The notes under the pieces: model-generated
The model's input: only the letters and a program-made list of their open reading frames with translations
What the model was told of the DNA's origin: nothing
Database searches by the model: none
Position numbers and translations under genes: made by a program
Assembly (NCBI GenBank): GCA_012520945.1
Contig: JAAYNH010000056.1
Coordinates: forward strand, 1 to 64,000
Direction of reading: 5' to 3'
Length of the DNA stretch: 64,000 bases
Source: Treponema sp.
GTDB lineage: Bacteria; Spirochaetota; Spirochaetia; Treponematales; Treponemataceae
Shown here: piece by piece, positions 1-64,000 of the stretch
Position numbering within the stretch: the first letter of the stretch is position 1
How the letters are laid out: each line of letters opens with the position of its first letter

Positions 1-31
1 ACGATTCATCGTAGATTTAGTGTGTGGCTTG
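1..31 (+). repeat. 31-bp direct repeat, copy 1
   Basis: Identical to positions 97-127 (96-bp period). The identity stops exactly after the G that would be the integron crossover base in copy 2; after copy 1 the sequence continues CAACAAA instead of TTAGATG. It may be the right end of a preceding attC site whose left end lies outside the window. The 46 bp between the copies hold only short inverted repeats (AAAACT/AGTTTT, TTTGTG/CACAAA) and no ORF. Confidence 0.8.
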
Positions 32-77
32 CAACAAACCAAAACTTATGTGCAGTTTTGTGCTTACCACAAATACT

Positions 78-133
78 GCATAACAAGCTACAATGCACGA
101 TTCATCGTAGATTTAGTGTGTGGCTTGTTAGAT
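78..133 (+). other. attC-like integron recombination site
   Basis: The left box GCATAAC (78-84) approximates RYYYAAC, and the right box GTTAGAT (127-133) matches GTTRRRY exactly and is followed by G. The arms TAACAAGC (81-88) and GCTTGTTA (123-130) are perfect inverted repeats, and the interior contains a small hairpin (ACGAT/ATCGT). This is the architecture of an attC site of ordinary length, and Treponema denticola is known to carry a chromosomal integron. The site orientation puts the cassette array to the left, outside the window. The rpoN stop codon lies inside the right arm. No integrase gene is visible here, so the call rests on site structure and on the direct repeat. Confidence 0.5.
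97..127 (+). repeat. 31-bp direct repeat, copy 2 (inside attC-like site)
   Basis: Second copy of the repeat at positions 1-31. It forms the right half of the attC-like site and ends at the predicted G/TT crossover point. Confidence 0.8.
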
Positions 134-1573
134 GTCCCTATCAAATGATGATTTTATATTCAGTTCTGTTCTGTATTTAGCAACGGTACGGCGCGAAATT
201 TTTATGCCACGACTATCTAAAATTGATGCAAGTTTGCTATCCGATAATTTTTCCGTTTCGTTTTCTAATATTAACAAAATTTCTTGCTTTACACTTTCTT
301 TTGAAGGTCCTGTCTGCCTTTTATCTTTTTCTGAAAGAGTTCTTTTGTTTGAAACGGAAACACTAACTGCATTTGTAAAAAAGTAAGAAATTTCAAACAA
401 TCCCCACTCTGTTTGTACATATTTGCTATTTGAAATGCGCGAAATTGTACTTTCATGTACGCCAACTTTTTCTGCAACATCTTTCATACGCAACGGTTGT
501 AAAAATCTTGGCCCTTTGCTAAAAAATGCCTTTTGAAATTCCAAAATTGCAGAAACCGTTTTTATTAATGTTATGTTACGCTGTTCTATAGAATTAATAA
601 ACCATTTTGCATCTCTTAAAGCATCATCTACAATCTTATCTTTTCCTGCATATTTTATAAAACTACTTGAAAGTTCCAATTGAGGTAAATTTCCTTTTAA
701 AAATTCTACAACAAATTTTTTACCCGTTTCTGAAAATTCTTCATCGGTTGCCTTTCTAACTCTTACATCCGGCGTAATATATTTTGTAGGACTATTCGAA
801 GCAAATTGCCTTGCAGGAAAAGGATCAAGATTTTGAATAAATGCTATTGCTTGCTCAACATCTTCAGTTTCAATTTTATCAATATCGATTTTTTCTTGTA
901 AAAATTTTGACTTATCATAACCTTTAATTAATTTATTTTTTACCAATGTTGGACGCGGACGTTCCAATGTATCAAAAAAATCTTTCAAAATAGGCATCGT
1001 TAAAATAGGCACAATCATTTCCTTTTCAAGTCTTTTTGTTTGTAAAATTAAACTTTCCTGCAAATCTTTGCAACACACACCTGCCGGTTCCAAACTTTGC
1101 ACAATTTCTAATGCCTTATTTAATAATTCAGTACTTTCATCGTCTTTTAAAATAACATTTATATCTTCAACAAAATATCCATGATTATCTAAATTACTAA
1201 TAAGACGCCGGCACAAATCTCTTTCTTCTTCACCTATGTGCAGTAGTGTCAATTGCAAGAGCAATGCTTCTTGTAAACTTTGTTCACGTGACGGAGCACT
1301 TTCAATAAATGCTTGATGATTATCACTTTCTGTTGTATTTCCACCATAACGATTGTCATTGTTTTTTTTTGTAATGCGAATTTGGCCTGAATACAAGTTT
1401 GCATCTTGGATAATTTCAAGTGCAGGATTTTTTTCAACTTCTTCATATATTTTATCTGAAAGTTCAGGAACAGATAATGCCATAAGAGAGATAGACTGAA
1501 TCATTTGAGGCGATAGCTTTTGAGTAAGTTGCAAATTTTGTTGTTGAGAAAATCCTGTTTGCATTTTTGCCAT
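128..1573 (-). CDS. rpoN: RNA polymerase sigma-54 factor RpoN
   Basis: Alternative sigma factor that directs RNA polymerase to -24/-12 promoters and needs AAA+ activators. At 481 aa it has the usual family length. The N-terminal region I is Gln/Leu-rich (residues about 5-50, QNLQLTQKLSPQM), followed by the core-binding domain. A helix-turn-helix lies near residue 375 (MKDVAEKVGVHESTISR), and the C-terminal RpoN box is present as SRRTVAKYR. The start has no clear ribosome-binding site; Met4 is an alternative. The gene is divergent from the DUF1015 gene (46 bp apart) and its TAA stop sits within the attC-like site. By eye I found no clear GGCAC-N5-TTGC promoter in this window, so its targets appear to lie elsewhere. 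Confidence 0.96.
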   Translation of the reverse strand: MAKMQTGFSQQQNLQLTQKLSPQMIQSISLMALSVPELSDKIYEEVEKNPALEIIQDANLYSGQIRITKKNNDNRYGGNTTESDNHQAFIESAPSREQSLQEALLLQLTLLHIGEEERDLCRRLISNLDNHGYFVEDINVILKDDESTELLNKALEIVQSLEPAGVCCKDLQESLILQTKRLEKEMIVPILTMPILKDFFDTLERPRPTLVKNKLIKGYDKSKFLQEKIDIDKIETEDVEQAIAFIQNLDPFPARQFASNSPTKYITPDVRVRKATDEEFSETGKKFVVEFLKGNLPQLELSSSFIKYAGKDKIVDDALRDAKWFINSIEQRNITLIKTVSAILEFQKAFFSKGPRFLQPLRMKDVAEKVGVHESTISRISNSKYVQTEWGLFEISYFFTNAVSVSVSNKRTLSEKDKRQTGPSKESVKQEILLILENETEKLSDSKLASILDSRGIKISRRTVAKYRTELNIKSSFDRDI

Positions 1574-1619
1574 ATGTATAGACTAGCATATTTTTTTTAG
1601 AATGAATATACTGTAATAT

Positions 1620-2969
1620 ATGGAAGATTTTGAAAAATTTGGGATAAGTGTCCCAAAAATATTGTTACCAAAAACGGATTTAAAAGCATGGAGTGTAATT
1701 GCATGTGATCAATATACACAAGACCGTGAATATTGGGAAAAAGTCTCACAGATAGCAAAAGGGAAACCTTCTTCTTTGCATATAATTTTACCTGAAGTAT
1801 ATTTAAATGACTCAAACAGAACAGAACGCATTGAAAATATTCGCAAAACCATGAAAGATTATTTACGCGATGATATTTTTGCTGATGAAAAACAGGCTTT
1901 TATTTATATTGAACGCAAAACCGCATATGGACGAACCCGAAAAGGCTTAGTCGCTGCTATCGATTTGGAATCGTATGAATGGAAACCCTTTTCTACAGCA
2001 TTAATACGTGCAACGGAAGCTACAATTATTGACCGCATTCCTCCGCGTATGGAAATTCGTCGTGGAGCACCTATTGAAACACCACACATTATGCTTTTAG
2101 TAAACGATACTAACTGTGTTCTTGTTGAATCTTGTGGCGAATCGCTCAAAAGTAACGGAAAACAACCTGTTTACAATACAGATTTAATGGCAGATTCGGG
2201 ACATATCACAGGCTGGACAGTTGAATCCGAAAGCGAACTTTCTTCTGTAAAAAATGCTCTAAATAAATTATATGAACAAAACAAATGCAATGACGGCAGT
2301 GTTTTTATGTTTGCCGTTGGTGACGGAAATCACTCTTTAGCAACTGCAAAAGCTGTATGGGACGAATTAAAAGAAAATAATGGTGGCAAAAAAAATGATG
2401 ACGGCTCTATTTCCATTCCTGCCGGTTTTGAAAATCATAATGCACGTTTTGCATTAATTGAAATCGTTAACATTTATGACAAAGGCTTGACTTTTGAACC
2501 CATTCATAGAATTCTTTTTAATATTCAAGGAAAAACCCTCATTGAATATGTAGCAAAAAAACTTAACGGCAAAATTATTGATTGTGCAAATGCTGAAGAA
2601 ATAGAAAGAAATGTGCTTTCATCAAAAGCGAATTTCGGTTTTGTATGGAAAGATACAAAAACTGCTAAAACAGTATATAAGTGCGTTGAAACAAATATTA
2701 CAGATTTAGCTGTGAGCCACTTACAACCGATACTAGACCAATATTTGAATGAAAATGCAAATGAAAGCGAAATTGACTATATACACGGAAGCGATGAAGT
2801 TTTTAGACTAGGTGAAAAAGACAACACGGTTTCAATTTTACTACCACCAATTGCAAAAGACAGTTTTTTTGCAACAATCGTTCGAAACGGTCCTCTGCCA
2901 CGAAAAAGTTTTTCTATGGGCGAAGCTAGTGAAAAACGTTTTTATATGGAATGTCGAAAATTATTTTAG
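1620..2969 (+). CDS. DUF1015 family protein
   Basis: A 449-residue soluble protein of the DUF1015 family, which is widespread in spirochaetes, Clostridia and Thermotogales and has no established function. Recognised from the N-terminal LPKTDLKAWSVIACDQYTQD segment and the strongly conserved GDGNHSLATAK motif near residue 235. The family is sometimes suggested to be related to phosphotransferases or kinases, but nothing here proves an activity. No signal peptide or membrane segment. It starts 46 bp from divergent rpoN and has no obvious Shine-Dalgarno sequence. A plain full-length member. Confidence 0.85.
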   Translation: MEDFEKFGISVPKILLPKTDLKAWSVIACDQYTQDREYWEKVSQIAKGKPSSLHIILPEVYLNDSNRTERIENIRKTMKDYLRDDIFADEKQAFIYIERKTAYGRTRKGLVAAIDLESYEWKPFSTALIRATEATIIDRIPPRMEIRRGAPIETPHIMLLVNDTNCVLVESCGESLKSNGKQPVYNTDLMADSGHITGWTVESESELSSVKNALNKLYEQNKCNDGSVFMFAVGDGNHSLATAKAVWDELKENNGGKKNDDGSISIPAGFENHNARFALIEIVNIYDKGLTFEPIHRILFNIQGKTLIEYVAKKLNGKIIDCANAEEIERNVLSSKANFGFVWKDTKTAKTVYKCVETNITDLAVSHLQPILDQYLNENANESEIDYIHGSDEVFRLGEKDNTVSILLPPIAKDSFFATIVRNGPLPRKSFSMGEASEKRFYMECRKLF

Positions 2970-3058
2970 TTTAATTTTTACATTTTTGGTGTTTTGGTTT
3001 TACATTTTTTAATCTCTACTTGATTAATATTTTTCTTTCTGCTATATTTACTAAACAC

Positions 3059-3141
3059 GCCGGCGTGGTGGAATGGTAGACACGATAGACTCAAAATCTA
3101 TTGCGGGCAACCGTGTATGAGTTCAAGTCTCATCGCCGGTA
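3059..3141 (+). tRNA. tRNA-Leu (CAA)
   Basis: Class II tRNA of 83 nt. The acceptor GCCGGCG (3059-3065) pairs with CGCCGGT (3134-3140), with A as discriminator. The anticodon stem ATAGA/TCTAT encloses the loop CTCAAAA, giving anticodon CAA (codon UUG). A long variable arm follows and the T-loop is GTTCAAGTC. The CCA end is not encoded. The 3' 19 nt recur 202 bp downstream as part of a duplicated block. Confidence 0.95.
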
Positions 3142-3259
3142 TGCAAAGGAATTGTTTTAAAACTCAATTCCTTTTTTTATTTTAAACTAATGTGCAAAAA
3201 AACTTAAGACTTGAACTCCGCAGTTCGCGCCGAACAGGTGTGAGGATGAGCCACCACGG
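3123..3259 (+). repeat. Tandem repeat block A (tRNA 3' end plus GC-rich element)
   Basis: This block begins inside the tRNA-Leu T-arm and runs through the terminator into a GC-rich stretch with the hairpin GTTCG-CGC-CGAAC (3223-3235). It recurs at 3325-3463 with single-base differences in homopolymers. Within it, AGACTTGAACTC (3207-3218) is the exact reverse complement of the tRNA T-arm segment at 3119-3130. Confidence 0.9.
3145..3178 (+). terminator. Rho-independent terminator of tRNA-Leu
   Basis: GGAATTG (3148-3154) pairs with CAATTCC (3165-3171) around an A/T loop and is followed by seven T. A second copy of this hairpin occurs at about 3347-3381 in the duplicated block. Confidence 0.8.
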
Positions 3260-3324
3260 ATGGTGGCGAAAGCGAACGAAGGCGTCCACGAAGGGAGAAA
3301 ACACGATGTTTTCGACTGGAGTGG

Positions 3325-3463
3325 TCAAGTCTCATCGCCGGTATGCAAAGGAATTGTTTTAAAACTCAATTCCTTTTTTTTATTTTAAACTAATGTGCAA
3401 AAAAAACTTAAGACTTGAACTCCGCAGTTCGCGCCGAACAGGTGTGAGGATGAGCCACCACGG
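3325..3463 (+). repeat. Tandem repeat block B
   Basis: Near-identical copy of 3123-3259, offset by about 202-204 bp. The 65 bp between the blocks are GC-rich and contain two hairpins (CCACCA/TGGTGG at 3251-3266 and GAAAAC/GTTTTC at 3297-3313). Block B ends a few bases from the comM stop codon. The composition is clearly higher in GC than the surrounding genome. Confidence 0.9.
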
Positions 3464-3470
3464 GGTGGTC

Positions 3471-5024
3471 CTAAAACATTATGTCGATTCCGCCTTCATT
3501 TTTACGTAACTCCACAGCTTCAGCCAAATCTTCTTGCCTAATTGCAACGGAGCCCGCCATATCTGCAATTGTACGTGCCAGCTTAATACAACTGTGAATT
3601 GCACGTGCAGAAAAACCGTTTTTAATGACTTGTTCATTCATAAAATCTTTGCATCCCTGATCTAGCTTACAATAATAATTTATTTCCTCCGGTAATAACA
3701 AAGCATTTTGTTTACCCTGCCTAGACCTTTGAATTGAAATTGCACGTGCAATATCATGACGTAATTCCTCCGACGTTTTGTAAGGTTTTCTATTTTTCGA
3801 AGAAAAAACCGGCACACGAATATCAATTCTATCTAAAAGCGGGGAAGAAAACTTTTTCCAATACTGCTCAACTGCCCTTGAGTTACAAACACATATTTTA
3901 TCCGGTGCTCCAAAATTCCCACAAGGACACGGATTCGTCGCAATTAAAAGCTGAAAATTTGCAGGATACACAGTGTGCCGCCCCGCTCGACTTAGTGTTA
4001 CATTTCCGTTTTCCAAAGGCACACGCAAAGCTTGTAAAACAGATGTACGAAATTCCGCCGCTTCGTCTAAAAATAAGGCACCATTATGTGCCAATGATAT
4101 TTCACCAGGCAAACAATGTTTCCCGCCACCAATTATACCTTGCAAACTTGCACTTTGATGAGGAATGCGAAACGGTGCCGTTTTTATTAATGGCTCCCCT
4201 GCTTTCATCAAACCTGCCAAACTATAAATACGCGTAACAGGGATAGCCTCTTCTTTTGTCAAATTCGGCATAATAGAAGGAAATCTTTGTAATGCTAAAG
4301 ATTTACCGCAACCAGGAGAACCGTATGCAATTAAATTATGAAAGCCACTTGCCGCAATTTGCAAAGCCCTAACCAATTGACTTTGCCCTAAAACTTCACC
4401 CATATCATTTTCTTTTGTGCTTTTTGAAAACTCAACTTCTATATCTTTATTTGTTTTTTCATTTATATCCTCACTTTTTTTGCTATCTTCTTTTTCCAAA
4501 CATTCAACAATATTCACCATTATTTCAGAAGCTTCATTCAAAGACTCCACGCCATGAACATTCATCAAACCAAGCACTTGAGCTTCTTCTTTATTCGTTA
4601 TCGGTACAATGCAATGTTTTACGCCTAATTCTGCAGCAGAAGAAACAGCCGCATTTACGCCCCGAACACCACGAACTTTACCTGACAATTCCAATTCACC
4701 CATCACAAGAATTTTTTTCAAGGAAAATTTTTCTTTGTCATCTTTTATATTTTTTTGCTCCAATAAAACAGCCAACGCAATTGCCAAATCAAAACCTGCT
4801 CCTTCTTTTTTTACATCTGCAGGAGAAAGACTAATTAAAACTCTTTCATTTGGAAATTCAAAACCTGAATTACGAATGGCGGCTCGCATTCTTTCCCGTG
4901 CTTCTTTTACTGCATTATCAGCTAAACCTACTAAATCTACAGCCGGAATTCCGCGACGCAAATCTACCTCAACCGTAACTAAAAAACCCTCATATCCAAA
5001 CGGCGAAAAACTCACAATGTTCAT
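3471..5024 (-). CDS. comM: ComM/YifB family Mg-chelatase-like AAA+ ATPase
   Basis: A 517-residue protein. The start is Met at 5024 because GAGGTG lies just upstream and MNIVSFSPFGYEG is the family N-terminus; an 8-codon upstream extension has no ribosome-binding site. N-terminal ChlI-like domain (residues 1-170, Lon-protease-like fold), central Mg-chelatase AAA+ domain with Walker A GSPGCGKS and sensor segment ATNPCPCGNFG, and a C-terminal Mg_chelatase_C domain. In Vibrio, ComM is a hexameric helicase that promotes branch migration during natural transformation; in spirochaetes the role is not established. A variable Lys/Glu-rich linker follows the N-terminal domain. Full length, with nothing missing. 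Confidence 0.93.
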   Translation of the reverse strand: MNIVSFSPFGYEGFLVTVEVDLRRGIPAVDLVGLADNAVKEARERMRAAIRNSGFEFPNERVLISLSPADVKKEGAGFDLAIALAVLLEQKNIKDDKEKFSLKKILVMGELELSGKVRGVRGVNAAVSSAAELGVKHCIVPITNKEEAQVLGLMNVHGVESLNEASEIMVNIVECLEKEDSKKSEDINEKTNKDIEVEFSKSTKENDMGEVLGQSQLVRALQIAASGFHNLIAYGSPGCGKSLALQRFPSIMPNLTKEEAIPVTRIYSLAGLMKAGEPLIKTAPFRIPHQSASLQGIIGGGKHCLPGEISLAHNGALFLDEAAEFRTSVLQALRVPLENGNVTLSRAGRHTVYPANFQLLIATNPCPCGNFGAPDKICVCNSRAVEQYWKKFSSPLLDRIDIRVPVFSSKNRKPYKTSEELRHDIARAISIQRSRQGKQNALLLPEEINYYCKLDQGCKDFMNEQVIKNGFSARAIHSCIKLARTIADMAGSVAIRQEDLAEAVELRKNEGGIDIMF

Positions 5025-5123
5025 AATGCACCTCTTTTTTGTGTACATATAAACTATTGCATTTACAATAAAAAAAAGTTGTTTTTACTATTTATATGAG
5101 GTTTTTTTATAACATATCTTCTG

Positions 5124-5972
5124 TTATTGTTTTTCTATCGCTTTTTTTAATTCATCTGTCCAAAATTTATCATCAATTTTTTTACCACCAGCCGTAAAAC
5201 CAAGCTTTCTGTCTGAGCGAATTTTTTCTCCATGAAAATCACTACCGGCAGTTATAAAAAAACCTATTTTCCGTGCCATTTTTTCCAATCTCTGACAGTC
5301 TACAAATCTCGCACCCGGATGCCAGGCTTCCAAACCTTGCACACCTCTTTCGAATAAATTTTGCAAAACATCTTCAATTTTTCCCCATGACAGATAAAGC
5401 GAAAGAGGATGTGCAATTACAGGAATACCTCCTGACTCACAAATAGCAACGATTGCCTCATCTAAATTTACACCGGTACGCTTTACATAAAAAGGTTTGC
5501 CAAAACTCAAATATTTATCAAATGCTTGTTGTCGAGTACGTACTTTTTTTATTTCCAGCAAATATTGAGCAAAATGAGGCCGTCCAATAACCGCATCTCC
5601 TGAAATTTTTTTTATATCGTCTAAAGAGCATCTAATACCATGTTCGTTCATCTTTTCTAAAATATACAAATTACGTTCCATTCTGTCATTTTTTAAAAAA
5701 GTTATTATTTCAGATAAACTTTTTGATTCTTTTTGAAAATTTAATCCTAAAAGATGAAATTCTCCCTTAGGCCAATCTATGTTCAATTCAATTCCCGGCA
5801 CAAATATCATATTCAATTTATCTGCCGTTTTTTTTGCTTGATCAAGACCATCGACCGTATCATGATCTGTTAGAGCCAAAACTTTAATGCCCTCATCGTG
5901 AGCTTTTTTTACTAATTCTTCAGGTTCATACATTCCATCTGACGCTGAACTGTGACAATGTAAATCTATCAT
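5124..5972 (-). CDS. PHP-domain phosphoesterase (TrpH/RNase AM family)
   Basis: A 282-residue soluble metallophosphoesterase with the PHP metal-binding motifs in order: HCHSSASDG at the N-terminus, LTDHDTVDG near residue 36, IAHPLSLY near 187 and GSDFHGEK near 244. The family (E. coli YciV/RnaAM and nucleoside 3',5'-bisphosphate phosphatases) trims short 5' RNA ends or hydrolyses pAp-like nucleotides. The start MIDLHCHSS places the first metal motif at the terminus, as in the family. It is monocistronic and divergent from the regulator at 6089. The exact substrate cannot be assigned from sequence. Confidence 0.85.
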   Translation of the reverse strand: MIDLHCHSSASDGMYEPEELVKKAHDEGIKVLALTDHDTVDGLDQAKKTADKLNMIFVPGIELNIDWPKGEFHLLGLNFQKESKSLSEIITFLKNDRMERNLYILEKMNEHGIRCSLDDIKKISGDAVIGRPHFAQYLLEIKKVRTRQQAFDKYLSFGKPFYVKRTGVNLDEAIVAICESGGIPVIAHPLSLYLSWGKIEDVLQNLFERGVQGLEAWHPGARFVDCQRLEKMARKIGFFITAGSDFHGEKIRSDRKLGFTAGGKKIDDKFWTDELKKAIEKQ

Positions 5973-6088
5973 AAAAAAACAATAGCATATTTTTATCTTT
6001 TGTGGTATTATTATTGTGAAAAACTATATTTTGTGTTATACTTTTTATTACGATAATTGCAATTTTAATATGTTTTGAGAGGAATTTT

Positions 6089-7342
6089 ATGCCTAGAGCA
6101 ATGCAATACACAAAAGGCTCAATTATTTACTTTTCCGGAGATAAAGATGAACGAATTTTTATCTTACAAAAAGGATTAGTCATTTTAACCAGCACAGATA
6201 TAGAAACCGGTATACCAGTTACGGAGCACATTAAAGAAGGTGAGTTTTTCGGTGTAAAATCTGCTTTGGGACATTTTCCTCGTGAAGAAACTGCAACGGT
6301 TGTTTTAGATTCAATTGCAATATCGATGACTGTTCAAGAATTTGAACATATGTTCAGTGGAAACAAACAGGTTATTATGAAAATGCTCAAGGTTTTTTCA
6401 AACCAATTACGGTCAATTCATAAAAAAACCGAATCTATTTTAAATAGCCACGAAGAAGTCAATCAATCCACAGGTATGTTATCCGTCGCACAAAGTTTTT
6501 ATGCAGATGAACAATATAAAGCATGTTGCGATGTTTGTCTGAAATTTTTACAACGCTTTCCAAATGCAATTAATAAAGAAGAAGTTGCTAAACTTTATAC
6601 CGACTCCAAAAAACGCATGGAAATGCAAAAACAACGTTCACGCAGTATTGAAACCACTAATGTCTCCGCTTCAGTAATGACCGGTACACTAAAACAATTT
6701 TCACTCCCTGCTTTTTCAAGATTTGCTAAAACATTTGAAAGTGGCTCCGTTATTATTGCTGAATATGAACCGGGCGATTGTTTTTATTTAATTCAATCAG
6801 GTCGCGTTCAATTAGTGAAGTGTGTAAACGGAGCAAAGAAAAATTTAGACATACTAAAGCCCGGTGAGTTTTTTGGAGAAATGGCTATTCTTGAAAACTC
6901 TCCGCGTTCTGCTACTTGTGTTGCAATTGACACAGTTGAAGTTCTTGAGTTTAGCAAAGAAAACTTTGAGCTTCTAATTACAGGCAATCCTCAAATTGCC
7001 TTAATGCTTTTAAAATTATTTTGTAAACGCATATATGACCAAAAACGACGCTTCAGAATTCTTGTTATCCAAGACAATCAAGCTCGTGTTGGAGATGTAT
7101 TTTTGATGTTTGATGAATTAAATCCCGGAACAAATCCAAATGATCGCTCAAGAAGATTCAATCTGACTGTTCAAGATGTTTCTCACTGGGCAGGATTGCC
7201 TGTAGATGTTGTTAGGGATGAAATCAATAAATTCGTCGAAAAACGTAAAATCGAAGTTTATGACAACCATATAGTTGTTACAAATATTGTTGATATGAAA
7301 CGTTTTGTAGACAGTCGAATACAAATGCGTCATACACAATAA
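6089..7342 (+). CDS. Tandem cyclic-nucleotide-binding-domain regulator
   Basis: A 417-residue cytosolic protein with two Crp-like effector domains. The first (about residues 5-115) is degenerate in its phosphate-binding cassette. The second (about 205-325) has the full signature GEFFGEMAILENSPRSAT with the cyclic-nucleotide-binding Arg. Between them is a short helical TPR-like segment (about 125-185). The C-terminal 80 residues (FNLTVQDVSHWAGLPVDVV) resemble a winged helix of the Crp type, so it may bind DNA. Ribosome-binding site GAGAGGA precedes the ATG. tRNA-Thr follows directly. Ligand and targets are unknown; such two-CNB proteins are common in treponemes. Confidence 0.8.
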   Translation: MPRAMQYTKGSIIYFSGDKDERIFILQKGLVILTSTDIETGIPVTEHIKEGEFFGVKSALGHFPREETATVVLDSIAISMTVQEFEHMFSGNKQVIMKMLKVFSNQLRSIHKKTESILNSHEEVNQSTGMLSVAQSFYADEQYKACCDVCLKFLQRFPNAINKEEVAKLYTDSKKRMEMQKQRSRSIETTNVSASVMTGTLKQFSLPAFSRFAKTFESGSVIIAEYEPGDCFYLIQSGRVQLVKCVNGAKKNLDILKPGEFFGEMAILENSPRSATCVAIDTVEVLEFSKENFELLITGNPQIALMLLKLFCKRIYDQKRRFRILVIQDNQARVGDVFLMFDELNPGTNPNDRSRRFNLTVQDVSHWAGLPVDVVRDEINKFVEKRKIEVYDNHIVVTNIVDMKRFVDSRIQMRHTQ

Positions 7343-7357
7343 TTTTATTTAAATCTT

Positions 7358-7430
7358 GCCAACTTAGCTCACCTGGCAGAGCAGCACCCTCGTAACGTGC
7401 AGGTACTCGGTTCAAGTCCGAGAGTTGGCT
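7358..7430 (+). tRNA. tRNA-Thr (CGT)
   Basis: The acceptor GCCAACT pairs with AGTTGGC (7423-7429), with discriminator T. D-arm GCTC/GAGC, anticodon loop CTCGTAA (anticodon CGT) and T-arm CTCGG-TTCAAGT-CCGAG. The closing anticodon-stem pair appears as a C-C mismatch. CCA is not encoded. About 210 bp of AT-rich non-coding sequence separates it from the chemoreceptor gene. Confidence 0.92.
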
Positions 7431-7593
7431 AAAATATATTAGTATTTTTTTCTTAAAATAATATCATCTAACCGTTAAGACTTGTCTATTCTTTTTAAGT
7501 TCTCAGTAATTTCAACAGATTTTACTTGAATTTTATCCGAAAATTTACTAAATTATTATTTTATTGTTTTTTTATATAATTTTATGCAAATAC

Positions 7594-7621
7594 TAATTGA
7601 CTTTTTGAAATTTACCGATGA
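7594..7621 (+). promoter_or_regulatory. Possible sigma-28-type promoter of the soluble chemoreceptor
   Basis: TAAT followed by 16 nt and ACCGATGA resembles the flagellar/chemotaxis sigma consensus TAAA-N15-GCCGATAA. It sits 20 bp before the ATG of a chemoreceptor gene, so the leader would be very short. Weak but contextually sensible. Confidence 0.3.
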
Positions 7622-7640
7622 TAATGTATGAGATATATTT

Positions 7641-10061
7641 ATGAATAAGAAAAAAATTGCTTTATTAACACGCTCAATTGCCGATGCTACCGGTCGTGAA
7701 ATGTGGAGAGGAATTGCCCATTCTTGTCGTGAAGCCGGCATACCTCTTATTACTTTTCGCGGGGGAAATTTACACAAAGACCCTCAATCAATCCTGTATT
7801 ATTTACTAAAACCACAAAAGTTTTCAGGAATCATTACGTGGGCTTCTTCAGATGCAGAAAAAGCAACTGTTGATTATTACAATAATTTTAGTGGCGTTCC
7901 TCTACTAGGTATGTCTTTTCAAATACCAGGTCATCCTGTTGTTTTAGTTGACTGCACAAAGGGTATGGAAGAAATTGTTGAACATTTTATAACAGTTCAC
8001 GGATATAAAAAAATTGCTTTTGCTCGCGGACCAGAAAATCACGTTTATGCAAAAGAAAGATATGAAACATACTTAGAAACATTAAAAAAGCACAATATTA
8101 CTCCTGATCCGAACCTTATTACACCGCCAAGCGGTTGGGCAATTAATCACGGATATGAAGCTATTGATTATTTTATAGATAAAAAAGGCTTAGTACCGGG
8201 TCGTGACTTTGATGCCATTTTAGCCGTTGGTGATAACGTTGCCATCGGTATTTCCGAATCATTACAACAAAGAGGATATAAAGTGCCTCAAGATGTTGCA
8301 GTTGGTGGTTTTAACGGAATTGATGACGCAAAGTGTACTAATCCTCCACTTACTTCAGTTTTAATGCCATTTTGGGCACAAGGCAAACAAGGATTTGATA
8401 CACTCAATTCTATGATGAAAGGCGAAAAAGTGCCGGAGCAATATCGATACGCAACAAGTATGATTTTGGGACAGTCATGTGGCTGTGTTTCAGAATCCAT
8501 TTTAAAAGCATCTACAGCAAACTTAAAACCATTGCAAGAAAAAAAAGATTCCGGCAAAAAATTTGCTTTTAATAAGAAAAAAAACATTTCAATGGAAGTT
8601 AATTTTGCTCAATGGCGTGAAGAATCTTTTTCCGCTATGGCAAATTTTTATAAAGCCGAACATGGCATACAAATTAATTCAAATCAATTATATGAATTAA
8701 TCGATGCTTTTAAAAATGACATCACAAAACAAAGCAAAGAACTTTTTTTACAGAAATTTAATTTTATCTTGGATAAAGATAATTCTAATGATTTTGATAT
8801 AGCTATGTGGCATGATATGCTTTCTTTATTCCGTTCTATTTCGCTATCCTATTTTCAAAATACGGCCATGATTGAAACGGCGGAAAGTCTTTGGCAACAA
8901 AGCCGTGTTATGATTAGTGAGCTTAACGTAAGAAAACATCGCTTAGATGCATTAATTAACACACGCAAAGAAAAAACTCTTCGCTTAATCGGTGCAAATC
9001 TAACCACAAGTAACAACGTAGAAAAACTTATGAACACAATTGCCTCTTCTGTAGGAGAACTTGGAATTCCTAGTTGTTATGTTATTATTTTCGAAAATTC
9101 TGAATATACACCGGAAAATAAAAAAGTATCTGAGCAATCAAGAATAATGTGTGCCGTTCGTGACGGTAAAAAACTTGATTTACCTGCCGGTGGTAGACTT
9201 TTCAAAACAAAAGATTGTGTTCCTGAAGATTTACTTCCTCAAAGTAGATATTATTCACTAGTTGTAGAATCTTTACATTTTAATACAAACTTTCTTGGAT
9301 ACATAGTTTATGAAACAGGTCCTGAAGACGGAACCACATATTCTGCACTTGCAGGACAAATAGCCAGTTCTCTATATGCTGCATATCTATTAAAACATCA
9401 AATGCAGTTGAAAAATATGCTACAAGAAACTCTACAAAACATGAGTGGCAAAGCTGATGTTGTTTCTGCACAAAGTGAAAAAATTTCAGGCAATGTAGGT
9501 AGTATTTCCAGTACAATGGAAGAAGTTGCCGCTAGTTTCCGTGAAGTTTCCATTCATATTCAAAACGTAACAAACTTGGTTGAAGAAGCTCAAAAAGTCA
9601 TTTCAACTGCTTCTAATTCAATGGTTGAGCTTTCAGACAGTTCATCAAAAATTGTTTCCGCTGTTGATATGATTAATGATATTGCAGAAAAGACTAATGT
9701 TTTGGCATTGAATGCTGCAATTGAAGCTGCACATGCCGGAGAAGCAGGACGCGGTTTCAGTGTTGTTGCAAAGGAAGTTAAAGCCTTGGCAGCTCAAACC
9801 GTAGCCTCAACTCAAAGCATTCAAGATTTTGTTGACAATAACCTGCATAGTACTGAAGTGTCAAAAGAATCAATTAGTAAAACAACTGCAGCTATAAAGA
9901 AAATTGCAGATTATTCTCAAAGTATTGTGAATGCCATAAAAGAACAAGTTGCGGCAACAAACGAAGTTTCAACCTTACTTATTGATGCATCTACGGGAAC
10001 AAATGAAATTTCCAATGCTATTTTAGAAATTGCAAACCTTGGTGATAATCTGAAACTTTAA
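7641..10061 (+). CDS. Cytosolic chemoreceptor with LacI-type sugar-binding sensor
   Basis: An 806-residue protein without signal peptide or membrane helices. Residues 1-275 form a LacI/periplasmic-binding-protein-like sensor that lacks a DNA-binding HTH (GPENHVYAKERY at 130-141) and end with QSCGC at 278-282. A helical linker is followed by a GAF-like region (about 430-590). The C-terminal methyl-accepting signalling domain (about 600-800) has the hairpin tip [22 protein letters not shown] near residue 690. It should signal to CheA/CheW from the cytoplasm in response to an internal sugar or metabolite. The same N-terminal module heads the AraC-type regulator at 53220-56477. Ligand unknown. 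Confidence 0.85.
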   Translation: MNKKKIALLTRSIADATGREMWRGIAHSCREAGIPLITFRGGNLHKDPQSILYYLLKPQKFSGIITWASSDAEKATVDYYNNFSGVPLLGMSFQIPGHPVVLVDCTKGMEEIVEHFITVHGYKKIAFARGPENHVYAKERYETYLETLKKHNITPDPNLITPPSGWAINHGYEAIDYFIDKKGLVPGRDFDAILAVGDNVAIGISESLQQRGYKVPQDVAVGGFNGIDDAKCTNPPLTSVLMPFWAQGKQGFDTLNSMMKGEKVPEQYRYATSMILGQSCGCVSESILKASTANLKPLQEKKDSGKKFAFNKKKNISMEVNFAQWREESFSAMANFYKAEHGIQINSNQLYELIDAFKNDITKQSKELFLQKFNFILDKDNSNDFDIAMWHDMLSLFRSISLSYFQNTAMIETAESLWQQSRVMISELNVRKHRLDALINTRKEKTLRLIGANLTTSNNVEKLMNTIASSVGELGIPSCYVIIFENSEYTPENKKVSEQSRIMCAVRDGKKLDLPAGGRLFKTKDCVPEDLLPQSRYYSLVVESLHFNTNFLGYIVYETGPEDGTTYSALAGQIASSLYAAYLLKHQMQLKNMLQETLQNMSGKADVVSAQSEKISGNVGSISSTMEEVAASFREVSIHIQNVTNLVEEAQKVISTASNSMVELSDSSSKIVSAVDMINDIAEKTNVLALNAAIEAAHAGEAGRGFSVVAKEVKALAAQTVASTQSIQDFVDNNLHSTEVSKESISKTTAAIKKIADYSQSIVNAIKEQVAATNEVSTLLIDASTGTNEISNAILEIANLGDNLKL

Positions 10062-10070
10062 TTTGAAAGA

Positions 10071-10664
10071 TTATTTTACAATGCCTCTAATAGCCAACTC
10101 AATTGCAGGACGAAGTTCGTCAACGTTTTGCATATCTAAAATTGTCATACGAAAGATTGATGACTGAATCAGTGAATAAAGCATTTCATTCACCGCCTTT
10201 ACATTTACGCTTTTTAGTTCACCGGAATTTATGCCTTCAATAATTACCATTGACAAAATATGACGTAAACGAATAATTCTACGTCGCACTCTAACAGCAG
10301 GGTCTTTACCGGTTTTTTGCAATTGTAAAAGATATGTCAACAAAACTCTAAAAAGTTTTTTATTTTCAACACATTTATCAATAACTTTTGTAACCACATT
10401 ATTTAGTCGCTCAGCAACAAAAAGTTTTTTATTTTCTATAATTTTGAGCAAATCGATTTCTAAATCTTGAGTTAATTGTTTTATACTGAAAAGAAAAATT
10501 TCGCGTTTATTCTTAAAATAATTGTATAAAGTTGTGCGCGTAATGCCACATCTGTCAGCAATTTTTTGATATGTTGCATCTTCATAACCTTCATCCGCAA
10601 AAACATCTAAAGCTTTGTCAAGAATTTCATATTTACGTTTTTCATGCTCAACAAAAATTGCCAC
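10071..10664 (-). CDS. TetR/AcrR family transcriptional regulator
   Basis: A 197-residue repressor. The N-terminal HTH spans about residues 15-60 (FADEGYEDATYQKIADRCGITRTTLYNYFKNKREIF), followed by an all-helical ligand domain. GTG start at 10664 shares its G with the TAG stop of the upstream rlmL-like gene, and GGAGG within the end of that gene serves as ribosome-binding site, so the two are translationally coupled. Converges with the chemoreceptor gene, 9 bp apart. Target genes are not evident; autoregulation of a pair with an rRNA methyltransferase would be unusual. Confidence 0.88.
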   Translation of the reverse strand: MAIFVEHEKRKYEILDKALDVFADEGYEDATYQKIADRCGITRTTLYNYFKNKREIFLFSIKQLTQDLEIDLLKIIENKKLFVAERLNNVVTKVIDKCVENKKLFRVLLTYLLQLQKTGKDPAVRVRRRIIRLRHILSMVIIEGINSGELKSVNVKAVNEMLYSLIQSSIFRMTILDMQNVDELRPAIELAIRGIVK

Positions 10665-11827
10665 TATTTACCTCCATACATATAAAAACACGTATCCAAA
10701 TTACCGCATTTTAGATTTTTTTTTCGATCTGCTTTTTTTCCAAAAAAATTTTCAAATTTTTCATTGCTTGTTATAAAACCCATTTGCCACTTTGGAAACC
10801 CAGTCAAAAAGCATTTCATTCTACCGTACAAATCTTCTGCCTCCGTTGAATCTCCCAACCGTTCTCCATATGGAGGATTTCCAATAAGCATCCCTTCTTC
10901 ATAAGGAGCACAAATGGATGCAAAATCAGCCACCTCAAAATCAGGCCGTTGAATGCGAGAATCACTACCTATGCTTTGTAATGCACGTCCTGCTGTTACA
11001 CATGCATGTTCTGCATTTATGCGAGCTCTTTCAATGGCTTGCAAATCTATATCTGTTCCGGTAATGCGAGCAACTGCATCAGGGCGAATTTTTTCAGCTT
11101 CTGCAAAACGAATTTCCCGTGCAATTGTTTCATCAAAAAAAATCAAGTTTTCCAATGCAAAATGCCTGCCAAAACCAGGAGCAACATTATATGCATATAG
11201 AGCCGCCTCAATTGCAATTGTACCGGAGCCACAAAACGGATCGTGTAACGGTAACTTACGCTTCCAATACATTAATTGAATTAAGGAGGCGGCCAAAGTT
11301 TCACGAATGGGTGCACTTCCGCCATGTGTTCTGTAGCCACGTCGATTCAACGGTTCGCCGGACAAATCAAGCAAAACTTTTGCCACATTTTCTTCTATAT
11401 ATACGCGCACGGAAAAAGGCGAACCGGTTTCCGGTAAAACAGACATATTCCAAAGTGCACCAAGCTTTTTATAAATTGCTTTATGAACGATGCTTTGTAT
11501 ACTATGCTCCGACGATAATTTACTTTTGTATGTACGCACTTTGTCAACAATTATACGAACATCTTTTTTTAATAATTCTTGCCATTCAATTGAATACACT
11601 CCATCAAAAAGTGCTTCAAAATCTTCTGCATTAAATTTAGTTAATTGCAAATATATTCTATCTGCAGTACGCAAACATAAATTTGCCCGGTACATATCCA
11701 TGACTTTTTTACACGTAAAATAAACGCGTCCGGGTGCATTACCACAAGTCTTAAAGCCAAGTAATTTAATTTCGTTTGTAAGAATTTTTTCCGTTCCAAT
11801 TGCACAAAGTGCTACAAGAGTTTGCAT
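10664..11827 (-). CDS. rlmL: THUMP-domain RNA methyltransferase (RlmL/YpsC-like)
   Basis: A 387-residue SAM-dependent methyltransferase. The N-terminal THUMP domain (about residues 45-155) binds RNA. The C-terminal Rossmann methylase has a SAM loop DPFCGSGTIAIEAA near residue 197 and the catalytic NPPYGERLG near residue 316, typical of exocyclic-amine (N2-guanine) methylation. The best match is the 23S rRNA m2G2445 enzyme (E. coli RlmL N-terminal half; B. subtilis YpsC). No RlmK half is attached. ATG at 11827. First gene of a two-gene unit with the TetR regulator. Confidence 0.85.
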   Translation of the reverse strand: MQTLVALCAIGTEKILTNEIKLLGFKTCGNAPGRVYFTCKKVMDMYRANLCLRTADRIYLQLTKFNAEDFEALFDGVYSIEWQELLKKDVRIIVDKVRTYKSKLSSEHSIQSIVHKAIYKKLGALWNMSVLPETGSPFSVRVYIEENVAKVLLDLSGEPLNRRGYRTHGGSAPIRETLAASLIQLMYWKRKLPLHDPFCGSGTIAIEAALYAYNVAPGFGRHFALENLIFFDETIAREIRFAEAEKIRPDAVARITGTDIDLQAIERARINAEHACVTAGRALQSIGSDSRIQRPDFEVADFASICAPYEEGMLIGNPPYGERLGDSTEAEDLYGRMKCFLTGFPKWQMGFITSNEKFENFFGKKADRKKNLKCGNLDTCFYMYGGK

Positions 11828-11877
11828 AAGTATAATTTAACATTTTTTCAAAAAACGTTCAATTGTCATGCTTTGTT

Positions 11878-12549
11878 TTATATACCTTTTTTCACACTGG
11901 AATTATTTTTATATTTTCGTGAAACATAAATCGTATAAAATGTAGTAATTACACTCATAATGATAAAAGCTCCAATAAAAACATATCTGCCGATTGGAAA
12001 AAATGAAAAAATCAAACTAACAAAACCGCAAATTACAAAAACAGCACCTACAAATCTTTGACTTTTAGCCCATATTTTTTCATCTTTCAATGCTGCAGAA
12101 AAACGTGCACCAATGTATTTATTCGGTTTTGTTTTAGGCATATAATTTCCTGAAAGTATTAATATTACTGAAATTAAAGGAATGACTACACGATACGCTT
12201 CAATTTGTAAACCAAGCGGTTTCAAAATCATAAATGGATTAATAATGATTGACATAACAGGGATAATTAAAACTACTAAAGCATTAAGTTTTTTACTCGT
12301 AATATTTTCGCTTTGTTTTATTGCAATAATATTCATTATCAAATTCATTAATGCTATAAAAATGGGCAATATAAACACATTTACCCATTTTGGAGCAGTC
12401 CAATTTACCTGGTCATTAAAACCGTATTGTCCCGGTAGTTCATCAGGCAACCTTTCCCAAAGAGCAACACCTAAAATAATCGGTGTCAAACATATTAGAG
12501 TTGTAATTATTAATGTAATAATTTTGCCTTTTTTGTCTTTACTTGCCAT
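11878..12549 (-). CDS. sdpI: SdpI-family membrane immunity protein
   Basis: A 223-residue polytopic membrane protein with a DUF1648-type first half (LPDELPGQYGFNDQVNW) and an SdpI C-terminal half. About six hydrophobic helices. The start is ATG at 12549 because AAGGAG lies 7 nt upstream; this overlaps the ArsR gene end by 11 bp. In Bacillus, SdpI protects against the SdpC toxin and sequesters the SdpR autorepressor. The same gene order and overlap occur here, but no sdpABC toxin genes are visible, so the role may be general envelope-stress or bacteriocin resistance. Confidence 0.8.
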   Translation of the reverse strand: MASKDKKGKIITLIITTLICLTPIILGVALWERLPDELPGQYGFNDQVNWTAPKWVNVFILPIFIALMNLIMNIIAIKQSENITSKKLNALVVLIIPVMSIIINPFMILKPLGLQIEAYRVVIPLISVILILSGNYMPKTKPNKYIGARFSAALKDEKIWAKSQRFVGAVFVICGFVSLIFSFFPIGRYVFIGAFIIMSVITTFYTIYVSRKYKNNSSVKKGI

Positions 12550-12865
12550 TTTCTTCTCCTTCATCAAAATGTACAACATCTTCATTACTAATTTTTTCAC
12601 TTGTTTTTCCACCCAAATGAGAAAACCAAATCATGATTTCTTCAAACACACTAGTGTTTAATTCATAATAAATAAAATTTTTTACTCTTTCTTCTCTCAC
12701 AAGCTCAGCTTTTTTTAAAACTGAAAGATGATATGAAATTGTAGCTCCCGTCATATCAAATTTTTCGCTAATTTCACCGGCAGACATCTTACCTTCTTTT
12801 AAATATTGTAAAATATCGCGCCGAACTGAATCTGAAAGAGCTTTAAAAGTTTCTTGGAAACCCAA
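12539..12865 (-). CDS. sdpR: ArsR/SdpR-type autorepressor
   Basis: A 108-residue winged-helix repressor of the ArsR superfamily. The recognition region is MSAGEISEKFDMTGATISYHLSVLKKAELV (about residues 27-56). It lacks ArsR metal-binding cysteines, as SdpR does. Ribosome-binding site AGGAGG precedes the ATG. It is the first gene of an operon with the SdpI-like protein. The promoter is buried in a 40-bp perfect palindrome, which fits tight autorepression. Confidence 0.85.
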   Translation of the reverse strand: MGFQETFKALSDSVRRDILQYLKEGKMSAGEISEKFDMTGATISYHLSVLKKAELVREERVKNFIYYELNTSVFEEIMIWFSHLGGKTSEKISNEDVVHFDEGEENGK

Positions 12866-12891
12866 AATTACCTCCTTTTGTTTCTAAAAAA

Positions 12892-12931
12892 TATATATTC
12901 TATTTAGAAATATTTCTAAATAGAATATATA
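12892..12931. promoter_or_regulatory. 40-bp perfect palindrome, likely SdpR operator
   Basis: Perfectly self-complementary around 12911/12912, with core TTTAGAAATATTTCTAAA. It covers the -10 and probable start of transcription of the sdpR-like gene. A further half-site, TTTCTAAATAG, lies at 12970-12980. Binding by the adjacent ArsR-type protein is inferred. Confidence 0.75.
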
Positions 12932-12953
12932 AAAAAAACGGAGATTTTGTCAA
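12924..12953 (-). promoter_or_regulatory. Sigma-70-type promoter of sdpRI
   Basis: On the minus strand, TTGACA (12953-12948), an 18-nt spacer, then TATATT (12929-12924). The -10 lies inside the 40-bp palindrome. Confidence 0.7.
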
Positions 12954-12996
12954 CAGGTATTTTGATATTTTTCTAAATAGTTTTCTTAAATATATA

Positions 12997-13021
12997 CAAA
13001 AATCCCGCCTTTTCAGGCGGG
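12997..13021 (-). terminator. Terminator of the large lipoprotein gene
   Basis: On the minus strand, CCCGCCT-GAAA-AGGCGGG (13021-13004) is followed by ATTTTTG. It lies 72 bp past the stop codon of the gene at 13093. Confidence 0.85.
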
Positions 13022-13092
13022 ACGTAAGATGATTAATTTTTTAATTACATTACAAGCCTCAGTTAAAATAACCAAGTCATGCAAGAACTAAA

Positions 13093-15294
13093 TTACCAAA
13101 TTGAACGAACGTAGTTATCCGGATTGTTACCAACAACAGTATATTGAAGGTTATCAATAAGGAAAGGTTCATTTAAAGCTGCTGAAACGAGTACAAAGCC
13201 TTTGTATCCGGTATATTTTTCGTTTTGTGTCGTTACATCTAAGTCCTTTGTAACAGCAGGTCCAGATCCTAAATAACCATTTGTGGTTGTTACTGAAATT
13301 TTACCATGACTCGTAGCAGATGGTGCATCAGGTTTGTTAAAACTTATGTCTACCGTATACGGTCGTGAGATATCAAAATTGGTAGTAACTTCTCTTGCCT
13401 GACCTTGAAGTCCAGAACGATCTACGTTACTAACAGGAAGGATTGAATCTGTAGAAAGAATAGGAGCTGAAAGCTCTGTTGTCGTACCGTTCGTTAATCT
13501 CCAACGTAATACTCCCGGCGTAAACGTCCACGTACCGGTGGTATAGTCTACTTTATCATTAGTAAAAAATGGATATTGATATATAAGTTCAACAATCGCA
13601 AATGTAGTCATATTAAATGGATCTCCGACAACAAACGTCATAAGCGAATAATAGGCTCGATCTTCATCGGCAGGCTTCGGATTGAGTGCACCACCACCTG
13701 TAGTTGTATAGTACAATTCCATGTTTTGAGAGTCGTTTGAATTATCTCCGTCAAAAATAGTTGTAAATAACTCATCTCTGATGTCATCAGGTAAAATCAT
13801 ATCAAACACAAGTTTTCCTCTAGCATAACGTTTTACTTCTGCAGATATAATAGCTTCACCATTTTCAAGTGCCAACGCATTGGAAGGATTTCCACCCGTA
13901 TTTACAATCGTACCATCTGTTCCCAACGACGTAGGTGTTTCACCCATATCTACCATATTCGGAATTTGATAGCCGGTGTCAAATGTATACCTAGGACTTT
14001 GAAGACCGTTCAATGTTGTAAAAGAAACAATAGGTGATGCCACTTCTGTGCGTGCTAAACCTGTAGCACCGCTAAGATCAAAACTGTACTTAACTTGAAC
14101 ATAATATTTCTTTCCATATTGTAAACCTTGGAAATTCGTACTTCTAGTTGCACCTGTATATGACGGATTTACATCAAGGAAACCGTTTGCATCTGTTGTA
14201 TTGGCTGAACTAATATATACTTCATATTCTTCATTTTCAATACGATTTGTTTTATCAAGCTCATTAAAAATCACTATGGAATCTTTCATATCATTCCATG
14301 CAAATTCAGGATCGGCTGTTCTCAAAGAAACAAGTCTGTCTGTTGCTAATGCAAATCTGTCAGTATTTGGAAGAGTTGTCGCAGCGGCAAAGCCCCAAAT
14401 ATCACTCGGTTTTTTTGCATAGAATACTTCAGCTGCTTCAAAATTTGATTCAGAATCCGCTACTGCATCTGTGGCTTCAACATCTTTGAAAACCGCTTTA
14501 ACATGATGAGGTTGACCTACTTTTACCATGTCTGCAGGAATTGCACAAATAAAATCTGTTGTATCATCGGCAGTATTGATATGACCGTTTGCAGGTGTTG
14601 TATTTACCAATGTGGCTTTAGTATCACTTCCTAAATAAAAGCTTGCTTGTGTCGTAGGCAACAAACCTTCAACTGTAGCTTTAAGGAACCAACCTAATTC
14701 AGATTTACCGTCTTCATCAATTCCATAACCGTACAAAAGTGTAACACCTTCAAGTTTTGAAGGATTTCCAACAACAAATTGTTGTACCATTGTATAAAGA
14801 ACTGCACCGTTATGGTTCAATGTCTTATAAGCAATCCAGAATTCATCGCCAATATTTACATCACGACCAAAAAGTTTGCCTGTAATGTCAGCATATGACA
14901 CAATAACTGTATCATGATTATCGGTATTTACCACTGTTCCGTCATTGTGAACTAATAAATGCTTAAAAACGCTAGACTCGGAAAGAGCTGCTTCTTTTGT
15001 TTTACCAAGTGAAATGTTCCAATCAACAAAATTTGGCATATATGCCACATCTTGCATAGCTTCACCGGCAGCTCCGACAACTGTTTCCGTTGCTTGTACG
15101 AGAGCTTCACGAACAGAGACTGTCATGCGATCGGTATTTTTGAGCACATTAACAGGTATTTCGCTTTTTAAGGAAGTTGAAGTACCGCGAGGACCGCTTG
15201 CTCCTACGCTGGAACGACCGGCTTCCGGTTGCGGACAAGCAACAAGCCACATTAGGAAAGCAATCGTTCCTAATACTACAAAAAATCTTTTCAT
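13093..15294 (-). CDS. Large surface/periplasmic lipoprotein of unknown function
   Basis: 733 residues. The start is Met at 15294, preceded by GGAGG; a 5-codon upstream extension lacks a ribosome-binding site. Signal sequence MKRFFVVLGTIAFLMWLVAC with Cys as lipidation site. The mature protein is beta-rich, Thr/Asn/Asp-rich and nearly Cys-free, with segments resembling fibronectin-type III or Ig-like strands (YGKKYYVQVKYSFDL, YEVYISSAN). The last third looks like a jelly-roll carbohydrate-binding or laminin-G-like domain. I do not recognise a named family. Its neighbour is a GH43 glycosidase, so polysaccharide binding is possible but not shown. Monocistronic with its own terminator. Confidence 0.7.
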   Translation of the reverse strand: MKRFFVVLGTIAFLMWLVACPQPEAGRSSVGASGPRGTSTSLKSEIPVNVLKNTDRMTVSVREALVQATETVVGAAGEAMQDVAYMPNFVDWNISLGKTKEAALSESSVFKHLLVHNDGTVVNTDNHDTVIVSYADITGKLFGRDVNIGDEFWIAYKTLNHNGAVLYTMVQQFVVGNPSKLEGVTLLYGYGIDEDGKSELGWFLKATVEGLLPTTQASFYLGSDTKATLVNTTPANGHINTADDTTDFICAIPADMVKVGQPHHVKAVFKDVEATDAVADSESNFEAAEVFYAKKPSDIWGFAAATTLPNTDRFALATDRLVSLRTADPEFAWNDMKDSIVIFNELDKTNRIENEEYEVYISSANTTDANGFLDVNPSYTGATRSTNFQGLQYGKKYYVQVKYSFDLSGATGLARTEVASPIVSFTTLNGLQSPRYTFDTGYQIPNMVDMGETPTSLGTDGTIVNTGGNPSNALALENGEAIISAEVKRYARGKLVFDMILPDDIRDELFTTIFDGDNSNDSQNMELYYTTTGGGALNPKPADEDRAYYSLMTFVVGDPFNMTTFAIVELIYQYPFFTNDKVDYTTGTWTFTPGVLRWRLTNGTTTELSAPILSTDSILPVSNVDRSGLQGQAREVTTNFDISRPYTVDISFNKPDAPSATSHGKISVTTTNGYLGSGPAVTKDLDVTTQNEKYTGYKGFVLVSAALNEPFLIDNLQYTVVGNNPDNYVRSIW

Positions 15295-15530
15295 ACTTTT
15301 TTCCTCCATATGAAAAATAATGTTTTTTTTTGATAGCTTTTTTTATAACTATCTTAACATAAAACAAAGCAAGTTTGCATTAAACTGAGCACTGTTTTTT
15401 TTGATTCATATGTATTTAACGCACTTTTTTGTTCCATACACAATACATTATAAGGCAGTTTTTTTATATTTCAGACTGTTTTGCAGAAACTTTTTGTTAT
15501 TTATATAAAAATTTTGGCAAAAAGTCGTTT

Positions 15531-17072
15531 TTATTTAGTTTTATAGAAAAACCAATCAAAATCCGCATGAATTCTACTTCCACAACCGCCGTTATTAGCA
15601 TAAATGCCTACTAAAGTGCCGGTATGTCTTTTGGGATCATCAGGAACTCCTTCGTCGCTTAAAAAATAACAATTTTCAACGATGCCTACAAGTTTCCATT
15701 TTTCATTATCATAACTATAGTAGCAACTTCTTTTTTGCTTATTTACAATTATCTTTAAATAAATGGGCTTTTCTAAAATATTTTCTTCAATGGCGACAAC
15801 TTCTTCTCCATTATTACGATTAATAACAACCATTAATTTCCTGCCGTTTTCATAACAAAGCGAAAATCTTAAATATGTAACAGTGCTATAATAACAAGTC
15901 ATTCCTGCTTGTTCGCCGTCTAAGCTCGGATAAAATTCCAGCACAGTTGAAGCTTCATAATCAAATTCTTCTTCCCGTCTAAGCAAAATATTTTTTGCTC
16001 TTATTTCATCTAGCGTTCCATCCAAAGTCCAAAAACGCAAAAATCCATGTCTTTCATTAAGCGACCACGCACCATTTGCAGGATTTCTAACAAATTGCCA
16101 TTCTAATGACAGTTTCTCCTCATCGAAATTATCGAAATACTTTTTTTCATATATTACAGTTTTAAGATTAGGTGCTATCTGCTCTTTACTTGGTCCTTTT
16201 CCTTCATTTATCACAAACCAACCATCCTCTGTCCATCTAACAGGGTCAAGTGCAGATTCTCTACCGACTGTCGTATAATTTCCTCCATTTTTTCTTGCAC
16301 AAAGATAAAACATCCACCACTGTCCGTTTTGTGTTTGAACTAATTTTCCATGCCCTGCCCTTTGTATTTCCTCCTTAGGATTTAATTGTCTCATAACAGG
16401 ATTATATGGAGAATTTTCATACTTACCAAATAAATTTCTTGACCGTGCCACATTTATACCATGGCCATAACCTGTTCCACCCTCTGCAACAATAGCATAA
16501 TACCAACCGTCTTTTTTTAAAATATGCGGACCTTCAGGACATCTTTCACCGGTACCTGCCCACAAAGTAACAGGCTCACCCAAAACCTTTGTACAATCAT
16601 CGCTTAAAGGCACGGCTCTCGCTCCCGGAGCTATTATCATATAATGCTTTCCGTCATCATCAATAAAATGCGACGGATCGATATCATCTATCTCTAAAAA
16701 AACAGGCTTTGAATATGGCCCTTCAGGTTTATCAGAATGAACCATCAACTGCCTTCTTAAAATACTATTATCACGCTTACCGTCTCCATTAAGTCTTAAA
16801 GTGGCAAAAATATAAAACTTTCCATTATGATAGGAAATATCCGGAGCCCAAATACCATGAGAATTTCGAATATCCGATAAATCCAAGTAATCATTATTAG
16901 TAATTGCATGACCGATAATTCTCCAATGCACCATATCCTTTGAGTGCGAAATAGGAATGGCAGGAAAATACTGAAATGAAGAATTTACCATATAATAATC
17001 TTCTCCAAGTCGAACAACAGACGGATCAGGGAAAAAACCTCTTTGAACCGGATTTTTATAAATTTTAGACAT
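15531..17072 (-). CDS. xynB: GH43 beta-xylosidase / alpha-arabinofuranosidase
   Basis: A 513-residue glycoside hydrolase. Five-bladed beta-propeller (residues about 1-310) with catalytic-base region FFPDPSVV (Asp near 16), the pKa-modulating Asp in the DIDPSHF region and the acid Glu in CPEGPHILKKDGWYY. The C-terminal beta-sandwich (about 320-513) is of the GH43 xylosidase C-terminal type. No signal peptide, so it probably cleaves imported xylo-oligosaccharides in the cytoplasm. Ribosome-binding site CAGGAG. The first 65 bp of the gene and its leader recur inverted at 19690-19754, beyond the restriction-modification genes. Confidence 0.88.
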   Translation of the reverse strand: MSKIYKNPVQRGFFPDPSVVRLGEDYYMVNSSFQYFPAIPISHSKDMVHWRIIGHAITNNDYLDLSDIRNSHGIWAPDISYHNGKFYIFATLRLNGDGKRDNSILRRQLMVHSDKPEGPYSKPVFLEIDDIDPSHFIDDDGKHYMIIAPGARAVPLSDDCTKVLGEPVTLWAGTGERCPEGPHILKKDGWYYAIVAEGGTGYGHGINVARSRNLFGKYENSPYNPVMRQLNPKEEIQRAGHGKLVQTQNGQWWMFYLCARKNGGNYTTVGRESALDPVRWTEDGWFVINEGKGPSKEQIAPNLKTVIYEKKYFDNFDEEKLSLEWQFVRNPANGAWSLNERHGFLRFWTLDGTLDEIRAKNILLRREEEFDYEASTVLEFYPSLDGEQAGMTCYYSTVTYLRFSLCYENGRKLMVVINRNNGEEVVAIEENILEKPIYLKIIVNKQKRSCYYSYDNEKWKLVGIVENCYFLSDEGVPDDPKRHTGTLVGIYANNGGCGSRIHADFDWFFYKTK

Positions 17073-17102
17073 TGATTTTCTCCTGTTTTTAATTATGATT
17101 TT
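17038..17102 (-). repeat. Inverted repeat, left copy (GH43 leader and start)
   Basis: The leader and first codons of the GH43 gene (reading on the minus strand). About 60 of 65 positions match the plus-strand sequence at 19690-19754. The two copies flank the restriction-modification genes in inverted orientation. Confidence 0.85.
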
Positions 17103-17245
17103 ACAACTATATGTAAATTATACAACGTCTTTTTAGTAGAGACAAGTATAAAAAGAGTAACAGATAATACGGACAACTCACATTTGGCACTTAGGTATTT
17201 TTATACTGTTGATATTTTCATTAAAATTCGTTAAATTTATAATAT

Positions 17246-18625
17246 ATGACAAAAGAATATATTCAACAACTCAAGATTAAAAATGACTCTTCTTTTGCAA
17301 ATTTGGTAAACGAAAACTTATCAAATGTTGGAAATCTTTCTTTTATATTGGGAAATATAGGACATATTCAAAAAGGGTTTGATTATTCTTGGCTTTTGGA
17401 ATTACTTGATTATGATAATGAAACTATAAGAGTTTTAGTATTAAAAAATTTAGGCAAAGTAAAATCTACGAATTTAATTCAAGTATTTTATAATGTTATA
17501 AATTCAGATAAAAGCACACTTGTAAAAAGAGAAGCAGTTTCAGCATTAGGTCGACTCAGAAATGAACAGACTAAAGATATTCTTTTAAAACTTTTAGAGA
17601 ATGAAGATCCTAAAATAGTATGTCAAGCAATTCGTGGACTTTTAGTCTTTAAAGGTGAAAAGCAAATAGATGAAACCTTAAAAAAATTACTTGATCATGA
17701 AAATGAAATGGTACAGTCTGTCATAAAAAAAGAATATTTTTCTAGCGCAAAAAATACTAAAGATAGACTCAAACATCCGGAAACATATAGCTTTTTAAAA
17801 AATGTAATTGTAAATGCTGATGTTTTGAAAGCATTGAAATATGTCCCAGATGAAAGTGTTCATTTAACTTTTACTTCTCCACCATATTATAATGCAAGAG
17901 ATTATTCAATTTACCCAAGTTATGAAGCATATTTACAATTTCTAGGAAAAGTCTTTACCGAAACTCACAGAATTACAAAAGAAGGGCGTTTTCTAATAGT
18001 TAACACTTCGCCTGTAATTGTCCCTAGGGTTAGTCGAGCTCATTCTAGTAAACGTTATCCTATTCCTTTTGATTTGCATGCAATTTTAGTAAAAGGAGGA
18101 TGGGAATTTATTGATGATATTGTTTGGGAAAAACCGGAGTATAGTGTAAAAAATCGTGTAGGAGGTTTTCAACAACATCGGAAACCATTAGGTTATAAAC
18201 CAAATACAATAACAGAATATTTAATGGTGTATCGAAAACAAACAGATAAACTTTTAGATTGGAATATCCATCAATATGATTATGATACGGTTGAAAAAAG
18301 TAAGATAAAAGGAGATTTTGATACAAATAATATTTGGCAAATATGTCCAAAATCTGATAAAATCCATCCTGCTGTTTTTCCTGCAGAATTATGTAAACGT
18401 GTAATACAATATTATTCTTATATTGGCGACTTAATATTTGATCCTTTTGCTGGAAGTGGAACTTTAGGATATGTTGCTAAAAAATTGGGAAGAAATTTTT
18501 TTTTAACAGAAAAAGATGAGAAATATTTCGAGTATATGAAATCATATAAGAGAGAAATTTCTGATGACGAAGTTAAAAATACGAAATTTTTTACGTTAGA
18601 ACAATTTAAGGAGTCATTAAAATGA
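17246..18625 (+). CDS. Type II DNA methyltransferase with N-terminal HEAT-like repeats
   Basis: 459 residues. Residues about 15-180 consist of helical HEAT-like repeats (LLELLDYDNETIRVLVLKNLGKV, VKREAVSALGRL, CQAIRGLLVF). The methylase domain follows, with TSPPYYN (near residue 210) before DPFAGSGT (near residue 400), the beta-class order; TSPPY favours N4-cytosine methylation. Its stop overlaps the start of the endonuclease gene in an ATGA junction. Base composition is even richer in A/T than the neighbours, suggesting transfer. It protects host DNA from the partner nuclease; the recognition sequence cannot be read from the protein. Confidence 0.88.
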   Translation: MTKEYIQQLKIKNDSSFANLVNENLSNVGNLSFILGNIGHIQKGFDYSWLLELLDYDNETIRVLVLKNLGKVKSTNLIQVFYNVINSDKSTLVKREAVSALGRLRNEQTKDILLKLLENEDPKIVCQAIRGLLVFKGEKQIDETLKKLLDHENEMVQSVIKKEYFSSAKNTKDRLKHPETYSFLKNVIVNADVLKALKYVPDESVHLTFTSPPYYNARDYSIYPSYEAYLQFLGKVFTETHRITKEGRFLIVNTSPVIVPRVSRAHSSKRYPIPFDLHAILVKGGWEFIDDIVWEKPEYSVKNRVGGFQQHRKPLGYKPNTITEYLMVYRKQTDKLLDWNIHQYDYDTVEKSKIKGDFDTNNIWQICPKSDKIHPAVFPAELCKRVIQYYSYIGDLIFDPFAGSGTLGYVAKKLGRNFFLTEKDEKYFEYMKSYKREISDDEVKNTKFFTLEQFKESLK

Positions 18626-19530
18626 CTGTAAAATATCACGTTGTTAAAAACATTGTTACAAGAGTAATAAAATCCCAAGACTATAGAATTGAAATTGTGA
18701 ACTTACTAAATGCTGAATTTCTTCAATTTACCATTGATTTTTTCAAGAAAGTTGTTGAAGCAAAACTAGCTTCAAAAGATATAACAATAGACTGGTATAA
18801 AAATGCTTTTTTATCTGAAAATCTATCACCAGAAGAAATTTGTATAAATTCAGGATTAAATAAGAAAACTATTAGCAATATGTATCGTTCTGCAACAAAA
18901 CAAATTGTAATCGATGCATCAATAGAACATTTTGAGTCTTTATATAATTCTATTCAAGCGTTAGTAAACAATGAACACGAAATTGATTTAACTCTTACAA
19001 TAAAATTTAAAGGTGTCAGTGTTGATTTGAACGTGAACGAAAGTTTAATCGTCATAAATACTCTTGCTGTAAAACGAGCAGCACTTCGTGGAGGCCTATG
19101 GAGTACTGCTGGAAAAAGAGCTGAAAAATATTTAATGCTGACACTTTGTAAACTATATAAAGTCTCTCCCAATAACTACAATGCGGAGCATTTCGTAAAA
19201 AATAGAGAGCTTGATGTAGATAGAGAAATCGATTTTTATTTAAAAAACAAAGGCAAAGAGTATAAATGTGAAGTAAAACTTATGGGACAAGGCAATCCTG
19301 AAAGTGCCGATGTCATTATTGCTCGTGAAAGTGATGTATTTGTCGCAGACACGCTTTCTCAGCAAAACAAAAATCAATGTGAACAAAGAGATGTATGTTG
19401 GGTAGCTTGTAGGGATACAGATGGATACAAGCGTTTTAAATTGGCACTAGATAAATTTGGAATACCTTATACCGATTATAACGGAAATCTTGATAAAGAT
19501 TTGCCAAAAATACTAGATGAACTTCTATAA
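18622..19530 (+). CDS. Type II restriction endonuclease (CfrBI-like)
   Basis: A 302-residue partner of the methyltransferase, ATGA-coupled to it. The C-terminal half carries a PD-(D/E)XK-type active-site candidate: ELDVDREIDFYL near residue 200 and YKCEVKLMGQGNPESAD near 215, with Glu-x-Lys. The N-terminal half is helical and includes an HTH-like stretch (GLNKKTISNMYRSA). The overall pattern resembles the CfrBI restriction endonuclease family (CCWWGG specificity in the type member), but that assignment comes from memory of the family and should be tested. No control (C) protein gene is present. Confidence 0.65.
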   Translation: MTVKYHVVKNIVTRVIKSQDYRIEIVNLLNAEFLQFTIDFFKKVVEAKLASKDITIDWYKNAFLSENLSPEEICINSGLNKKTISNMYRSATKQIVIDASIEHFESLYNSIQALVNNEHEIDLTLTIKFKGVSVDLNVNESLIVINTLAVKRAALRGGLWSTAGKRAEKYLMLTLCKLYKVSPNNYNAEHFVKNRELDVDREIDFYLKNKGKEYKCEVKLMGQGNPESADVIIARESDVFVADTLSQQNKNQCEQRDVCWVACRDTDGYKRFKLALDKFGIPYTDYNGNLDKDLPKILDELL

Positions 19531-19689
19531 ATTAATCACCGAACAATTTTACAACTGCTGTCGTTTGCAAAAAAATACGAACACTGATGTGGTAAATTTT
19601 TAAAAATAGTATTTGAAGATAATCAAACAATCTGTTGCCTTTTTATTTATTGCCATCAAGAAGACGCTATATAATTTACGTATGGCTGA

Positions 19690-19756
19690 AAAATCATAAT
19701 TAAAAACAGGAGAAAATTAATGTCGAAAATTTATAATAATCCGGTTCAACGAGTTT
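19690..19756 (+). pseudogene. Remnant of a second GH43 gene start
   Basis: Leader with CAGGAG and the first 11 codons of a GH43 gene (ATG at 19720, MSKIYNNPVQR), then abrupt loss of homology where the 3' end of the DtxR-type gene begins. Of the coding differences from the intact gene, two are synonymous (Ser TCT/TCG, Arg AGA/CGA), which points to a once-functional paralogue and not a fresh copy of the neighbour. The 159 bp before it (19531-19689) contain no recognisable feature. Confidence 0.75.
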
Positions 19757-20130
19757 TTACAGTGCTTTATTGTCTTGCACATGTTTTTTCAAAGCTTGAA
19801 ATGTCTTGTCGCTTATAATATGTTCAATTTTGCAAGCATCTTCTGTAGCCGTTTCTTCGTCAACTCCAAGTAACATAAAAACTTTGCTTAAAACCGTGTG
19901 TCTTTCGTATATTTTTTGTGCAAGCGAGAGTCCGCTATCAGTTAGAGTAATATGCCCGTTATGATCAACAGTAATATAATTCCTTTTTTTAAGATCCCAA
20001 CTCCACGACTAACGCTTGGTCTGAAATAATTCATATATTCAGCAACATCAATGGAACGTACAAAGGGTTTCGATTTGGAAAGAATATAAATAGTTTCAAG
20101 ATACATTTCGCTGGAAGATTTTAGTGTCAA
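19757..20130 (-). pseudogene. DtxR/MntR-family metalloregulator, frameshifted
   Basis: Probable TTG start at 20130 behind AGGGGGG; LKSSSEMYLETIYILSKSKPFVRSIDVAEYMNYFRPSVSRGVGILKK is the DtxR winged helix. After an A7 run (complement of T at about 19984-19990) the frame is lost. Reading one base shifted gives NYITVDHNGHITLTDSGLSLAQ and the dimerisation and metal-binding domain (IYERHTVL, EDACKIEHIIS) to a stop at 19757. Either a genuine single-base deletion or a homopolymer sequencing error. The intact product would be about 124 aa, a Mn/Fe-responsive repressor. No metal transporter is adjacent. Confidence 0.8.
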
Positions 20131-20360
20131 AACATGCCCCCCTAGTATACAAATATGAGATTTTACAACCGTATTATATAATAATACAAAAAAGCGTGAA
20201 AAAAGCAAATGAAAAATTAATCGCCTATTTCGGAAGGCTCGTCTCTTTCAGAAGAAATAAAAACACTACATAAAAATTACAGATTTGCAATATTTGCAAA
20301 ATTCTTTGGAATAAAGTTAAGGTAATAAAGTTAATAAATTTCAGTTAACAACAATTTGAG

Positions 20361-20389
20361 TTGACAACCTTTCTTTAATAGATTATTCT
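20361..20389 (+). promoter_or_regulatory. Sigma-70-type promoter of the membrane chemoreceptor
   Basis: TTGACA, 17-nt spacer, TATTCT, about 90 bp before the ATG at 20481. The rest of 20131-20480 shows nothing else beyond an AT-rich leader. Confidence 0.5.
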
Positions 20390-20480
20390 ATATAGTATAG
20401 GGTTTCCTCTTTTATAGCAATTGTTTGTATAACAGCAGTATATTTGAAAATTATGTTTATTAAAAAAAGGAGAAATATTT

Positions 20481-22328
20481 ATGCATTCACATTTGGATCG
20501 TATTCCACCTGTTCCTAAAAGAGTTTTTTTATTTGCACTACTTACGCACATTGTTCCGTTTTTTTCTTCACTTTTAGAATGCTTTGTTACCGGGGTTTTT
20601 TCCAAAGAGCAGTTACTTGGCATTTTACGAAGTTTCTCTTTTTCTTTTTTCTTGATATTATCAGTGATATTAACCATTGTAGAATATATATTTTTCATAA
20701 AAAAAATAACTAATTATAAAAAAGACGTTAATACAGCTATAAAAGCTACTAGATTATATCCACTAATTATAATAGTTGTTCCAATTATAATATCAATAAT
20801 TATGCCTTTTATGGTTATGTTTGAAACCGGCGGATTTGAAAATTCTAAACGTGTCATTAGTTATGTGCTTATTAACATTGGCAATCTTTTCCTTTTGTCT
20901 TTATTTTTTGCAATTCTTTTCATAACAGCATTTGAATCATGGGCAAATTTTGTTCCACTCGATGAAAACCAAATGGGTATAAGTCTTGTTGTGAGAAACG
21001 GGCTTGTTGCGGGCTGCTCGCTAATAGGTTCTGCTTGGGTCATAACAGGTCCTTTGTATAGTCTAGATTCTTCCATAGAACTAAATAATGTACTAAGAAG
21101 CGTTGTACCTTTCATCATTATCGCAATCTTTATAGGAATAGCTGATTTTATAATTATGATAAATAATCAAAACAAATCTTTAGTTTCTATTCGTAAAAAA
21201 ATGAAAGAAATTAAAAATAAAGATTATACCGGCGAACCCATAGTAATTGATTTCAGAAATGAATTTAGCCTTATTATTAAAGATTTAAATGAATATATTG
21301 CAGGTTTACGTGATTTATTAAATGTTGTTAAAAATAAATCGAATCGTTCGAATGAAATTAATATCAACCTTTCTGAACAAATGAATACTACAACTGAAAT
21401 TACAAAAAATATTACAAATGGCATTGATACTGTTAATACAAAAATACAAGCACAAACGGCAGGAGTTTTGGAAACACAGGCAACAATTGAACAAATAACA
21501 AAAAACATTCAAAACCTAGATTATAATATTGAAACACAAGCTACAACACTTGTTGAATCATCTGCTGCCGTTGAGCAAATGGTTGCAAACATCCGCTCCG
21601 TAACATCGATTTTGGAAAAAAATGCAGCTGCTATAGATAAACTAAAAAATGAATCTGAAGTTGTAAGAAATTTGACATCGGAAACATCAAAAGCGACCGG
21701 ACAGATGAGTTCAGCTTCTGAAAGTCTTATCGAAGCAAGTGCTATCATTCAACGTATTGCCAGTCAAACAAACTTACTTGCCATGAATGCGGCTATTGAA
21801 GCAGCTCATGCAGGAGATGCAGGAAAAGGTTTTGCGGTTGTTGCGGATGAAATTCGTAAACTTGCCGAAGAATCCAGTGCTCAAGGTAAAAGTATTACAT
21901 CGGTATTAAATGAATTAAAAGAACAAATTCAACATATTGCAAATCAAGCTAAAGATGCGGACAATAGATTTGAAGAAGTTTTCAATATCACTGAAGCGGT
22001 AAAAAACCAAGAAGAAATGATTTACAATGCCATGAGAGAACAAAGTTCCGGCGGTGAACAAGTGCTTATTTCCATAAAAGAAATAAATGATATAACCAGT
22101 CAAGTTAAATTCGGTTCCGCTGAAATGTTAAATGGTAGTAAAGAAGTTGCCGGAGAAATGAACCGTCTTTCTAATTCAACCGAAGATATAGCACTTGCTA
22201 TGAATGATATGGCGAGCGGTATTATGAAAATTCATGATGCAGTAAATGTTACTCACAATTTTACACAGGAAAGTTTAGTTGCATTTACTGAATTGAGCAA
22301 TCAACTTGATGAAATAAAAACGAAGTAA
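20481..22328 (+). CDS. Membrane methyl-accepting chemotaxis protein with 6-TM sensor
   Basis: A 615-residue chemoreceptor. The N-terminal 240 residues form about six hydrophobic helices with short loops instead of the usual two helices and a large periplasmic domain. Then a HAMP-like/coiled-coil stretch and a signalling domain whose tip is [36 protein letters not shown] (near residue 440). Ribosome-binding site AAGGAG. The multi-helix sensor type is known in treponemes and may sense membrane or intramembrane cues, but the ligand is unknown. tRNA-Ala lies immediately downstream in opposite orientation. Confidence 0.9.
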
Positions 22329-22356
22329 TTTTAGATACATTTTTTTAATAGCTTTT

Positions 22357-22430
22357 TGGAGATGATCGGACTTGAACCGACTACCTTTTGAATGCCATTC
22401 AAACGCTCTAGCCAGGTGAGCTACACCCCC
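22357..22430 (-). tRNA. tRNA-Ala (GGC)
   Basis: On the minus strand the acceptor GGGGGTG pairs with CATCTCC (two G-U pairs), discriminator A. Anticodon stem TTTGA/TCAAA around ATGGCAT gives anticodon GGC. T-loop GTTCAAGTC. CCA not encoded. Confidence 0.95.
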
Positions 22431-22584
22431 ATATATTAAAAATATATCAAAAAAAAAAGAATTGGTCAACCATATTCTTTTGACACCATATTGTTTTACA
22501 CCATAATATTTTACTGCTTACCTACCTTTTACTGTTTACCTCAGACATTTCATCTTGCTATTTTAATATATTGATGTTAGAATA

Positions 22585-24255
22585 ATGATTATGTATGATG
22601 AAATTTCACCGGAGATTGCGGCACTTTTAGAACACGCAGAAAAAAGCTTGCCTTCGGGCACTACTTTATCTATTGATGCTGATCTTCCTGATATAGAGGA
22701 TACAAGCACAAACAAGAGTCAAAATGTTAATCCGGTAAACCTTAACATAAAAGGATTTGCCGAAATTACTGATTTTTTTTCCCAAACACCTTTAGATGTT
22801 TTTGCAGATAGTGCTTACTACAAAACTGCTCTTTCGGGAGAAAATGACTCTTCCCAAAGATTACATGCCATCTTAACAAAATATCTTACTTGCAAAGATC
22901 CAAAAGATCGTTCCGTTTATAGACAACAATTAATTCCAATTTATTGGGATTTTATTCGTTCAGTTGCAAAAAAAATGGTAAATGCATCTACACCTTTACC
23001 CAAAAAACTGCTTGTTCGTTTTGGTGCTATTTTACCTACTTTACTCAATGATGAACAAAAGGATCTTTTTTCTTCCGTTTTTATGGACAATCATCATGGT
23101 GAACCGATTTACTACATAGATGAATGGTTTCGCGATATTGCACGCGGCATTGTAGGATTATCTGCAACAGATGAAGCTCGTCCCAAAAAAAAAGGCGGTA
23201 AAAGCGGCAATAACATCGATGATACATCTAAACTTATGCAACTACAAAGCAAAAACTCCTCTAAACTTCAATCTGCAGAGAGTTTACTTTTGAGCAAAGA
23301 AAATGAACGTAGTATGGCAGAAGCGGAATTAAAATCAAAAGTAGAACAACTTTGTGACCACATTCCTTTAATGGATATTAGTGGACACAAAGCACCTTTA
23401 AATGATTTACAAAAGCGTCTTTTTAACGAAATAACGGAAAAACTTAAACAATTACAAAGAATTGATAAAGATTTAAATCTATATATTTCAGAATATCGTG
23501 AAGCAAAAGAAATTTCCACTTCTTTGCAACAAAAACTAGATGAAGCCGGTGATTTTTCTGAAGATATTGATACTTCAAATCTCGACACTGAAATTGCAAC
23601 TATTCGTCAAATGGCAAAAATGACCGTTGGACGACAAGGAAACCATTTCCCTATTTTAACTCGCGAATTTTTTCACTGTACTCCACGTGGAACCGGTTTT
23701 CGTGAAAATGTTCTTGCTACATTAGCTTGGATTGAGTCAATAGATCCCGGTGCTTTTTGTCGTATTCATCGCAATCAATCAAACAGAATTGTCCCTTATG
23801 TTATTTTAGTTCCTACTTATGGTGATTCCGGCTTATGTTGGGAACCTTTTGACAGATACAACCGCACATCAAGTCGTGGTCGCATCGTTATACCAATGTA
23901 TCCAAAAAACTTACAAATTGCAGTATTAACGGCAGTTGCTGACTTAAGATGGCAAGTTGCAAAAGAAAAAGCATCTTATCACTGGATGGAAGAGGGTCTT
24001 ACCGGACAATACTATATGTGGTTTGCAAGTCAAAAACTAAAAGGTGATGTAAAAGACTACTTTATCGAAGATTATGTTTCCTGGATAACTAAAGAAAGCG
24101 AAGGCGTTCAACGTCTTGAAAAAGATGTTCGTGGTGTTTTTTGGAGATATGTACCTTTTGCACAAGAAATTAAAGATACATTAAAAACACGTAGCCCAAT
24201 TTATCAAGAGTTATATCAACGCGACATTAACAGATCCATGAGTGACGGATATTAA
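22585..24255 (+). CDS. Conserved hypothetical treponemal protein with coiled coil
   Basis: A 556-residue soluble protein I cannot assign to a named family. N-terminal acidic, low-complexity region (1-60), helical domain (60-200), Lys/Gly-rich linker (KKKGGKSG near 205), a long coiled coil (about 215-345) and a C-terminal mixed domain rich in aromatic residues (FDRYNRTSSRGRIVIPMYP, WMEEGLTGQYYMWF). No signal peptide or transmembrane segment. Start at 22585 or two codons later (22591). Stands alone between tRNA-Ala and lspA; codon use looks native, so it is probably a lineage-specific housekeeping gene. Confidence 0.7.
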   Translation: MIMYDEISPEIAALLEHAEKSLPSGTTLSIDADLPDIEDTSTNKSQNVNPVNLNIKGFAEITDFFSQTPLDVFADSAYYKTALSGENDSSQRLHAILTKYLTCKDPKDRSVYRQQLIPIYWDFIRSVAKKMVNASTPLPKKLLVRFGAILPTLLNDEQKDLFSSVFMDNHHGEPIYYIDEWFRDIARGIVGLSATDEARPKKKGGKSGNNIDDTSKLMQLQSKNSSKLQSAESLLLSKENERSMAEAELKSKVEQLCDHIPLMDISGHKAPLNDLQKRLFNEITEKLKQLQRIDKDLNLYISEYREAKEISTSLQQKLDEAGDFSEDIDTSNLDTEIATIRQMAKMTVGRQGNHFPILTREFFHCTPRGTGFRENVLATLAWIESIDPGAFCRIHRNQSNRIVPYVILVPTYGDSGLCWEPFDRYNRTSSRGRIVIPMYPKNLQIAVLTAVADLRWQVAKEKASYHWMEEGLTGQYYMWFASQKLKGDVKDYFIEDYVSWITKESEGVQRLEKDVRGVFWRYVPFAQEIKDTLKTRSPIYQELYQRDINRSMSDGY

Positions 24256-24304
24256 ATTATATTTTCACCTAAACAAAAAATTTAATGGTTTTTATAAACT
24301 TAAA

Positions 24305-24850
24305 TTAATCATCATTTTTGCTCTTTTGGTTTTGCTTACGTTCTTTAATAATTGATATCGCAAAAGAAACAATGAGCAATCCACCACAAATTACTACAGC
24401 TGAATCTGCCACATTGAAAGTAGGCCATCTTTCCAAACCAAAAATCCCAAAAAATTTCACATCTATAAAATCTACAACACTTTCACTTCTAAAAATCCTG
24501 TCCACGATATTGCCTAAACCGCCTCCAATAATTCCTGAAATAGCCCAACGTTGTAATTTAGTAAAATCGTTATTACGAAAATACACAACGAAAACTACTA
24601 TTAAAACAAATAAAGGCAAAACTGCAAATAAAAGGCCTCGCAAATTTTGAGAAAGTGTGTTTCCTAAACTAAATGCTATGCCAGGATTACGAACATGAAC
24701 TATGCGCAATAACTCATTTAAAAAACTAGCTCCCACAGTATAAGGCGGTATAAATTTTACAACTAAAATTTTTGTCACCTGATCTAAAATAAAAACTGCC
24801 AAAGTTAAAATCAAAGGGATTATTTTTTGCTTCAAATCTTGTTTTTCCAT
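24305..24850 (-). CDS. lspA: Lipoprotein signal peptidase (signal peptidase II)
   Basis: A 181-residue inner-membrane aspartyl protease that removes signal peptides of diacylated prolipoproteins. Four hydrophobic helices. Conserved blocks VRNPGIAFSLG, GGGLGNIVDRIFRSESVVDF (first catalytic Asp) and TFNVADSAV (second catalytic Asp). Slightly long, with a Lys-rich C-terminal tail. Services the several lipoproteins in this window. Confidence 0.95.
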   Translation of the reverse strand: MEKQDLKQKIIPLILTLAVFILDQVTKILVVKFIPPYTVGASFLNELLRIVHVRNPGIAFSLGNTLSQNLRGLLFAVLPLFVLIVVFVVYFRNNDFTKLQRWAISGIIGGGLGNIVDRIFRSESVVDFIDVKFFGIFGLERWPTFNVADSAVVICGGLLIVSFAISIIKERKQNQKSKNDD

Positions 24851-24879
24851 TTTTTTACCTTATCATATTTATTTTTTTC

Positions 24880-25662
24880 TTACAAGCCCGTAGGAAAATC
24901 GATAAAAACAGTTTCAATTTTACATTCTTTTACAACTTTTTCCATGAGTAATTTTAAACCTATAGTTTCTGATGCATAATGTCCCAAACCAATCACATTA
25001 ATTTTTCCTTCTTTTGCAACATGAAAATTTTCATGCCCTATTTCTCCTGTTATATAGCAGTCAAGTCCTTGTTCAATTGCCTGAACAACATTTTTACCAG
25101 CACCACCGGAAATAATTCCAATAGTTTTCACTTTACCTTTTCCAAAATTCAGAACTTGTATTTTATTTGTTAAAATATTATCGCCTATAGTTTTTTGTAA
25201 AGTTTGAACTAAATCTTCTAATGAAAACTCTTTTTTTAATTCGCCCTTTACCCCAATATTCATATCACGCCAAGTACCGAATTCAACACATTTTTTCATA
25301 CCAAGCATTTTAGCCAAACCAAAATTATTACCGAACGTTTTATTTGCATCTAAAGGAATATGAGCTGCATAAAGAGCGACATTATTTTTTAAAAAAGGAA
25401 AAACTCGTCTAAAGTGCGAACCGGTTAAAGTTTGTTCGTGCCCCCAAAAATATCCATGATGAACAAAAAGTACATCACAACCAAGATTCACCGCTTCATT
25501 TGCAACTGATTCACAAGCATCAACTGCAAAGCCGATTTTTTTTACTTGAAAATTTTGTTCATTTTCAACCGTAATTTGTAAACCGTTTTGAGAAATATCA
25601 TTTATATAATTTTCATAACACAAGTTTTTTTGAAAATACAAACTCAATTCAGTTAAAGTCAT
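24880..25662 (-). CDS. Nif3-like dinuclear metal centre protein
   Basis: 260 residues, YbgI/YqfO/NIF3 family, which forms hexameric rings with a two-metal site. Ligand motifs visible in order: VHHGYFWG, YAAHIPLDA, TGEIGHENFH and GHYASE. It lacks the PII-like insertion found in longer members. E. coli YbgI has been linked to GTP cyclohydrolase 1 type 2-like annotation, but the true reaction is unresolved. Ribosome-binding site TGGAGG; 29 bp upstream of lspA on the same strand, so probably cotranscribed. Confidence 0.88.
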   Translation of the reverse strand: MTLTELSLYFQKNLCYENYINDISQNGLQITVENEQNFQVKKIGFAVDACESVANEAVNLGCDVLFVHHGYFWGHEQTLTGSHFRRVFPFLKNNVALYAAHIPLDANKTFGNNFGLAKMLGMKKCVEFGTWRDMNIGVKGELKKEFSLEDLVQTLQKTIGDNILTNKIQVLNFGKGKVKTIGIISGGAGKNVVQAIEQGLDCYITGEIGHENFHVAKEGKINVIGLGHYASETIGLKLLMEKVVKECKIETVFIDFPTGL

Positions 25663-25750
25663 TTATTTTTCCTCCATAATTAAATGCACAGACAACACTT
25701 ATTGTCAAATTTTTTTTAAGTAAAATTAAATTGATAAAATTAAATATCAC

Positions 25751-26782
25751 TCATTCTGCCGTCTCAACAAACGACGCAAAATATTTGTGTGCTTTTGATG
25801 CTATAATTTCCGGCACTAACTTATCTTTTGTTATATTAATATTTATAAAAGCACACTCAAGCGGATTTATTAAAACCAAATTTCCAAAACCGGCATCATA
25901 ATTATAAATTTGTTCCGTTTCATTAATTTTATAAATGCCGTGAAGCAAATTCTTATAATTTATATCCAGATTTTCCCACGCATCATATAATTTTCCATCT
26001 GTCAAAACAAAAACTTTATCAGAAGGTTTTAAGAGTGCTAATGCATTTTTTATCTGTTCAATTATAATTTTTTGTAATATTTCATAATTTTCTTCACTAT
26101 AATTTTTATTATACCGATACTTTAGTCTCATTTTAAAAGGCATAAACTTACTATTTTCAACGACAATAACTTCATATCCTTTTTGACACAACGCTTTTAA
26201 CGAAAAAGCATTATCTTGTGCATTTGTATAAATATCCGGTATAAAAAATATTTGACCAAGTATTTTTTCTGTATTCGGATTAAATTTTGTAACTTTTATT
26301 GAATTTTTTTTAAAAGTATTCTTTGTTTCTAAAAAACCTTGAAAACGATCACCTGAAAAAACTTCAGTTAAAACCGTAACTTGAGTTTTGTTTTTTTCAA
26401 TTAAAGGGGAATAAATAATTAACAAAATTAAAAATCCAACCGTAAGCAAAAACTGTAAAACACTAATAATAATAAAAAACACAGAAAAATTACTTCTATG
26501 TAAAGAAAAACAAACTGAAAAAAACGCTTTGATATTTGCTAAAAAAACAAATAAAGATAATAGAAAAAGAACGAGCAAAGAAAAATATATGCCAAAAACT
26601 AAAATAAGTAAAATGCTTAATAGTAATGCAACTAAAGATAAAATAGATAGAACATCTGTTTCATGATTATATGTTATGTTTTTCAAAAAAAACGGACGCA
26701 TTTCTGTAACTAAGAGTAAAACAAGTACTAAAATTTCACCGGCAAAAATATTGTTCATGTATATATAATAATTTAAATTCAT
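25751..26782 (-). CDS. Membrane protein of unknown function
   Basis: 343 residues. Four or five hydrophobic helices in the first 150 residues, then a soluble C-terminal domain (about 150-343) with alternating strands and helices and the sequence KPSDKVFVLTDGKLYDAW. I do not recognise the family. Met9 (26758) is an alternative start. It is divergent from the HATPase-HDOD gene, with an 84-bp gap to that gene's likely start. Very rich in Ile, Leu, Phe, Lys and Asn, as expected for an AT-rich genome. Confidence 0.65.
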   Translation of the reverse strand: MNLNYYIYMNNIFAGEILVLVLLLVTEMRPFFLKNITYNHETDVLSILSLVALLLSILLILVFGIYFSLLVLFLLSLFVFLANIKAFFSVCFSLHRSNFSVFFIIISVLQFLLTVGFLILLIIYSPLIEKNKTQVTVLTEVFSGDRFQGFLETKNTFKKNSIKVTKFNPNTEKILGQIFFIPDIYTNAQDNAFSLKALCQKGYEVIVVENSKFMPFKMRLKYRYNKNYSEENYEILQKIIIEQIKNALALLKPSDKVFVLTDGKLYDAWENLDINYKNLLHGIYKINETEQIYNYDAGFGNLVLINPLECAFININITKDKLVPEIIASKAHKYFASFVETAE

Positions 26783-26866
26783 TTATAAAACAACAACTTA
26801 TTAATAAAATATGGCTTTCTTTTTTTTTTACTGTATGATAAAATATTGTTATTATATATTAGTATT

Positions 26867-28366
26867 ATGCAAGAAAAAAATTGTTCAATTGTCGACACAT
26901 TGAAAATTCGCAAAGCCATCGATGATGGTATTCCTCTTTTAATAACAACATATACTCTTCCCTATGATATGCAAATATACATGTGTGAAGTTTTATCTTG
27001 TTTTTTGAAAGAACTAAATCATGAATATATGACTGAATATTTGACTTATTGCTTAAATGAACTTACAATAAATGCTAAAAAAGCAAATACTAAACGAATT
27101 TATTTTGCTGAACAACAACTCGACATTAATAACGAAGCAGATTATAACAAAGGAATGAAAACTTTTAAGCGTGATACAATGAATAATATTAATAAATATT
27201 TGACATTGCAAAAAAACGCCGGTCTTTTTGTTAAAGTTTTATTACAAGTACGTAATGGTAAAATAAAGATTGAAATTCGCAATAATTCCGAATTAACGGT
27301 TTTTGAATACAAGCGTATTCATGATAAACTAACGCGTGCACAGCAATTAGACTCAATAGAAAATGCTTTTTCACAAGTAATAGATGAAACGGAAGGAGCC
27401 GGTCTAGGGCTTGTAATAATGATTTTAATGTTACGCAAAATTGGCCTTACCGATGATAATTTTAGTTATATTTCTGAAAATGGCGAAACGATAACACGAA
27501 TTGTATTACCGTTAAATCCCGAATCACAAGAACAAATAGATGTTATCTCCAAAAATTTTATTAATGCCATTGAAGAATTACCACATATACCTGAAAATAT
27601 TCAAAATATTAATCGTCTTTTAAATGACCCAAACTCAAAACTTTCTGAAATTGCACAACAAATTAGCAATGATGTTACACTAACTGCCGACCTACTCAAA
27701 CTCGTTAACTCTGCAGCATTTTCTCTACGCGAACCGTGCCACAGTATTACAAATGCAGTCCAAATGGTTGGCATTCGTGGTATCAAAAATTTACTTTTTT
27801 CTTTAGGAAGTATGGAAAATCTTGGCAGTAAATCATTAAATACAAAAGATATTCGTGCACATTCAAACAAGGTTGCTTTTTATGCATACAATTTGGCCAG
27901 AAATTTTTATCCTAAAGAACGCGAAGTTATAGAAGACAGTTTTGTTTGCGGTCTTTTACATGATATAGGCAAATTACTTTTTGAAAATATTAATCCTGAA
28001 ATTGTTTCAAAACTAAAAAAAATATCAGAAGCTCAAAATATTTCTTCACAAACATTAGAAAAACTTTATGCAGGAAAAAACCATGCAGAAATTGGAGCGT
28101 CTGTTGCTGAAAAATGGAATTTCCCAGAAGTTATTGTAAACTCTATTCGTTTTCATCATAATCCAAGTCAAGTTGAAGATAAATACAAAAATATCACAAA
28201 CGTTGTGTATTTGGCAAATATGATTGCACAATATGAAATCGGTATTATCGAATATTATCAATTTGACAAAGATGTTCTTGATGAGCTAAATATTTTAAGC
28301 GAGGAACATTTGTCTCAAATATCAAATCAACTCGTTGAGGCCTATGCAAAGCAATCACAAAATTAA
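26867..28366 (+). CDS. Histidine-kinase-like ATPase fused to HDOD domain
   Basis: About 499 residues from the ATG at 26867; an upstream in-frame ATG at 26846 is less likely. The N-terminal part has GHKL/HATPase boxes: N-box-like CLNELTINAKKAN near residue 65 and G-box TEGAGLGLVIMI near residue 180, with no HisKA phosphoacceptor domain. The C-terminal HDOD domain (about 225-430) includes ITNAVQMVGIRGIKNLLFSLGS and GLLHDIGKLLFE. HDOD proteins act in signalling and regulated behaviour. The combination suggests an ATP-binding switch controlling an HDOD output. Converges with the SPOUT methyltransferase gene with 4-bp overlap. Confidence 0.8.
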   Translation: MQEKNCSIVDTLKIRKAIDDGIPLLITTYTLPYDMQIYMCEVLSCFLKELNHEYMTEYLTYCLNELTINAKKANTKRIYFAEQQLDINNEADYNKGMKTFKRDTMNNINKYLTLQKNAGLFVKVLLQVRNGKIKIEIRNNSELTVFEYKRIHDKLTRAQQLDSIENAFSQVIDETEGAGLGLVIMILMLRKIGLTDDNFSYISENGETITRIVLPLNPESQEQIDVISKNFINAIEELPHIPENIQNINRLLNDPNSKLSEIAQQISNDVTLTADLLKLVNSAAFSLREPCHSITNAVQMVGIRGIKNLLFSLGSMENLGSKSLNTKDIRAHSNKVAFYAYNLARNFYPKEREVIEDSFVCGLLHDIGKLLFENINPEIVSKLKKISEAQNISSQTLEKLYAGKNHAEIGASVAEKWNFPEVIVNSIRFHHNPSQVEDKYKNITNVVYLANMIAQYEIGIIEYYQFDKDVLDELNILSEEHLSQISNQLVEAYAKQSQN

Positions 28367-29214
28367 TTTTTTAAAGAATGAGTCCAACATTGCATTAATA
28401 TGCCAAATGCAACACCCACATTAAGAGATGCTTTTATGCCTTTCATTGGAATTGTGACACAGCCATAAGTTGCTCGCTTTATTGCTTCAGGGCTTACTCC
28501 TAATTCTTCAGAACCTACAATTACAATTCCTTGTTTAGGAAAAGCGAAATCATCAATTAAAGTGCCTCCCGTTTCAAGCAAAAACACGGGCAATTCTTGA
28601 GGTAGCTCATCAAGTGTTTTTATTTCATAACCGATATCCTCAATGCAACCCATTCCGGAACGCACACTTCGCGGATGTTCGGGACTAACACAATTTGGTG
28701 AAATAAAGACTTTTTCCGCTCCCAATGCTTCTGCCGTTCTAAAAATCGAACCTAAATTAAATGGCGACCGTATATCTTCTGCATATACAAAAAGCCCCGG
28801 AAAAAAGTCTCGTTTTTCCACAAAACACGTTTTCAACGCATTATTTTGAGATGCTTTAGCTTTAGCTTCGCTTTGCGGATGTGGAGCAATAATTAAATCC
28901 CATTCTGCCGGAAACGTACCGATAATCGTCAAAAGAGCATGTCGCGCTTTATTACATAAACGGTATTCATCAAAAGGTTCTTCTTTAAGCAGTATTTCCA
29001 ACTGTTGTGCTGTTTCCTTTGGCAAAGCAGGATCTGTTAACACTATCTGAACAAGACGTTTCGTATACTCTTGGCGCGACATATTTTTAATTTTGTATTC
29101 GTTACCTTTTTCTGCAATGCCTAAAATATCACGTTCTAAAGAACCAAAACACAAGGCCAGCTTACGTCGACGTTGCCCTTTTTCAAGTTGAAAAAGCTTA
29201 TTCGGATTTATCAT
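28363..29214 (-). CDS. TrmH/SpoU-family RNA 2'-O-methyltransferase
   Basis: A 283-residue SPOUT enzyme with the knot motifs NLGSIFRTAEALGAEKVF (motif 1, near residue 145), VGSEELGVS (motif 2) and IPMKGIKASLNVGVAFGI (motif 3). The N-terminal 130 residues are a divergent substrate-binding extension. Likely methylates a ribose in rRNA or tRNA; target not determinable. Starts 3 nt after the ADH-family gene on the same strand. Confidence 0.88.
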   Translation of the reverse strand: MINPNKLFQLEKGQRRRKLALCFGSLERDILGIAEKGNEYKIKNMSRQEYTKRLVQIVLTDPALPKETAQQLEILLKEEPFDEYRLCNKARHALLTIIGTFPAEWDLIIAPHPQSEAKAKASQNNALKTCFVEKRDFFPGLFVYAEDIRSPFNLGSIFRTAEALGAEKVFISPNCVSPEHPRSVRSGMGCIEDIGYEIKTLDELPQELPVFLLETGGTLIDDFAFPKQGIVIVGSEELGVSPEAIKRATYGCVTIPMKGIKASLNVGVAFGILMQCWTHSLKN

Positions 29215-29217
29215 TTA

Positions 29218-30363
29218 TTAATAAGCCTGTTTAATCAAATCAAACAAATCTTCAGTAGTCATCGATCGCGGTAATCCATGCATTAATTCCAAAGTTGCAC
29301 AATCATCCGCTGCTAATGCTAAATCTTCAATTGAAATACCCAAATCTTTCAAACGGGCAGGCAAGTTTGCCATTGCCAATCTGTTTCGCATAAAATCCAC
29401 AAGAGCAGTTACTGCAGCATCTGAGGCAGTTCCTGTCGTTGAAATTTGCATAATCTGTGCAACTTTTGCCAATTTTTCTGTACGATATTTTGATGCTTCT
29501 TCAATAAAATACGGGAGCAGTATCGATGTCGTCAACGAACGATTAATATCAAATCGTCCGTTTATAGTTAATGAAAGTAACGAAGCCGGCCCAAGAGAAC
29601 TAACTGCCGCTCCCAAGGAAGTCATACAACCACCTTGAGCTAAAAGAACTTCAGCAGGTGTTGCAGAATTACCGGCTTTCCCTCCTGTCATTCCACCTGC
29701 AAGCAATTCAACAGCTTTTTCCAATATAGTATCTGAAAAAAAATTTGCTTTTTGACTAATGTACGCTTCAATAGCAATACATAAAGTTTGCAAAGACATA
29801 GAAGCAACCTGATTTTCTGTTAAACTTACTGACAAATTAGGATCAAAAATTGCAAGTTTACATTGTCCTGACTGAACTTTTAGCAATTTTACTTGGCGAC
29901 TTCGTGCATCAACCAAAGGTGTTCTATCTGTAAATAAAAATGCATCACGCATTGTTGTTGGAATAACAATTAAAGGTAATGATGCTGTTGTCGGAACAGC
30001 TCCATCAACAAAATCGTAAATGTCATGAGGTTCGTTATATAAAGCACTAACGGCACGAGCAATATTTGCACTTCTTGTTCCTCCGGCACAAATAATTCCG
30101 TGAACGTGTGACTCGCGTGCAAGTTTCAAAGCCTGATCGCAAATTTCCGTATCTAAGCCACTTAATAGATTGTCAAAAACAAAAAAATCGATTTTTCTGT
30201 CATTTAGAGATTTTTGAATTTTATCTGCAACATCAAAATCTTTTAAAACAGGATCTAAAATCAACATAAAGCGACTGCCCCATTCGCGTACATTTTGCCC
30301 AAGTCGTGCAGTTGCATATGTTCCTAAAACAATATTCGGCGAAATCTTAAAAACAAAATTCAA
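29218..30363 (-). CDS. Iron-ADH-fold protein lacking the metal ligands
   Basis: 381 residues with the overall pattern of type III (iron-containing) alcohol dehydrogenases: nucleotide region GIICAGGTRSANIARAV, then VIPTTMRDAFLFTD. However, the metal-ligand positions are changed. The usual DALTHAIE block reads QTLCIAIE (Asp to Gln, His to Ile), and the later two His positions are Ser and Arg (RSLTTSILLPYF). The GGGSxxD phosphate motif is also altered. TTG start at 30363 preceded by GGGGG. Probably not an active dehydrogenase; it could bind nucleotide or a substrate in another role. Two-gene unit with the SPOUT methyltransferase. Confidence 0.7.
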   Translation of the reverse strand: MNFVFKISPNIVLGTYATARLGQNVREWGSRFMLILDPVLKDFDVADKIQKSLNDRKIDFFVFDNLLSGLDTEICDQALKLARESHVHGIICAGGTRSANIARAVSALYNEPHDIYDFVDGAVPTTASLPLIVIPTTMRDAFLFTDRTPLVDARSRQVKLLKVQSGQCKLAIFDPNLSVSLTENQVASMSLQTLCIAIEAYISQKANFFSDTILEKAVELLAGGMTGGKAGNSATPAEVLLAQGGCMTSLGAAVSSLGPASLLSLTINGRFDINRSLTTSILLPYFIEEASKYRTEKLAKVAQIMQISTTGTASDAAVTALVDFMRNRLAMANLPARLKDLGISIEDLALAADDCATLELMHGLPRSMTTEDLFDLIKQAY

Positions 30364-30401
30364 AACTTTCCCCCAGATATAATACTATATAACATTTCTA
30401 A

Positions 30402-30431
30402 CAAAAAAAGGCGGAAACTTTTGTCCCGCCT
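30402..30431 (-). terminator. Terminator downstream of flgM
   Basis: On the minus strand AGGCGG (30431-30426) pairs with CCGCCT (30414-30409) and is followed by seven T. Confidence 0.8.
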
Positions 30432-30451
30432 CATTATACACCTTTTAATAT

Positions 30452-30739
30452 CTATAATCCAATGCTGTCAAGAAAGCGGTCTGCTACAGAACTTATCACA
30501 GCCGCATTAATATAATCCGGATTGTTTATTTTTTCCTTAACTTGTGCAACCAAATCACTTCTAACATCCGGTGTCTGAGCAGCAACTTCATTAAGAAAAA
30601 ACGCTTCTGCCAATTCACGAGCTTCCGCAGAAATGCTTACAGTGTCAGAACCGTACATATTTGTATCTTTCTTTTCCACACGTTGAGAAGTTTGTACGTC
30701 ATTGAGAGGATTCATTCCTCCAATTTGATTAATCATCAT
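30452..30739 (-). CDS. flgM: FlgM-like anti-sigma-28 factor
   Basis: A 95-residue protein with a disordered N-terminus and the FlgM C-terminal helices (VSISAEARELAEA, APDVRSDLV-type segment TPDVRSDLVAQVKEKI, and the closing VADRFLDSIGL). FlgM holds the flagellar sigma factor inactive until the hook-basal body is complete. Lies 32 bp after rsmI on the same strand and ends at a strong terminator. The flaB gene with a sigma-28-type promoter is 1.3 kb away on the other strand, consistent with a flagellar regulatory context. Confidence 0.82.
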   Translation of the reverse strand: MMINQIGGMNPLNDVQTSQRVEKKDTNMYGSDTVSISAEARELAEAFFLNEVAAQTPDVRSDLVAQVKEKINNPDYINAAVISSVADRFLDSIGL

Positions 30740-30771
30740 TTTCGACCTGCCTTATACTTTATATATCGGCT

Positions 30772-31467
30772 TTATTCTTCAGCAAGTTGAGTGATTTTTT
30801 TTCCTGAAATAAAAATCGCAAACTCACCTTGAATTTTTACTCTAGAAGCGAAATTATCACGTATTTGCATAGCTGTTCCCTCTACAATTTCTTCATGTAA
30901 CTTTGTCAGCTCTCGTCCAACAACTAAATTTCGCTCACTTTCAATATCGGCAATGTCCGTCAAAAGTTTAACAATTCTAAACGGACTTTCGTATAAAACA
31001 ACCGAATAATTTGTTTCAAGCAATTCTTTGAGTCTTTTTCGCCTTCTACCGGACTTAGGCGACAAAAAACCTTCAAATATAATTGTTTTTCCACCCATTC
31101 CCGCTACAGAAATCAAGGTTGCAAAAGCCGACGCTCCAGGGATTGGCACAACAGTATGACCTGCTTTACGTGTCATAGTAACTAAAACAGCACCCGGATC
31201 GCTAATAGCAGGTGTCCCTGCATCACTTGCATATGCAACTTCTTTTCCTTCATTAAGAAGCTTGATAACTTTCTGTGCCGCAAACTCTTCATTTTGAGAA
31301 CGACACGAAATCATCGGTTTACGAATTTCAAAATGTGTCAAAAGCTGCATCGTATGCCTTGTATCTTCACAAGCAATAATATCAACAGTTTTTAATATAT
31401 CCAACGCTCGAAGTGTAATGTCGCCCAAATTTCCTATAGGCGTTGCAACAATGTATAACTTTGACAC
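30772..31467 (-). CDS. rsmI: 16S rRNA (cytidine-1402 2'-O)-methyltransferase RsmI
   Basis: 231 residues of the tetrapyrrole-methylase-like family. N-terminus LYIVATPIGNLGDITLRAL, then ACEDTRHTMQLL, AYASDAGTPAISDPGAVLV and PIPGASAFATLIS. Methylates C1402 of 16S rRNA in the decoding centre. GTG start at 31467. Shorter than E. coli RsmI because the C-terminal extension is missing, as often in spirochaetes. Confidence 0.95.
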   Translation of the reverse strand: MSKLYIVATPIGNLGDITLRALDILKTVDIIACEDTRHTMQLLTHFEIRKPMISCRSQNEEFAAQKVIKLLNEGKEVAYASDAGTPAISDPGAVLVTMTRKAGHTVVPIPGASAFATLISVAGMGGKTIIFEGFLSPKSGRRRKRLKELLETNYSVVLYESPFRIVKLLTDIADIESERNLVVGRELTKLHEEIVEGTAMQIRDNFASRVKIQGEFAIFISGKKITQLAEE

Positions 31468-31525
31468 AAGAATATTTTACATAATAATAGACAAAAACGC
31501 AAGCATTTTATACTATATATTTAAA

Positions 31526-31936
31526 ATGTTTTATGTATTAATTTGTATCTTAATTTCAATTGCAATTGCACTTTTTTATTTTGCTTTTAGTTATATATTG
31601 AGAAAAAGTGAAAAAGCCAAAATTGCACGAAAAAAAAAGAGTCTTTCTCACAATCCTAATTCCAAAAAATGTATTGTTTGCAACTCTGTTTTACACCCAA
31701 ATGAAAAACTTATTTCAAAAGTTTATCCAACGCCGAATGGAACCGACCAACGATGTATCATTAACGGATGTCCACATTGTCAACCTTATTGTTTAGATGG
31801 TGCTAAAAGAAAATGTCCCGTTTGTGGCAAATCAATTCCCATTGATGGATATTTAATTGCAAGAATGTTTTTCAAACCTCACGGTAAAAATCACGTTCAT
31901 GTTGTTGGTTGTACAGAATGCCACAAAAAAATATAA
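31526..31936 (+). CDS. Membrane-anchored zinc-ribbon protein
   Basis: 136 residues from the ATG at 31526; an earlier in-frame ATG at 31418 lies inside rsmI and is unlikely. One N-terminal membrane helix (MFYVLICILISIAIALFYF), a basic linker, then cysteine pairs CIVC, CIINGCPHC, CPVCG and GCTEC, consistent with one or two zinc ribbons exposed to the cytoplasm. No family with known function recognised. Directly upstream of the flaB promoter. Confidence 0.65.
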   Translation: MFYVLICILISIAIALFYFAFSYILRKSEKAKIARKKKSLSHNPNSKKCIVCNSVLHPNEKLISKVYPTPNGTDQRCIINGCPHCQPYCLDGAKRKCPVCGKSIPIDGYLIARMFFKPHGKNHVHVVGCTECHKKI

Positions 31937-31942
31937 AATTAC

Positions 31943-31969
31943 TAAAGTCAATTTTTAATTCTCCGATTA
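31943..31969 (+). promoter_or_regulatory. Sigma-28 (FliA-type) promoter of flaB
   Basis: TAAA (31943-31946), exactly 15 nt, then TCCGATTA (31962-31969), close to TAAA-N15-GCCGATAA. About 65 bp before the flaB ATG, and it overlaps nothing else. Confidence 0.8.
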
Positions 31970-32035
31970 TCTAATTGTAAGGCAAAAATTATTTTTACTT
32001 GAAGATATATTTATTCAAATAAAAGGGGATATTTT

Positions 32036-32893
32036 ATGGTAATTAATCACAACATGAGTGCAATGTTTTCCAATCGTAATTTGGGAATTTCAAACAACGC
32101 CATCGGAAAAAACATGGAAAAACTTTCTTCGGGTATGAAAATCAATCGTGGTGGCGATGACGCTTCAGGTTTGGCTGTTTCAGAAAAAATGCGTAGTCAA
32201 ATTCGAGGACTTAATCAAGCGGCAACAAATGCTTTGAACGGAATTTCTTTTATTCAAACAACAGAAGGATATTTACAAGAAACTACAGATATTATTCAAC
32301 GCATTCGTGAGCTTGCTGTTCAAGCATCTAACGGAATTTATACAGATGAAGACCGTATGCAAATTCAAGTTGAAGTTTCTCAATTAGTTGCAGAAGTTGA
32401 CCGTATTGCTAGTTGTGCACAATTTAACGGCATGAATATGCTTACGGGTCGTTTTGCGAAAGACAACGGCATGAACACACCAACAGGTTCAATTTGGTTA
32501 CACATTGGTGCAAACATGGATCAACGCATGGACGTTTACATCGGCACAATGACTGCTACAGCATTAGCCCTTCGAAGTGAAGACGAACAAATTATGTCAC
32601 TTAGTTCACCAGATGATTCAAACCGTGCAATCGGCACATTGGATGAGGCTCTTAAAAAAATTAACAAACAACGTGCAGATTTAGGTGCATATCAAAACCG
32701 TCTTGAACACGCAATCGTCGGCTTAAATGTTGGAGCAGAAAACTTACAAGCAGCTGAAAGTCGCATCCGTGACACAGACATGGCAAGCGAAATGGTTGAA
32801 TTTACTAAAAACCAAGTACTTACACAAGCAGGTACTGCAATGTTGGCACAAGCTAATCAGTCAACACAAAACGTGCTTCAATTATTACGTTAA
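32036..32893 (+). CDS. flaB: Periplasmic flagellar filament core protein FlaB (flagellin)
   Basis: A 285-residue flagellin with conserved N-terminal D0/D1 ([42 protein letters not shown]) and C-terminal D1/D0 ([35 protein letters not shown]) and almost no variable domain, as in spirochaete FlaB proteins whose filaments lie in the periplasm. No signal peptide; exported by the flagellar type III system. Ribosome-binding site AAAGGGG. Single gene bounded by a sigma-28 promoter and a terminator. Confidence 0.97.
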
Positions 32894-32939
32894 TTTTTTT
32901 ACGCTAAGCACTGTTATCATTCCTCCTTAGAAAGGTTAG

Positions 32940-32986
32940 GCTTCTGTTTTGAACTATTGGTTCTTGACAGAAGTCTTTTTTTTTTT
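32940..32986 (+). terminator. Terminator of flaB
   Basis: GCTTCTGT (32940-32947) pairs with ACAGAAGT (32967-32974), followed by C and twelve T. Confidence 0.85.
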
Positions 32987-33015
32987 AAGAAGTTCATGGT
33001 ATCATTTTTTTTAAA

Positions 33016-33603
33016 CTAAAACTTAACTCTACCTCTAAAACTGCGCGAAAGCGTAAGTTTATCAGCATATTCTAAATCACCACCAACAGGTAACCCGGAA
33101 GCAAGACGCGTTACTTTTACATTCGTTGATTCAAGAATACGGTTCAAATATAGTGCCGTTGTGTCTCCTTCAACAGTTGGATTCGTCGCAATTATTACTT
33201 CAGATATTTCTCCGCTTTTCACGCGACAAAGAAGTTTTTCCAAAGAAAGTTTCTCAGGTCCTATGCCCTCCAACGGAGCAATTAAACCGCCAAGCACATG
33301 AAACAATCCACAATACTCTCCCGCCGCTTCAATAGTTTGCACATCTTGCGGAGTAGCAACAACGCACAATAAAGTTCTATCGCGTAAATTATTTGAACAA
33401 ATATGACATGGATCGTCTTCCGTATATGCTCCACACTCACTACATTTTACAATACGTTCCTGTAATGTTGCCAATTCAAGAGAAAGACGTTGCAAAAAAC
33501 TTGAATCCGCTTGTAATAAATGGTACGCTAGCCTGGTAGCACTTTTTTTGCCTATTCCCGGCAAGCGTGAAAGGGAGTCTATTAATTCTTCTAACGCATT
33601 CAT
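33016..33603 (-). CDS. recR: Recombination protein RecR
   Basis: A 195-residue ring-forming DNA-repair protein of the RecFOR pathway. Starts at MNALEELIDSLSRLPGIG (33603); a longer in-frame ORF extends into ybaB and is not used. HhH region, zinc finger CSECGAYTEDDPCHIC, Toprim domain (TLLCVVATPQDVQTIE, IIATNPTVEGDTTALYL) and the C-terminal SGLPVGGDLEYADKLTLSRSF. Third gene of the classical dnaX-ybaB-recR cluster. Confidence 0.95.
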   Translation of the reverse strand: MNALEELIDSLSRLPGIGKKSATRLAYHLLQADSSFLQRLSLELATLQERIVKCSECGAYTEDDPCHICSNNLRDRTLLCVVATPQDVQTIEAAGEYCGLFHVLGGLIAPLEGIGPEKLSLEKLLCRVKSGEISEVIIATNPTVEGDTTALYLNRILESTNVKVTRLASGLPVGGDLEYADKLTLSRSFRGRVKF

Positions 33604-33619
33604 AAACAATAACCTAAAA

Positions 33620-33931
33620 CTATAAAGCAGGAAATCCGGCGGCCATGGGACCAAGCATTCCTGTAATTTTTTCCTTAATTTCCAGCGTTGCTTTGTGATG
33701 TGCTGCAATAATTAAATCTTGCAACATTTGAATATCTCGTGGATCAACTGCGATTGGGTCTAAAAACACATTTGTCATTTCCATTTTTCCATTCATCGTA
33801 ACTTTTACTATTCCTCCACCGGACTCACCTGTTACAACAATTTTTTCCATTTCTTCTTGTATTTTTTTTGCTTGTTCTTTTATAGCACCGGCATTTTTTA
33901 TCAAATCAAATGGATTAAAATTCATCTTCAT
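33620..33931 (-). CDS. ybaB: YbaB/EbfC nucleoid-associated protein
   Basis: A 103-residue DNA-binding protein of the EbfC family: MNFNPFDLIKNAGAIKEQAKKIQEEMEKI, then GGGIVKVTMNGKMEMTNVFLDP. Dimeric nucleoid protein; the Borrelia homologue (EbfC) binds DNA and affects gene expression. Its start overlaps the dnaX end by 17 bp, with GGAGG inside dnaX, so translation is coupled. Confidence 0.92.
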   Translation of the reverse strand: MKMNFNPFDLIKNAGAIKEQAKKIQEEMEKIVVTGESGGGIVKVTMNGKMEMTNVFLDPIAVDPRDIQMLQDLIIAAHHKATLEIKEKITGMLGPMAAGFPAL

Positions 33932-35867
33932 TTTCCTCCGTAGTCATATATTCATTTTGATTTTCATCCGTTCTTTCATCTTCTTGTTTTATATTATTTT
34001 GCGTTACAACCAAATCTCGCATTTCTGCCACATTTCCATCAAATGTTTCACAAAGCAAGGTTATTGTTTCAGGAAGATTTTGTTTTTCTTCTTTTTGTAT
34101 TAATGGTTTTTCAAGTCTTACTTCCAAACTTAATTGTCTTTTAGTTAGTGCAACAATTGCTTGTAAAATAGTATTTATCTCGCGTTTAATTTGTTGTCTA
34201 TGAAACTCATTTTCAACAATCATCACAATAGAATTATTTTCAAAATTCCATGCTGTCGTTTGCATAATCGAAGTAGCTATAACTTGATTATTTTCGTTTT
34301 GAAATTTTTGAATAACCGCATCACGTAAATTATCTATATCAAAAGATTCAAAACTGCTATATCCATGAACATCATTAAATCCTCTTTCATTACTTTCGCT
34401 AAAATTCGTAACTGAATTTTCTCCATATATTGAATTTTTAAAAGCGACTGCTGAAGAAGCATTTTTAGAAAAATCTTCCTTTTCTTGCCAACAGTCGCTA
34501 TCATGAAAAGGGTGTGAACCACCTAAATTATCAGCAAAATTATTTGGAGCACCAAAAGTATTACCACCTACATTATTTTCTTGTTCTTCTAAAATAGAAA
34601 ACTTTTTCATAGGCGGAACACTTTGCTGCACAGACGTCATTTGATTCACATCAGGAGATTGTGACTGCTGACTGTTCATTCTCACTTGTTGTTGCTCAAA
34701 ATTTTGCATTTCTTTTTGTGTACCATTAAGCAAAAGTTGTTTAGTTTCAGCAATTACTTTTTTTACTTCAGTTGCAGAAACATAATCAGAAAGCCAACAT
34801 AAACGCGAAACAGCTAATTCCAACTCAAATCGCGGACTCAAAGAATATCGTACATCACGAAAAAGATTTAAAAACATTGATAAAGCACGTTCAAGTTGCA
34901 CATTATTCCATGCATTTAACACCTTTTTTGAAAAACGGTTTACATTTTGGCCGATAAGTGCTTCACGCGTAATGCCACAACGAATTAAAAGTAAACTACG
35001 AATATAATCTGCAAAATTGGAAATAAACTGTTCAATGGAAATACCACCTTGCAAAATAACATCTATTTTTTCAAGGGCTGGTCCTATGTTGCCGTCAACA
35101 CAGTCTTCACAAAGTTCATTTAATCTTTCTAAACCAACTAAACCTAATTTATCACGAATTTTCTCATATGTAATATGCCCTTCGGAAAAAGCTGCCACTT
35201 GATCAAATAATGTATATGCATCACGGAAACTTCCCGTTGCTTCGCGAGCAATCCAAAACAATGCTTCATCATCTGCTTTCAAACCGGTTTCACTTGCTGC
35301 AGCTGCCAACATGTTTTTAATTTGATCAACAGAACCAAGCCTGAACATAAATTGTTGACAACGTGATTTAATTGTAGCAGGTACTTTATGTAACTCTGTT
35401 GTTGCAAAAATAAAAATTACATATGGTGGCGGTTCTTCAATAGTTTTTAATAATGCATTAAATGCACTATTCGAAAGCATATGCACTTCGTCTATAATAT
35501 AAACTTTGTATCGGCATGAGTTTGGCGGAAAAAGCACTTCATCTTTAATTTGCCTAACACCCTCAACACTTGTGTTTGAAGCACCATCTATTTCAATTAC
35601 ATCCAAACTGGAGCCGCGTGCAATTTCTTTGCATGCTGAACATTGTCCGCAAGGTGTTGCAGTAGGCCCTTTTTCACAATTCAACGCACGTGCCAATAAT
35701 CTTGCTGAAGTGGTTTTTCCGCATCCACGGGGTCCTGAAAATAAATATGCATGTGCTATTTGCCCTGACGTAATGGCATTTTTTAACGTTGCCACTACAA
35801 ATTCTTGCCCAATCAACTGATCAAAAAACTGAGGTCGTCGTCGGGTCGCAGTTACTTCATAAGTCAT
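33915..35867 (-). CDS. dnaX: DNA polymerase III subunit gamma/tau
   Basis: A 650-residue clamp-loader ATPase. AAA+ domain with Walker A GPRGCGKTT (near residue 46), zinc-binding CEKGPTATPCGQCSAC, Walker B VYIIDEVHML, sensor TTELHKVPATIKSRCQ, and the collar domain ending near residue 365 (SRLCWLSDYV). A long Gln/Asn/Ser-rich tail follows, then a tau-specific C-terminal domain. At codons 368-370 (34758-34764 on the plus strand) an A7 run lies exactly after the clamp-loader core; shifting frame there stops within three codons and would give a gamma-like product (see findings). Confidence 0.95.
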   Translation of the reverse strand: MTYEVTATRRRPQFFDQLIGQEFVVATLKNAITSGQIAHAYLFSGPRGCGKTTSARLLARALNCEKGPTATPCGQCSACKEIARGSSLDVIEIDGASNTSVEGVRQIKDEVLFPPNSCRYKVYIIDEVHMLSNSAFNALLKTIEEPPPYVIFIFATTELHKVPATIKSRCQQFMFRLGSVDQIKNMLAAAASETGLKADDEALFWIAREATGSFRDAYTLFDQVAAFSEGHITYEKIRDKLGLVGLERLNELCEDCVDGNIGPALEKIDVILQGGISIEQFISNFADYIRSLLLIRCGITREALIGQNVNRFSKKVLNAWNNVQLERALSMFLNLFRDVRYSLSPRFELELAVSRLCWLSDYVSATEVKKVIAETKQLLLNGTQKEMQNFEQQQVRMNSQQSQSPDVNQMTSVQQSVPPMKKFSILEEQENNVGGNTFGAPNNFADNLGGSHPFHDSDCWQEKEDFSKNASSAVAFKNSIYGENSVTNFSESNERGFNDVHGYSSFESFDIDNLRDAVIQKFQNENNQVIATSIMQTTAWNFENNSIVMIVENEFHRQQIKREINTILQAIVALTKRQLSLEVRLEKPLIQKEEKQNLPETITLLCETFDGNVAEMRDLVVTQNNIKQEDERTDENQNEYMTTEENEDEF

Positions 35868-35890
35868 ATATTAAGAATACCCCATTTTGA

Positions 35891-36451
35891 TTAAATTTTC
35901 CACACTACATTAGCTAATTTTTTATACTTTTTACGTCTCTTCACAAAAAAATCATGAAAAATCTTTTTTACTTCTTCATTATCTTTGGGATTTTTCCTAG
36001 CAATATAGGGCGGAAGACTTCCTGTTTTTTGTGAATTTTTTAATATTCGTTCAATTACTGTTTTTTCATTCACATCTAAAAAAACAAAAACACTTTTATT
36101 GATTTTTTTCAATACTTCAATTGCTTTTTCATTTTCGCAAATTCCACCCCCGGTAGCCACAACAATTTTTTCGAACCTCTGCATAAATCCAATTGTTTTA
36201 ACAAATTCTTCACATGCATCAAATTCTGCTTGAAAAAAACCATCTTTTCCTTTTTTTTTATATAAATCGCGTACTGAAGACTGTGCCTTTTTTTCGATAA
36301 TTTCATCTATATCAAATGCATCAATCTTTAACTGTGAAGCAATTTTTTTTGCTATAGTTGACTTTCCTGAATGCTTTACTCCAATCAAAACGATAACCGA
36401 AGCATTTTTTATCTTTTTATTTGCTAAAAATTTACATATTTTTTCTTCCAT
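35891..36451 (-). CDS. aroK: Shikimate kinase
   Basis: A 186-residue P-loop kinase that phosphorylates shikimate at O3 in the chorismate pathway. Walker A GVKHSGKST (near residue 23), shikimate-binding region FDIDEIIEKKAQSSVRDLYKKKGKDGFFQAE, VATGGGICENE, and a LID segment GSLPPYIARKNP. Lys-rich and AT-biased. Single gene 24 bp downstream of dnaX start on the same strand. Confidence 0.85.
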   Translation of the reverse strand: MEEKICKFLANKKIKNASVIVLIGVKHSGKSTIAKKIASQLKIDAFDIDEIIEKKAQSSVRDLYKKKGKDGFFQAEFDACEEFVKTIGFMQRFEKIVVATGGGICENEKAIEVLKKINKSVFVFLDVNEKTVIERILKNSQKTGSLPPYIARKNPKDNEEVKKIFHDFFVKRRKKYKKLANVVWKI

Positions 36452-36512
36452 AACATAAAATATATCATATTTTTTGTTGCATAAATAGATAGTTTCATAT
36501 ATCTTTTAATTA

Positions 36513-37130
36513 ATGTTAATTTTACAAATTTTTTTATGTTTTCTACCTATCTTTCTCTCATTAATTTTATTCCCTTTTATAATTAAATCGTTTAATTTTA
36601 AAAATGCTTTTTTTTCTGTTTTTATCGGATTCCTTACCTTTATTCCAATAATAATTATTCACTATCTTCTATATAATATACATTTTTTTACAAAAAATTC
36701 TATTTTTAATCTTTTCCTTTTTTGTTTAATTTTCAATGGAATAACTGAAGAAACAATTAAAATGCTTTTTTTTTATATACATAATAAATTATTTCAAAAA
36801 TCCGTTTTTTTTGCTTGTTGCATAACTTCTTCCCTAACATTAGCAAGTTTTGAAACTTTTATTTATTTTTTAACCGGTAATACAAACATTATTTTGCGTC
36901 TTTTTACTGCTGTCATAATTCATACAATTTGTGCTCTTTTTTCTGCAATATATATAGAAGAAAAAAAATCGCAAATTAGTTTTAGTTTTTTTTGGGCTAT
37001 TATGTTACATACTTTATATAATTTTTTTGCATCATTACCTGATTTTTTCAATTTTTTTTCTATTATTGTAATAATTTTTGGAATAATTAAATTAATTGTT
37101 AAATTTCTGCCAAATAATGAAATATCTTAA
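36513..37130 (+). CDS. PrsW-like intramembrane metalloprotease
   Basis: A 205-residue protein with about seven hydrophobic helices. The key motifs of the PrsW/CPBP superfamily appear in order: GITEETIK (EExxK), ASFETFIYF (Glu), VIIHTICAL (His) and MLHTLYNF (HxxxN-like). Family members cleave substrates in the membrane, for example anti-sigma factors. No substrate gene is adjacent. Extremely Phe/Ile-rich. Alternative: a non-catalytic membrane protein of the same superfamily. Confidence 0.6.
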   Translation: MLILQIFLCFLPIFLSLILFPFIIKSFNFKNAFFSVFIGFLTFIPIIIIHYLLYNIHFFTKNSIFNLFLFCLIFNGITEETIKMLFFYIHNKLFQKSVFFACCITSSLTLASFETFIYFLTGNTNIILRLFTAVIIHTICALFSAIYIEEKKSQISFSFFWAIMLHTLYNFFASLPDFFNFFSIIVIIFGIIKLIVKFLPNNEIS

Positions 37131-37165
37131 AATTACATTAAAATTTTAGTTTTTTTAAATATTTC

Positions 37166-37193
37166 TTGTTTTTTTATCAAAATATGCTATACT
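37166..37193 (+). promoter_or_regulatory. Promoter of the barrel-protein gene
   Basis: TTGTTT, 16-nt spacer, TATACT with an extended -10 TG (ATGCTATACT). About 95 bp before the ATG at 37289, leaving a long leader. Confidence 0.5.
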
Positions 37194-37288
37194 TAAAGTT
37201 GGATGGTATTTTATCGAATTAAAAATATCTATTAATAAATATTTAAGAGCTCATTTGCAGTTCTTAATACTTTTTTAGGAGGCTACAT

Positions 37289-37972
37289 ATGAAGAAGATA
37301 GCACTAATTTTTGTTATTTTATCATTTTTCTCAGTTCTCGCTTTTGCTGAAGGAAAAGCAAACCATCAAGTTTTTGTTGGTTTTCAGTATCGTTGGGAAA
37401 ACTTTGAAACGGAAATGTTCAAAGATTATTTTGTAAAATTAAAAGACGGCGAAGCTAAAATAAAAGATGTTTTTGACACATCCGGAGCTATTACTGTTGG
37501 TTTGGCAACATTTAACCGAAGTGCTGTTGTTGGTTTATATAACAGTATTGCAGTTACTATTCCATACTACACAACTATTAATAATGTTATCGAATACACT
37601 GAACAAGAGATGATAAATATTAAAGATCATCTTGGTGAAGCGAAATTTTATGGTATGGGTGTTGACTGGATTATTGGGCCGGGCTTTAACTTCATGGACT
37701 TAGGTCTTGTTAAAATTCCTGTAGTTATCGGCGGACACGTTTATGGAGATATTGACTGGACATCAGGTGAATCACCTGCTTTTAAACTTGTAGGTGGTAT
37801 TGGTGGAAACATAGGTGTTGAAGTACATTTATTCGGATTAAATGTATTTGCACAATGTCAGTTTGCATACGATTTTTATGGTATGGTTTGGGCTCCAAAC
37901 AATACATTTAGCCATGGTAAGGCCGGCGTGTTTTCTCTCATGCCACAAATTGGAATCGGTCTTAAATTCTAA
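37289..37972 (+). CDS. Small outer-membrane beta-barrel-like protein
   Basis: 227 residues. Signal peptide MKKIALIFVILSFFSVLAFA with AFA cleavage, mature protein of alternating hydrophobic strands with Gly and aromatic residues (VGGIGGNIGVEVHLFGLNVFAQ) and a C-terminal phenylalanine (GIGLKF), as in barrel proteins assembled by BamA. Strong ribosome-binding site AGGAGG. No named family recognised. Monocistronic with promoter and terminator. Confidence 0.65.
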   Translation: MKKIALIFVILSFFSVLAFAEGKANHQVFVGFQYRWENFETEMFKDYFVKLKDGEAKIKDVFDTSGAITVGLATFNRSAVVGLYNSIAVTIPYYTTINNVIEYTEQEMINIKDHLGEAKFYGMGVDWIIGPGFNFMDLGLVKIPVVIGGHVYGDIDWTSGESPAFKLVGGIGGNIGVEVHLFGLNVFAQCQFAYDFYGMVWAPNNTFSHGKAGVFSLMPQIGIGLKF

Positions 37973-37990
37973 TCCTTTTTTTGAACAAAC

Positions 37991-38036
37991 GGGGTGCTTT
38001 GATTGTCATACATAAATCAATAGCACCCTTTTTTTA
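37991..38036. terminator. Terminator after the barrel-protein gene
   Basis: GGGTGCT-TTGATT pairs with AATCAA-T-AGCACCC and is followed by seven T. It lies between convergent genes and could also serve the pyrKD gene on the minus strand. Confidence 0.8.
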
Positions 38037-38043
38037 TTACCCA

Positions 38044-39867
38044 TTATATTATTCCACGAAAATCTTCTAAAGATTTATATCCTTTTCTCTTCATAAAATC
38101 AGTTATGCCTTCAATTATTTGAATCATACAATGTGGATTTGCAAAAGTAGATGTCCCTACTTGAATTGCACTTGCTCCCACCATTATAAACTCAACAGCA
38201 TCTTGCCATGAAGAAATTCCGCCCAAACCAATGACTGGAATACGTTCTTTTTCATTTAAATTTTTCATATATTGACAAACATCATAAACCATACGTAAAG
38301 CCATAGGTTTTATGGCAGGTCCTGCCAAACCTGCTTTTATATTATCAAAAATCAAACTTCCTTTTTCCACATCAATTGCCATAGCTTGGAATGTATTTAC
38401 TAAACTCAATGCATCGGCACCGGCTTTACGTACACTATCCGCCACAGCAATCAAGTCAGGTGCATTTGGTGAAAGTTTTACAATTAATGGTTTTGTAGTT
38501 ACATTGCGAACAGCTTCCGTTACTTCAAATGCCGCTTCCGGTTGTAAGCCAAATGCCATTCCGCCCGCCTTCACATTAGGACATGAAATATTTAGCTCAA
38601 TCATCGGTACTGAAGTTTTTTCTAAAAGCTCGGCACCTTTCACATATGTTTCAATGCTTGAACCGGACAAATTTACAATTGTAACAGGTTTTAGTTCTAA
38701 CATGCGTCTTTGTTGATTTTGGATAAATGATTCAATTCCCGGATTTTCCAACCCAATCGAATTTATGACACCGCTTGCTGTTTCTTGCAATCGTATACCT
38801 GTGTTTCCTTCACGCTTTTCCAATGTCAAGCCTTTTGAACAAATTCCACCTAGAGCATTTATATCAAACACAGTTTCATATTCATGACCATAACCAAAGG
38901 TGCCGGAAGCGGCAATCACCGGATTTTCAAATTTTACTCCGGCAATCGTTACGGATAAACTAGGCTCTACATTATTTACAGGCAATGTTTTTTGTACTAC
39001 ATTTATTGACGACTTAGGCAATATTTTCTTTTCTGCAAAAATTATCTTTTCGCCGGAAAAAACAGGACCGTCCACACAGCAACGTTTATTTCCTTCCGTA
39101 GTTGCAATTGTACAACCAAGACAGGCACCCATACCACAAGCCATACGTGCTTCCATGCTTAAAAAACATTTTATTCCTGTTTTACTACATAATTTTTGCA
39201 CATATTTTAGCATCGGCTCCGGACCACAAGCATAAACACAAGAGTAACCATTTTCAATAATTGTTTTTTCGTTAAATACAATTGGAAGCATCCCTTTAAT
39301 GCCAACACTTCCGTCGTCGGTTGAAATTATGAGTTTATTCGCATTAATTTTTTCCAAGCCATAGCTACCGGTTTTAAAACATGCATAAAAATCATATGAA
39401 AACGACGGTAATGTTATGGCAAAACCGGCAACAGGTGCCACTCCAATTCCACCACCAATAATTGCAACTTTTTCGTTACTCAACGGTTTATCAAAACAAT
39501 TCCCTTGAGGTCCTAAAACTTCTATTTGTGCACCTTTTTCGACAGAACATAGTTCTGCAGTACCATTACCCTTTTTTAAAATAAGAAAATCTACTGTATG
39601 TTCATTTTCATCAAAGTCATAAACACTAATTGCTCGGCTTAAAAGAACTTTGCTCGGTTTATTTCTGAGCATATAAAACTGACCGCTTTTTGGTAGAGAT
39701 ACGTTTTTATCCATTTTTAAAACTAAATGATAAACCCCACCCGAAGATTGATTTTCTATAATATGTTTAACAGAATCAGGAACGATGCATTTACAACTTA
39801 CAACTTTCCCACTACCAAAAACTACATGATTCTTAGCACAATTATTTTGCTCATCATTACAACTCAC
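38044..39867 (-). CDS. pyrKD: Fused PyrK-PyrD dihydroorotate dehydrogenase (type 1B)
   Basis: A 607-residue protein joining two normally separate subunits. Residues about 1-290 are PyrK: FAD/NAD ferredoxin-reductase fold with GGGIGVAP and a 2Fe-2S site CGMGACLGC...CC. Residues about 305-607 are PyrD: FGYGHEYETVFDINALGGICSKGLT, NISCPNVKAGG with the catalytic Cys of type 1B enzymes, VKLSPNAPD and GLGGISSW. Together they oxidise dihydroorotate to orotate with NAD. GTG start at 39867 behind GGAGG, overlapping pyrF by 11 bp. Confidence 0.93.
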   Translation of the reverse strand: MSCNDEQNNCAKNHVVFGSGKVVSCKCIVPDSVKHIIENQSSGGVYHLVLKMDKNVSLPKSGQFYMLRNKPSKVLLSRAISVYDFDENEHTVDFLILKKGNGTAELCSVEKGAQIEVLGPQGNCFDKPLSNEKVAIIGGGIGVAPVAGFAITLPSFSYDFYACFKTGSYGLEKINANKLIISTDDGSVGIKGMLPIVFNEKTIIENGYSCVYACGPEPMLKYVQKLCSKTGIKCFLSMEARMACGMGACLGCTIATTEGNKRCCVDGPVFSGEKIIFAEKKILPKSSINVVQKTLPVNNVEPSLSVTIAGVKFENPVIAASGTFGYGHEYETVFDINALGGICSKGLTLEKREGNTGIRLQETASGVINSIGLENPGIESFIQNQQRRMLELKPVTIVNLSGSSIETYVKGAELLEKTSVPMIELNISCPNVKAGGMAFGLQPEAAFEVTEAVRNVTTKPLIVKLSPNAPDLIAVADSVRKAGADALSLVNTFQAMAIDVEKGSLIFDNIKAGLAGPAIKPMALRMVYDVCQYMKNLNEKERIPVIGLGGISSWQDAVEFIMVGASAIQVGTSTFANPHCMIQIIEGITDFMKRKGYKSLEDFRGII

Positions 39868-40786
39868 AAACCGCCTCCAATAAATCTTCTTTTGCTTTTT
39901 TTGCAGCTTTTTGTGCAGAAGTGATAATATCGTCCATAGTTAAAGTTTTACCGTCGCGTTTATCTTTTAAATCTGCATCTTTTTTCCATGCACATAAAAT
40001 TCCCCGCGAAGAATTTACAGTACCTCCTGCTTTATCTAGCAAAGTTGCTGCAATTCGGGCTGAACCACCTTGAGCACCATATCCTGGAATTAAAAAGAAA
40101 ATATTTGGATATTTATCACGCAACAGTCTAGCATCGCTTTCTTCGGTACAACCGACAACTGCACCTATAGGCGAACAAGAACCTTCCCAATCTCCACTAA
40201 CACCATATGACTTTGCCAAAACATCAGCCAAAGATAAAAGATGCTGACCTACATGATCAAGAACGACACCGCCTTTTGCTAACTCTTGTTTTTCAATATC
40301 AATCATTCCCGGATTTGAAGTACGTAGCAAAACAAACATTCCTTTGGCACCGTTTTCTTTTTTACAATATTCTGTAAAAGGCTCCAATGTATCAAAACCC
40401 ATATATGGATTTACTGTAATAATGTCTGCCTCAAAATCTCCGCTAAAATGTGCACGTGCATATGCCTTTGCTGTATCTGCAATGTCTCCACGTTTTATAT
40501 CGGAAATAAACGGTATATTTTTTTTACGTAAAATTTTTAGCGTTTCTGTAAAAACTTTCATCCCTGCCAAACCCATTGCTTCATAATATGCAATTTGTAC
40601 CTTAAAACATCCCGCAAAAGGAGAACATACTTCTATCAATTCTTTATTATAGGCTAAAACAGCCTCTGTCTCACTTGAATAATTTTTTAAGATTTCAGGC
40701 GGAATATAACTTGAATCAGTATCCAAGCCCACACATAATGGTCCGTTTTTTTTACATGCATCTTGCAAGCGTTTCATTTCATGCAT
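39857..40786 (-). CDS. pyrF: Orotidine 5'-phosphate decarboxylase
   Basis: 309 residues of the long (group 2) OMP decarboxylase family. GLDTDSSYIPP at the N-terminus, catalytic FISDIKRGDIADTAKAYA (near residue 95) and the C-terminal PGYGAQGG phosphate-binding loop. Makes UMP, the step after orotate phosphoribosylation. Overlaps pyrKD, so the pair forms a small pyrimidine operon; pyrE is not in the window. Confidence 0.95.
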   Translation of the reverse strand: MHEMKRLQDACKKNGPLCVGLDTDSSYIPPEILKNYSSETEAVLAYNKELIEVCSPFAGCFKVQIAYYEAMGLAGMKVFTETLKILRKKNIPFISDIKRGDIADTAKAYARAHFSGDFEADIITVNPYMGFDTLEPFTEYCKKENGAKGMFVLLRTSNPGMIDIEKQELAKGGVVLDHVGQHLLSLADVLAKSYGVSGDWEGSCSPIGAVVGCTEESDARLLRDKYPNIFFLIPGYGAQGGSARIAATLLDKAGGTVNSSRGILCAWKKDADLKDKRDGKTLTMDDIITSAQKAAKKAKEDLLEAVCEL

Positions 40787-40806
40787 ATTTATTCCTTTTT
40801 TTCATT

Positions 40807-43101
40807 TTATTTTGCATCAATTGATAAATTTTCTACTCTAAGTCCCAAACGTTTTGCAACAAACTCTGCATACGACCCTGTTTTACATTTTATAACTGTG
40901 TTTTTAGGAATATATGCTCCAAGTGATGTTAAACTTTCCGGTAAAATAATTTCTTTCAAAGATTCACATTTATAAAAAGCAGCTTCCCCTATTGATGTAA
41001 CACCTTCAGATATTTCTACATATTCCAAGCTTGTACATTCTGCAAATGCCCACGCATCGATTTTTAAAACATTTCCCGGAACAAAAAGTTTTTTCAAATC
41101 TCCACAATTTCTAAAAGATTCCACTCCTATTTCTTGTAATGATTCATTTATATTTATTGATGAAAATCCACCGGCATTTTTATATTTTCCATTACTGACT
41201 ATTTTACAATCTTTTGCAATATTCAATGTCTCATTTAAAATTTCATCTTTTGGTAAAGCATTAAAATAATTAACATTATATTTAATTGGATAATCTTTAC
41301 CGTCTTTTTTTATTCCTGAAATTATAATTTCAACCACATCACCAGCCATATAATCGGTAATTTTTGCAGGCTTCCATGCAATATATTTTTTGTGAACATT
41401 ATTTCCACCTTCTGCTTTTCGAAAATATCCGTCCGTTGTTGAATCACTGAAATTCCAAACATTTCCGTCTGCTATTCGTGTCATGGTCACTTTTACATTT
41501 TCACTAAAATCAAATCTTTCAGTAAAAAAAATAGAATAAGGATCGTCTTTTGTAGATAATTCTAAAGGCATATTTTGCGGTGGCCAAATAATCACAGAAA
41601 CATCACTTAAATAATTTTCATTTGACGCATCCATTACATATTGTGCATAAACTTTATCAGCTATGCCAAATCCGGTTTTTGACATGGCAGGATTTAATAT
41701 CCAACGGCGGTGCGTCATACTATCTATTTTTGTATTATTGCTAACAGCATCACGAGTAAGCCGCAAAATAGCTAAAGGTAATGACTCCTGTCCTTTTGCC
41801 AAATTACTTTCTAAAGCACCTTTTTGTGCCTCTGCAAAAGTTTGTTCACTCATTCCGGAAATAATTTGAGGCCTATGAGTCAATGTACCGTTTGCAGCAT
41901 TTACACTAGCGGCAAGTTGTGCTAATTTTCCATATTCATTTGAAAGCTCAACTTCATTTAATCCTGCAATATATCGAATTGTATTTAATGACTTCAATCC
42001 ATTATTTTTTGCATCACAAGATAAAGAACCTGAAACAAAACCATCAAGCAAAACAGGCTCTACTTCAAATAAATTACCTTGTAACTCTTTTTCAAACCAA
42101 AATCTATTATCTTTCATATATAAAGAAATTTCTTCTTGAGTAGGAAAGATTATATTTATTCCAGTAACATCAGAATTTAACACTTTATAACCGTTACGTT
42201 TTGCCCACATTTCACCGTACGAACCTGTTTTTGAAGAAATTACACAAGAACGCGGGAATGCATTTGTACCAATATATGAAACAGATTCGGGTATTTCAAC
42301 AATTTTTAATGATGCAGATGCAAAAGCTTCTTTACCTATTTTTTTTAATTCATTGCTGAAAATAATTCTTTCCAATTTAGCAAACGATTTATACTCACCA
42401 TCAGCAATTTCATTTTTTTCTGCCAAATCTAAAACTTTTGCATTTGCAACATAATCTGCACTAAAACGTATTATTTCAAAAGGTATATTTTTTTCTTTTG
42501 CAAAACGTTGTGCATATGACCCTGAAACACCACGAATTAATGTTTGTGTAGGAAAATATCTACCAATAGCAATTATGCTTTCCGGCAACTCAATTGATTT
42601 CATTTTTGAACAGCCATAAAAAGCACACTCTACAATCATCGAAACGCCTTCACCTAAAACAACTTTTGCTAAAGATTCACATTTTCCGAATGCCCATTTA
42701 CCAATTACACTTACACTTCCAGGTACATAAATTTCAGATAAAGCATTACAACCATAAAATGAATATTCATTAATTGCTGTAGTACCATTGCTTAACTTTA
42801 CAGATTTTAGATTTTCACATCTAGCAAACGCCCATGAATCAATAACACTAACAGAAGAAGGAATTTCCACCGAAACTAAATTTGCACATTCTCTAAAAGC
42901 CTCATATCCAATCCTTTTAACTGATGCTGGAATAATTACGGATGTAATTTCATTATTTCTACGATATTTTGCATATGCAATATCTACAGTGCCTTCTTCA
43001 ATAAAAAGAACACCGTTTTCAATTCTATCTTGTGCAAAAACTACGCCTGTAGCAACTAATAATATTATTATACATACAAAAATTCGCAACAAATCTTTCA
43101 T
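40807..43101 (-). CDS. BspA-type LRR surface protein with central CAP domain
   Basis: 764 residues from the ATG at 43101 (GGAGGAAGT upstream). Signal peptide MKDLLRIFVCIIILLVATGVVFA. LRR_5/BspA repeats occupy residues about 20-320 (IPASVKRIGYEAFRECANL, IPSSVSVIDSWAFARCENL and so on) and again about 640-764. Between them lies a CAP/SCP-like domain (about 360-510, HRRWILNPAMSKTGFG). BspA repeats mediate adhesion to host or fellow bacteria in oral and gut treponemes. No lipobox or LPXTG, so its anchoring is unclear. Confidence 0.82.
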   Translation of the reverse strand: MKDLLRIFVCIIILLVATGVVFAQDRIENGVLFIEEGTVDIAYAKYRRNNEITSVIIPASVKRIGYEAFRECANLVSVEIPSSVSVIDSWAFARCENLKSVKLSNGTTAINEYSFYGCNALSEIYVPGSVSVIGKWAFGKCESLAKVVLGEGVSMIVECAFYGCSKMKSIELPESIIAIGRYFPTQTLIRGVSGSYAQRFAKEKNIPFEIIRFSADYVANAKVLDLAEKNEIADGEYKSFAKLERIIFSNELKKIGKEAFASASLKIVEIPESVSYIGTNAFPRSCVISSKTGSYGEMWAKRNGYKVLNSDVTGINIIFPTQEEISLYMKDNRFWFEKELQGNLFEVEPVLLDGFVSGSLSCDAKNNGLKSLNTIRYIAGLNEVELSNEYGKLAQLAASVNAANGTLTHRPQIISGMSEQTFAEAQKGALESNLAKGQESLPLAILRLTRDAVSNNTKIDSMTHRRWILNPAMSKTGFGIADKVYAQYVMDASNENYLSDVSVIIWPPQNMPLELSTKDDPYSIFFTERFDFSENVKVTMTRIADGNVWNFSDSTTDGYFRKAEGGNNVHKKYIAWKPAKITDYMAGDVVEIIISGIKKDGKDYPIKYNVNYFNALPKDEILNETLNIAKDCKIVSNGKYKNAGGFSSININESLQEIGVESFRNCGDLKKLFVPGNVLKIDAWAFAECTSLEYVEISEGVTSIGEAAFYKCESLKEIILPESLTSLGAYIPKNTVIKCKTGSYAEFVAKRLGLRVENLSIDAK

Positions 43102-43189
43102 ACTTCCTCCAGTTATGTGCAATACCTTAAAATAATTCTACCATAAAATTAAAGAAAATGAAACAAAAAATCATTCATGACTTTTATAC

Positions 43190-43966
43190 TTATTCGCCCA
43201 AAATTTCAATTTTATGACGATTACCAAGTATTTTAATATTTTCTTTCAACGATATATTTTCATTATAATTCTCACGTAAATCAATTGCAAAACGATTCAT
43301 AGAAAAATGTTGAAAAATATATACTTTTTCATATGCATTTTTAAATTTTTTGTAGCTTTCCCTCAGTTTATCGCGATAAATTTCAAAAATACCGTTATTT
43401 TTCAGTTCACTATAACCGACAAGCCATAATTCTGTATTATTTTCAGCAAAAACACTATGTAACTTAGCTGTTTTTTCTGCCATAAATTTTTGACTTTCCA
43501 CCAACATATTTTTTAATGCTATGAATAGATTTTCATCTTGCTTTTTTACTACCTGGAGCATTTTTGTCAATTGTTTTGTTTTTGCACTATGAATTGGAGT
43601 TTTATTCAGTATTATTGTATTTTTCCTAAAATCAATATCTAATTCAACATTTTTTTTAAAATAACCATATGCAATTTTTCCTGCCAATCCTACAAGATAT
43701 TTTTGATTTTTGCTTAATTGTTCTTCTTTTCCAGGATTATCCCCAATAATAATCAATTTTATATCACAATCTTTAGTAACTTTATTTAACTCAGTATTAT
43801 AAACTACAATATTTTCAATCGGATAATCCGACACATTATCGTTTTTTGCAACAATTTTTTGTACTTGAGACAAACCCATTTTATCGGCTTCTTTTTTCCA
43901 CTGTTCAACTTGAAAGCAAAATTCATCACGAAAAAGACAAAAAGCATTCCATTCTTTCAATGTCAT
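43190..43966 (-). CDS. Uracil-DNA-glycosylase-superfamily-like protein
   Basis: 258 residues. IIIGDNPGKEEQ (near residue 75) resembles the motif-1 GDxPGxxE of the UDG superfamily, and LNKTPIHSAKT (near 123) and IFQHFSMNRF (near 220) occupy the places of later active-site blocks. Divergent in catalytic residues, so the activity is uncertain; it may recognise modified bases or be a nucleic-acid-processing relative. Single gene. Confidence 0.5.
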   Translation of the reverse strand: MTLKEWNAFCLFRDEFCFQVEQWKKEADKMGLSQVQKIVAKNDNVSDYPIENIVVYNTELNKVTKDCDIKLIIIGDNPGKEEQLSKNQKYLVGLAGKIAYGYFKKNVELDIDFRKNTIILNKTPIHSAKTKQLTKMLQVVKKQDENLFIALKNMLVESQKFMAEKTAKLHSVFAENNTELWLVGYSELKNNGIFEIYRDKLRESYKKFKNAYEKVYIFQHFSMNRFAIDLRENYNENISLKENIKILGNRHKIEILGE

Positions 43967-44024
43967 ATTTTTAATATTAATATATATATATTAAAATTTC
44001 CACTCTAATTATTTATAAACAAAA

Positions 44025-44062
44025 AAAGCCCAATACCTTCACTTTGAAAGCATTGAGCTTTT
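44025..44062 (-). terminator. Terminator of trpB
   Basis: On the minus strand AGCTCAATGCTTTC pairs with GAAGGTATTGGGCT (with mismatches and G-U pairs), followed by a T run. Confidence 0.7.
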
Positions 44063-44081
44063 ATTTATTTATAAAAATAGA

Positions 44082-45290
44082 TTATTTGATATATTTTTCC
44101 CCAATACCATAATTATCAACCACAAAGTCAATATCCTTATCACCACGTCCGGAAAGATTAACTAAAATAGACTTTTTCTTGTTTTCCTGTGCATATTTCA
44201 TCGCAAAAGAAACGGCATGACTACTTTCCAATGCAGGAATTATTCCTTCAAACCGTGAAAGTTTATAAAATGCTTCCAAACATTCTTTATCATTAACGCA
44301 TGTATATTTTACACGACCTGTATCTTTTAGCATACAGTGTTCGGGACCACTTCCCGGATAATCTAAACCTGAGGCAATTGAGTAAACCGGTTGCGGTTCG
44401 CCTTTTTCATCTTGTAAAAGATATGTTTTAAATCCATGAAGAACACCCGGTGTTCCATAAGACAATGAACATGCATGATCTCCTATTTGCAAAGAACGGC
44501 CGGCAGGTTCAACTCCGTAAAGCTCAACATCTTCATCACGAATAAAACCACTGAATATACCCATTGCATTTGAACCGCCTCCAACACAAGCAGTTACTGC
44601 ATCCGGTAACTCACCTGTCATTTCCAAAAATTGTTCGCGGCTCTCCACACCAACCACGTGTTGAAAATCGCGAACCATCATTGGAAACGGATGTGGTCCC
44701 ACTACAGAACCGATGCAATAAATTGAATTAACAGGATCTTTCAGATATGCCTCAAACGCACTGTCAACTGCTTCTTTTAATGTTTTTAATCCGTGTTTTA
44801 CAGGAATAACTGTTGCTCCAAGTAATTTCATTCTAATATAATTCGGATGTGCTTTTGCAATATCTACTTCACCCATATGGATTTCACACTCTAAACCAAA
44901 ATACGCCGCCGCTGTAGCTAATGCAACTCCGTGTTGGCCGGCACCTGTTTCAGCAATAACTTTCTTTTTACCCATATATTTTGCTAAAAGTGCTTCACCC
45001 ATACAGTGATTTAATTTATGTGCACCTGTATGATTCAAATCCTCTCTTTTAAGATAAATTCTTCCACCATAAACTTCCGACAATCTTTTGCAAAAATATA
45101 CAGGTGTCGGTCGACCTTGAAAATGCTTTCTTATGCTACGTAACTCTGAAATAAACTCATGACTTTTACTAATAGAAAAATATGCATCATTTATTTTATA
45201 CATTTCTGCTTCCAATTCCGGTGAAACAAAAATTCCTCCATATTCACCAAAATAGCCTTTATCATTTGGAAATTTTTTAAAATAATCCAT
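44082..45290 (-). CDS. trpB: Tryptophan synthase beta chain
   Basis: 402 residues from the ATG at 45290, chosen because GGAGG lies upstream and [19 protein letters not shown] is the family N-terminus. PLP-binding Lys in HTGAHKLN (near 85), AGQHGVATA-type loop [11 protein letters not shown], phosphate-binding GGGSNAMG (near 230). Condenses indole with serine to tryptophan. No trpA or other trp gene is adjacent; the gene has its own promoter, palindrome and terminator. This is a TrpB1-type sequence. Confidence 0.95.
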
Positions 45291-45340
45291 TTGTGTTTCC
45301 TCCAAAACATATTTTATTTTATCAATAGTTATCTTTTTTT

Positions 45341-45360
45341 TGTTACTATTTACAGTAACA
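45341..45360. promoter_or_regulatory. Operator-like palindrome at the trpB start site
   Basis: TGTTACT (45341-45347) and AGTAACA (45354-45360) form a 7-bp inverted repeat with 6-bp spacer, immediately downstream of and touching the -10 box. Placement suits a repressor; TrpR-type sites share an ACT...AGT arrangement, but the match is loose. Confidence 0.55.
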
Positions 45361-45388
45361 ATATATATTTTCTTTTACTTTCTGTCAA
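45360..45388 (-). promoter_or_regulatory. Sigma-70 promoter of trpB
   Basis: On the minus strand TTGACA (45388-45383), 17-nt spacer, TATATT (45365-45360). About 70 bp before the trpB ATG. Confidence 0.75.
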
Positions 45389-45420
45389 TAGTATTTTATT
45401 ACTAACATAGATATTTTTAT

Positions 45421-45460
45421 AAAAAAAAGCAGACTTATCTTTCCTCCTAGATAAATCTGC
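45421..45460 (-). terminator. Terminator of hisG-hisB
   Basis: On the minus strand GCAGATTTATCT pairs with AGATAAGTCTGC (45460-45449 and 45440-45429), followed by eight T. Separates the his genes from trpB. Confidence 0.85.
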
Positions 45461-45486
45461 CTTAATATAAACAACAACTAAAACTT

Positions 45487-46107
45487 TTATACAATTATTC
45501 CTTTTGTCGATGGCACAGCTCCACGACGTCTTTTATCTATTTCAACGGCATTTCTAATGGCTTTTGCTGCCGCCTTAAAAACAGCCTCAATTTTATGATG
45601 ATCACTTCTTCCACGAATTACATCTAAATGAAGATTGCATTTTGCCGTACTTACAAATCCCTGCCAAAAGTCTTCTATCGTATCTACTTGAAACGAACTT
45701 TCTTTACCATCAAGGCCTAAAGACACAAATGGTATACCTGTAAGTTGCAAATTACTAACTAGAAACGGACGGCCACCAAAATCAACGGCTGCTTGTGCTA
45801 ATGTTTCATCCATTGGATAAAGTGCAGACGCACTTCTGAAAATTCCTGCACAACTTCCTAAGGCTTCAGCAAAACAACTTCCTAAAACAATACCGGTATC
45901 TTCAACTAAATGATGTTGATCAACGTCAATATCTCCAACAAGGCTACCTTTTATGTCAAACATACCATGCTTACAAAATGCATTTAACATATGATTTAAA
46001 AAACCAATAGGACATTTAACGTCGCACTTTCCTGAACCGTCAATATTAAGACTTAGCTCTATTTGTGTTTCTTCCGTTTTTCTCACCACACTCGCAAGAC
46101 GTTCCAT
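45487..46107 (-). CDS. hisB: Imidazoleglycerol-phosphate dehydratase
   Basis: A 206-residue Mn enzyme of histidine synthesis. Metal-binding blocks FLNHMLNAFCKHGMFD, DVDQHHLVEDTGI, YPMDETLAQAAVDFGGRPF and RSDHHKIEAVFKAAAKAIR. Monofunctional, without the phosphatase domain of enterobacterial HisB. Starts on the last base of hisG (A/TG overlap), so it is coupled to it. Confidence 0.95.
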   Translation of the reverse strand: MERLASVVRKTEETQIELSLNIDGSGKCDVKCPIGFLNHMLNAFCKHGMFDIKGSLVGDIDVDQHHLVEDTGIVLGSCFAEALGSCAGIFRSASALYPMDETLAQAAVDFGGRPFLVSNLQLTGIPFVSLGLDGKESSFQVDTIEDFWQGFVSTAKCNLHLDVIRGRSDHHKIEAVFKAAAKAIRNAVEIDKRRRGAVPSTKGIIV

Positions 46108-46961
46108 TATGCTAAAACCTTTCTTAATTCGTATTCTAAAATGTCAGTTGCTCCTAATTCCTTTAATCTAGGTAATAACGTTGGCACTTCACTTCTATTT
46201 ACAGCAATCTTAATTGCATAACCATCATCTCCATAAAGAGTAGCAACAGTTGGACTACGCATTGCAGGTAATCCTTTAACTAGATCTTCAAAACGCTCTT
46301 TTACAACGTTCATTTCCAGCATTACTCTATCACGTGCATCCAAAACCGCTTCAAAAAGCATTTTTAATTCCATGATTTTCTTTTTTTTATCAGGATTTTC
46401 CATAGCGGTTTTTGATGCAAACATACATGTAGAACTATACATAATCGTATCGACAATGCGTAGTCCGTTTTCAACCAAAGTTCTTCCTGTAGATGTATTA
46501 TCAATAATCATGTCGGAATCGTCCGGCGGAAAAACTTCAGTAGCTCCGTATGTACGAACAATTAAAGAATTGATTTTATTTTCATCAAGCCACTTTTTAG
46601 CAATTTTTTCATATTCTGTTGCTACAATAACACGTTTTGATTTGAGCATATTATCATCTATTGCATTTGGAACGGCAGCGACTATTCGCACTGCATCAAA
46701 TCCTAAATCCATGATTTCAACTACATCCGCACCCGTTTCTTCAACCCAATCACGACCTGTAAAACCTACATCATGGGCTCCAAGCTCAAGTAACTTACCA
46801 ATATTTTGCGGTTTCATAACTTTTGCTTCCAAATCATCTTGATTCACTGTTGGTCTATATGCACGATCCGGCAATTTAATACTTATTCCGGCTCCTGAAA
46901 AAAGTGAAATTACATTTTCATAAATACGTCCCTTAGGAAGTAAAATTTTAAGTTTTTCCAT
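46107..46961 (-). CDS. hisG: ATP phosphoribosyltransferase, long form
   Basis: 284 residues catalysing the first step of histidine synthesis. N-terminal periplasmic-binding-like catalytic domain (LKILLPKGRIYENVISLFSGAGI, DVGFTGRDWVEE, VRTYGATEVFPPDDSDMIIDNTSTG) and a C-terminal ACT-like regulatory domain (about 205-284, PTVATLYGDDGYAIKIAV). The long form is feedback inhibited by histidine and does not need HisZ. Only hisG and hisB are here; the rest of the pathway lies elsewhere. Confidence 0.94.
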   Translation of the reverse strand: MEKLKILLPKGRIYENVISLFSGAGISIKLPDRAYRPTVNQDDLEAKVMKPQNIGKLLELGAHDVGFTGRDWVEETGADVVEIMDLGFDAVRIVAAVPNAIDDNMLKSKRVIVATEYEKIAKKWLDENKINSLIVRTYGATEVFPPDDSDMIIDNTSTGRTLVENGLRIVDTIMYSSTCMFASKTAMENPDKKKKIMELKMLFEAVLDARDRVMLEMNVVKERFEDLVKGLPAMRSPTVATLYGDDGYAIKIAVNRSEVPTLLPRLKELGATDILEYELRKVLA

Positions 46962-46986
46962 AATAACCCTCTAAAACAATTATATA

Positions 46987-48510
46987 CTAAGTCACATCTT
47001 TTGTCGTCATAAATTTATCTGCAAAAAGTCTATATTCATTTATCGGCATAGGTTTTGCATATATAAAGGTTTGAACAGCATCACAACCTATTTCTTTTAA
47101 AAACTCAATTTGACTGGAAGTTTCAACTCCTTCTGCAACAGTTTTAATTCCTAAATCATGTGTTAAGCTAATAATTCCATTAATGACTTGTCTACTTCTT
47201 ACATCGTATTTTCCGGTAAAAAAACATCGATCTAGCTTTAGAACATCTACCGGAATATTTTTTAAGACATTCAACGATGAATAACCGGAACCGAAATCAT
47301 CTAAAGAACATTTATATCCTAGTAAATGTAATTCTTCGGTTAAATCAAAAAGTAATGTCATATTCTGAAAAACTAAACTTTCAGTTAATTCAAACTCAAT
47401 ATATTTAGATGGTACATCATATTCTTTTCGTATTTTTTCAAACTCATCCAAAAAATTAGGTTCCAAAAAATGTGCTTTACTTAAATTGACACTTATCACA
47501 CCAAAATCATATCCAGCATCAAGCCAAGAACGAATGTATCGACATACTTGACGAAAAACAAATCGATCAATTTTAACTATAAATCCATTGTATTCAAAAA
47601 TTGAAATAAAACTTGCAGGATATAACATGCCCCATTCATCATGATTCCAACGAATTAATGCTTCAGCTCCTTGTAGTGTGTTAGTTTGAATATTATATTT
47701 TGGTTGTAAATACACTTCGAATTCTTTATGGTCAAAAGAAGTTTGCATTTTTTGCTGAATTTCATAATCACGTTTTAACGAATGACGAGTATCTTCATTA
47801 TAAAATGCATATTTTGTTTCATAACCACCCTGTTGAGCGAGAGTATATTGAGCCATATTTGCTCTATCCATCATTTTATGAAAATACATTGATTTATCGG
47901 TGATTTTATAAATTCCAACACGAAATATGATATTTGTTTGTTGTAATTCTTTTCTTCCATAAACAGATATAGCGTCCATAACTACTTTAAGTCTGTTTTT
48001 GGTTTCTGTATTTGAAATAAATTTCATAAAGATAAGAAATTCATCACCAACAATACGTGCAACAAACTCTCCACTACTAAGAGATTTTTTTAACATTGTA
48101 AAAATATTTTTTAATGCTTCTGTTGAAATTTCATGACCGAATTTATCATTAATAAGTTTAAATTTAACCATATCAATATATGCAATACAGTAATTTACAT
48201 CCGGATTTTTTTTTAACTCTTTTTCAACATAATATTGCATATATTTTAAATTTTCTCCGTCAATTACATCATCAAAATAAGCAGATTTATAAAGACGTTT
48301 ACGCATATTCTCCTGATATAAAAGTAAAATTAATAGTCCTACTATTATAAAAGCACTGAGAAGAAAATTTAAAGTATTTTTTGAATCTAATTTAATTTGA
48401 AGAAAACATAAAAAACAAATTACGGCAAACAGAATTGCATAAAAAATTTTAATAATTATATTATGCCTTTTAGTATCAAGTCCAACATCTTTAAATTTAT
48501 TATTAATCAT
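46987..48510 (-). CDS. c-di-GMP phosphodiesterase with degenerate GGDEF and intact EAL
   Basis: 507 residues. Two N-terminal membrane helices (about 20-65), a GGDEF domain (about 75-235) whose signature is VGDEF rather than GGDEF, and an EAL domain (about 245-500). EAL catalytic features are present: GAEALIRW, ELTESLVF, SLDDFGSGYSSL and KLDRCFF. It probably hydrolyses c-di-GMP, with the GGDEF part acting as a GTP-binding regulator. 25 bp upstream of hisG on the same strand, though a functional link is unlikely. Confidence 0.88.
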   Translation of the reverse strand: MINNKFKDVGLDTKRHNIIIKIFYAILFAVICFLCFLQIKLDSKNTLNFLLSAFIIVGLLILLLYQENMRKRLYKSAYFDDVIDGENLKYMQYYVEKELKKNPDVNYCIAYIDMVKFKLINDKFGHEISTEALKNIFTMLKKSLSSGEFVARIVGDEFLIFMKFISNTETKNRLKVVMDAISVYGRKELQQTNIIFRVGIYKITDKSMYFHKMMDRANMAQYTLAQQGGYETKYAFYNEDTRHSLKRDYEIQQKMQTSFDHKEFEVYLQPKYNIQTNTLQGAEALIRWNHDEWGMLYPASFISIFEYNGFIVKIDRFVFRQVCRYIRSWLDAGYDFGVISVNLSKAHFLEPNFLDEFEKIRKEYDVPSKYIEFELTESLVFQNMTLLFDLTEELHLLGYKCSLDDFGSGYSSLNVLKNIPVDVLKLDRCFFTGKYDVRSRQVINGIISLTHDLGIKTVAEGVETSSQIEFLKEIGCDAVQTFIYAKPMPINEYRLFADKFMTTKDVT

Positions 48511-48671
48511 TATTTTTCGTCCAATACCATATGTTAAATAACAAATCCTATTATAGTTTTTTTATTGTTTTTATTCAACGCTAAAATTATAAAAAAGAGC
48601 AAAATTATACTCAAAAAAAACAAATTTTAACTAAATTTTAATATTATTCTTAAATATATTTTTTTTAAAAT

Positions 48672-48701
48672 AAAAAAACTGCCTTGGATGTCCAAGGCAG
48701 T
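48672..48701 (-). terminator. Terminator of the sugar ABC-transporter operon
   Basis: On the minus strand ACTGCCTTGGA-CAT-CCAAGGCAGT (48701-48678) followed by seven T. Ends the operon of the regulator, two permeases and the solute-binding protein. Confidence 0.9.
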
Positions 48702-48728
48702 CATTTATACAAAGATTAGATACACAAA

Positions 48729-50312
48729 TTATTTGAGCAAGCTATTTGCTTTACAGTGTTCTAAAGCTTCTTTTTCCCATTGTGCTGCACCCATTTTGTC
48801 AAGTTCAGCAACCCATGCAGTCCAGTTTTCTTTTACAAGAGGGCGTTTTCCTGTCAAGAATTCAAGAATACCTTGTTCCCAGAAACGTTTGAGGTCAGCT
48901 TTTGGAGGAGCAATTGTATCTCCACCGATACATGCAGTCCATGTAAGGCTTTGCATTTTGCGAAGTGTTTTAAGAGCACTCATAGTTTTCTTTGATACTG
49001 CAGTTGTATATGTTGGATAACGTGCTGTCAATTCTAAGTCACTATTATAGAAAACCATGTTACGTAATTGTGTAAGATGTTGGTTTTCCGATTTGCTGTA
49101 GAATTTTGAAGGATCTGCAAGACCTACATCTGTTGGAACTCCACCTGGACCTTTTACGTAGTTAACATTTTCTTTACCGAAACCGAGGAGGTAGTAACCT
49201 TCTTCTGATGACATCCATTCAAGAAGTCTTGCAATAGCATCTTTTTTGCCTGCTGATTTTTTGGAAACAGCATAGATACGATATGCTACATTATAAGGAC
49301 CCATTGATTGTTTTCCACTTGGACCTTTTGGTGCATCAATAACGATGAGCTCACCGTTAGGGAAGTTTTTATCAAAAGGAGCATAGTTTGATTCTGAGTG
49401 AAGAGCTGCGTTTTGTTCACGGAACATACCGAATCTACCTTGTTTCCATGCACCGCGGAAGTCGTCTTTTTTGTAAGCCATCCAGTTAGGATCGATTACA
49501 CCTTCATCCATCATTTTTTTAACAAATTGAAGGAATTCGAAGTAAGCCGGTTTACGAACATTAAGACCAAAATTACTTTTTGAAAGATTCCATGAACCTT
49601 CAACACCGAATGCACCTGCAAGAGGTTCAAAACGGCGACCGAGGCCACCTTCGAGGTTGTTTATTTCAAGGTATGCACCAAAACCGTATGTGTCGTTTTT
49701 ACCGTTCCCGTCCGGATCTTTTTCTGTAAATGCTTTTGCTACAGCAAAGAATTCATCCAAAGTTGTAGGAACTTTAAGACCAAGTTTATCCAACCAGTCT
49801 TTGCGGATTACAAGACCTTCATTTTTAGCAATTGAACCTGGTGAAGCAAGACCGAAATTACCTTTGATTTTTCCATCGTCATAATATGTATGTGATTGTG
49901 CTGCTTGATCATACATAGCTTTTGTACGAACAGGCATTTTTGCAAACATATCACTAACATCTGCAACCAAACCGTTTTTAACAAGATTCAACCAAGCAGG
50001 ACGACTTACCATAAATAAATCAGGAAGAGCGTTTGCTGCACCGGCTGCGTTGATTTTAACGTCTTGATCGTTTGGTGATGATGGGAGAGCTGTTATTTTA
50101 AGATCAATATTTAATTTATCTTTGATGATCTTAATAACTTCCCAGTCTGCCGGTGGCGGACCGGCTTCCGTAACTGCTGCACCATACCAAATTTCAATTG
50201 GTACAGCTCTACCTGACACTTTTCCTGTTTCTTTTCCACCTTCAGCGAAAACAGGGAGAACGAGGCACATTACTATAAGTAATGCTACCAATGCTTTCAA
50301 CATTTGTTTCAT
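48729..50312 (-). CDS. LplA-type extracellular solute-binding protein
   Basis: 527 residues from the ATG at 50312 (GGAGGAAAAAA upstream). Signal peptide MKQMLKALVALLIVMCLVLPVFA, then EGGKETGK; no proper lipobox. Large family-1 solute-binding fold (VPIEIWYGAAVTEAGPPPADWEVIKIIKDKL, ALPDLFMVSRPAWLNLVKNGLVADVSDMF). The LplA/YtcQ class carries complex oligosaccharides such as aldouronates or rhamnogalacturonan fragments to an LplB/LplC permease. It is the last gene of the operon, behind an intergenic hairpin. Ligand inferred only from context (uxaBA next door). Confidence 0.85.
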   Translation of the reverse strand: MKQMLKALVALLIVMCLVLPVFAEGGKETGKVSGRAVPIEIWYGAAVTEAGPPPADWEVIKIIKDKLNIDLKITALPSSPNDQDVKINAAGAANALPDLFMVSRPAWLNLVKNGLVADVSDMFAKMPVRTKAMYDQAAQSHTYYDDGKIKGNFGLASPGSIAKNEGLVIRKDWLDKLGLKVPTTLDEFFAVAKAFTEKDPDGNGKNDTYGFGAYLEINNLEGGLGRRFEPLAGAFGVEGSWNLSKSNFGLNVRKPAYFEFLQFVKKMMDEGVIDPNWMAYKKDDFRGAWKQGRFGMFREQNAALHSESNYAPFDKNFPNGELIVIDAPKGPSGKQSMGPYNVAYRIYAVSKKSAGKKDAIARLLEWMSSEEGYYLLGFGKENVNYVKGPGGVPTDVGLADPSKFYSKSENQHLTQLRNMVFYNSDLELTARYPTYTTAVSKKTMSALKTLRKMQSLTWTACIGGDTIAPPKADLKRFWEQGILEFLTGKRPLVKENWTAWVAELDKMGAAQWEKEALEHCKANSLLK

Positions 50313-50360
50313 TTTTTTCCTCCTTGTGAAATATGAAAACAATTCAAATATATAACAATA

Positions 50361-50390
50361 TCCGGTTGCAATGGTTACATTGCACCCGGA
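50361..50390. promoter_or_regulatory. Intergenic hairpin before the solute-binding-protein gene
   Basis: TCCGGTTGCAATG pairs with CATTGCACCCGGA (12 of 13 pairs) around the loop GTTA. No T run follows on the minus strand. Such hairpins can stabilise downstream mRNA and raise the level of the binding protein over the permeases. Confidence 0.6.
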
Positions 50391-50407
50391 AAATCGTTCA
50401 AAACAAA

Positions 50408-52219
50408 TTAACCCTTAACAGAGCCAACCAATGTACCCTTTGTAAAATATTTCTGAATGAACGGGTAAGCTACAATCATAGGAATTGCAGACATAAATAC
50501 TGAAGCAGCCTTTATTGCTTCAACAGGTGCACTACCAAAAGCAGAAACTTCAATATTTTCACCCATACTAATACCCAACAAAATATTACGTAACAAAATA
50601 GGTAACGGTTGAAGGTTATTATCATTTAAATAAAGCATTGCATGCATAAAGTCGTTCCAGAAAGAAACACCGTAATACAAGCCAATTGTCATGATAATAG
50701 GTTTGGACAATGGAAGAATAATTCTCCAAAGAACGTAAACTTCAGATGCACCGTCTATACGTGCCGATTCTTTAAGTTCTTCAGGAATGCCCTCAAAGAA
50801 ACCACGCATAATAAGTACGTTATATGCACCGATTGCTCCCGGAACGAAAATTGAACCGATATGGTTAATTAAACCAAGTTTTACAATTACCAAATACATC
50901 GGAATCATACCGGTATTAAACAAATACGGAATTAAAATAAATACGTTCAAAAATTTAAGTCCAGGCATATTTTTCACTGACAATGTATATGCCATTGGAA
51001 TTGTCATCAACAAGGCAATAAAAACACCAAAGAACAAAATAATGAAGCTGTTACGGAAAGCCATAAGGAATCCATTATTACCTAACAATGACTTGAATGC
51101 GTCAATTGACCAATGCCACGGAGCTAAGAACATACCACGAAGACCGGAACCGATATTTAAAGATGCATCAAGATCAATTGCTCCTTGAATATTTTTACGC
51201 AACTCAACCAGCGTTTCTCCTGCAACAATTTTACTTTCCAATGATGCAGATAAATTATTCATTACTTTTGCAATATTTTTTGAATTTTTCTTATCCTGAT
51301 TCATTGCAATATAAGCATTCATTTCTTTTCTTGCAACAGAAATATCATCCGAAAGTTTTGCAAGAATATCCATATCAATTTCAGTTTCATTTTTAATTGA
51401 TGACGCAATAGACATGGTTTCTTCCGTCATTTTTGCAAATAATTCGCTATTAATCGCCGGCTCGGTACCAAGGAAAAGAAAAAGTCTTTCAGAGCTTGTA
51501 TTAAGTTTTGTACTCAAACTTTTAATAATCTTTTCATAACCCAAAATCTTTTCACTGCTTGAGCGTTGTTTAGCTTCAAGAGATTTCTTTTGCTTTTCAA
51601 GCTTTGCAGCATTTTTTTCTGCAACAACTTTTACTTTACCATCGGAAACAGCAATAATTTCATCTTGTTCATAAATTGCATTGCGAACAACACTTAACTC
51701 TGCACCATATTTTTCAGCTTTTGCCCTTTCTGTTGCTAAAGCGGAAATTGTTTTGTTTATTTTTTGTGTTCCCTTTATGTTTGAAGCAAAAGCTGACAAA
51801 CTCTTTTTCATATTCTCTTGTTTGAGAATTTCCGTAACAATACCGACTGTAGAAGCTGTTTCTTCGTCCACAACAACTTCTTCAACCACAACATCCGCAA
51901 CATCTTCGCCTTCTGTAACTACAGGAGCAACAGAAATTGTTTTCAATTTTTCATCAATTGAAGAGCGCAAACTCACCAAAGCAACATGTTCATCCGTTTC
52001 ACCCATGTGTTCAACATTTGTGCCAACAAATGACATCGGACGGAAAGCCGTCGTAATTGTACTCCATAAAGGAACAACAACTGCTATAAGAATAAGCACA
52101 AGGTACGTATCAAGCACACGATAAAAAATTTTATCGGCGGCGGTAAGTTTAACTGTAGAAATCAAATCCTTTTCTTTGACTTTTTTAGTTTTTTTAATTT
52201 TTTTATCTTCTGCCATCAT
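50408..52219 (-). CDS. LplC/YtcP-type ABC permease with large coiled-coil insertion
   Basis: 603 residues, about twice the usual 290-310. TM1 lies at about 36-57 and ends TTAFRPMSFVG. A roughly 290-residue helical, Lys/Glu/Ser-rich insertion follows (about 66-360), with coiled-coil stretches such as NAAKLEKQKKSLEAKQRS. The standard permease then resumes (GMFLAPWHWSIDAFKSLL, TM2 at about 388-412) including the EAA loop EELKESARIDGASEVYVLWRIILP. Insertion topology places it on the outer face of the inner membrane. Start at 52219 or the next codon (52216), which is better spaced from AGGAG. Co-operonic with the LplB-type permease 6 bp upstream. Confidence 0.88.
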   Translation of the reverse strand: MMAEDKKIKKTKKVKEKDLISTVKLTAADKIFYRVLDTYLVLILIAVVVPLWSTITTAFRPMSFVGTNVEHMGETDEHVALVSLRSSIDEKLKTISVAPVVTEGEDVADVVVEEVVVDEETASTVGIVTEILKQENMKKSLSAFASNIKGTQKINKTISALATERAKAEKYGAELSVVRNAIYEQDEIIAVSDGKVKVVAEKNAAKLEKQKKSLEAKQRSSSEKILGYEKIIKSLSTKLNTSSERLFLFLGTEPAINSELFAKMTEETMSIASSIKNETEIDMDILAKLSDDISVARKEMNAYIAMNQDKKNSKNIAKVMNNLSASLESKIVAGETLVELRKNIQGAIDLDASLNIGSGLRGMFLAPWHWSIDAFKSLLGNNGFLMAFRNSFIILFFGVFIALLMTIPMAYTLSVKNMPGLKFLNVFILIPYLFNTGMIPMYLVIVKLGLINHIGSIFVPGAIGAYNVLIMRGFFEGIPEELKESARIDGASEVYVLWRIILPLSKPIIMTIGLYYGVSFWNDFMHAMLYLNDNNLQPLPILLRNILLGISMGENIEVSAFGSAPVEAIKAASVFMSAIPMIVAYPFIQKYFTKGTLVGSVKG

Positions 52220-52225
52220 TATCTC

Positions 52226-53158
52226 CTAGAACAAACCTGAATCCGAAACTTTTTTAACAAGCTTATTTGAAACGGTTACAAGCACAAGACCTATTGCACC
52301 TTTAAAGATACCAACCGCTGTTGCCAAAGAAAACTCAAACTCAAGCAAACCACTACGATAAACCCAAGTATCAATAATGTCTGCAACACTATACACGGGC
52401 GGTGAGTACAACATAAACATCTGATTAAAACCGGCATCAAGAATCGTACCGAGACGAAGTAATACAACCATAACGATAACCGGACTGATTGAAGGAAGTG
52501 TAATATACCAAACACGCTGAATTGCCGTAACTCCTTCTACCATTGCAGCTTCAAACAGTGTCGGATCAATACCCATCAATGCCGCAATAAAAATAATGGC
52601 ACTCCATCCCATTTCTTTCCATGCATCCGAAAAAATTACAATCCACGGAAAAGCTTCTGTGTTTGTCAAAAAATCAATAGGTTCGCCACCGAGCATTTTA
52701 ATAATATCGTTCACAATACCATCACCGGGAGCTAACAAAGTGAGCAAAATACCGTACATGATAACCCATGATAAAAAGTGTGGTAAATATGACAATGTTT
52801 GAACTGTCTTACGGAGCATTGGACGTCTACACTCATAGATAACAACAGCAAGTATAATAGCCAAAGGAACGCTGACAAAAAGCTTTCCAAAACTATACAT
52901 CAATGTGTTTCTAATAAGTTCGCCAAAGTAATAAGAACCGATAAAACTTTTAAAATTATCAAAGCCAACCCATTCGCTTCTTAATACACCTAATCCTGGT
53001 GAATAATCTTTAAATGCAATCTGTCCATTCCAAATCGGAAGATAGCGAAACACCAGATACATACAAAAAGGTATTGCAACAATCAAATAAACTGAGCGAA
53101 ACCTAACAATGTTCTTCCAAAAAGCATCTTTTTTGCTATTCAGAATCTTAGTCTTCAT
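52226..53158 (-). CDS. LplB/YteP-type ABC permease
   Basis: A 310-residue inner-membrane permease of the carbohydrate CUT1 family. Six helices, PFCMYLVFRYLPIWNGQIAFKDYSPGLG at the N-terminus and the EAA loop DPTLFEAAMVEGVTAIQRVWYITLPSISPVI. Pairs with the LplC-type permease and solute-binding protein downstream. The ATPase (MsmX-like) is not in the operon, as usual for this class, and is presumably shared. Ribosome-binding site GAGGTT. Confidence 0.92.
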   Translation of the reverse strand: MKTKILNSKKDAFWKNIVRFRSVYLIVAIPFCMYLVFRYLPIWNGQIAFKDYSPGLGVLRSEWVGFDNFKSFIGSYYFGELIRNTLMYSFGKLFVSVPLAIILAVVIYECRRPMLRKTVQTLSYLPHFLSWVIMYGILLTLLAPGDGIVNDIIKMLGGEPIDFLTNTEAFPWIVIFSDAWKEMGWSAIIFIAALMGIDPTLFEAAMVEGVTAIQRVWYITLPSISPVIVMVVLLRLGTILDAGFNQMFMLYSPPVYSVADIIDTWVYRSGLLEFEFSLATAVGIFKGAIGLVLVTVSNKLVKKVSDSGLF

Positions 53159-53219
53159 ATTCTAACCTCATTCTTTAGATTACCTTATTTCCTCTGCAAT
53201 ATGCAGATATTTTATTGTA

Positions 53220-56200
53220 CTATTCCGACCTTCGTTGTGTTTTATTACGAATTTTTCCCGGCGGAACACCGTGAATTTTCTTAAAAACACGACAAAAATA
53301 AGCCTGATCTTGAAATCCTGTTTGTTCGGCAATTTCATAAATAGTGCCGTTTGTATTTAATAATAAATCAGTTGCTAAGGATATTCTATACCTATTTAGA
53401 TATTCCCACAAGGACAAACCCAATTCTTTTCGAAAAATTCGCGTCAAATAATCTTCACTGACATGGACTGAATCCGCTAATTTCCATCGTACAATCTGTG
53501 AAGAAACGTGTTCATTAAGATAAATTATGGCCTTTTTCACTAACGCCCCTGTGTGAGGAGGCAAAATTTCTCCACCGGAAATTATTTCACGAATTCTTTT
53601 TGCAAATTGTGAAGAAGAGGCAACTCCACGATTACACACAAGCAATCGTGGCAATGAACATACTTCTTCGGACTCTTCACTTGGTAAAAATGTTTTTGGC
53701 AAAATAAGAATTGGAACCAAAACCGTATCCGGCCTGCGTCTAATTGCTTTAATTGCATCAATGTCAATTTTTTCAAAAACTATTAAAGAAGGCAAAACCT
53801 GAGTTATCACAGAATCAAAATCTGCCATGGAATTAATGGATATGACATTATCTGAATTAGCCCAACCTTCATATCGTGTAACCATAGCATTTATAAACAA
53901 AACAGGTTCCTCTCGTTTTGCACGAATGGCTTTTTCCAACATCTCAAGAAGCGTTGTTGCCGAAACTTTTTCGGAAAAGCACATAAAAGGCGCCCTAAAT
54001 AACTCAGAATGATTTCGCATTGCATAAACATTAACAATATCCTTCATTGTTGCTTTATCAAAATTCCAAGCAATAATTGATGTCGAATTCTTATCAAGAT
54101 TGATAAATTCATTGTAGTTTCCTGTGTTCTTTTGCACTACAGGCAAATGCATATCGGAAATTTCAAACAAATTTTCAGTAAATGAGATGATTCGTTCCGG
54201 GATTTTTGCATTTTTACACGGAGCAAGCCCCGCAAGATTCGGATAAGGCAAAACAACATGACAATAGTCTTTTTCCGCAATAAGCTCACCAAATTGCAAA
54301 AGAACAAGTTTTTCAGCCAAAAGCATTGACGGCTTTGCCCAAGAATCTACAGGATTTCTATTTGACGTAAAAACAATATGCACTCCGTCATTTTCAAGCG
54401 AACATCTTAAATCTCCGGAATATTCTTCACGTATAATATCGAACGCTTTTTTAAGACGATCCGAGTCTCCATACAAAAGTGGAAAACCAAAAACATCAGG
54501 AATGATTTCATTTAAATGGAATAATCTTTTTTCAACAGCCAAATCATCTACTTTTGAAAGTGTCAAATCAACGAGCATATTTGTTTTTTCCAGTTGAGCA
54601 TTTACTTGAGACTTTACAAATAAAATTTGTTCCACAAGGATATCTTTATCGAATTTACCGTCCTCAACCAAATTTTCTATGCTTTCAAGTTTTTGCACAA
54701 TATCAATCAAGGGGTCGCTCAAATCCGCTCCAATGTTTGAGAAAAATTCTGTTTTAGCATGCTCTGCACGTTCTGCAATTTGTTTTGACGCTAATGTCTG
54801 TTCAAATAAAAAAATTCCATGCAATGAATTACTAACAGCAGAACGTAAATCTTCGTAAACACTTCCGTCAAAAAATGCAATATTCGTAATTATATAACCC
54901 AATGGTTGGTTTTCAATGAATAACGGTTGCACTAAAAATGCACCGGATAAATAATCTTTTTCCAATTCTTTAGGCACTAATCGACCGGCAGAAAACAATT
55001 CCGACTGAGATTCCAAATAAACTAGCGAACCTCCGCTATCACGGGAAAAACCTCCCACATAGCGATAAAATTCATCATTTTCATAAAGAACGATAGAAAC
55101 CGTATGCAATCCAATTTTAGGTAATTGTTCAAAAAGAATATTTATCAATTCTTTACGATTATGTGCAGATAGCAAATCACATTTTAATGAATTTAAAACC
55201 GAATAACGACGTTCAATTTCATAACGCTTAAATGTAATGCAACTTGTATGCACTTGTAAAACCATGTTATAAACGGATTTTATAATTTTTGTAAAATAAG
55301 ATGACACAATTAAACCCGACTCTTGCAACAGGGTAATTGCTTCAAAAACAAAACGCACATCCCCTTCTTTATTAAAAAACTTTGTCAAAAAATTTTCAAA
55401 TAAAGAAAAGAATTTTTTTGAATCTTGTTCAATAAGAGAATCTATCAATGGTTCAACATATGAATTAGCAGCTTTTGAGCTTAAAGATAAAACTTCAGTA
55501 ATTTTTGCACAAATATCTTTTTTAGCTTGCTCAATATTATCAAGACGTGCATGAAAAACATCTTCTGTAAAAGTTACCAAAGAACGACTACATCCGCAAG
55601 ACTCACGAACAATTAATTTACCGGCAATTTTTTTATATATAGCCCGTGTAGTAATATCTTCCAATGTTTCCTGCATTTTTGTAAAAGAAACGCGAGCTAA
55701 CTCTTCATACGGCAAATGCACTGTAGTGAAAGGCGTTGAAAAAATACGACTTTCTGCAGAATCATTAAAGGAAGCAATACGTAAATCTTCCGGAATTTTG
55801 TATCCGTATTTTTGTAAATATAAAACCGCAGCAAAAAGCATCATGTCACTTGAGCCGATTAACGTATCAAAATCCTGACCCGGAACTAAATTTCGTTTTT
55901 CATAAAGCTGAACAATTGCTTTTTCGCCTTCTGTCCATAAAACAGGTTCGCTGATTAAATTTTCATATCCTTCAAACAAAATATTTTCTTCTTTGAGAGC
56001 ATCTAAAAATGCTTTATATCTTTCTTGAGCAGAAACATGATTTTCCGGTCCTCGCAAAAAAGCAATTTTGCGACTACCGTGTTTTTTTATAAAATGATGC
56101 ACTAATTCTTTCATTCCATTATATGCATCAAAATCAACACAAGATGAACCTTGAATTTTATGCCCGATTGTCACAAAAGGCATAGGAGATAATGATTCAT

Positions 56201-56477
56201 GAAAACCGTTTAATTCCTCCATTGAAATAGCTCCACCAATAGTAGAACCCCAGCTTATAAGCCCATCAAGATTTTGAGAATTAGCTAATTTATAAATACT
56301 ATTACGCAAATATTCTGACTCTTTTTGAGAGTCAAGCATTCCACCGGGGAAAATATAAAATGCACCACCTTTACGATTTGCTTGTGAAACCAAATGTGGC
56401 CACAAATTCAGTGCAGTCCCTGTGTGGATTGAAGCGAGAACAAATCCTATGCGTTGTTGTTTTGATTTATGATTCAT
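53220..56477 (-). CDS. LacI-like sensor / pseudo-kinase / pseudo-receiver / AraC regulator
   Basis: A 1085-residue cytosolic protein. Residues 1-300 form a LacI-like sugar-binding module (GPENHVSAQERY at 143-154) without HTH, ending RESCGC at 291-296. Helical linker, GAF-like region (about 430-560), a HisKA-like helical pair (about 576-640) whose H-box reads EFFSNIGADLSDPL with Ala in place of His, HATPase remnants (about 650-745), a receiver-like domain (about 860-970, LPSLIVFEK with Glu at the Asp site), and a C-terminal AraC double HTH (about 975-1080, FQDQAYFCRVFKKIHGVPPG). Heads the transporter operon and presumably controls it in response to an intracellular sugar. Confidence 0.85.
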   Translation of the reverse strand: MNHKSKQQRIGFVLASIHTGTALNLWPHLVSQANRKGGAFYIFPGGMLDSQKESEYLRNSIYKLANSQNLDGLISWGSTIGGAISMEELNGFHESLSPMPFVTIGHKIQGSSCVDFDAYNGMKELVHHFIKKHGSRKIAFLRGPENHVSAQERYKAFLDALKEENILFEGYENLISEPVLWTEGEKAIVQLYEKRNLVPGQDFDTLIGSSDMMLFAAVLYLQKYGYKIPEDLRIASFNDSAESRIFSTPFTTVHLPYEELARVSFTKMQETLEDITTRAIYKKIAGKLIVRESCGCSRSLVTFTEDVFHARLDNIEQAKKDICAKITEVLSLSSKAANSYVEPLIDSLIEQDSKKFFSLFENFLTKFFNKEGDVRFVFEAITLLQESGLIVSSYFTKIIKSVYNMVLQVHTSCITFKRYEIERRYSVLNSLKCDLLSAHNRKELINILFEQLPKIGLHTVSIVLYENDEFYRYVGGFSRDSGGSLVYLESQSELFSAGRLVPKELEKDYLSGAFLVQPLFIENQPLGYIITNIAFFDGSVYEDLRSAVSNSLHGIFLFEQTLASKQIAERAEHAKTEFFSNIGADLSDPLIDIVQKLESIENLVEDGKFDKDILVEQILFVKSQVNAQLEKTNMLVDLTLSKVDDLAVEKRLFHLNEIIPDVFGFPLLYGDSDRLKKAFDIIREEYSGDLRCSLENDGVHIVFTSNRNPVDSWAKPSMLLAEKLVLLQFGELIAEKDYCHVVLPYPNLAGLAPCKNAKIPERIISFTENLFEISDMHLPVVQKNTGNYNEFINLDKNSTSIIAWNFDKATMKDIVNVYAMRNHSELFRAPFMCFSEKVSATTLLEMLEKAIRAKREEPVLFINAMVTRYEGWANSDNVISINSMADFDSVITQVLPSLIVFEKIDIDAIKAIRRRPDTVLVPILILPKTFLPSEESEEVCSLPRLLVCNRGVASSSQFAKRIREIISGGEILPPHTGALVKKAIIYLNEHVSSQIVRWKLADSVHVSEDYLTRIFRKELGLSLWEYLNRYRISLATDLLLNTNGTIYEIAEQTGFQDQAYFCRVFKKIHGVPPGKIRNKTQRRSE

Positions 56478-56497
56478 AGCGTAACTTGTATTTTAAC

Positions 56498-56526
56498 TTG
56501 ACACGCAAAATATTACAAGATATATA
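56498..56526 (+). promoter_or_regulatory. Sigma-70 promoter of the BASS transporter gene
   Basis: TTGACA, 17-nt spacer, TATATA. It lies after the first in-frame ATG (56486), so translation must begin at 56537, leaving an almost leaderless transcript. Confidence 0.6.
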
Positions 56527-56536
56527 TATTATAATA

Positions 56537-57496
56537 ATGATAGAAAATTTTTTTATTAAATTTAATAAAACTCTTGAAAAAGGTATGCCTTTACTCACTC
56601 CAACAGGCGTAATTATCGGATTGTTACTAGGAAATCGCGTTGCACATCTTGCTCCTGCGGTTACGGTTTTGTTTGCTTTTATGACTTTAACGGGTGCTTT
56701 AAGCATTAATGCTAAAGATTTTATTGCTGTTTTTAAAAAACCACTGCCCATTGTTTTATTTTTATTTTGCTTTCACATTTTAATGCCAATTATTGCATAC
56801 TTTAGTGCAAAGATATTTTTTTCAAACGATGAAGCATTAATTACAGGCATAGTTCTTTTATTTGCTATTCCTACAGCTGTAGCAGGTTCAATATGGTCAA
56901 CCATCCATAACGGAAACATGAGTTTAACAATTACGCTAATTTTATTGGATACAATTTTAGCACCTTTTTTAACACCGTTTATCGTTTCTGTTTTCATGGG
57001 CAAAGTTATTAAAATTAATGCTTTAGGAATGTTCATCTCTTTAGTATGGATGGTTGTAATTCCTTCTATAATAGGTATATGCATCAATCAATTCAGCAAA
57101 GGAAAAATTCCAAAAAAAATTTTACCGTATTGCAAACCATTTTCAAAATTTGCACTTTTATTTGTCATTATAATTAATTCAGGACGCATTCGCACCTCAA
57201 TTCATGAATTTGAAACGATTTTTATTCTTGTTACTTTTGTTGCACTATTTTTATCATTTACCAGTTTTGCTTTAGGAGCGGGCTGTGGCAGACTATTAAA
57301 ACTTCCACATAAAGATTGTGTCTCATTGATGTATGGTTCAGGTTTACGTAACATAAGTGCAGCCTTAGTTTTAGCATTAACTTATTTTGAGCCTCGATGT
57401 GGTATCCCTATTGTAATTGGAATTGTTTTTCAACAAACTCTTGCAGCTATTTCGGGGATTATTTTATTGCCTCAAAAAGCAAACTCTTCGCATTAA
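56537..57496 (+). CDS. Bile acid:sodium symporter (BASS) family transporter
   Basis: 319 residues from the ATG at 56537. Nine to ten membrane helices and BASS features (LTPTGVIIGLLLG, FAIPTAVAGSIWSTIHNGN, SGLRNISAALVLALTYF with the GN-type crossover region). Sodium-coupled uptake of an organic anion; members transport pantothenate, pyruvate or other acids besides bile acids. Located between the sugar regulator and uxaBA, so a sugar acid or pyruvate is plausible but not shown. Confidence 0.78.
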   Translation: MIENFFIKFNKTLEKGMPLLTPTGVIIGLLLGNRVAHLAPAVTVLFAFMTLTGALSINAKDFIAVFKKPLPIVLFLFCFHILMPIIAYFSAKIFFSNDEALITGIVLLFAIPTAVAGSIWSTIHNGNMSLTITLILLDTILAPFLTPFIVSVFMGKVIKINALGMFISLVWMVVIPSIIGICINQFSKGKIPKKILPYCKPFSKFALLFVIIINSGRIRTSIHEFETIFILVTFVALFLSFTSFALGAGCGRLLKLPHKDCVSLMYGSGLRNISAALVLALTYFEPRCGIPIVIGIVFQQTLAAISGIILLPQKANSSH

Positions 57497-57667
57497 AGTA
57501 CAAATAATGTCAACAAATGCAAAAATTGTCGTTTTTTTGCAAAAAATACACGCAAAACCTATAGAATAATTTTTATCTTCTTATTATAGTATAGGGTAGG
57601 GTAACGATATATATTTTATAAGTACCTAAATTTTTTATATTTTTAATTTTATTGAGGAGTCATTTTT

Positions 57668-59182
57668 ATGATTAATATTACCGAAAAAAAGAACACTGTT
57701 TCCCGACCGGTTAAAGTTCTTCAATTTGGTGAAGGAAATTTTTTAAGAGCTTTTGTAGACTGGCAAATTGATATAGCCAACGAAAAATCCGGTTTCAACG
57801 GTAACATCGTCATGATTCAACCATTACCTGATGATTCAACTCCTTTATACAATGATCAAAAATGTTTGTATACAACTATTCTTCGCGGTATTCAACACGG
57901 TAAAAATGTTGAAGAAATTCGCATCATTGACTCTGTTTCAAAGTGCATAAACTGTTATACTGCATACGATGAATATTTATCATATGCAAACAGTCCGGAT
58001 TTACGTTTTGTAATTTCAAACACAACTGAAGCCGGCATCGTTTATTCTCAAGAATGTAAACTTGAAGACACTCCTCCTGCAAGTTTTCCTGCAAAAGTTG
58101 CACAGTTTTTATACAAACGTTTCAAACATTTTAATGGTGACAAAAAAGCCGGCTTAATATTTATTCCTTGTGAATTAATTGATAAAAACGGTGATAAACT
58201 CAAAGAATACATTCTCCAACACAGTGCAGACTGGAAACTCGGGGAAGATTTCGATAAATGGGTTAACGATGCTTGTATATTCTGTAACAGCTTGGTTGAC
58301 CGTATCGTTCCAGGTTATCCACGAAATGAAGCACCCGCATGGTGTGCAAAATTAGGTTATCAAGATAATTTAATTGACCAAGCAGAACCATTTCACTTAT
58401 GGGTAATTGAAACATCAGGTGATATTGAAGCCTTGAAAAGAGAATTCCCACTTCAAAAAGCAGGGTTGAACGTTGTTTGGACTAACGACATGACTTTTTA
58501 TCGAACAAGAAAAGTTCGCATCTTGAACGGAACACACTCAATGTTTACTGCAGGTGCATTTTTAAGCGGTTTAACAACGGTTGAAGAAAGTATTAATAAT
58601 CCGGTTATTTACTCATTTATTAAACTTGGACTTTTCGGTGAAATTATTCCTTCAATGGACGGAGATACAGATGAACTTTTCAACTATGCAAACAGTGTAT
58701 TGGAAAGATTTAGTAATCCATACATCCGACATTTACTAATTGATATATGTTTAAATTATACATCAAAATTTAAGACACGTAATTTACCGTCCATTAAAAG
58801 TTACATTGAAAGATACAATGCCGTACCTCAATGTTTGGCTTTTAGCATGGCAGCAATTACAATGTTTTACAAAGGAAATGATGTAACTAACCGTCAAATG
58901 ACAGGAATGCGTCAAACTAGTGACGAAAAAGAACCGGAAATGTATTTAATCAAAGACGATGAAAGTGTTTTAACTTTTTTTGAATTATTGCATAAACGCA
59001 CAAATAATCCGAAAGAGCTTGCAAATGCCGTATTAACAAATGATTCTTTGTGGGGAGAAGATTTGACAAAACTTCCAGGCTTTGAAGAAGCTGTTTCACA
59101 TCACATTGAAGAAATTCAAACAAAAGGTATGCTCCATGCAGTTGACGGTGTTCGCCCTAGCGTAATTAAGCCGATAAAATAA
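57668..59182 (+). CDS. uxaB: Tagaturonate reductase (altronate oxidoreductase)
   Basis: 504 residues of the mannitol-dehydrogenase-like family: VKVLQFGEGNFLRAFVDWQID (NAD site), ISNTTEAGI, IFIPCELIDKNGDKLK, VWTNDMTFYRTRKVRILNGTHS with the catalytic Lys/Asn block. Reduces D-tagaturonate from galacturonate to D-altronate with NADH. Ribosome-binding site GAGGAG. The 171-bp upstream region is AT-rich with TATTAT at 57582 but no clear -35. Forms an operon with uxaA, 37 bp apart. Confidence 0.93.
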   Translation: MINITEKKNTVSRPVKVLQFGEGNFLRAFVDWQIDIANEKSGFNGNIVMIQPLPDDSTPLYNDQKCLYTTILRGIQHGKNVEEIRIIDSVSKCINCYTAYDEYLSYANSPDLRFVISNTTEAGIVYSQECKLEDTPPASFPAKVAQFLYKRFKHFNGDKKAGLIFIPCELIDKNGDKLKEYILQHSADWKLGEDFDKWVNDACIFCNSLVDRIVPGYPRNEAPAWCAKLGYQDNLIDQAEPFHLWVIETSGDIEALKREFPLQKAGLNVVWTNDMTFYRTRKVRILNGTHSMFTAGAFLSGLTTVEESINNPVIYSFIKLGLFGEIIPSMDGDTDELFNYANSVLERFSNPYIRHLLIDICLNYTSKFKTRNLPSIKSYIERYNAVPQCLAFSMAAITMFYKGNDVTNRQMTGMRQTSDEKEPEMYLIKDDESVLTFFELLHKRTNNPKELANAVLTNDSLWGEDLTKLPGFEEAVSHHIEEIQTKGMLHAVDGVRPSVIKPIK

Positions 59183-59219
59183 TATATTTTATAGTGTATT
59201 TTTTTTCACGGAGATAACA

Positions 59220-60767
59220 ATGAAAACATCTATTCAAATACATAATGATGATGGTGTTGCTGTTGCGTTGGAACCATTAGCCAAAGGCAATGTTCAAACA
59301 GTAGAATTTGCAGGAAAAACAATTTCCATAACATTAATCGATGACATTCCTGCAGGACACAAGTTTGCATTAAAAGATTTTACGGTCGATGAACCGGTAA
59401 TTAAATACGGCTATCCAATAGGTGCTGCAAAAAAAGAAATCAAAACGGGAGAGCATGTTCATGTTCACAACATAAAAACCTTGCTTTCTGAAACTGCAGA
59501 ATATCATTATGATGAAAATGCTGCAAAAACCGCCGCTGAAGAATGGAAAAAAGCAAATAAATCTATTGACGCACCAAAAATTAAAGCATACAGAAGAGAT
59601 AACGGTAAAATAGGCATTCGTAACGAAATTTGGATTGTACCGACAGTAGGATGCGTAAATCGTATTGCTGAAAATTTAGCATCCTGGGCAAACGGTGTTT
59701 TTTGTTGTGGAGAACCAAAACCAAGCGAAACCGGTGGCTTAGAAGGAGTTTTTGCATGGACACATCCATACGGTTGTAGTCAAATGGGAGATGACCATGA
59801 AAAAACACGCACTATTTTAGCAAATTTAGTTCACCATCCGAATGCAGGTGCTGTTTTAGTTTTAGGTCTTGGTTGCGAAAATAACACAGTGGCTCAATTT
59901 AAACAAGCACTTGGTGAATATGATGAAAATAGAGTTAAGTTTTTAGTTGCACAAGACTCAAGTGACGAAATTGCAGAAGGCAAAAAAATACTAAAAGAGT
60001 TAGCAAAATATTGTGATGATTTTAAACGCACAGATGCTTCGCTTGATGAAGTAATAATGGGCATGAAATGTGGCGGTTCAGATGGACTGTCCGGTATTAC
60101 TGCAAATGCCCTAGTAGGAAAAGTTTGTGACACAATGACAGCAATGAATGCTTCCGTAATTCTCACAGAAGTTCCTGAAATGTTCGGTGCTGAACAAATG
60201 CTTATGGACCGATGCCAAGATGAAGATATGTTTAAAAAAACGGTTGATTTAATTAATAATTTCAAAGATTATTATACACGACACGGACAAGTTGTTTACG
60301 AAAATCCATCTCCTGGAAACAAGGCAGGTGGAATTACAACATTAGAAGATAAATCACTAGGTTGTGTTCAAAAAGGTGGAAAAGCACCGGTATGTGGTGT
60401 ATTAAATTATGGCGAAAGAATAAAAAATCGTGGCTTAAACTTATTGGAAGGACCGGGCAATGATATTGTTTCAACGACAGCTATGACAGCAAGCGGTGCA
60501 CATATCATCCTTTTTACAACCGGACGCGGGACCCCACTTGGAGCACCGGTTCCCACAGTGAAAATTGCTACAAATCATGACTTAGCACAAAAAAAAGCTG
60601 CATGGATAGACTTTGACGCATCATTGACATTAATAAACAATCCCGATACAGTGCGCGACAACTTAATTCAACTTTTGTGCGATATTGCATCAGGAAAAAA
60701 ACAAACACGTAACGAAATTAACGGATACCGTGAAATTGCAATTTTCAAAGAAGGCGTAACTTTATAA
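59220..60767 (+). CDS. uxaA: Altronate dehydratase
   Basis: 515 residues. N-terminal SAF domain (about 1-90, IPAGHKFALKDFTVDEPVIKYG) and the C-terminal GD_AH domain with iron-ligand Cys regions (THPYGCSQMGDDH, GLGCENN, MKCGGSDGLSG, CGVLNYGE). Converts D-altronate to 2-keto-3-deoxygluconate, the step after UxaB. Ribosome-binding site CGGAG. UxaC, KdgK and KdgA are not in the window. Confidence 0.95.
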   Translation: MKTSIQIHNDDGVAVALEPLAKGNVQTVEFAGKTISITLIDDIPAGHKFALKDFTVDEPVIKYGYPIGAAKKEIKTGEHVHVHNIKTLLSETAEYHYDENAAKTAAEEWKKANKSIDAPKIKAYRRDNGKIGIRNEIWIVPTVGCVNRIAENLASWANGVFCCGEPKPSETGGLEGVFAWTHPYGCSQMGDDHEKTRTILANLVHHPNAGAVLVLGLGCENNTVAQFKQALGEYDENRVKFLVAQDSSDEIAEGKKILKELAKYCDDFKRTDASLDEVIMGMKCGGSDGLSGITANALVGKVCDTMTAMNASVILTEVPEMFGAEQMLMDRCQDEDMFKKTVDLINNFKDYYTRHGQVVYENPSPGNKAGGITTLEDKSLGCVQKGGKAPVCGVLNYGERIKNRGLNLLEGPGNDIVSTTAMTASGAHIILFTTGRGTPLGAPVPTVKIATNHDLAQKKAAWIDFDASLTLINNPDTVRDNLIQLLCDIASGKKQTRNEINGYREIAIFKEGVTL

Positions 60768-60884
60768 ATTAATTAAACAAAAGGGGCAAAACTATTTTAC
60801 ACGACTGTTTAACCCCTCTTATCTTAAATGCAACAAATAATTTGTAAAAATTTTATTTTTTTTCATTTTATTTAATTATATAAC

Positions 60885-60932
60885 ACAAAAAAAAGCCTAA
60901 AATCCGCAAAATTAGGATCTTAGGCTTTTTTT
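60885..60932. terminator. Bidirectional terminator between uxaA and the LivJ-like gene
   Basis: AAAAGCCTAA (60891-60900) pairs with TTAGGCTTTT (60920-60929), with additional inner pairs; A run on one side and T run on the other. A weaker hairpin (AGGGG/CCCCT, about 60782-60818) precedes it. Confidence 0.8.
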
Positions 60933-60952
60933 AATGTTTCACAAAATTGCCG

Positions 60953-62098
60953 TTACGGATTAACTGTTGCCTTATAAACAGGTGTTAAAGCACCATCTTG
61001 ACGAATAATTTCCATCATAACAGCAGACTTAATCGGATTACGTTTTTCATCAAATGTTAAATGTCCTGTTACATAATCACCATCAGTCAATTCCAATTGG
61101 GAACGTACAGTCGAAGCGTCCTCCGAACCGGCTCTAATCATTGCATCTTTAAGCATATACATACAGTCATAACCTAAAGCCGCAAAAGAAACAGGCACCG
61201 AACCATAAGATTCCTTATAATTTGCAACAAATTCAATTACACGAGAATCGGTTGAATCTGCAGCATAATGATCCGAATAAAATCCGTTAAGAATTTCATC
61301 TCCGGCATTATCAACAATACCACCCCAGCCGTCTGCACCAACAATCGGAACACTTATGCCTTGAGCACGCAATTGTTTTGCAATTAATGCAACAGCCACA
61401 TAATAATCCGGTAAATATACAACATCAGGAGCTGCATTTTTTATTTTTGTTAATTGAGCATTAAAATCTTTGTCGCCTGTACTGTAAGACTCAGCAGCAA
61501 CAAGACTACCGCCACCTTTTTCAAAAGCAATTTTAAAGTTTTCATAAAGACCAACAGAATAATCATTATCAAGATCGTATAAAACGGCTGCTTTTGAAAG
61601 ACCTAAATTTTCAACAGCAAATTTACCGCCTACAGTACCTTGAAACGGATCGATAAAACAAGCTCTAAAAATGTAATTACCTGCATCCGTAATGCTTTCC
61701 ATAGTAGCTGCCGGTGCAAAAAGCAAAACCTTTTGTGACTGTGCCAAAGAAGTTATTGCTGCAGTACAACCTGACGTCAAAGAACCGACAATTATTTTTG
61801 CACCATCCTTTGTTGTAAGTTTTTTATACGCATTTACTGTTTTTTCAGGATTTCCTTCATCATCCTCGGCAATCATTACAACTTGTTTACCATTAATTCC
61901 TCCGGCGGCATTAATTTCCTTAATGGCCATTTCCATGCCGTTTCGTGCTTCAACACCATAAACAGCTACAGGTCCGGAAAGAGGATAAATACCTCCAATT
62001 AAAATAGTATCGCTTGTTTTTTTTGTACAACCAAAAACAAACAATAAACCTACAACCATAAAAATTGATAAAACGATAGATTTTTGTTTTTTCATCAT
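60953..62098 (-). CDS. LivJ-like branched-chain amino acid binding lipoprotein
   Basis: 381 residues. Signal with lipobox MVVGLLFVFGC, then a type I periplasmic-binding fold (ILIGGIYPLSGPVAVYGVEARNGMEMAIKEINAAGGING, VGSLTSGCTAAI, NYIFRACFIDPFQGTVGGKF). Binds leucine/isoleucine/valine or related compounds for an ABC importer. No livHMGF genes are present, so it is an orphan here. Ribosome-binding site TAGGAG. Confidence 0.88.
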   Translation of the reverse strand: MMKKQKSIVLSIFMVVGLLFVFGCTKKTSDTILIGGIYPLSGPVAVYGVEARNGMEMAIKEINAAGGINGKQVVMIAEDDEGNPEKTVNAYKKLTTKDGAKIIVGSLTSGCTAAITSLAQSQKVLLFAPAATMESITDAGNYIFRACFIDPFQGTVGGKFAVENLGLSKAAVLYDLDNDYSVGLYENFKIAFEKGGGSLVAAESYSTGDKDFNAQLTKIKNAAPDVVYLPDYYVAVALIAKQLRAQGISVPIVGADGWGGIVDNAGDEILNGFYSDHYAADSTDSRVIEFVANYKESYGSVPVSFAALGYDCMYMLKDAMIRAGSEDASTVRSQLELTDGDYVTGHLTFDEKRNPIKSAVMMEIIRQDGALTPVYKATVNP

Positions 62099-62149
62099 TT
62101 CTCCTATTAAAATGTGGAATTAATCTCATTTATTTAACACATTCTTTTA

Positions 62150-62178
62150 ACTATAAATCACAACTAACAATGTGTCAA
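62150..62178 (-). promoter_or_regulatory. Sigma-70 promoter of the LivJ-like gene
   Basis: On the minus strand TTGACA (62178-62173), 17-nt spacer, TATAGT (62155-62150). About 50 bp before the ATG, so the gene is transcribed independently of the chimera upstream. Confidence 0.7.
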
Positions 62179-62226
62179 GTTTTTATTTGCAAATTGTTGC
62201 AATTTGTTGTTATTTAATAACACAAA

Positions 62227-63318
62227 CTAAACACAAGACTTTTTGTAAAGAAACGGAACAGATACGAGGCGCAAGGTGTAACCTGTAAAAAGTAACTTCC
62301 TATAATGAATCAGCACATCTATGGACAAATCTAATATCGCACCACTTGAAGCCAAATATACACTACCTTGAAATATTTGAGTTAAATTAAGATGCTGAAA
62401 ACCGGAATATAAAAGCGACTCACTTGCTTCCATTACGGCTCCATCTATTTTAAAATAGTGCGTCATGATAATGGCCACAATGCCTGTAACAACAGAAGCA
62501 ATAACTGAACTTAAAATTGCAACATATGAATATTTTTTCAAACCTGCAACTAATAATATTGTGCTTATGGCAATTATGTTTCCTATGACAAGCGAAATTA
62601 AAAGGGGTGGATATCCTTTCAATGAAAGCGGTATAATTAATTTCCATATACAAAGAAGTGTAAAAATAAAACTTAAGATTGTACGAAAACCTGTAAATCC
62701 TGAAACAAGAAGTAAAAGAATAGCAAAGCATAAAAATAAAATTATTTCTTTTGTAATACGATAGTGGTCAATCATATTCGTAAAAATTATTTTGCCGTCT
62801 TTATCTTGTTCGATTATCGCCCAAACTATATCACCTTTTGCATTTGCTGCAGGTGTTGCATGGTTCAATGTTACTGTTGAAACAATTCCGATTTTCCAAC
62901 CTTGTTCCTTAAAATATTCAGATAAATTTTTAGCGTCTTTTGTTTTATCAACTAATTTACCGATTACTCCGGAGTGTGTTTTTACACCACAAGAAAATGA
63001 TGTTGCAGTTGATGCAGAGTCCGGACAAAATGATGTTGAGTCTTGTGTCGTTGCTATACCATTCACAGGAAAGCTTGTAAAAGCAAGATTTGCAAGTTCC
63101 ACTTCACCAACAGTATTGTTTCCTAAATATACGCGAGCTGCATTAGCTTGCACATGGCTTAAACCATCTCCAATAAACATGAAAACGTACTTAGGTTTTT
63201 CATTTGATACTGAACCTGCAGTACCTTTTGCAACATTGCTTCCGCTTTTACACGAAATCATTAGAGCAAAAATTACCATAGCAACAATAATTTTGCTCAA
63301 GTTTTTAAACATCTTCAT
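62227..63318 (-). CDS. Chimera: truncated alkaline phosphatase lipoprotein joined to YibE/F-like membrane segment
   Basis: 363 residues. Residues 1-160 are the N-terminal half of a PhoA-type alkaline phosphatase: lipobox LMISC, metal-binding FIGDGLSH (Asp51), nucleophile block PDSASTATSFSCG and LNHATPAA. The rest of the phosphatase, with its other metal ligands, is missing. From about residue 162 the sequence is YibE/F-like (IIFTNMIDHYR, then five or so membrane helices with LLVSGFTGFRTILSFIFTLL and ASSGAILDLSIDV). The YibE part lacks its own start and its C-terminal helices; the last 25 residues match neither. Ribosome-binding site TAGGAG. Probably non-functional as a phosphatase. Confidence 0.75.
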   Translation of the reverse strand: MKMFKNLSKIIVAMVIFALMISCKSGSNVAKGTAGSVSNEKPKYVFMFIGDGLSHVQANAARVYLGNNTVGEVELANLAFTSFPVNGIATTQDSTSFCPDSASTATSFSCGVKTHSGVIGKLVDKTKDAKNLSEYFKEQGWKIGIVSTVTLNHATPAANAKGDIVWAIIEQDKDGKIIFTNMIDHYRITKEIILFLCFAILLLLVSGFTGFRTILSFIFTLLCIWKLIIPLSLKGYPPLLISLVIGNIIAISTILLVAGLKKYSYVAILSSVIASVVTGIVAIIMTHYFKIDGAVMEASESLLYSGFQHLNLTQIFQGSVYLASSGAILDLSIDVLIHYRKLLFTGYTLRLVSVPFLYKKSCV

Positions 63319-63486
63319 AATATTCTCCTAAAAAATGTTTTACTGAAATTGTAAAAATCCAAATTTTTCCACAATTCAGTCTTTTACCAGCTAGAGAATA
63401 ATCTGTAAATATAAAATTAAAATTAATATTTTGTTAAATCTATGTATGTTTTTGGAAAGAAATTTCAAACATCTATGAAGACTTTA

Positions 63487-64000
63487 TTAAAATAATGCTT
63501 GTACAAGTTGTTTTATGTTTTGAATTTCTTGAACACCTGTTTCTTTTTCAGGTGCAAGAATGTTCATAAAGCCTAAACTTTGTGCAGTTTTTACCCGCTG
63601 TTTTAATCGCGGCACAGGACGTATTTCACCTGCAAGACTTAATTCACCCACAACAACTGTAGATTCAGGCAAGCTCACATCTGTACGTGCCGAATACAGT
63701 GCCGCAGCCAACGCTCCGTCAATTGCACTTTCAGTCAACTTAATTCCGCCTGCAACATTTATATAAAGGTCTTGATCACTAAATTTTAGGCCGGCACGTT
63801 TTTCTAAAACAGCGGCTATACGACTCACCCGATTGTTATCAATTCGGTCTGAATAAACTCGTGTTATTGTGCTTTTTGCCGGCACACATAATGCCTGAAT
63901 TTCCACCAAAAAAACACGACTGCCTTCAAAAACGGGAGCAACAGCAACTCCGGCAGGCAACTTCTCCGAACGTCGCGTTATAAACATTGTGCTTGGGTCT
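63487..64000 (-). CDS. radA: DNA repair protein RadA/Sms, 3' part (runs off the window)
   Basis: The visible 170 residues are the C-terminal Lon-protease-like domain of RadA: DPSTMFITRRSEKLPAGVAV, VYSDRIDNNRVSRIAAVLEKRAGLKFSDQDLYINVAGGIKLTE, GELSLAGEIRPVPRLKQRVKTAQSLGF. RadA is a hexameric helicase aiding branch migration in recombination. The zinc finger and ATPase domains lie beyond 64000. The reading frame continues uninterrupted to the edge; the ATG at 63987 is internal. The 168 bp between radA and the chimera show no other feature. Confidence 0.93.
   Translation of the reverse strand, partial: DPSTMFITRRSEKLPAGVAVAPVFEGSRVFLVEIQALCVPAKSTITRVYSDRIDNNRVSRIAAVLEKRAGLKFSDQDLYINVAGGIKLTESAIDGALAAALYSARTDVSLPESTVVVGELSLAGEIRPVPRLKQRVKTAQSLGFMNILAPEKETGVQEIQNIKQLVQALF

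Follow-up and report, generated by a model that had tools for sequence, protein, structure and literature searches.

Why does one Treponema genome encode an LplC-type permease of 603 aa when its relatives build the same importer with a protein half as long, and what might the additional residues be doing? The question is raised by the window, i.e., the whole stretch of DNA that was analysed (64,000 nt; Treponema sp. GCA_012520945.1, contig JAAYNH010000056.1, positions 1-64,000), which comes from a draft assembly of 119 contigs whose genus is represented by one genome in the comparison set. The open reading frame of this LplC-type (MalG-side) ABC importer permease lies at 50408-52219 on the minus strand; PF00528 (BPD_transp_1) covers its residues 383-592 (41.4 bits against a curated cut-off of 26.4), and AlgM2 (PDB 4tqu) matches residues 362-602 (E=4e-43). 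Three further genes on the same strand complete the operon: an LplB-type partner permease of 310 aa (52226-53158; PF00528, 77% identical to the LplB of the related locus L032), an extracellular solute-binding protein of family 8 (48729-50342; PF13416 at 50.4 bits, 69% identical to the L032 homologue) and, upstream in the operon, a regulator gene (53220-56477; 40-57% identity to those of the loci L032-L038). The order regulator-LplB-LplC-binding protein is identical in the relatives L032-L038. Directly downstream of the binding-protein gene we also observed a 507-aa GGDEF-EAL (cyclic di-GMP)-like protein (46987-48510, minus strand).

For comparison, we collected 36 LplC orthologues of the Treponema family, encoded in the same operon and 68-77% identical to the window protein in the permease body; all 36 reading frames were compared by BLAST, and 20 of them were put into an alignment. 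The orthologous frames measure 297-317 aa and match the body of the window protein from residue ~356 to 603, which bears out the sequence-only reading that LplC is about twice the family length. None of the 20 aligned orthologues carries the additional stretch, and the alignment places it, as had been read from the letters, between an intact TM1 and an intact permease body: an in-frame insertion of 291 codons between TM1 and TM2 (51155-52027, with one copy of a flanking motif counted), so that the limits of 51140-52024 proposed earlier are correct to within a few codons. On one side stand the N-terminus and TM1 (..WSTITTAFRPMSF; residues 1-64, 52028-52219, minus strand, delimited by orthologue alignment and hydropathy), with residues 17-65 showing 63% identity to L032, and on the other side begins the conserved body (IGSGLRGMFLAPWHW..), which from TM2 onwards occupies 50411-51130 on the minus strand and keeps the EAA-type cytoplasmic loop EELKESARIDGASEVYVLWRIILPLS in common with the orthologues. 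The EAA-type loop is the contact to the ATPase. Among the features by which the LplC-type family is recognized, the BPD_transp_1 domain, the EAA-type loop and the partner permease and binding protein in the operon are all present, and the short TM1-TM2 loop of a ~300-aa protein is replaced by a long one (603 aa versus 297-317 in the orthologues). The long loop is a variation inside the LplC/MalG-type family, and membership is not lost.

It had also been asked whether other LplC homologues in Treponema carry the same insertion at the same site. The insertion is absent from all 36 orthologues, and among the Treponema-family relatives examined no second genome with it was found, which leaves the window genome as the only carrier. 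Two apparent cases of further insertion, in G103 (623 aa) and G009 (615 aa), were rejected, as they are really tandem permease genes that share a frame and are separated by stops, and the permeases in these loci are themselves ~303 aa. At these tandem loci (G103:C3:375574-376266 and G009:C19:251262-251996), the open-frame lengths of 623 and 615 overstate the gene length.

The borders of the insertion tell something of its history. The orthologues carry a flank motif once, at the end of TM1, in the context SFRPNTF-IGTNLEGM-FLPPWKW; the counterpart in the window protein is AFRPMSF-VGTNVEHM-[283 residues]-IGSGLRGM-FLAPWHW. The left copy, VGTNVEHM (residues 65-72; 52004-52027, minus strand), and the right copy, IGSGLRGM (residues 356-363; 51131-51154, minus strand, continuous with the conserved body), are the best-scoring and second-best 8-mers of the whole LplC against the orthologue motif IGTNLEGM; each is identical to it at 5/8 positions, the positions being partly different. 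Among 20000 random 8-mers of insert composition, not one reached the score of VGTNVEHM. Since a copy of the motif stands on each side, what took place was an insertion with the motif remaining at both ends, and the novel segment proper comprises residues 73-355 (283 residues, 849 bases; 51155-52003, minus strand). The divergence of the two copies implies that the insertion is probably not very recent.

Could the segment be a reading frame open by chance, or a product of the assembly? It is open in its own frame, the remaining two forward frames containing 16 and 32 stops, and 0/2000 mononucleotide shuffles of it stayed open. Its coding score is high in its own frame only (0.50 bits/codon versus 0.43 for the permease body), and its synonymous codon choice fits the neighbouring genes as well as that of the permease body does. 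Taken together, these observations exclude a chance reading frame. Obviously, with a draft genome in that many contigs, a genus known from one genome and an insert absent from every relative, one has to consider that the assembly merged into lplC a piece taken from some other gene or organism. Such a joint would, however, have had to meet the gene in frame at both ends with a segment that is open throughout and shares the codon usage of its neighbours, and to duplicate a flank motif whose copies then differ; moreover, no second copy of the insert was found in the genome at the protein or DNA level (the DNA matches being short chance matches only), and no source turned up in the libraries searched. 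In-frame ends, native codons and the lack of a second copy make an assembly artefact very improbable, and the native codons together with the duplicated, diverged motif point to a genuine insertion. Nor is a mobile element recognizable in the frame, as judged by the absence of other genome copies and of any domain of a known element.

The search of the insert alone against protein databases, which had been proposed as the first check, returned no relative. With the 291-residue insert as query and a threshold of E below 0.001, no match was obtained in 274 family genomes or 393 sampled Spirochaetota genomes, nor in viral contigs, phages and plasmids, and there was no credible match in Pfam, PHROGs, NCBIfam or the PDB sequences. 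Prokaryotes outside Spirochaetota were covered through those libraries and through a contig scan with whole-protein patterns (some of them insert-derived), which found seven loci only, all of them body matches in reading frames without the insert. Residues 73-355 are thus an orphan.

A number of candidate origins were considered and rejected. Weak matches in relatives (E 0.004-0.6) are low-identity, scattered hits to unrelated reading frames, several with stops, and were regarded as chance. A match to an NCBIfam enoyl-CoA hydratase (E=0.0015) reaches 18 bits, far under the cut-off of 272 bits; a CATRA-C match (E=0.23) and weak PHROG matches were likewise dismissed. Reading the insert DNA in another frame or strand gave no meaningful match to operon proteins or Pfam, and a tandem duplication of the permease is contradicted by the absence of DNA similarity, the hydrophilic composition and the opposite AT skew.

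The remainder of the transporter had been described as normal, and our comparison agrees. The LplC body aligns with most orthologues without gaps and is as conserved as LplB, with no acceleration: in a relative-rate comparison with 21 outgroup sequences, it averages 72.0% identity, versus 70.2% for L032, the nearest relative, and the picture for LplB and the binding protein is much alike. Neither LplB nor the binding protein shows, against the orthologues, a matching insertion or a burst of change, and signs of decay were found in none of the LplC body, LplB and the binding protein. As far as conservation can tell, this supports a working importer, and it bears on the permease body rather than on selection of the insert; relatives through which purifying selection on the insert could show were not found among the 274 family and 393 phylum genomes.

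On which side of the membrane would the additional residues lie? Hydropathy finds no membrane segment within the insert (best 19-residue mean 1.04), TM1 (windows starting at 29-43, maximum 2.3) and TM2 being clear. The orthologue L032 aligns with AlgM2, MalG and SugB from TM1 onwards, and the window body aligns with these CUT1-type proteins and LplC from TM2 to the C-terminus, the difference being that they have a short P1 loop. By the alignment of L032, the loop that received the insertion is the equivalent of MalG P1. In MalG, AlgM2 and SugB this is the first periplasmic loop (P1), by the established topology of the family. Because the aligned loop is periplasmic in all three, the insert should lie on that side too, and we infer from family topology, in agreement with the earlier placement, that the inserted domain is periplasmic.

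As for its fold, AlphaFold2 applied to the insert alone predicted a helical hairpin with helices at residues 119-191 and 194-250 (51470-51865, minus strand), with pLDDT above 90 over ~60 residues in the middle, while most of residues 60-118 and 247-363 stayed below 50; low confidence affects more than half of the insert model. The full-length model, built on 7 sequences and poor overall (mean pLDDT 44), gave identical helix limits for the hairpin, with pLDDT up to 83. Preceding the hairpin is a linker-like stretch rich in Val, Glu and Asp (residues 96-118; 51866-51934, minus strand), of low pLDDT and non-helical in the model. A fold search with the insert model retrieved generic helical proteins only, the best at E=0.025 and none below E=0.001. 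The description of the entire insert as a coiled coil therefore has to be narrowed: the model would allow it for residues ~119-250 at best, i.e., the predicted hairpin, and not for the rest, where pLDDT is low. On balance, we favour, with a probability of about 0.55, the reading that the P1 loop of an LplC that still looks like a working permease acquired, by a lineage-specific insertion, an orphan domain of ~283 residues that is mostly helical.

The roles suggested from the letters, i.e., docking of the binding protein, contact with the cell wall and gating of access, are all conjectures. What such a domain might do can be approached through the maltose importer. There, according to a molecular-dynamics paper (PMC3150292), residues 70-72 of MalG are located at the periplasmic side and directly contact MalE; the title of Daus et al. 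2007, one of the references of that paper, names P2 of MalF and P1 of MalG as regions that interact with MalE. Given that MalG P1 contacts MalE and that P1 is the very loop enlarged here, a role in docking the binding protein is the most economical guess. The insertion would add to the P1 loop an antiparallel helical hairpin of ~60-70 residues per arm, which would sit beside the binding-protein docking site, near the mouth of the permease; as an appendage outside the translocation path, it could touch or tether the soluble binding protein and so alter the efficiency of docking. That the domain acts in this way, like MalF P2 or an extended MalG P1 loop, is a tentative reading by analogy to which we would give somewhat less than even odds.

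A different use of the same hairpin is conceivable, namely as a tether or spacer that places the importer by reaching peptidoglycan, an outer-membrane or periplasmic protein or, through coiled-coil pairing, another copy of the transporter. A long helical hairpin, periplasmic by topology, is typical of structures that reach or pair, but no peptidoglycan-binding or other known domain was found in the insert, the fold matches are generic helical only, and no neighbouring gene hints at a partner. We regard a tether as improbable, and attachment to another part of the envelope as less likely than the binding-protein role. The broader statement, that a newly arisen orphan domain of one spirochaete lineage provides the importer with a long periplasmic helical arm, used either to capture the binding protein or to anchor the transporter to some other envelope structure, seems doubtful to us; if true, it would be a case parallel to MalF P2 and to the MalG insert of Thermotoga, with an origin of its own.

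These parallels also show how far the window protein is an exception. MalG1 and MalG2 of Thermotogales contain a hydrophilic region of ~500 residues between TM1 and TM2, which is similar to no known protein, is held to be a relatively recent acquisition and has an unknown function (Noll et al. 2008, PMC2246101). Judged by this published description, the window LplC resembles them in having a large hydrophilic TM1-TM2 insert in a MalG-side subunit, and differs in that its insert has 283 residues and that theirs belongs to a maltose operon in another phylum; furthermore, the MalG insert is common to several Thermotogales, whereas the present one is so far known in one genome. MalF P2 of enteric bacteria belongs to the MalF-side subunit, where it separates TM3 from TM4 (PMC2246101). 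It is likewise a large periplasmic domain added to the permease of a type I sugar importer; unlike it, the window insert occupies the TM1-TM2 loop of the MalG-side subunit, the two have no detectable sequence relation, and no significant match of the insert to a P2-type family was obtained in Pfam, NCBIfam or the PDB.

A closer counterpart exists within the same bacterial family. A UgpA/LplB-type permease of 532 aa (L069:1048-2643, genome G002) contains ~230 hydrophilic residues between TM1 and TM2, and this type of insert is conserved in 14/145 family genomes; the frames of the 13 besides L069 measure 506-550 aa, and their identity to L069 is 31-54%. Like the window LplC, it is a sugar-type permease with an insert in the same loop in which Pfam finds no domain; unlike it, it is of the other permease type, and its insert is dissimilar in sequence and was not found in the window genome. 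Considering the inserts of Thermotogales, of Treponema and of its order relatives together, the window insertion is real but not unprecedented. The implied singularity holds for the sequence, which among the genomes searched occurs only in the window genome, and not for the kind of event, as large, unrelated TM1-TM2 inserts are present in other type I importers: the window LplC is a lineage-specific case of a known event, whereby the TM1-TM2 loop of a type I importer gains an unrelated periplasmic domain.

That loops of this class repeatedly take up unrelated inserts, in the relatives examined here as well as in PMC2246101, may also be turned against any function. The insert might be a tolerated passenger, a lineage-specific and possibly de novo or fast-evolving helical periplasmic segment with little or no role in transport, which would agree with its being an orphan even within 274 family and 393 phylum genomes and with the observation that neither LplB nor the binding protein shows a compensating change. 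On the other hand, a novel segment of 849 bases has been kept open with native codon usage, and the flank copies, having diverged at different positions, suggest that the insert is not brand new and has stayed open for some time. A passenger is in our estimation rather unlikely.

Together with the MalG of Thermotogales and the insert of L069, the window LplC suggests that sugar importers have repeatedly gained unrelated periplasmic domains in their TM1-TM2 loop. Moreover, the occurrence of the same operon with the domain here and without it in relatives offers a clean before-and-after case for the effect of a P1 domain. For functional work, the conserved L069 family is a better subject than the window orphan. 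Two further observations concern other importer types. In a phosphate-type permease of a more distant relative within the order (L081:1049-3562, genome G588), a PBP_like_2 domain lies between TM1 and the permease body, and this permease apparently has a binding-protein-like domain built in. Finally, three OppC-type permeases of order relatives (L075, L083 and L084) contain TM1-TM2 inserts of ~200 residues which appear, from sequence, to be strand-rich.
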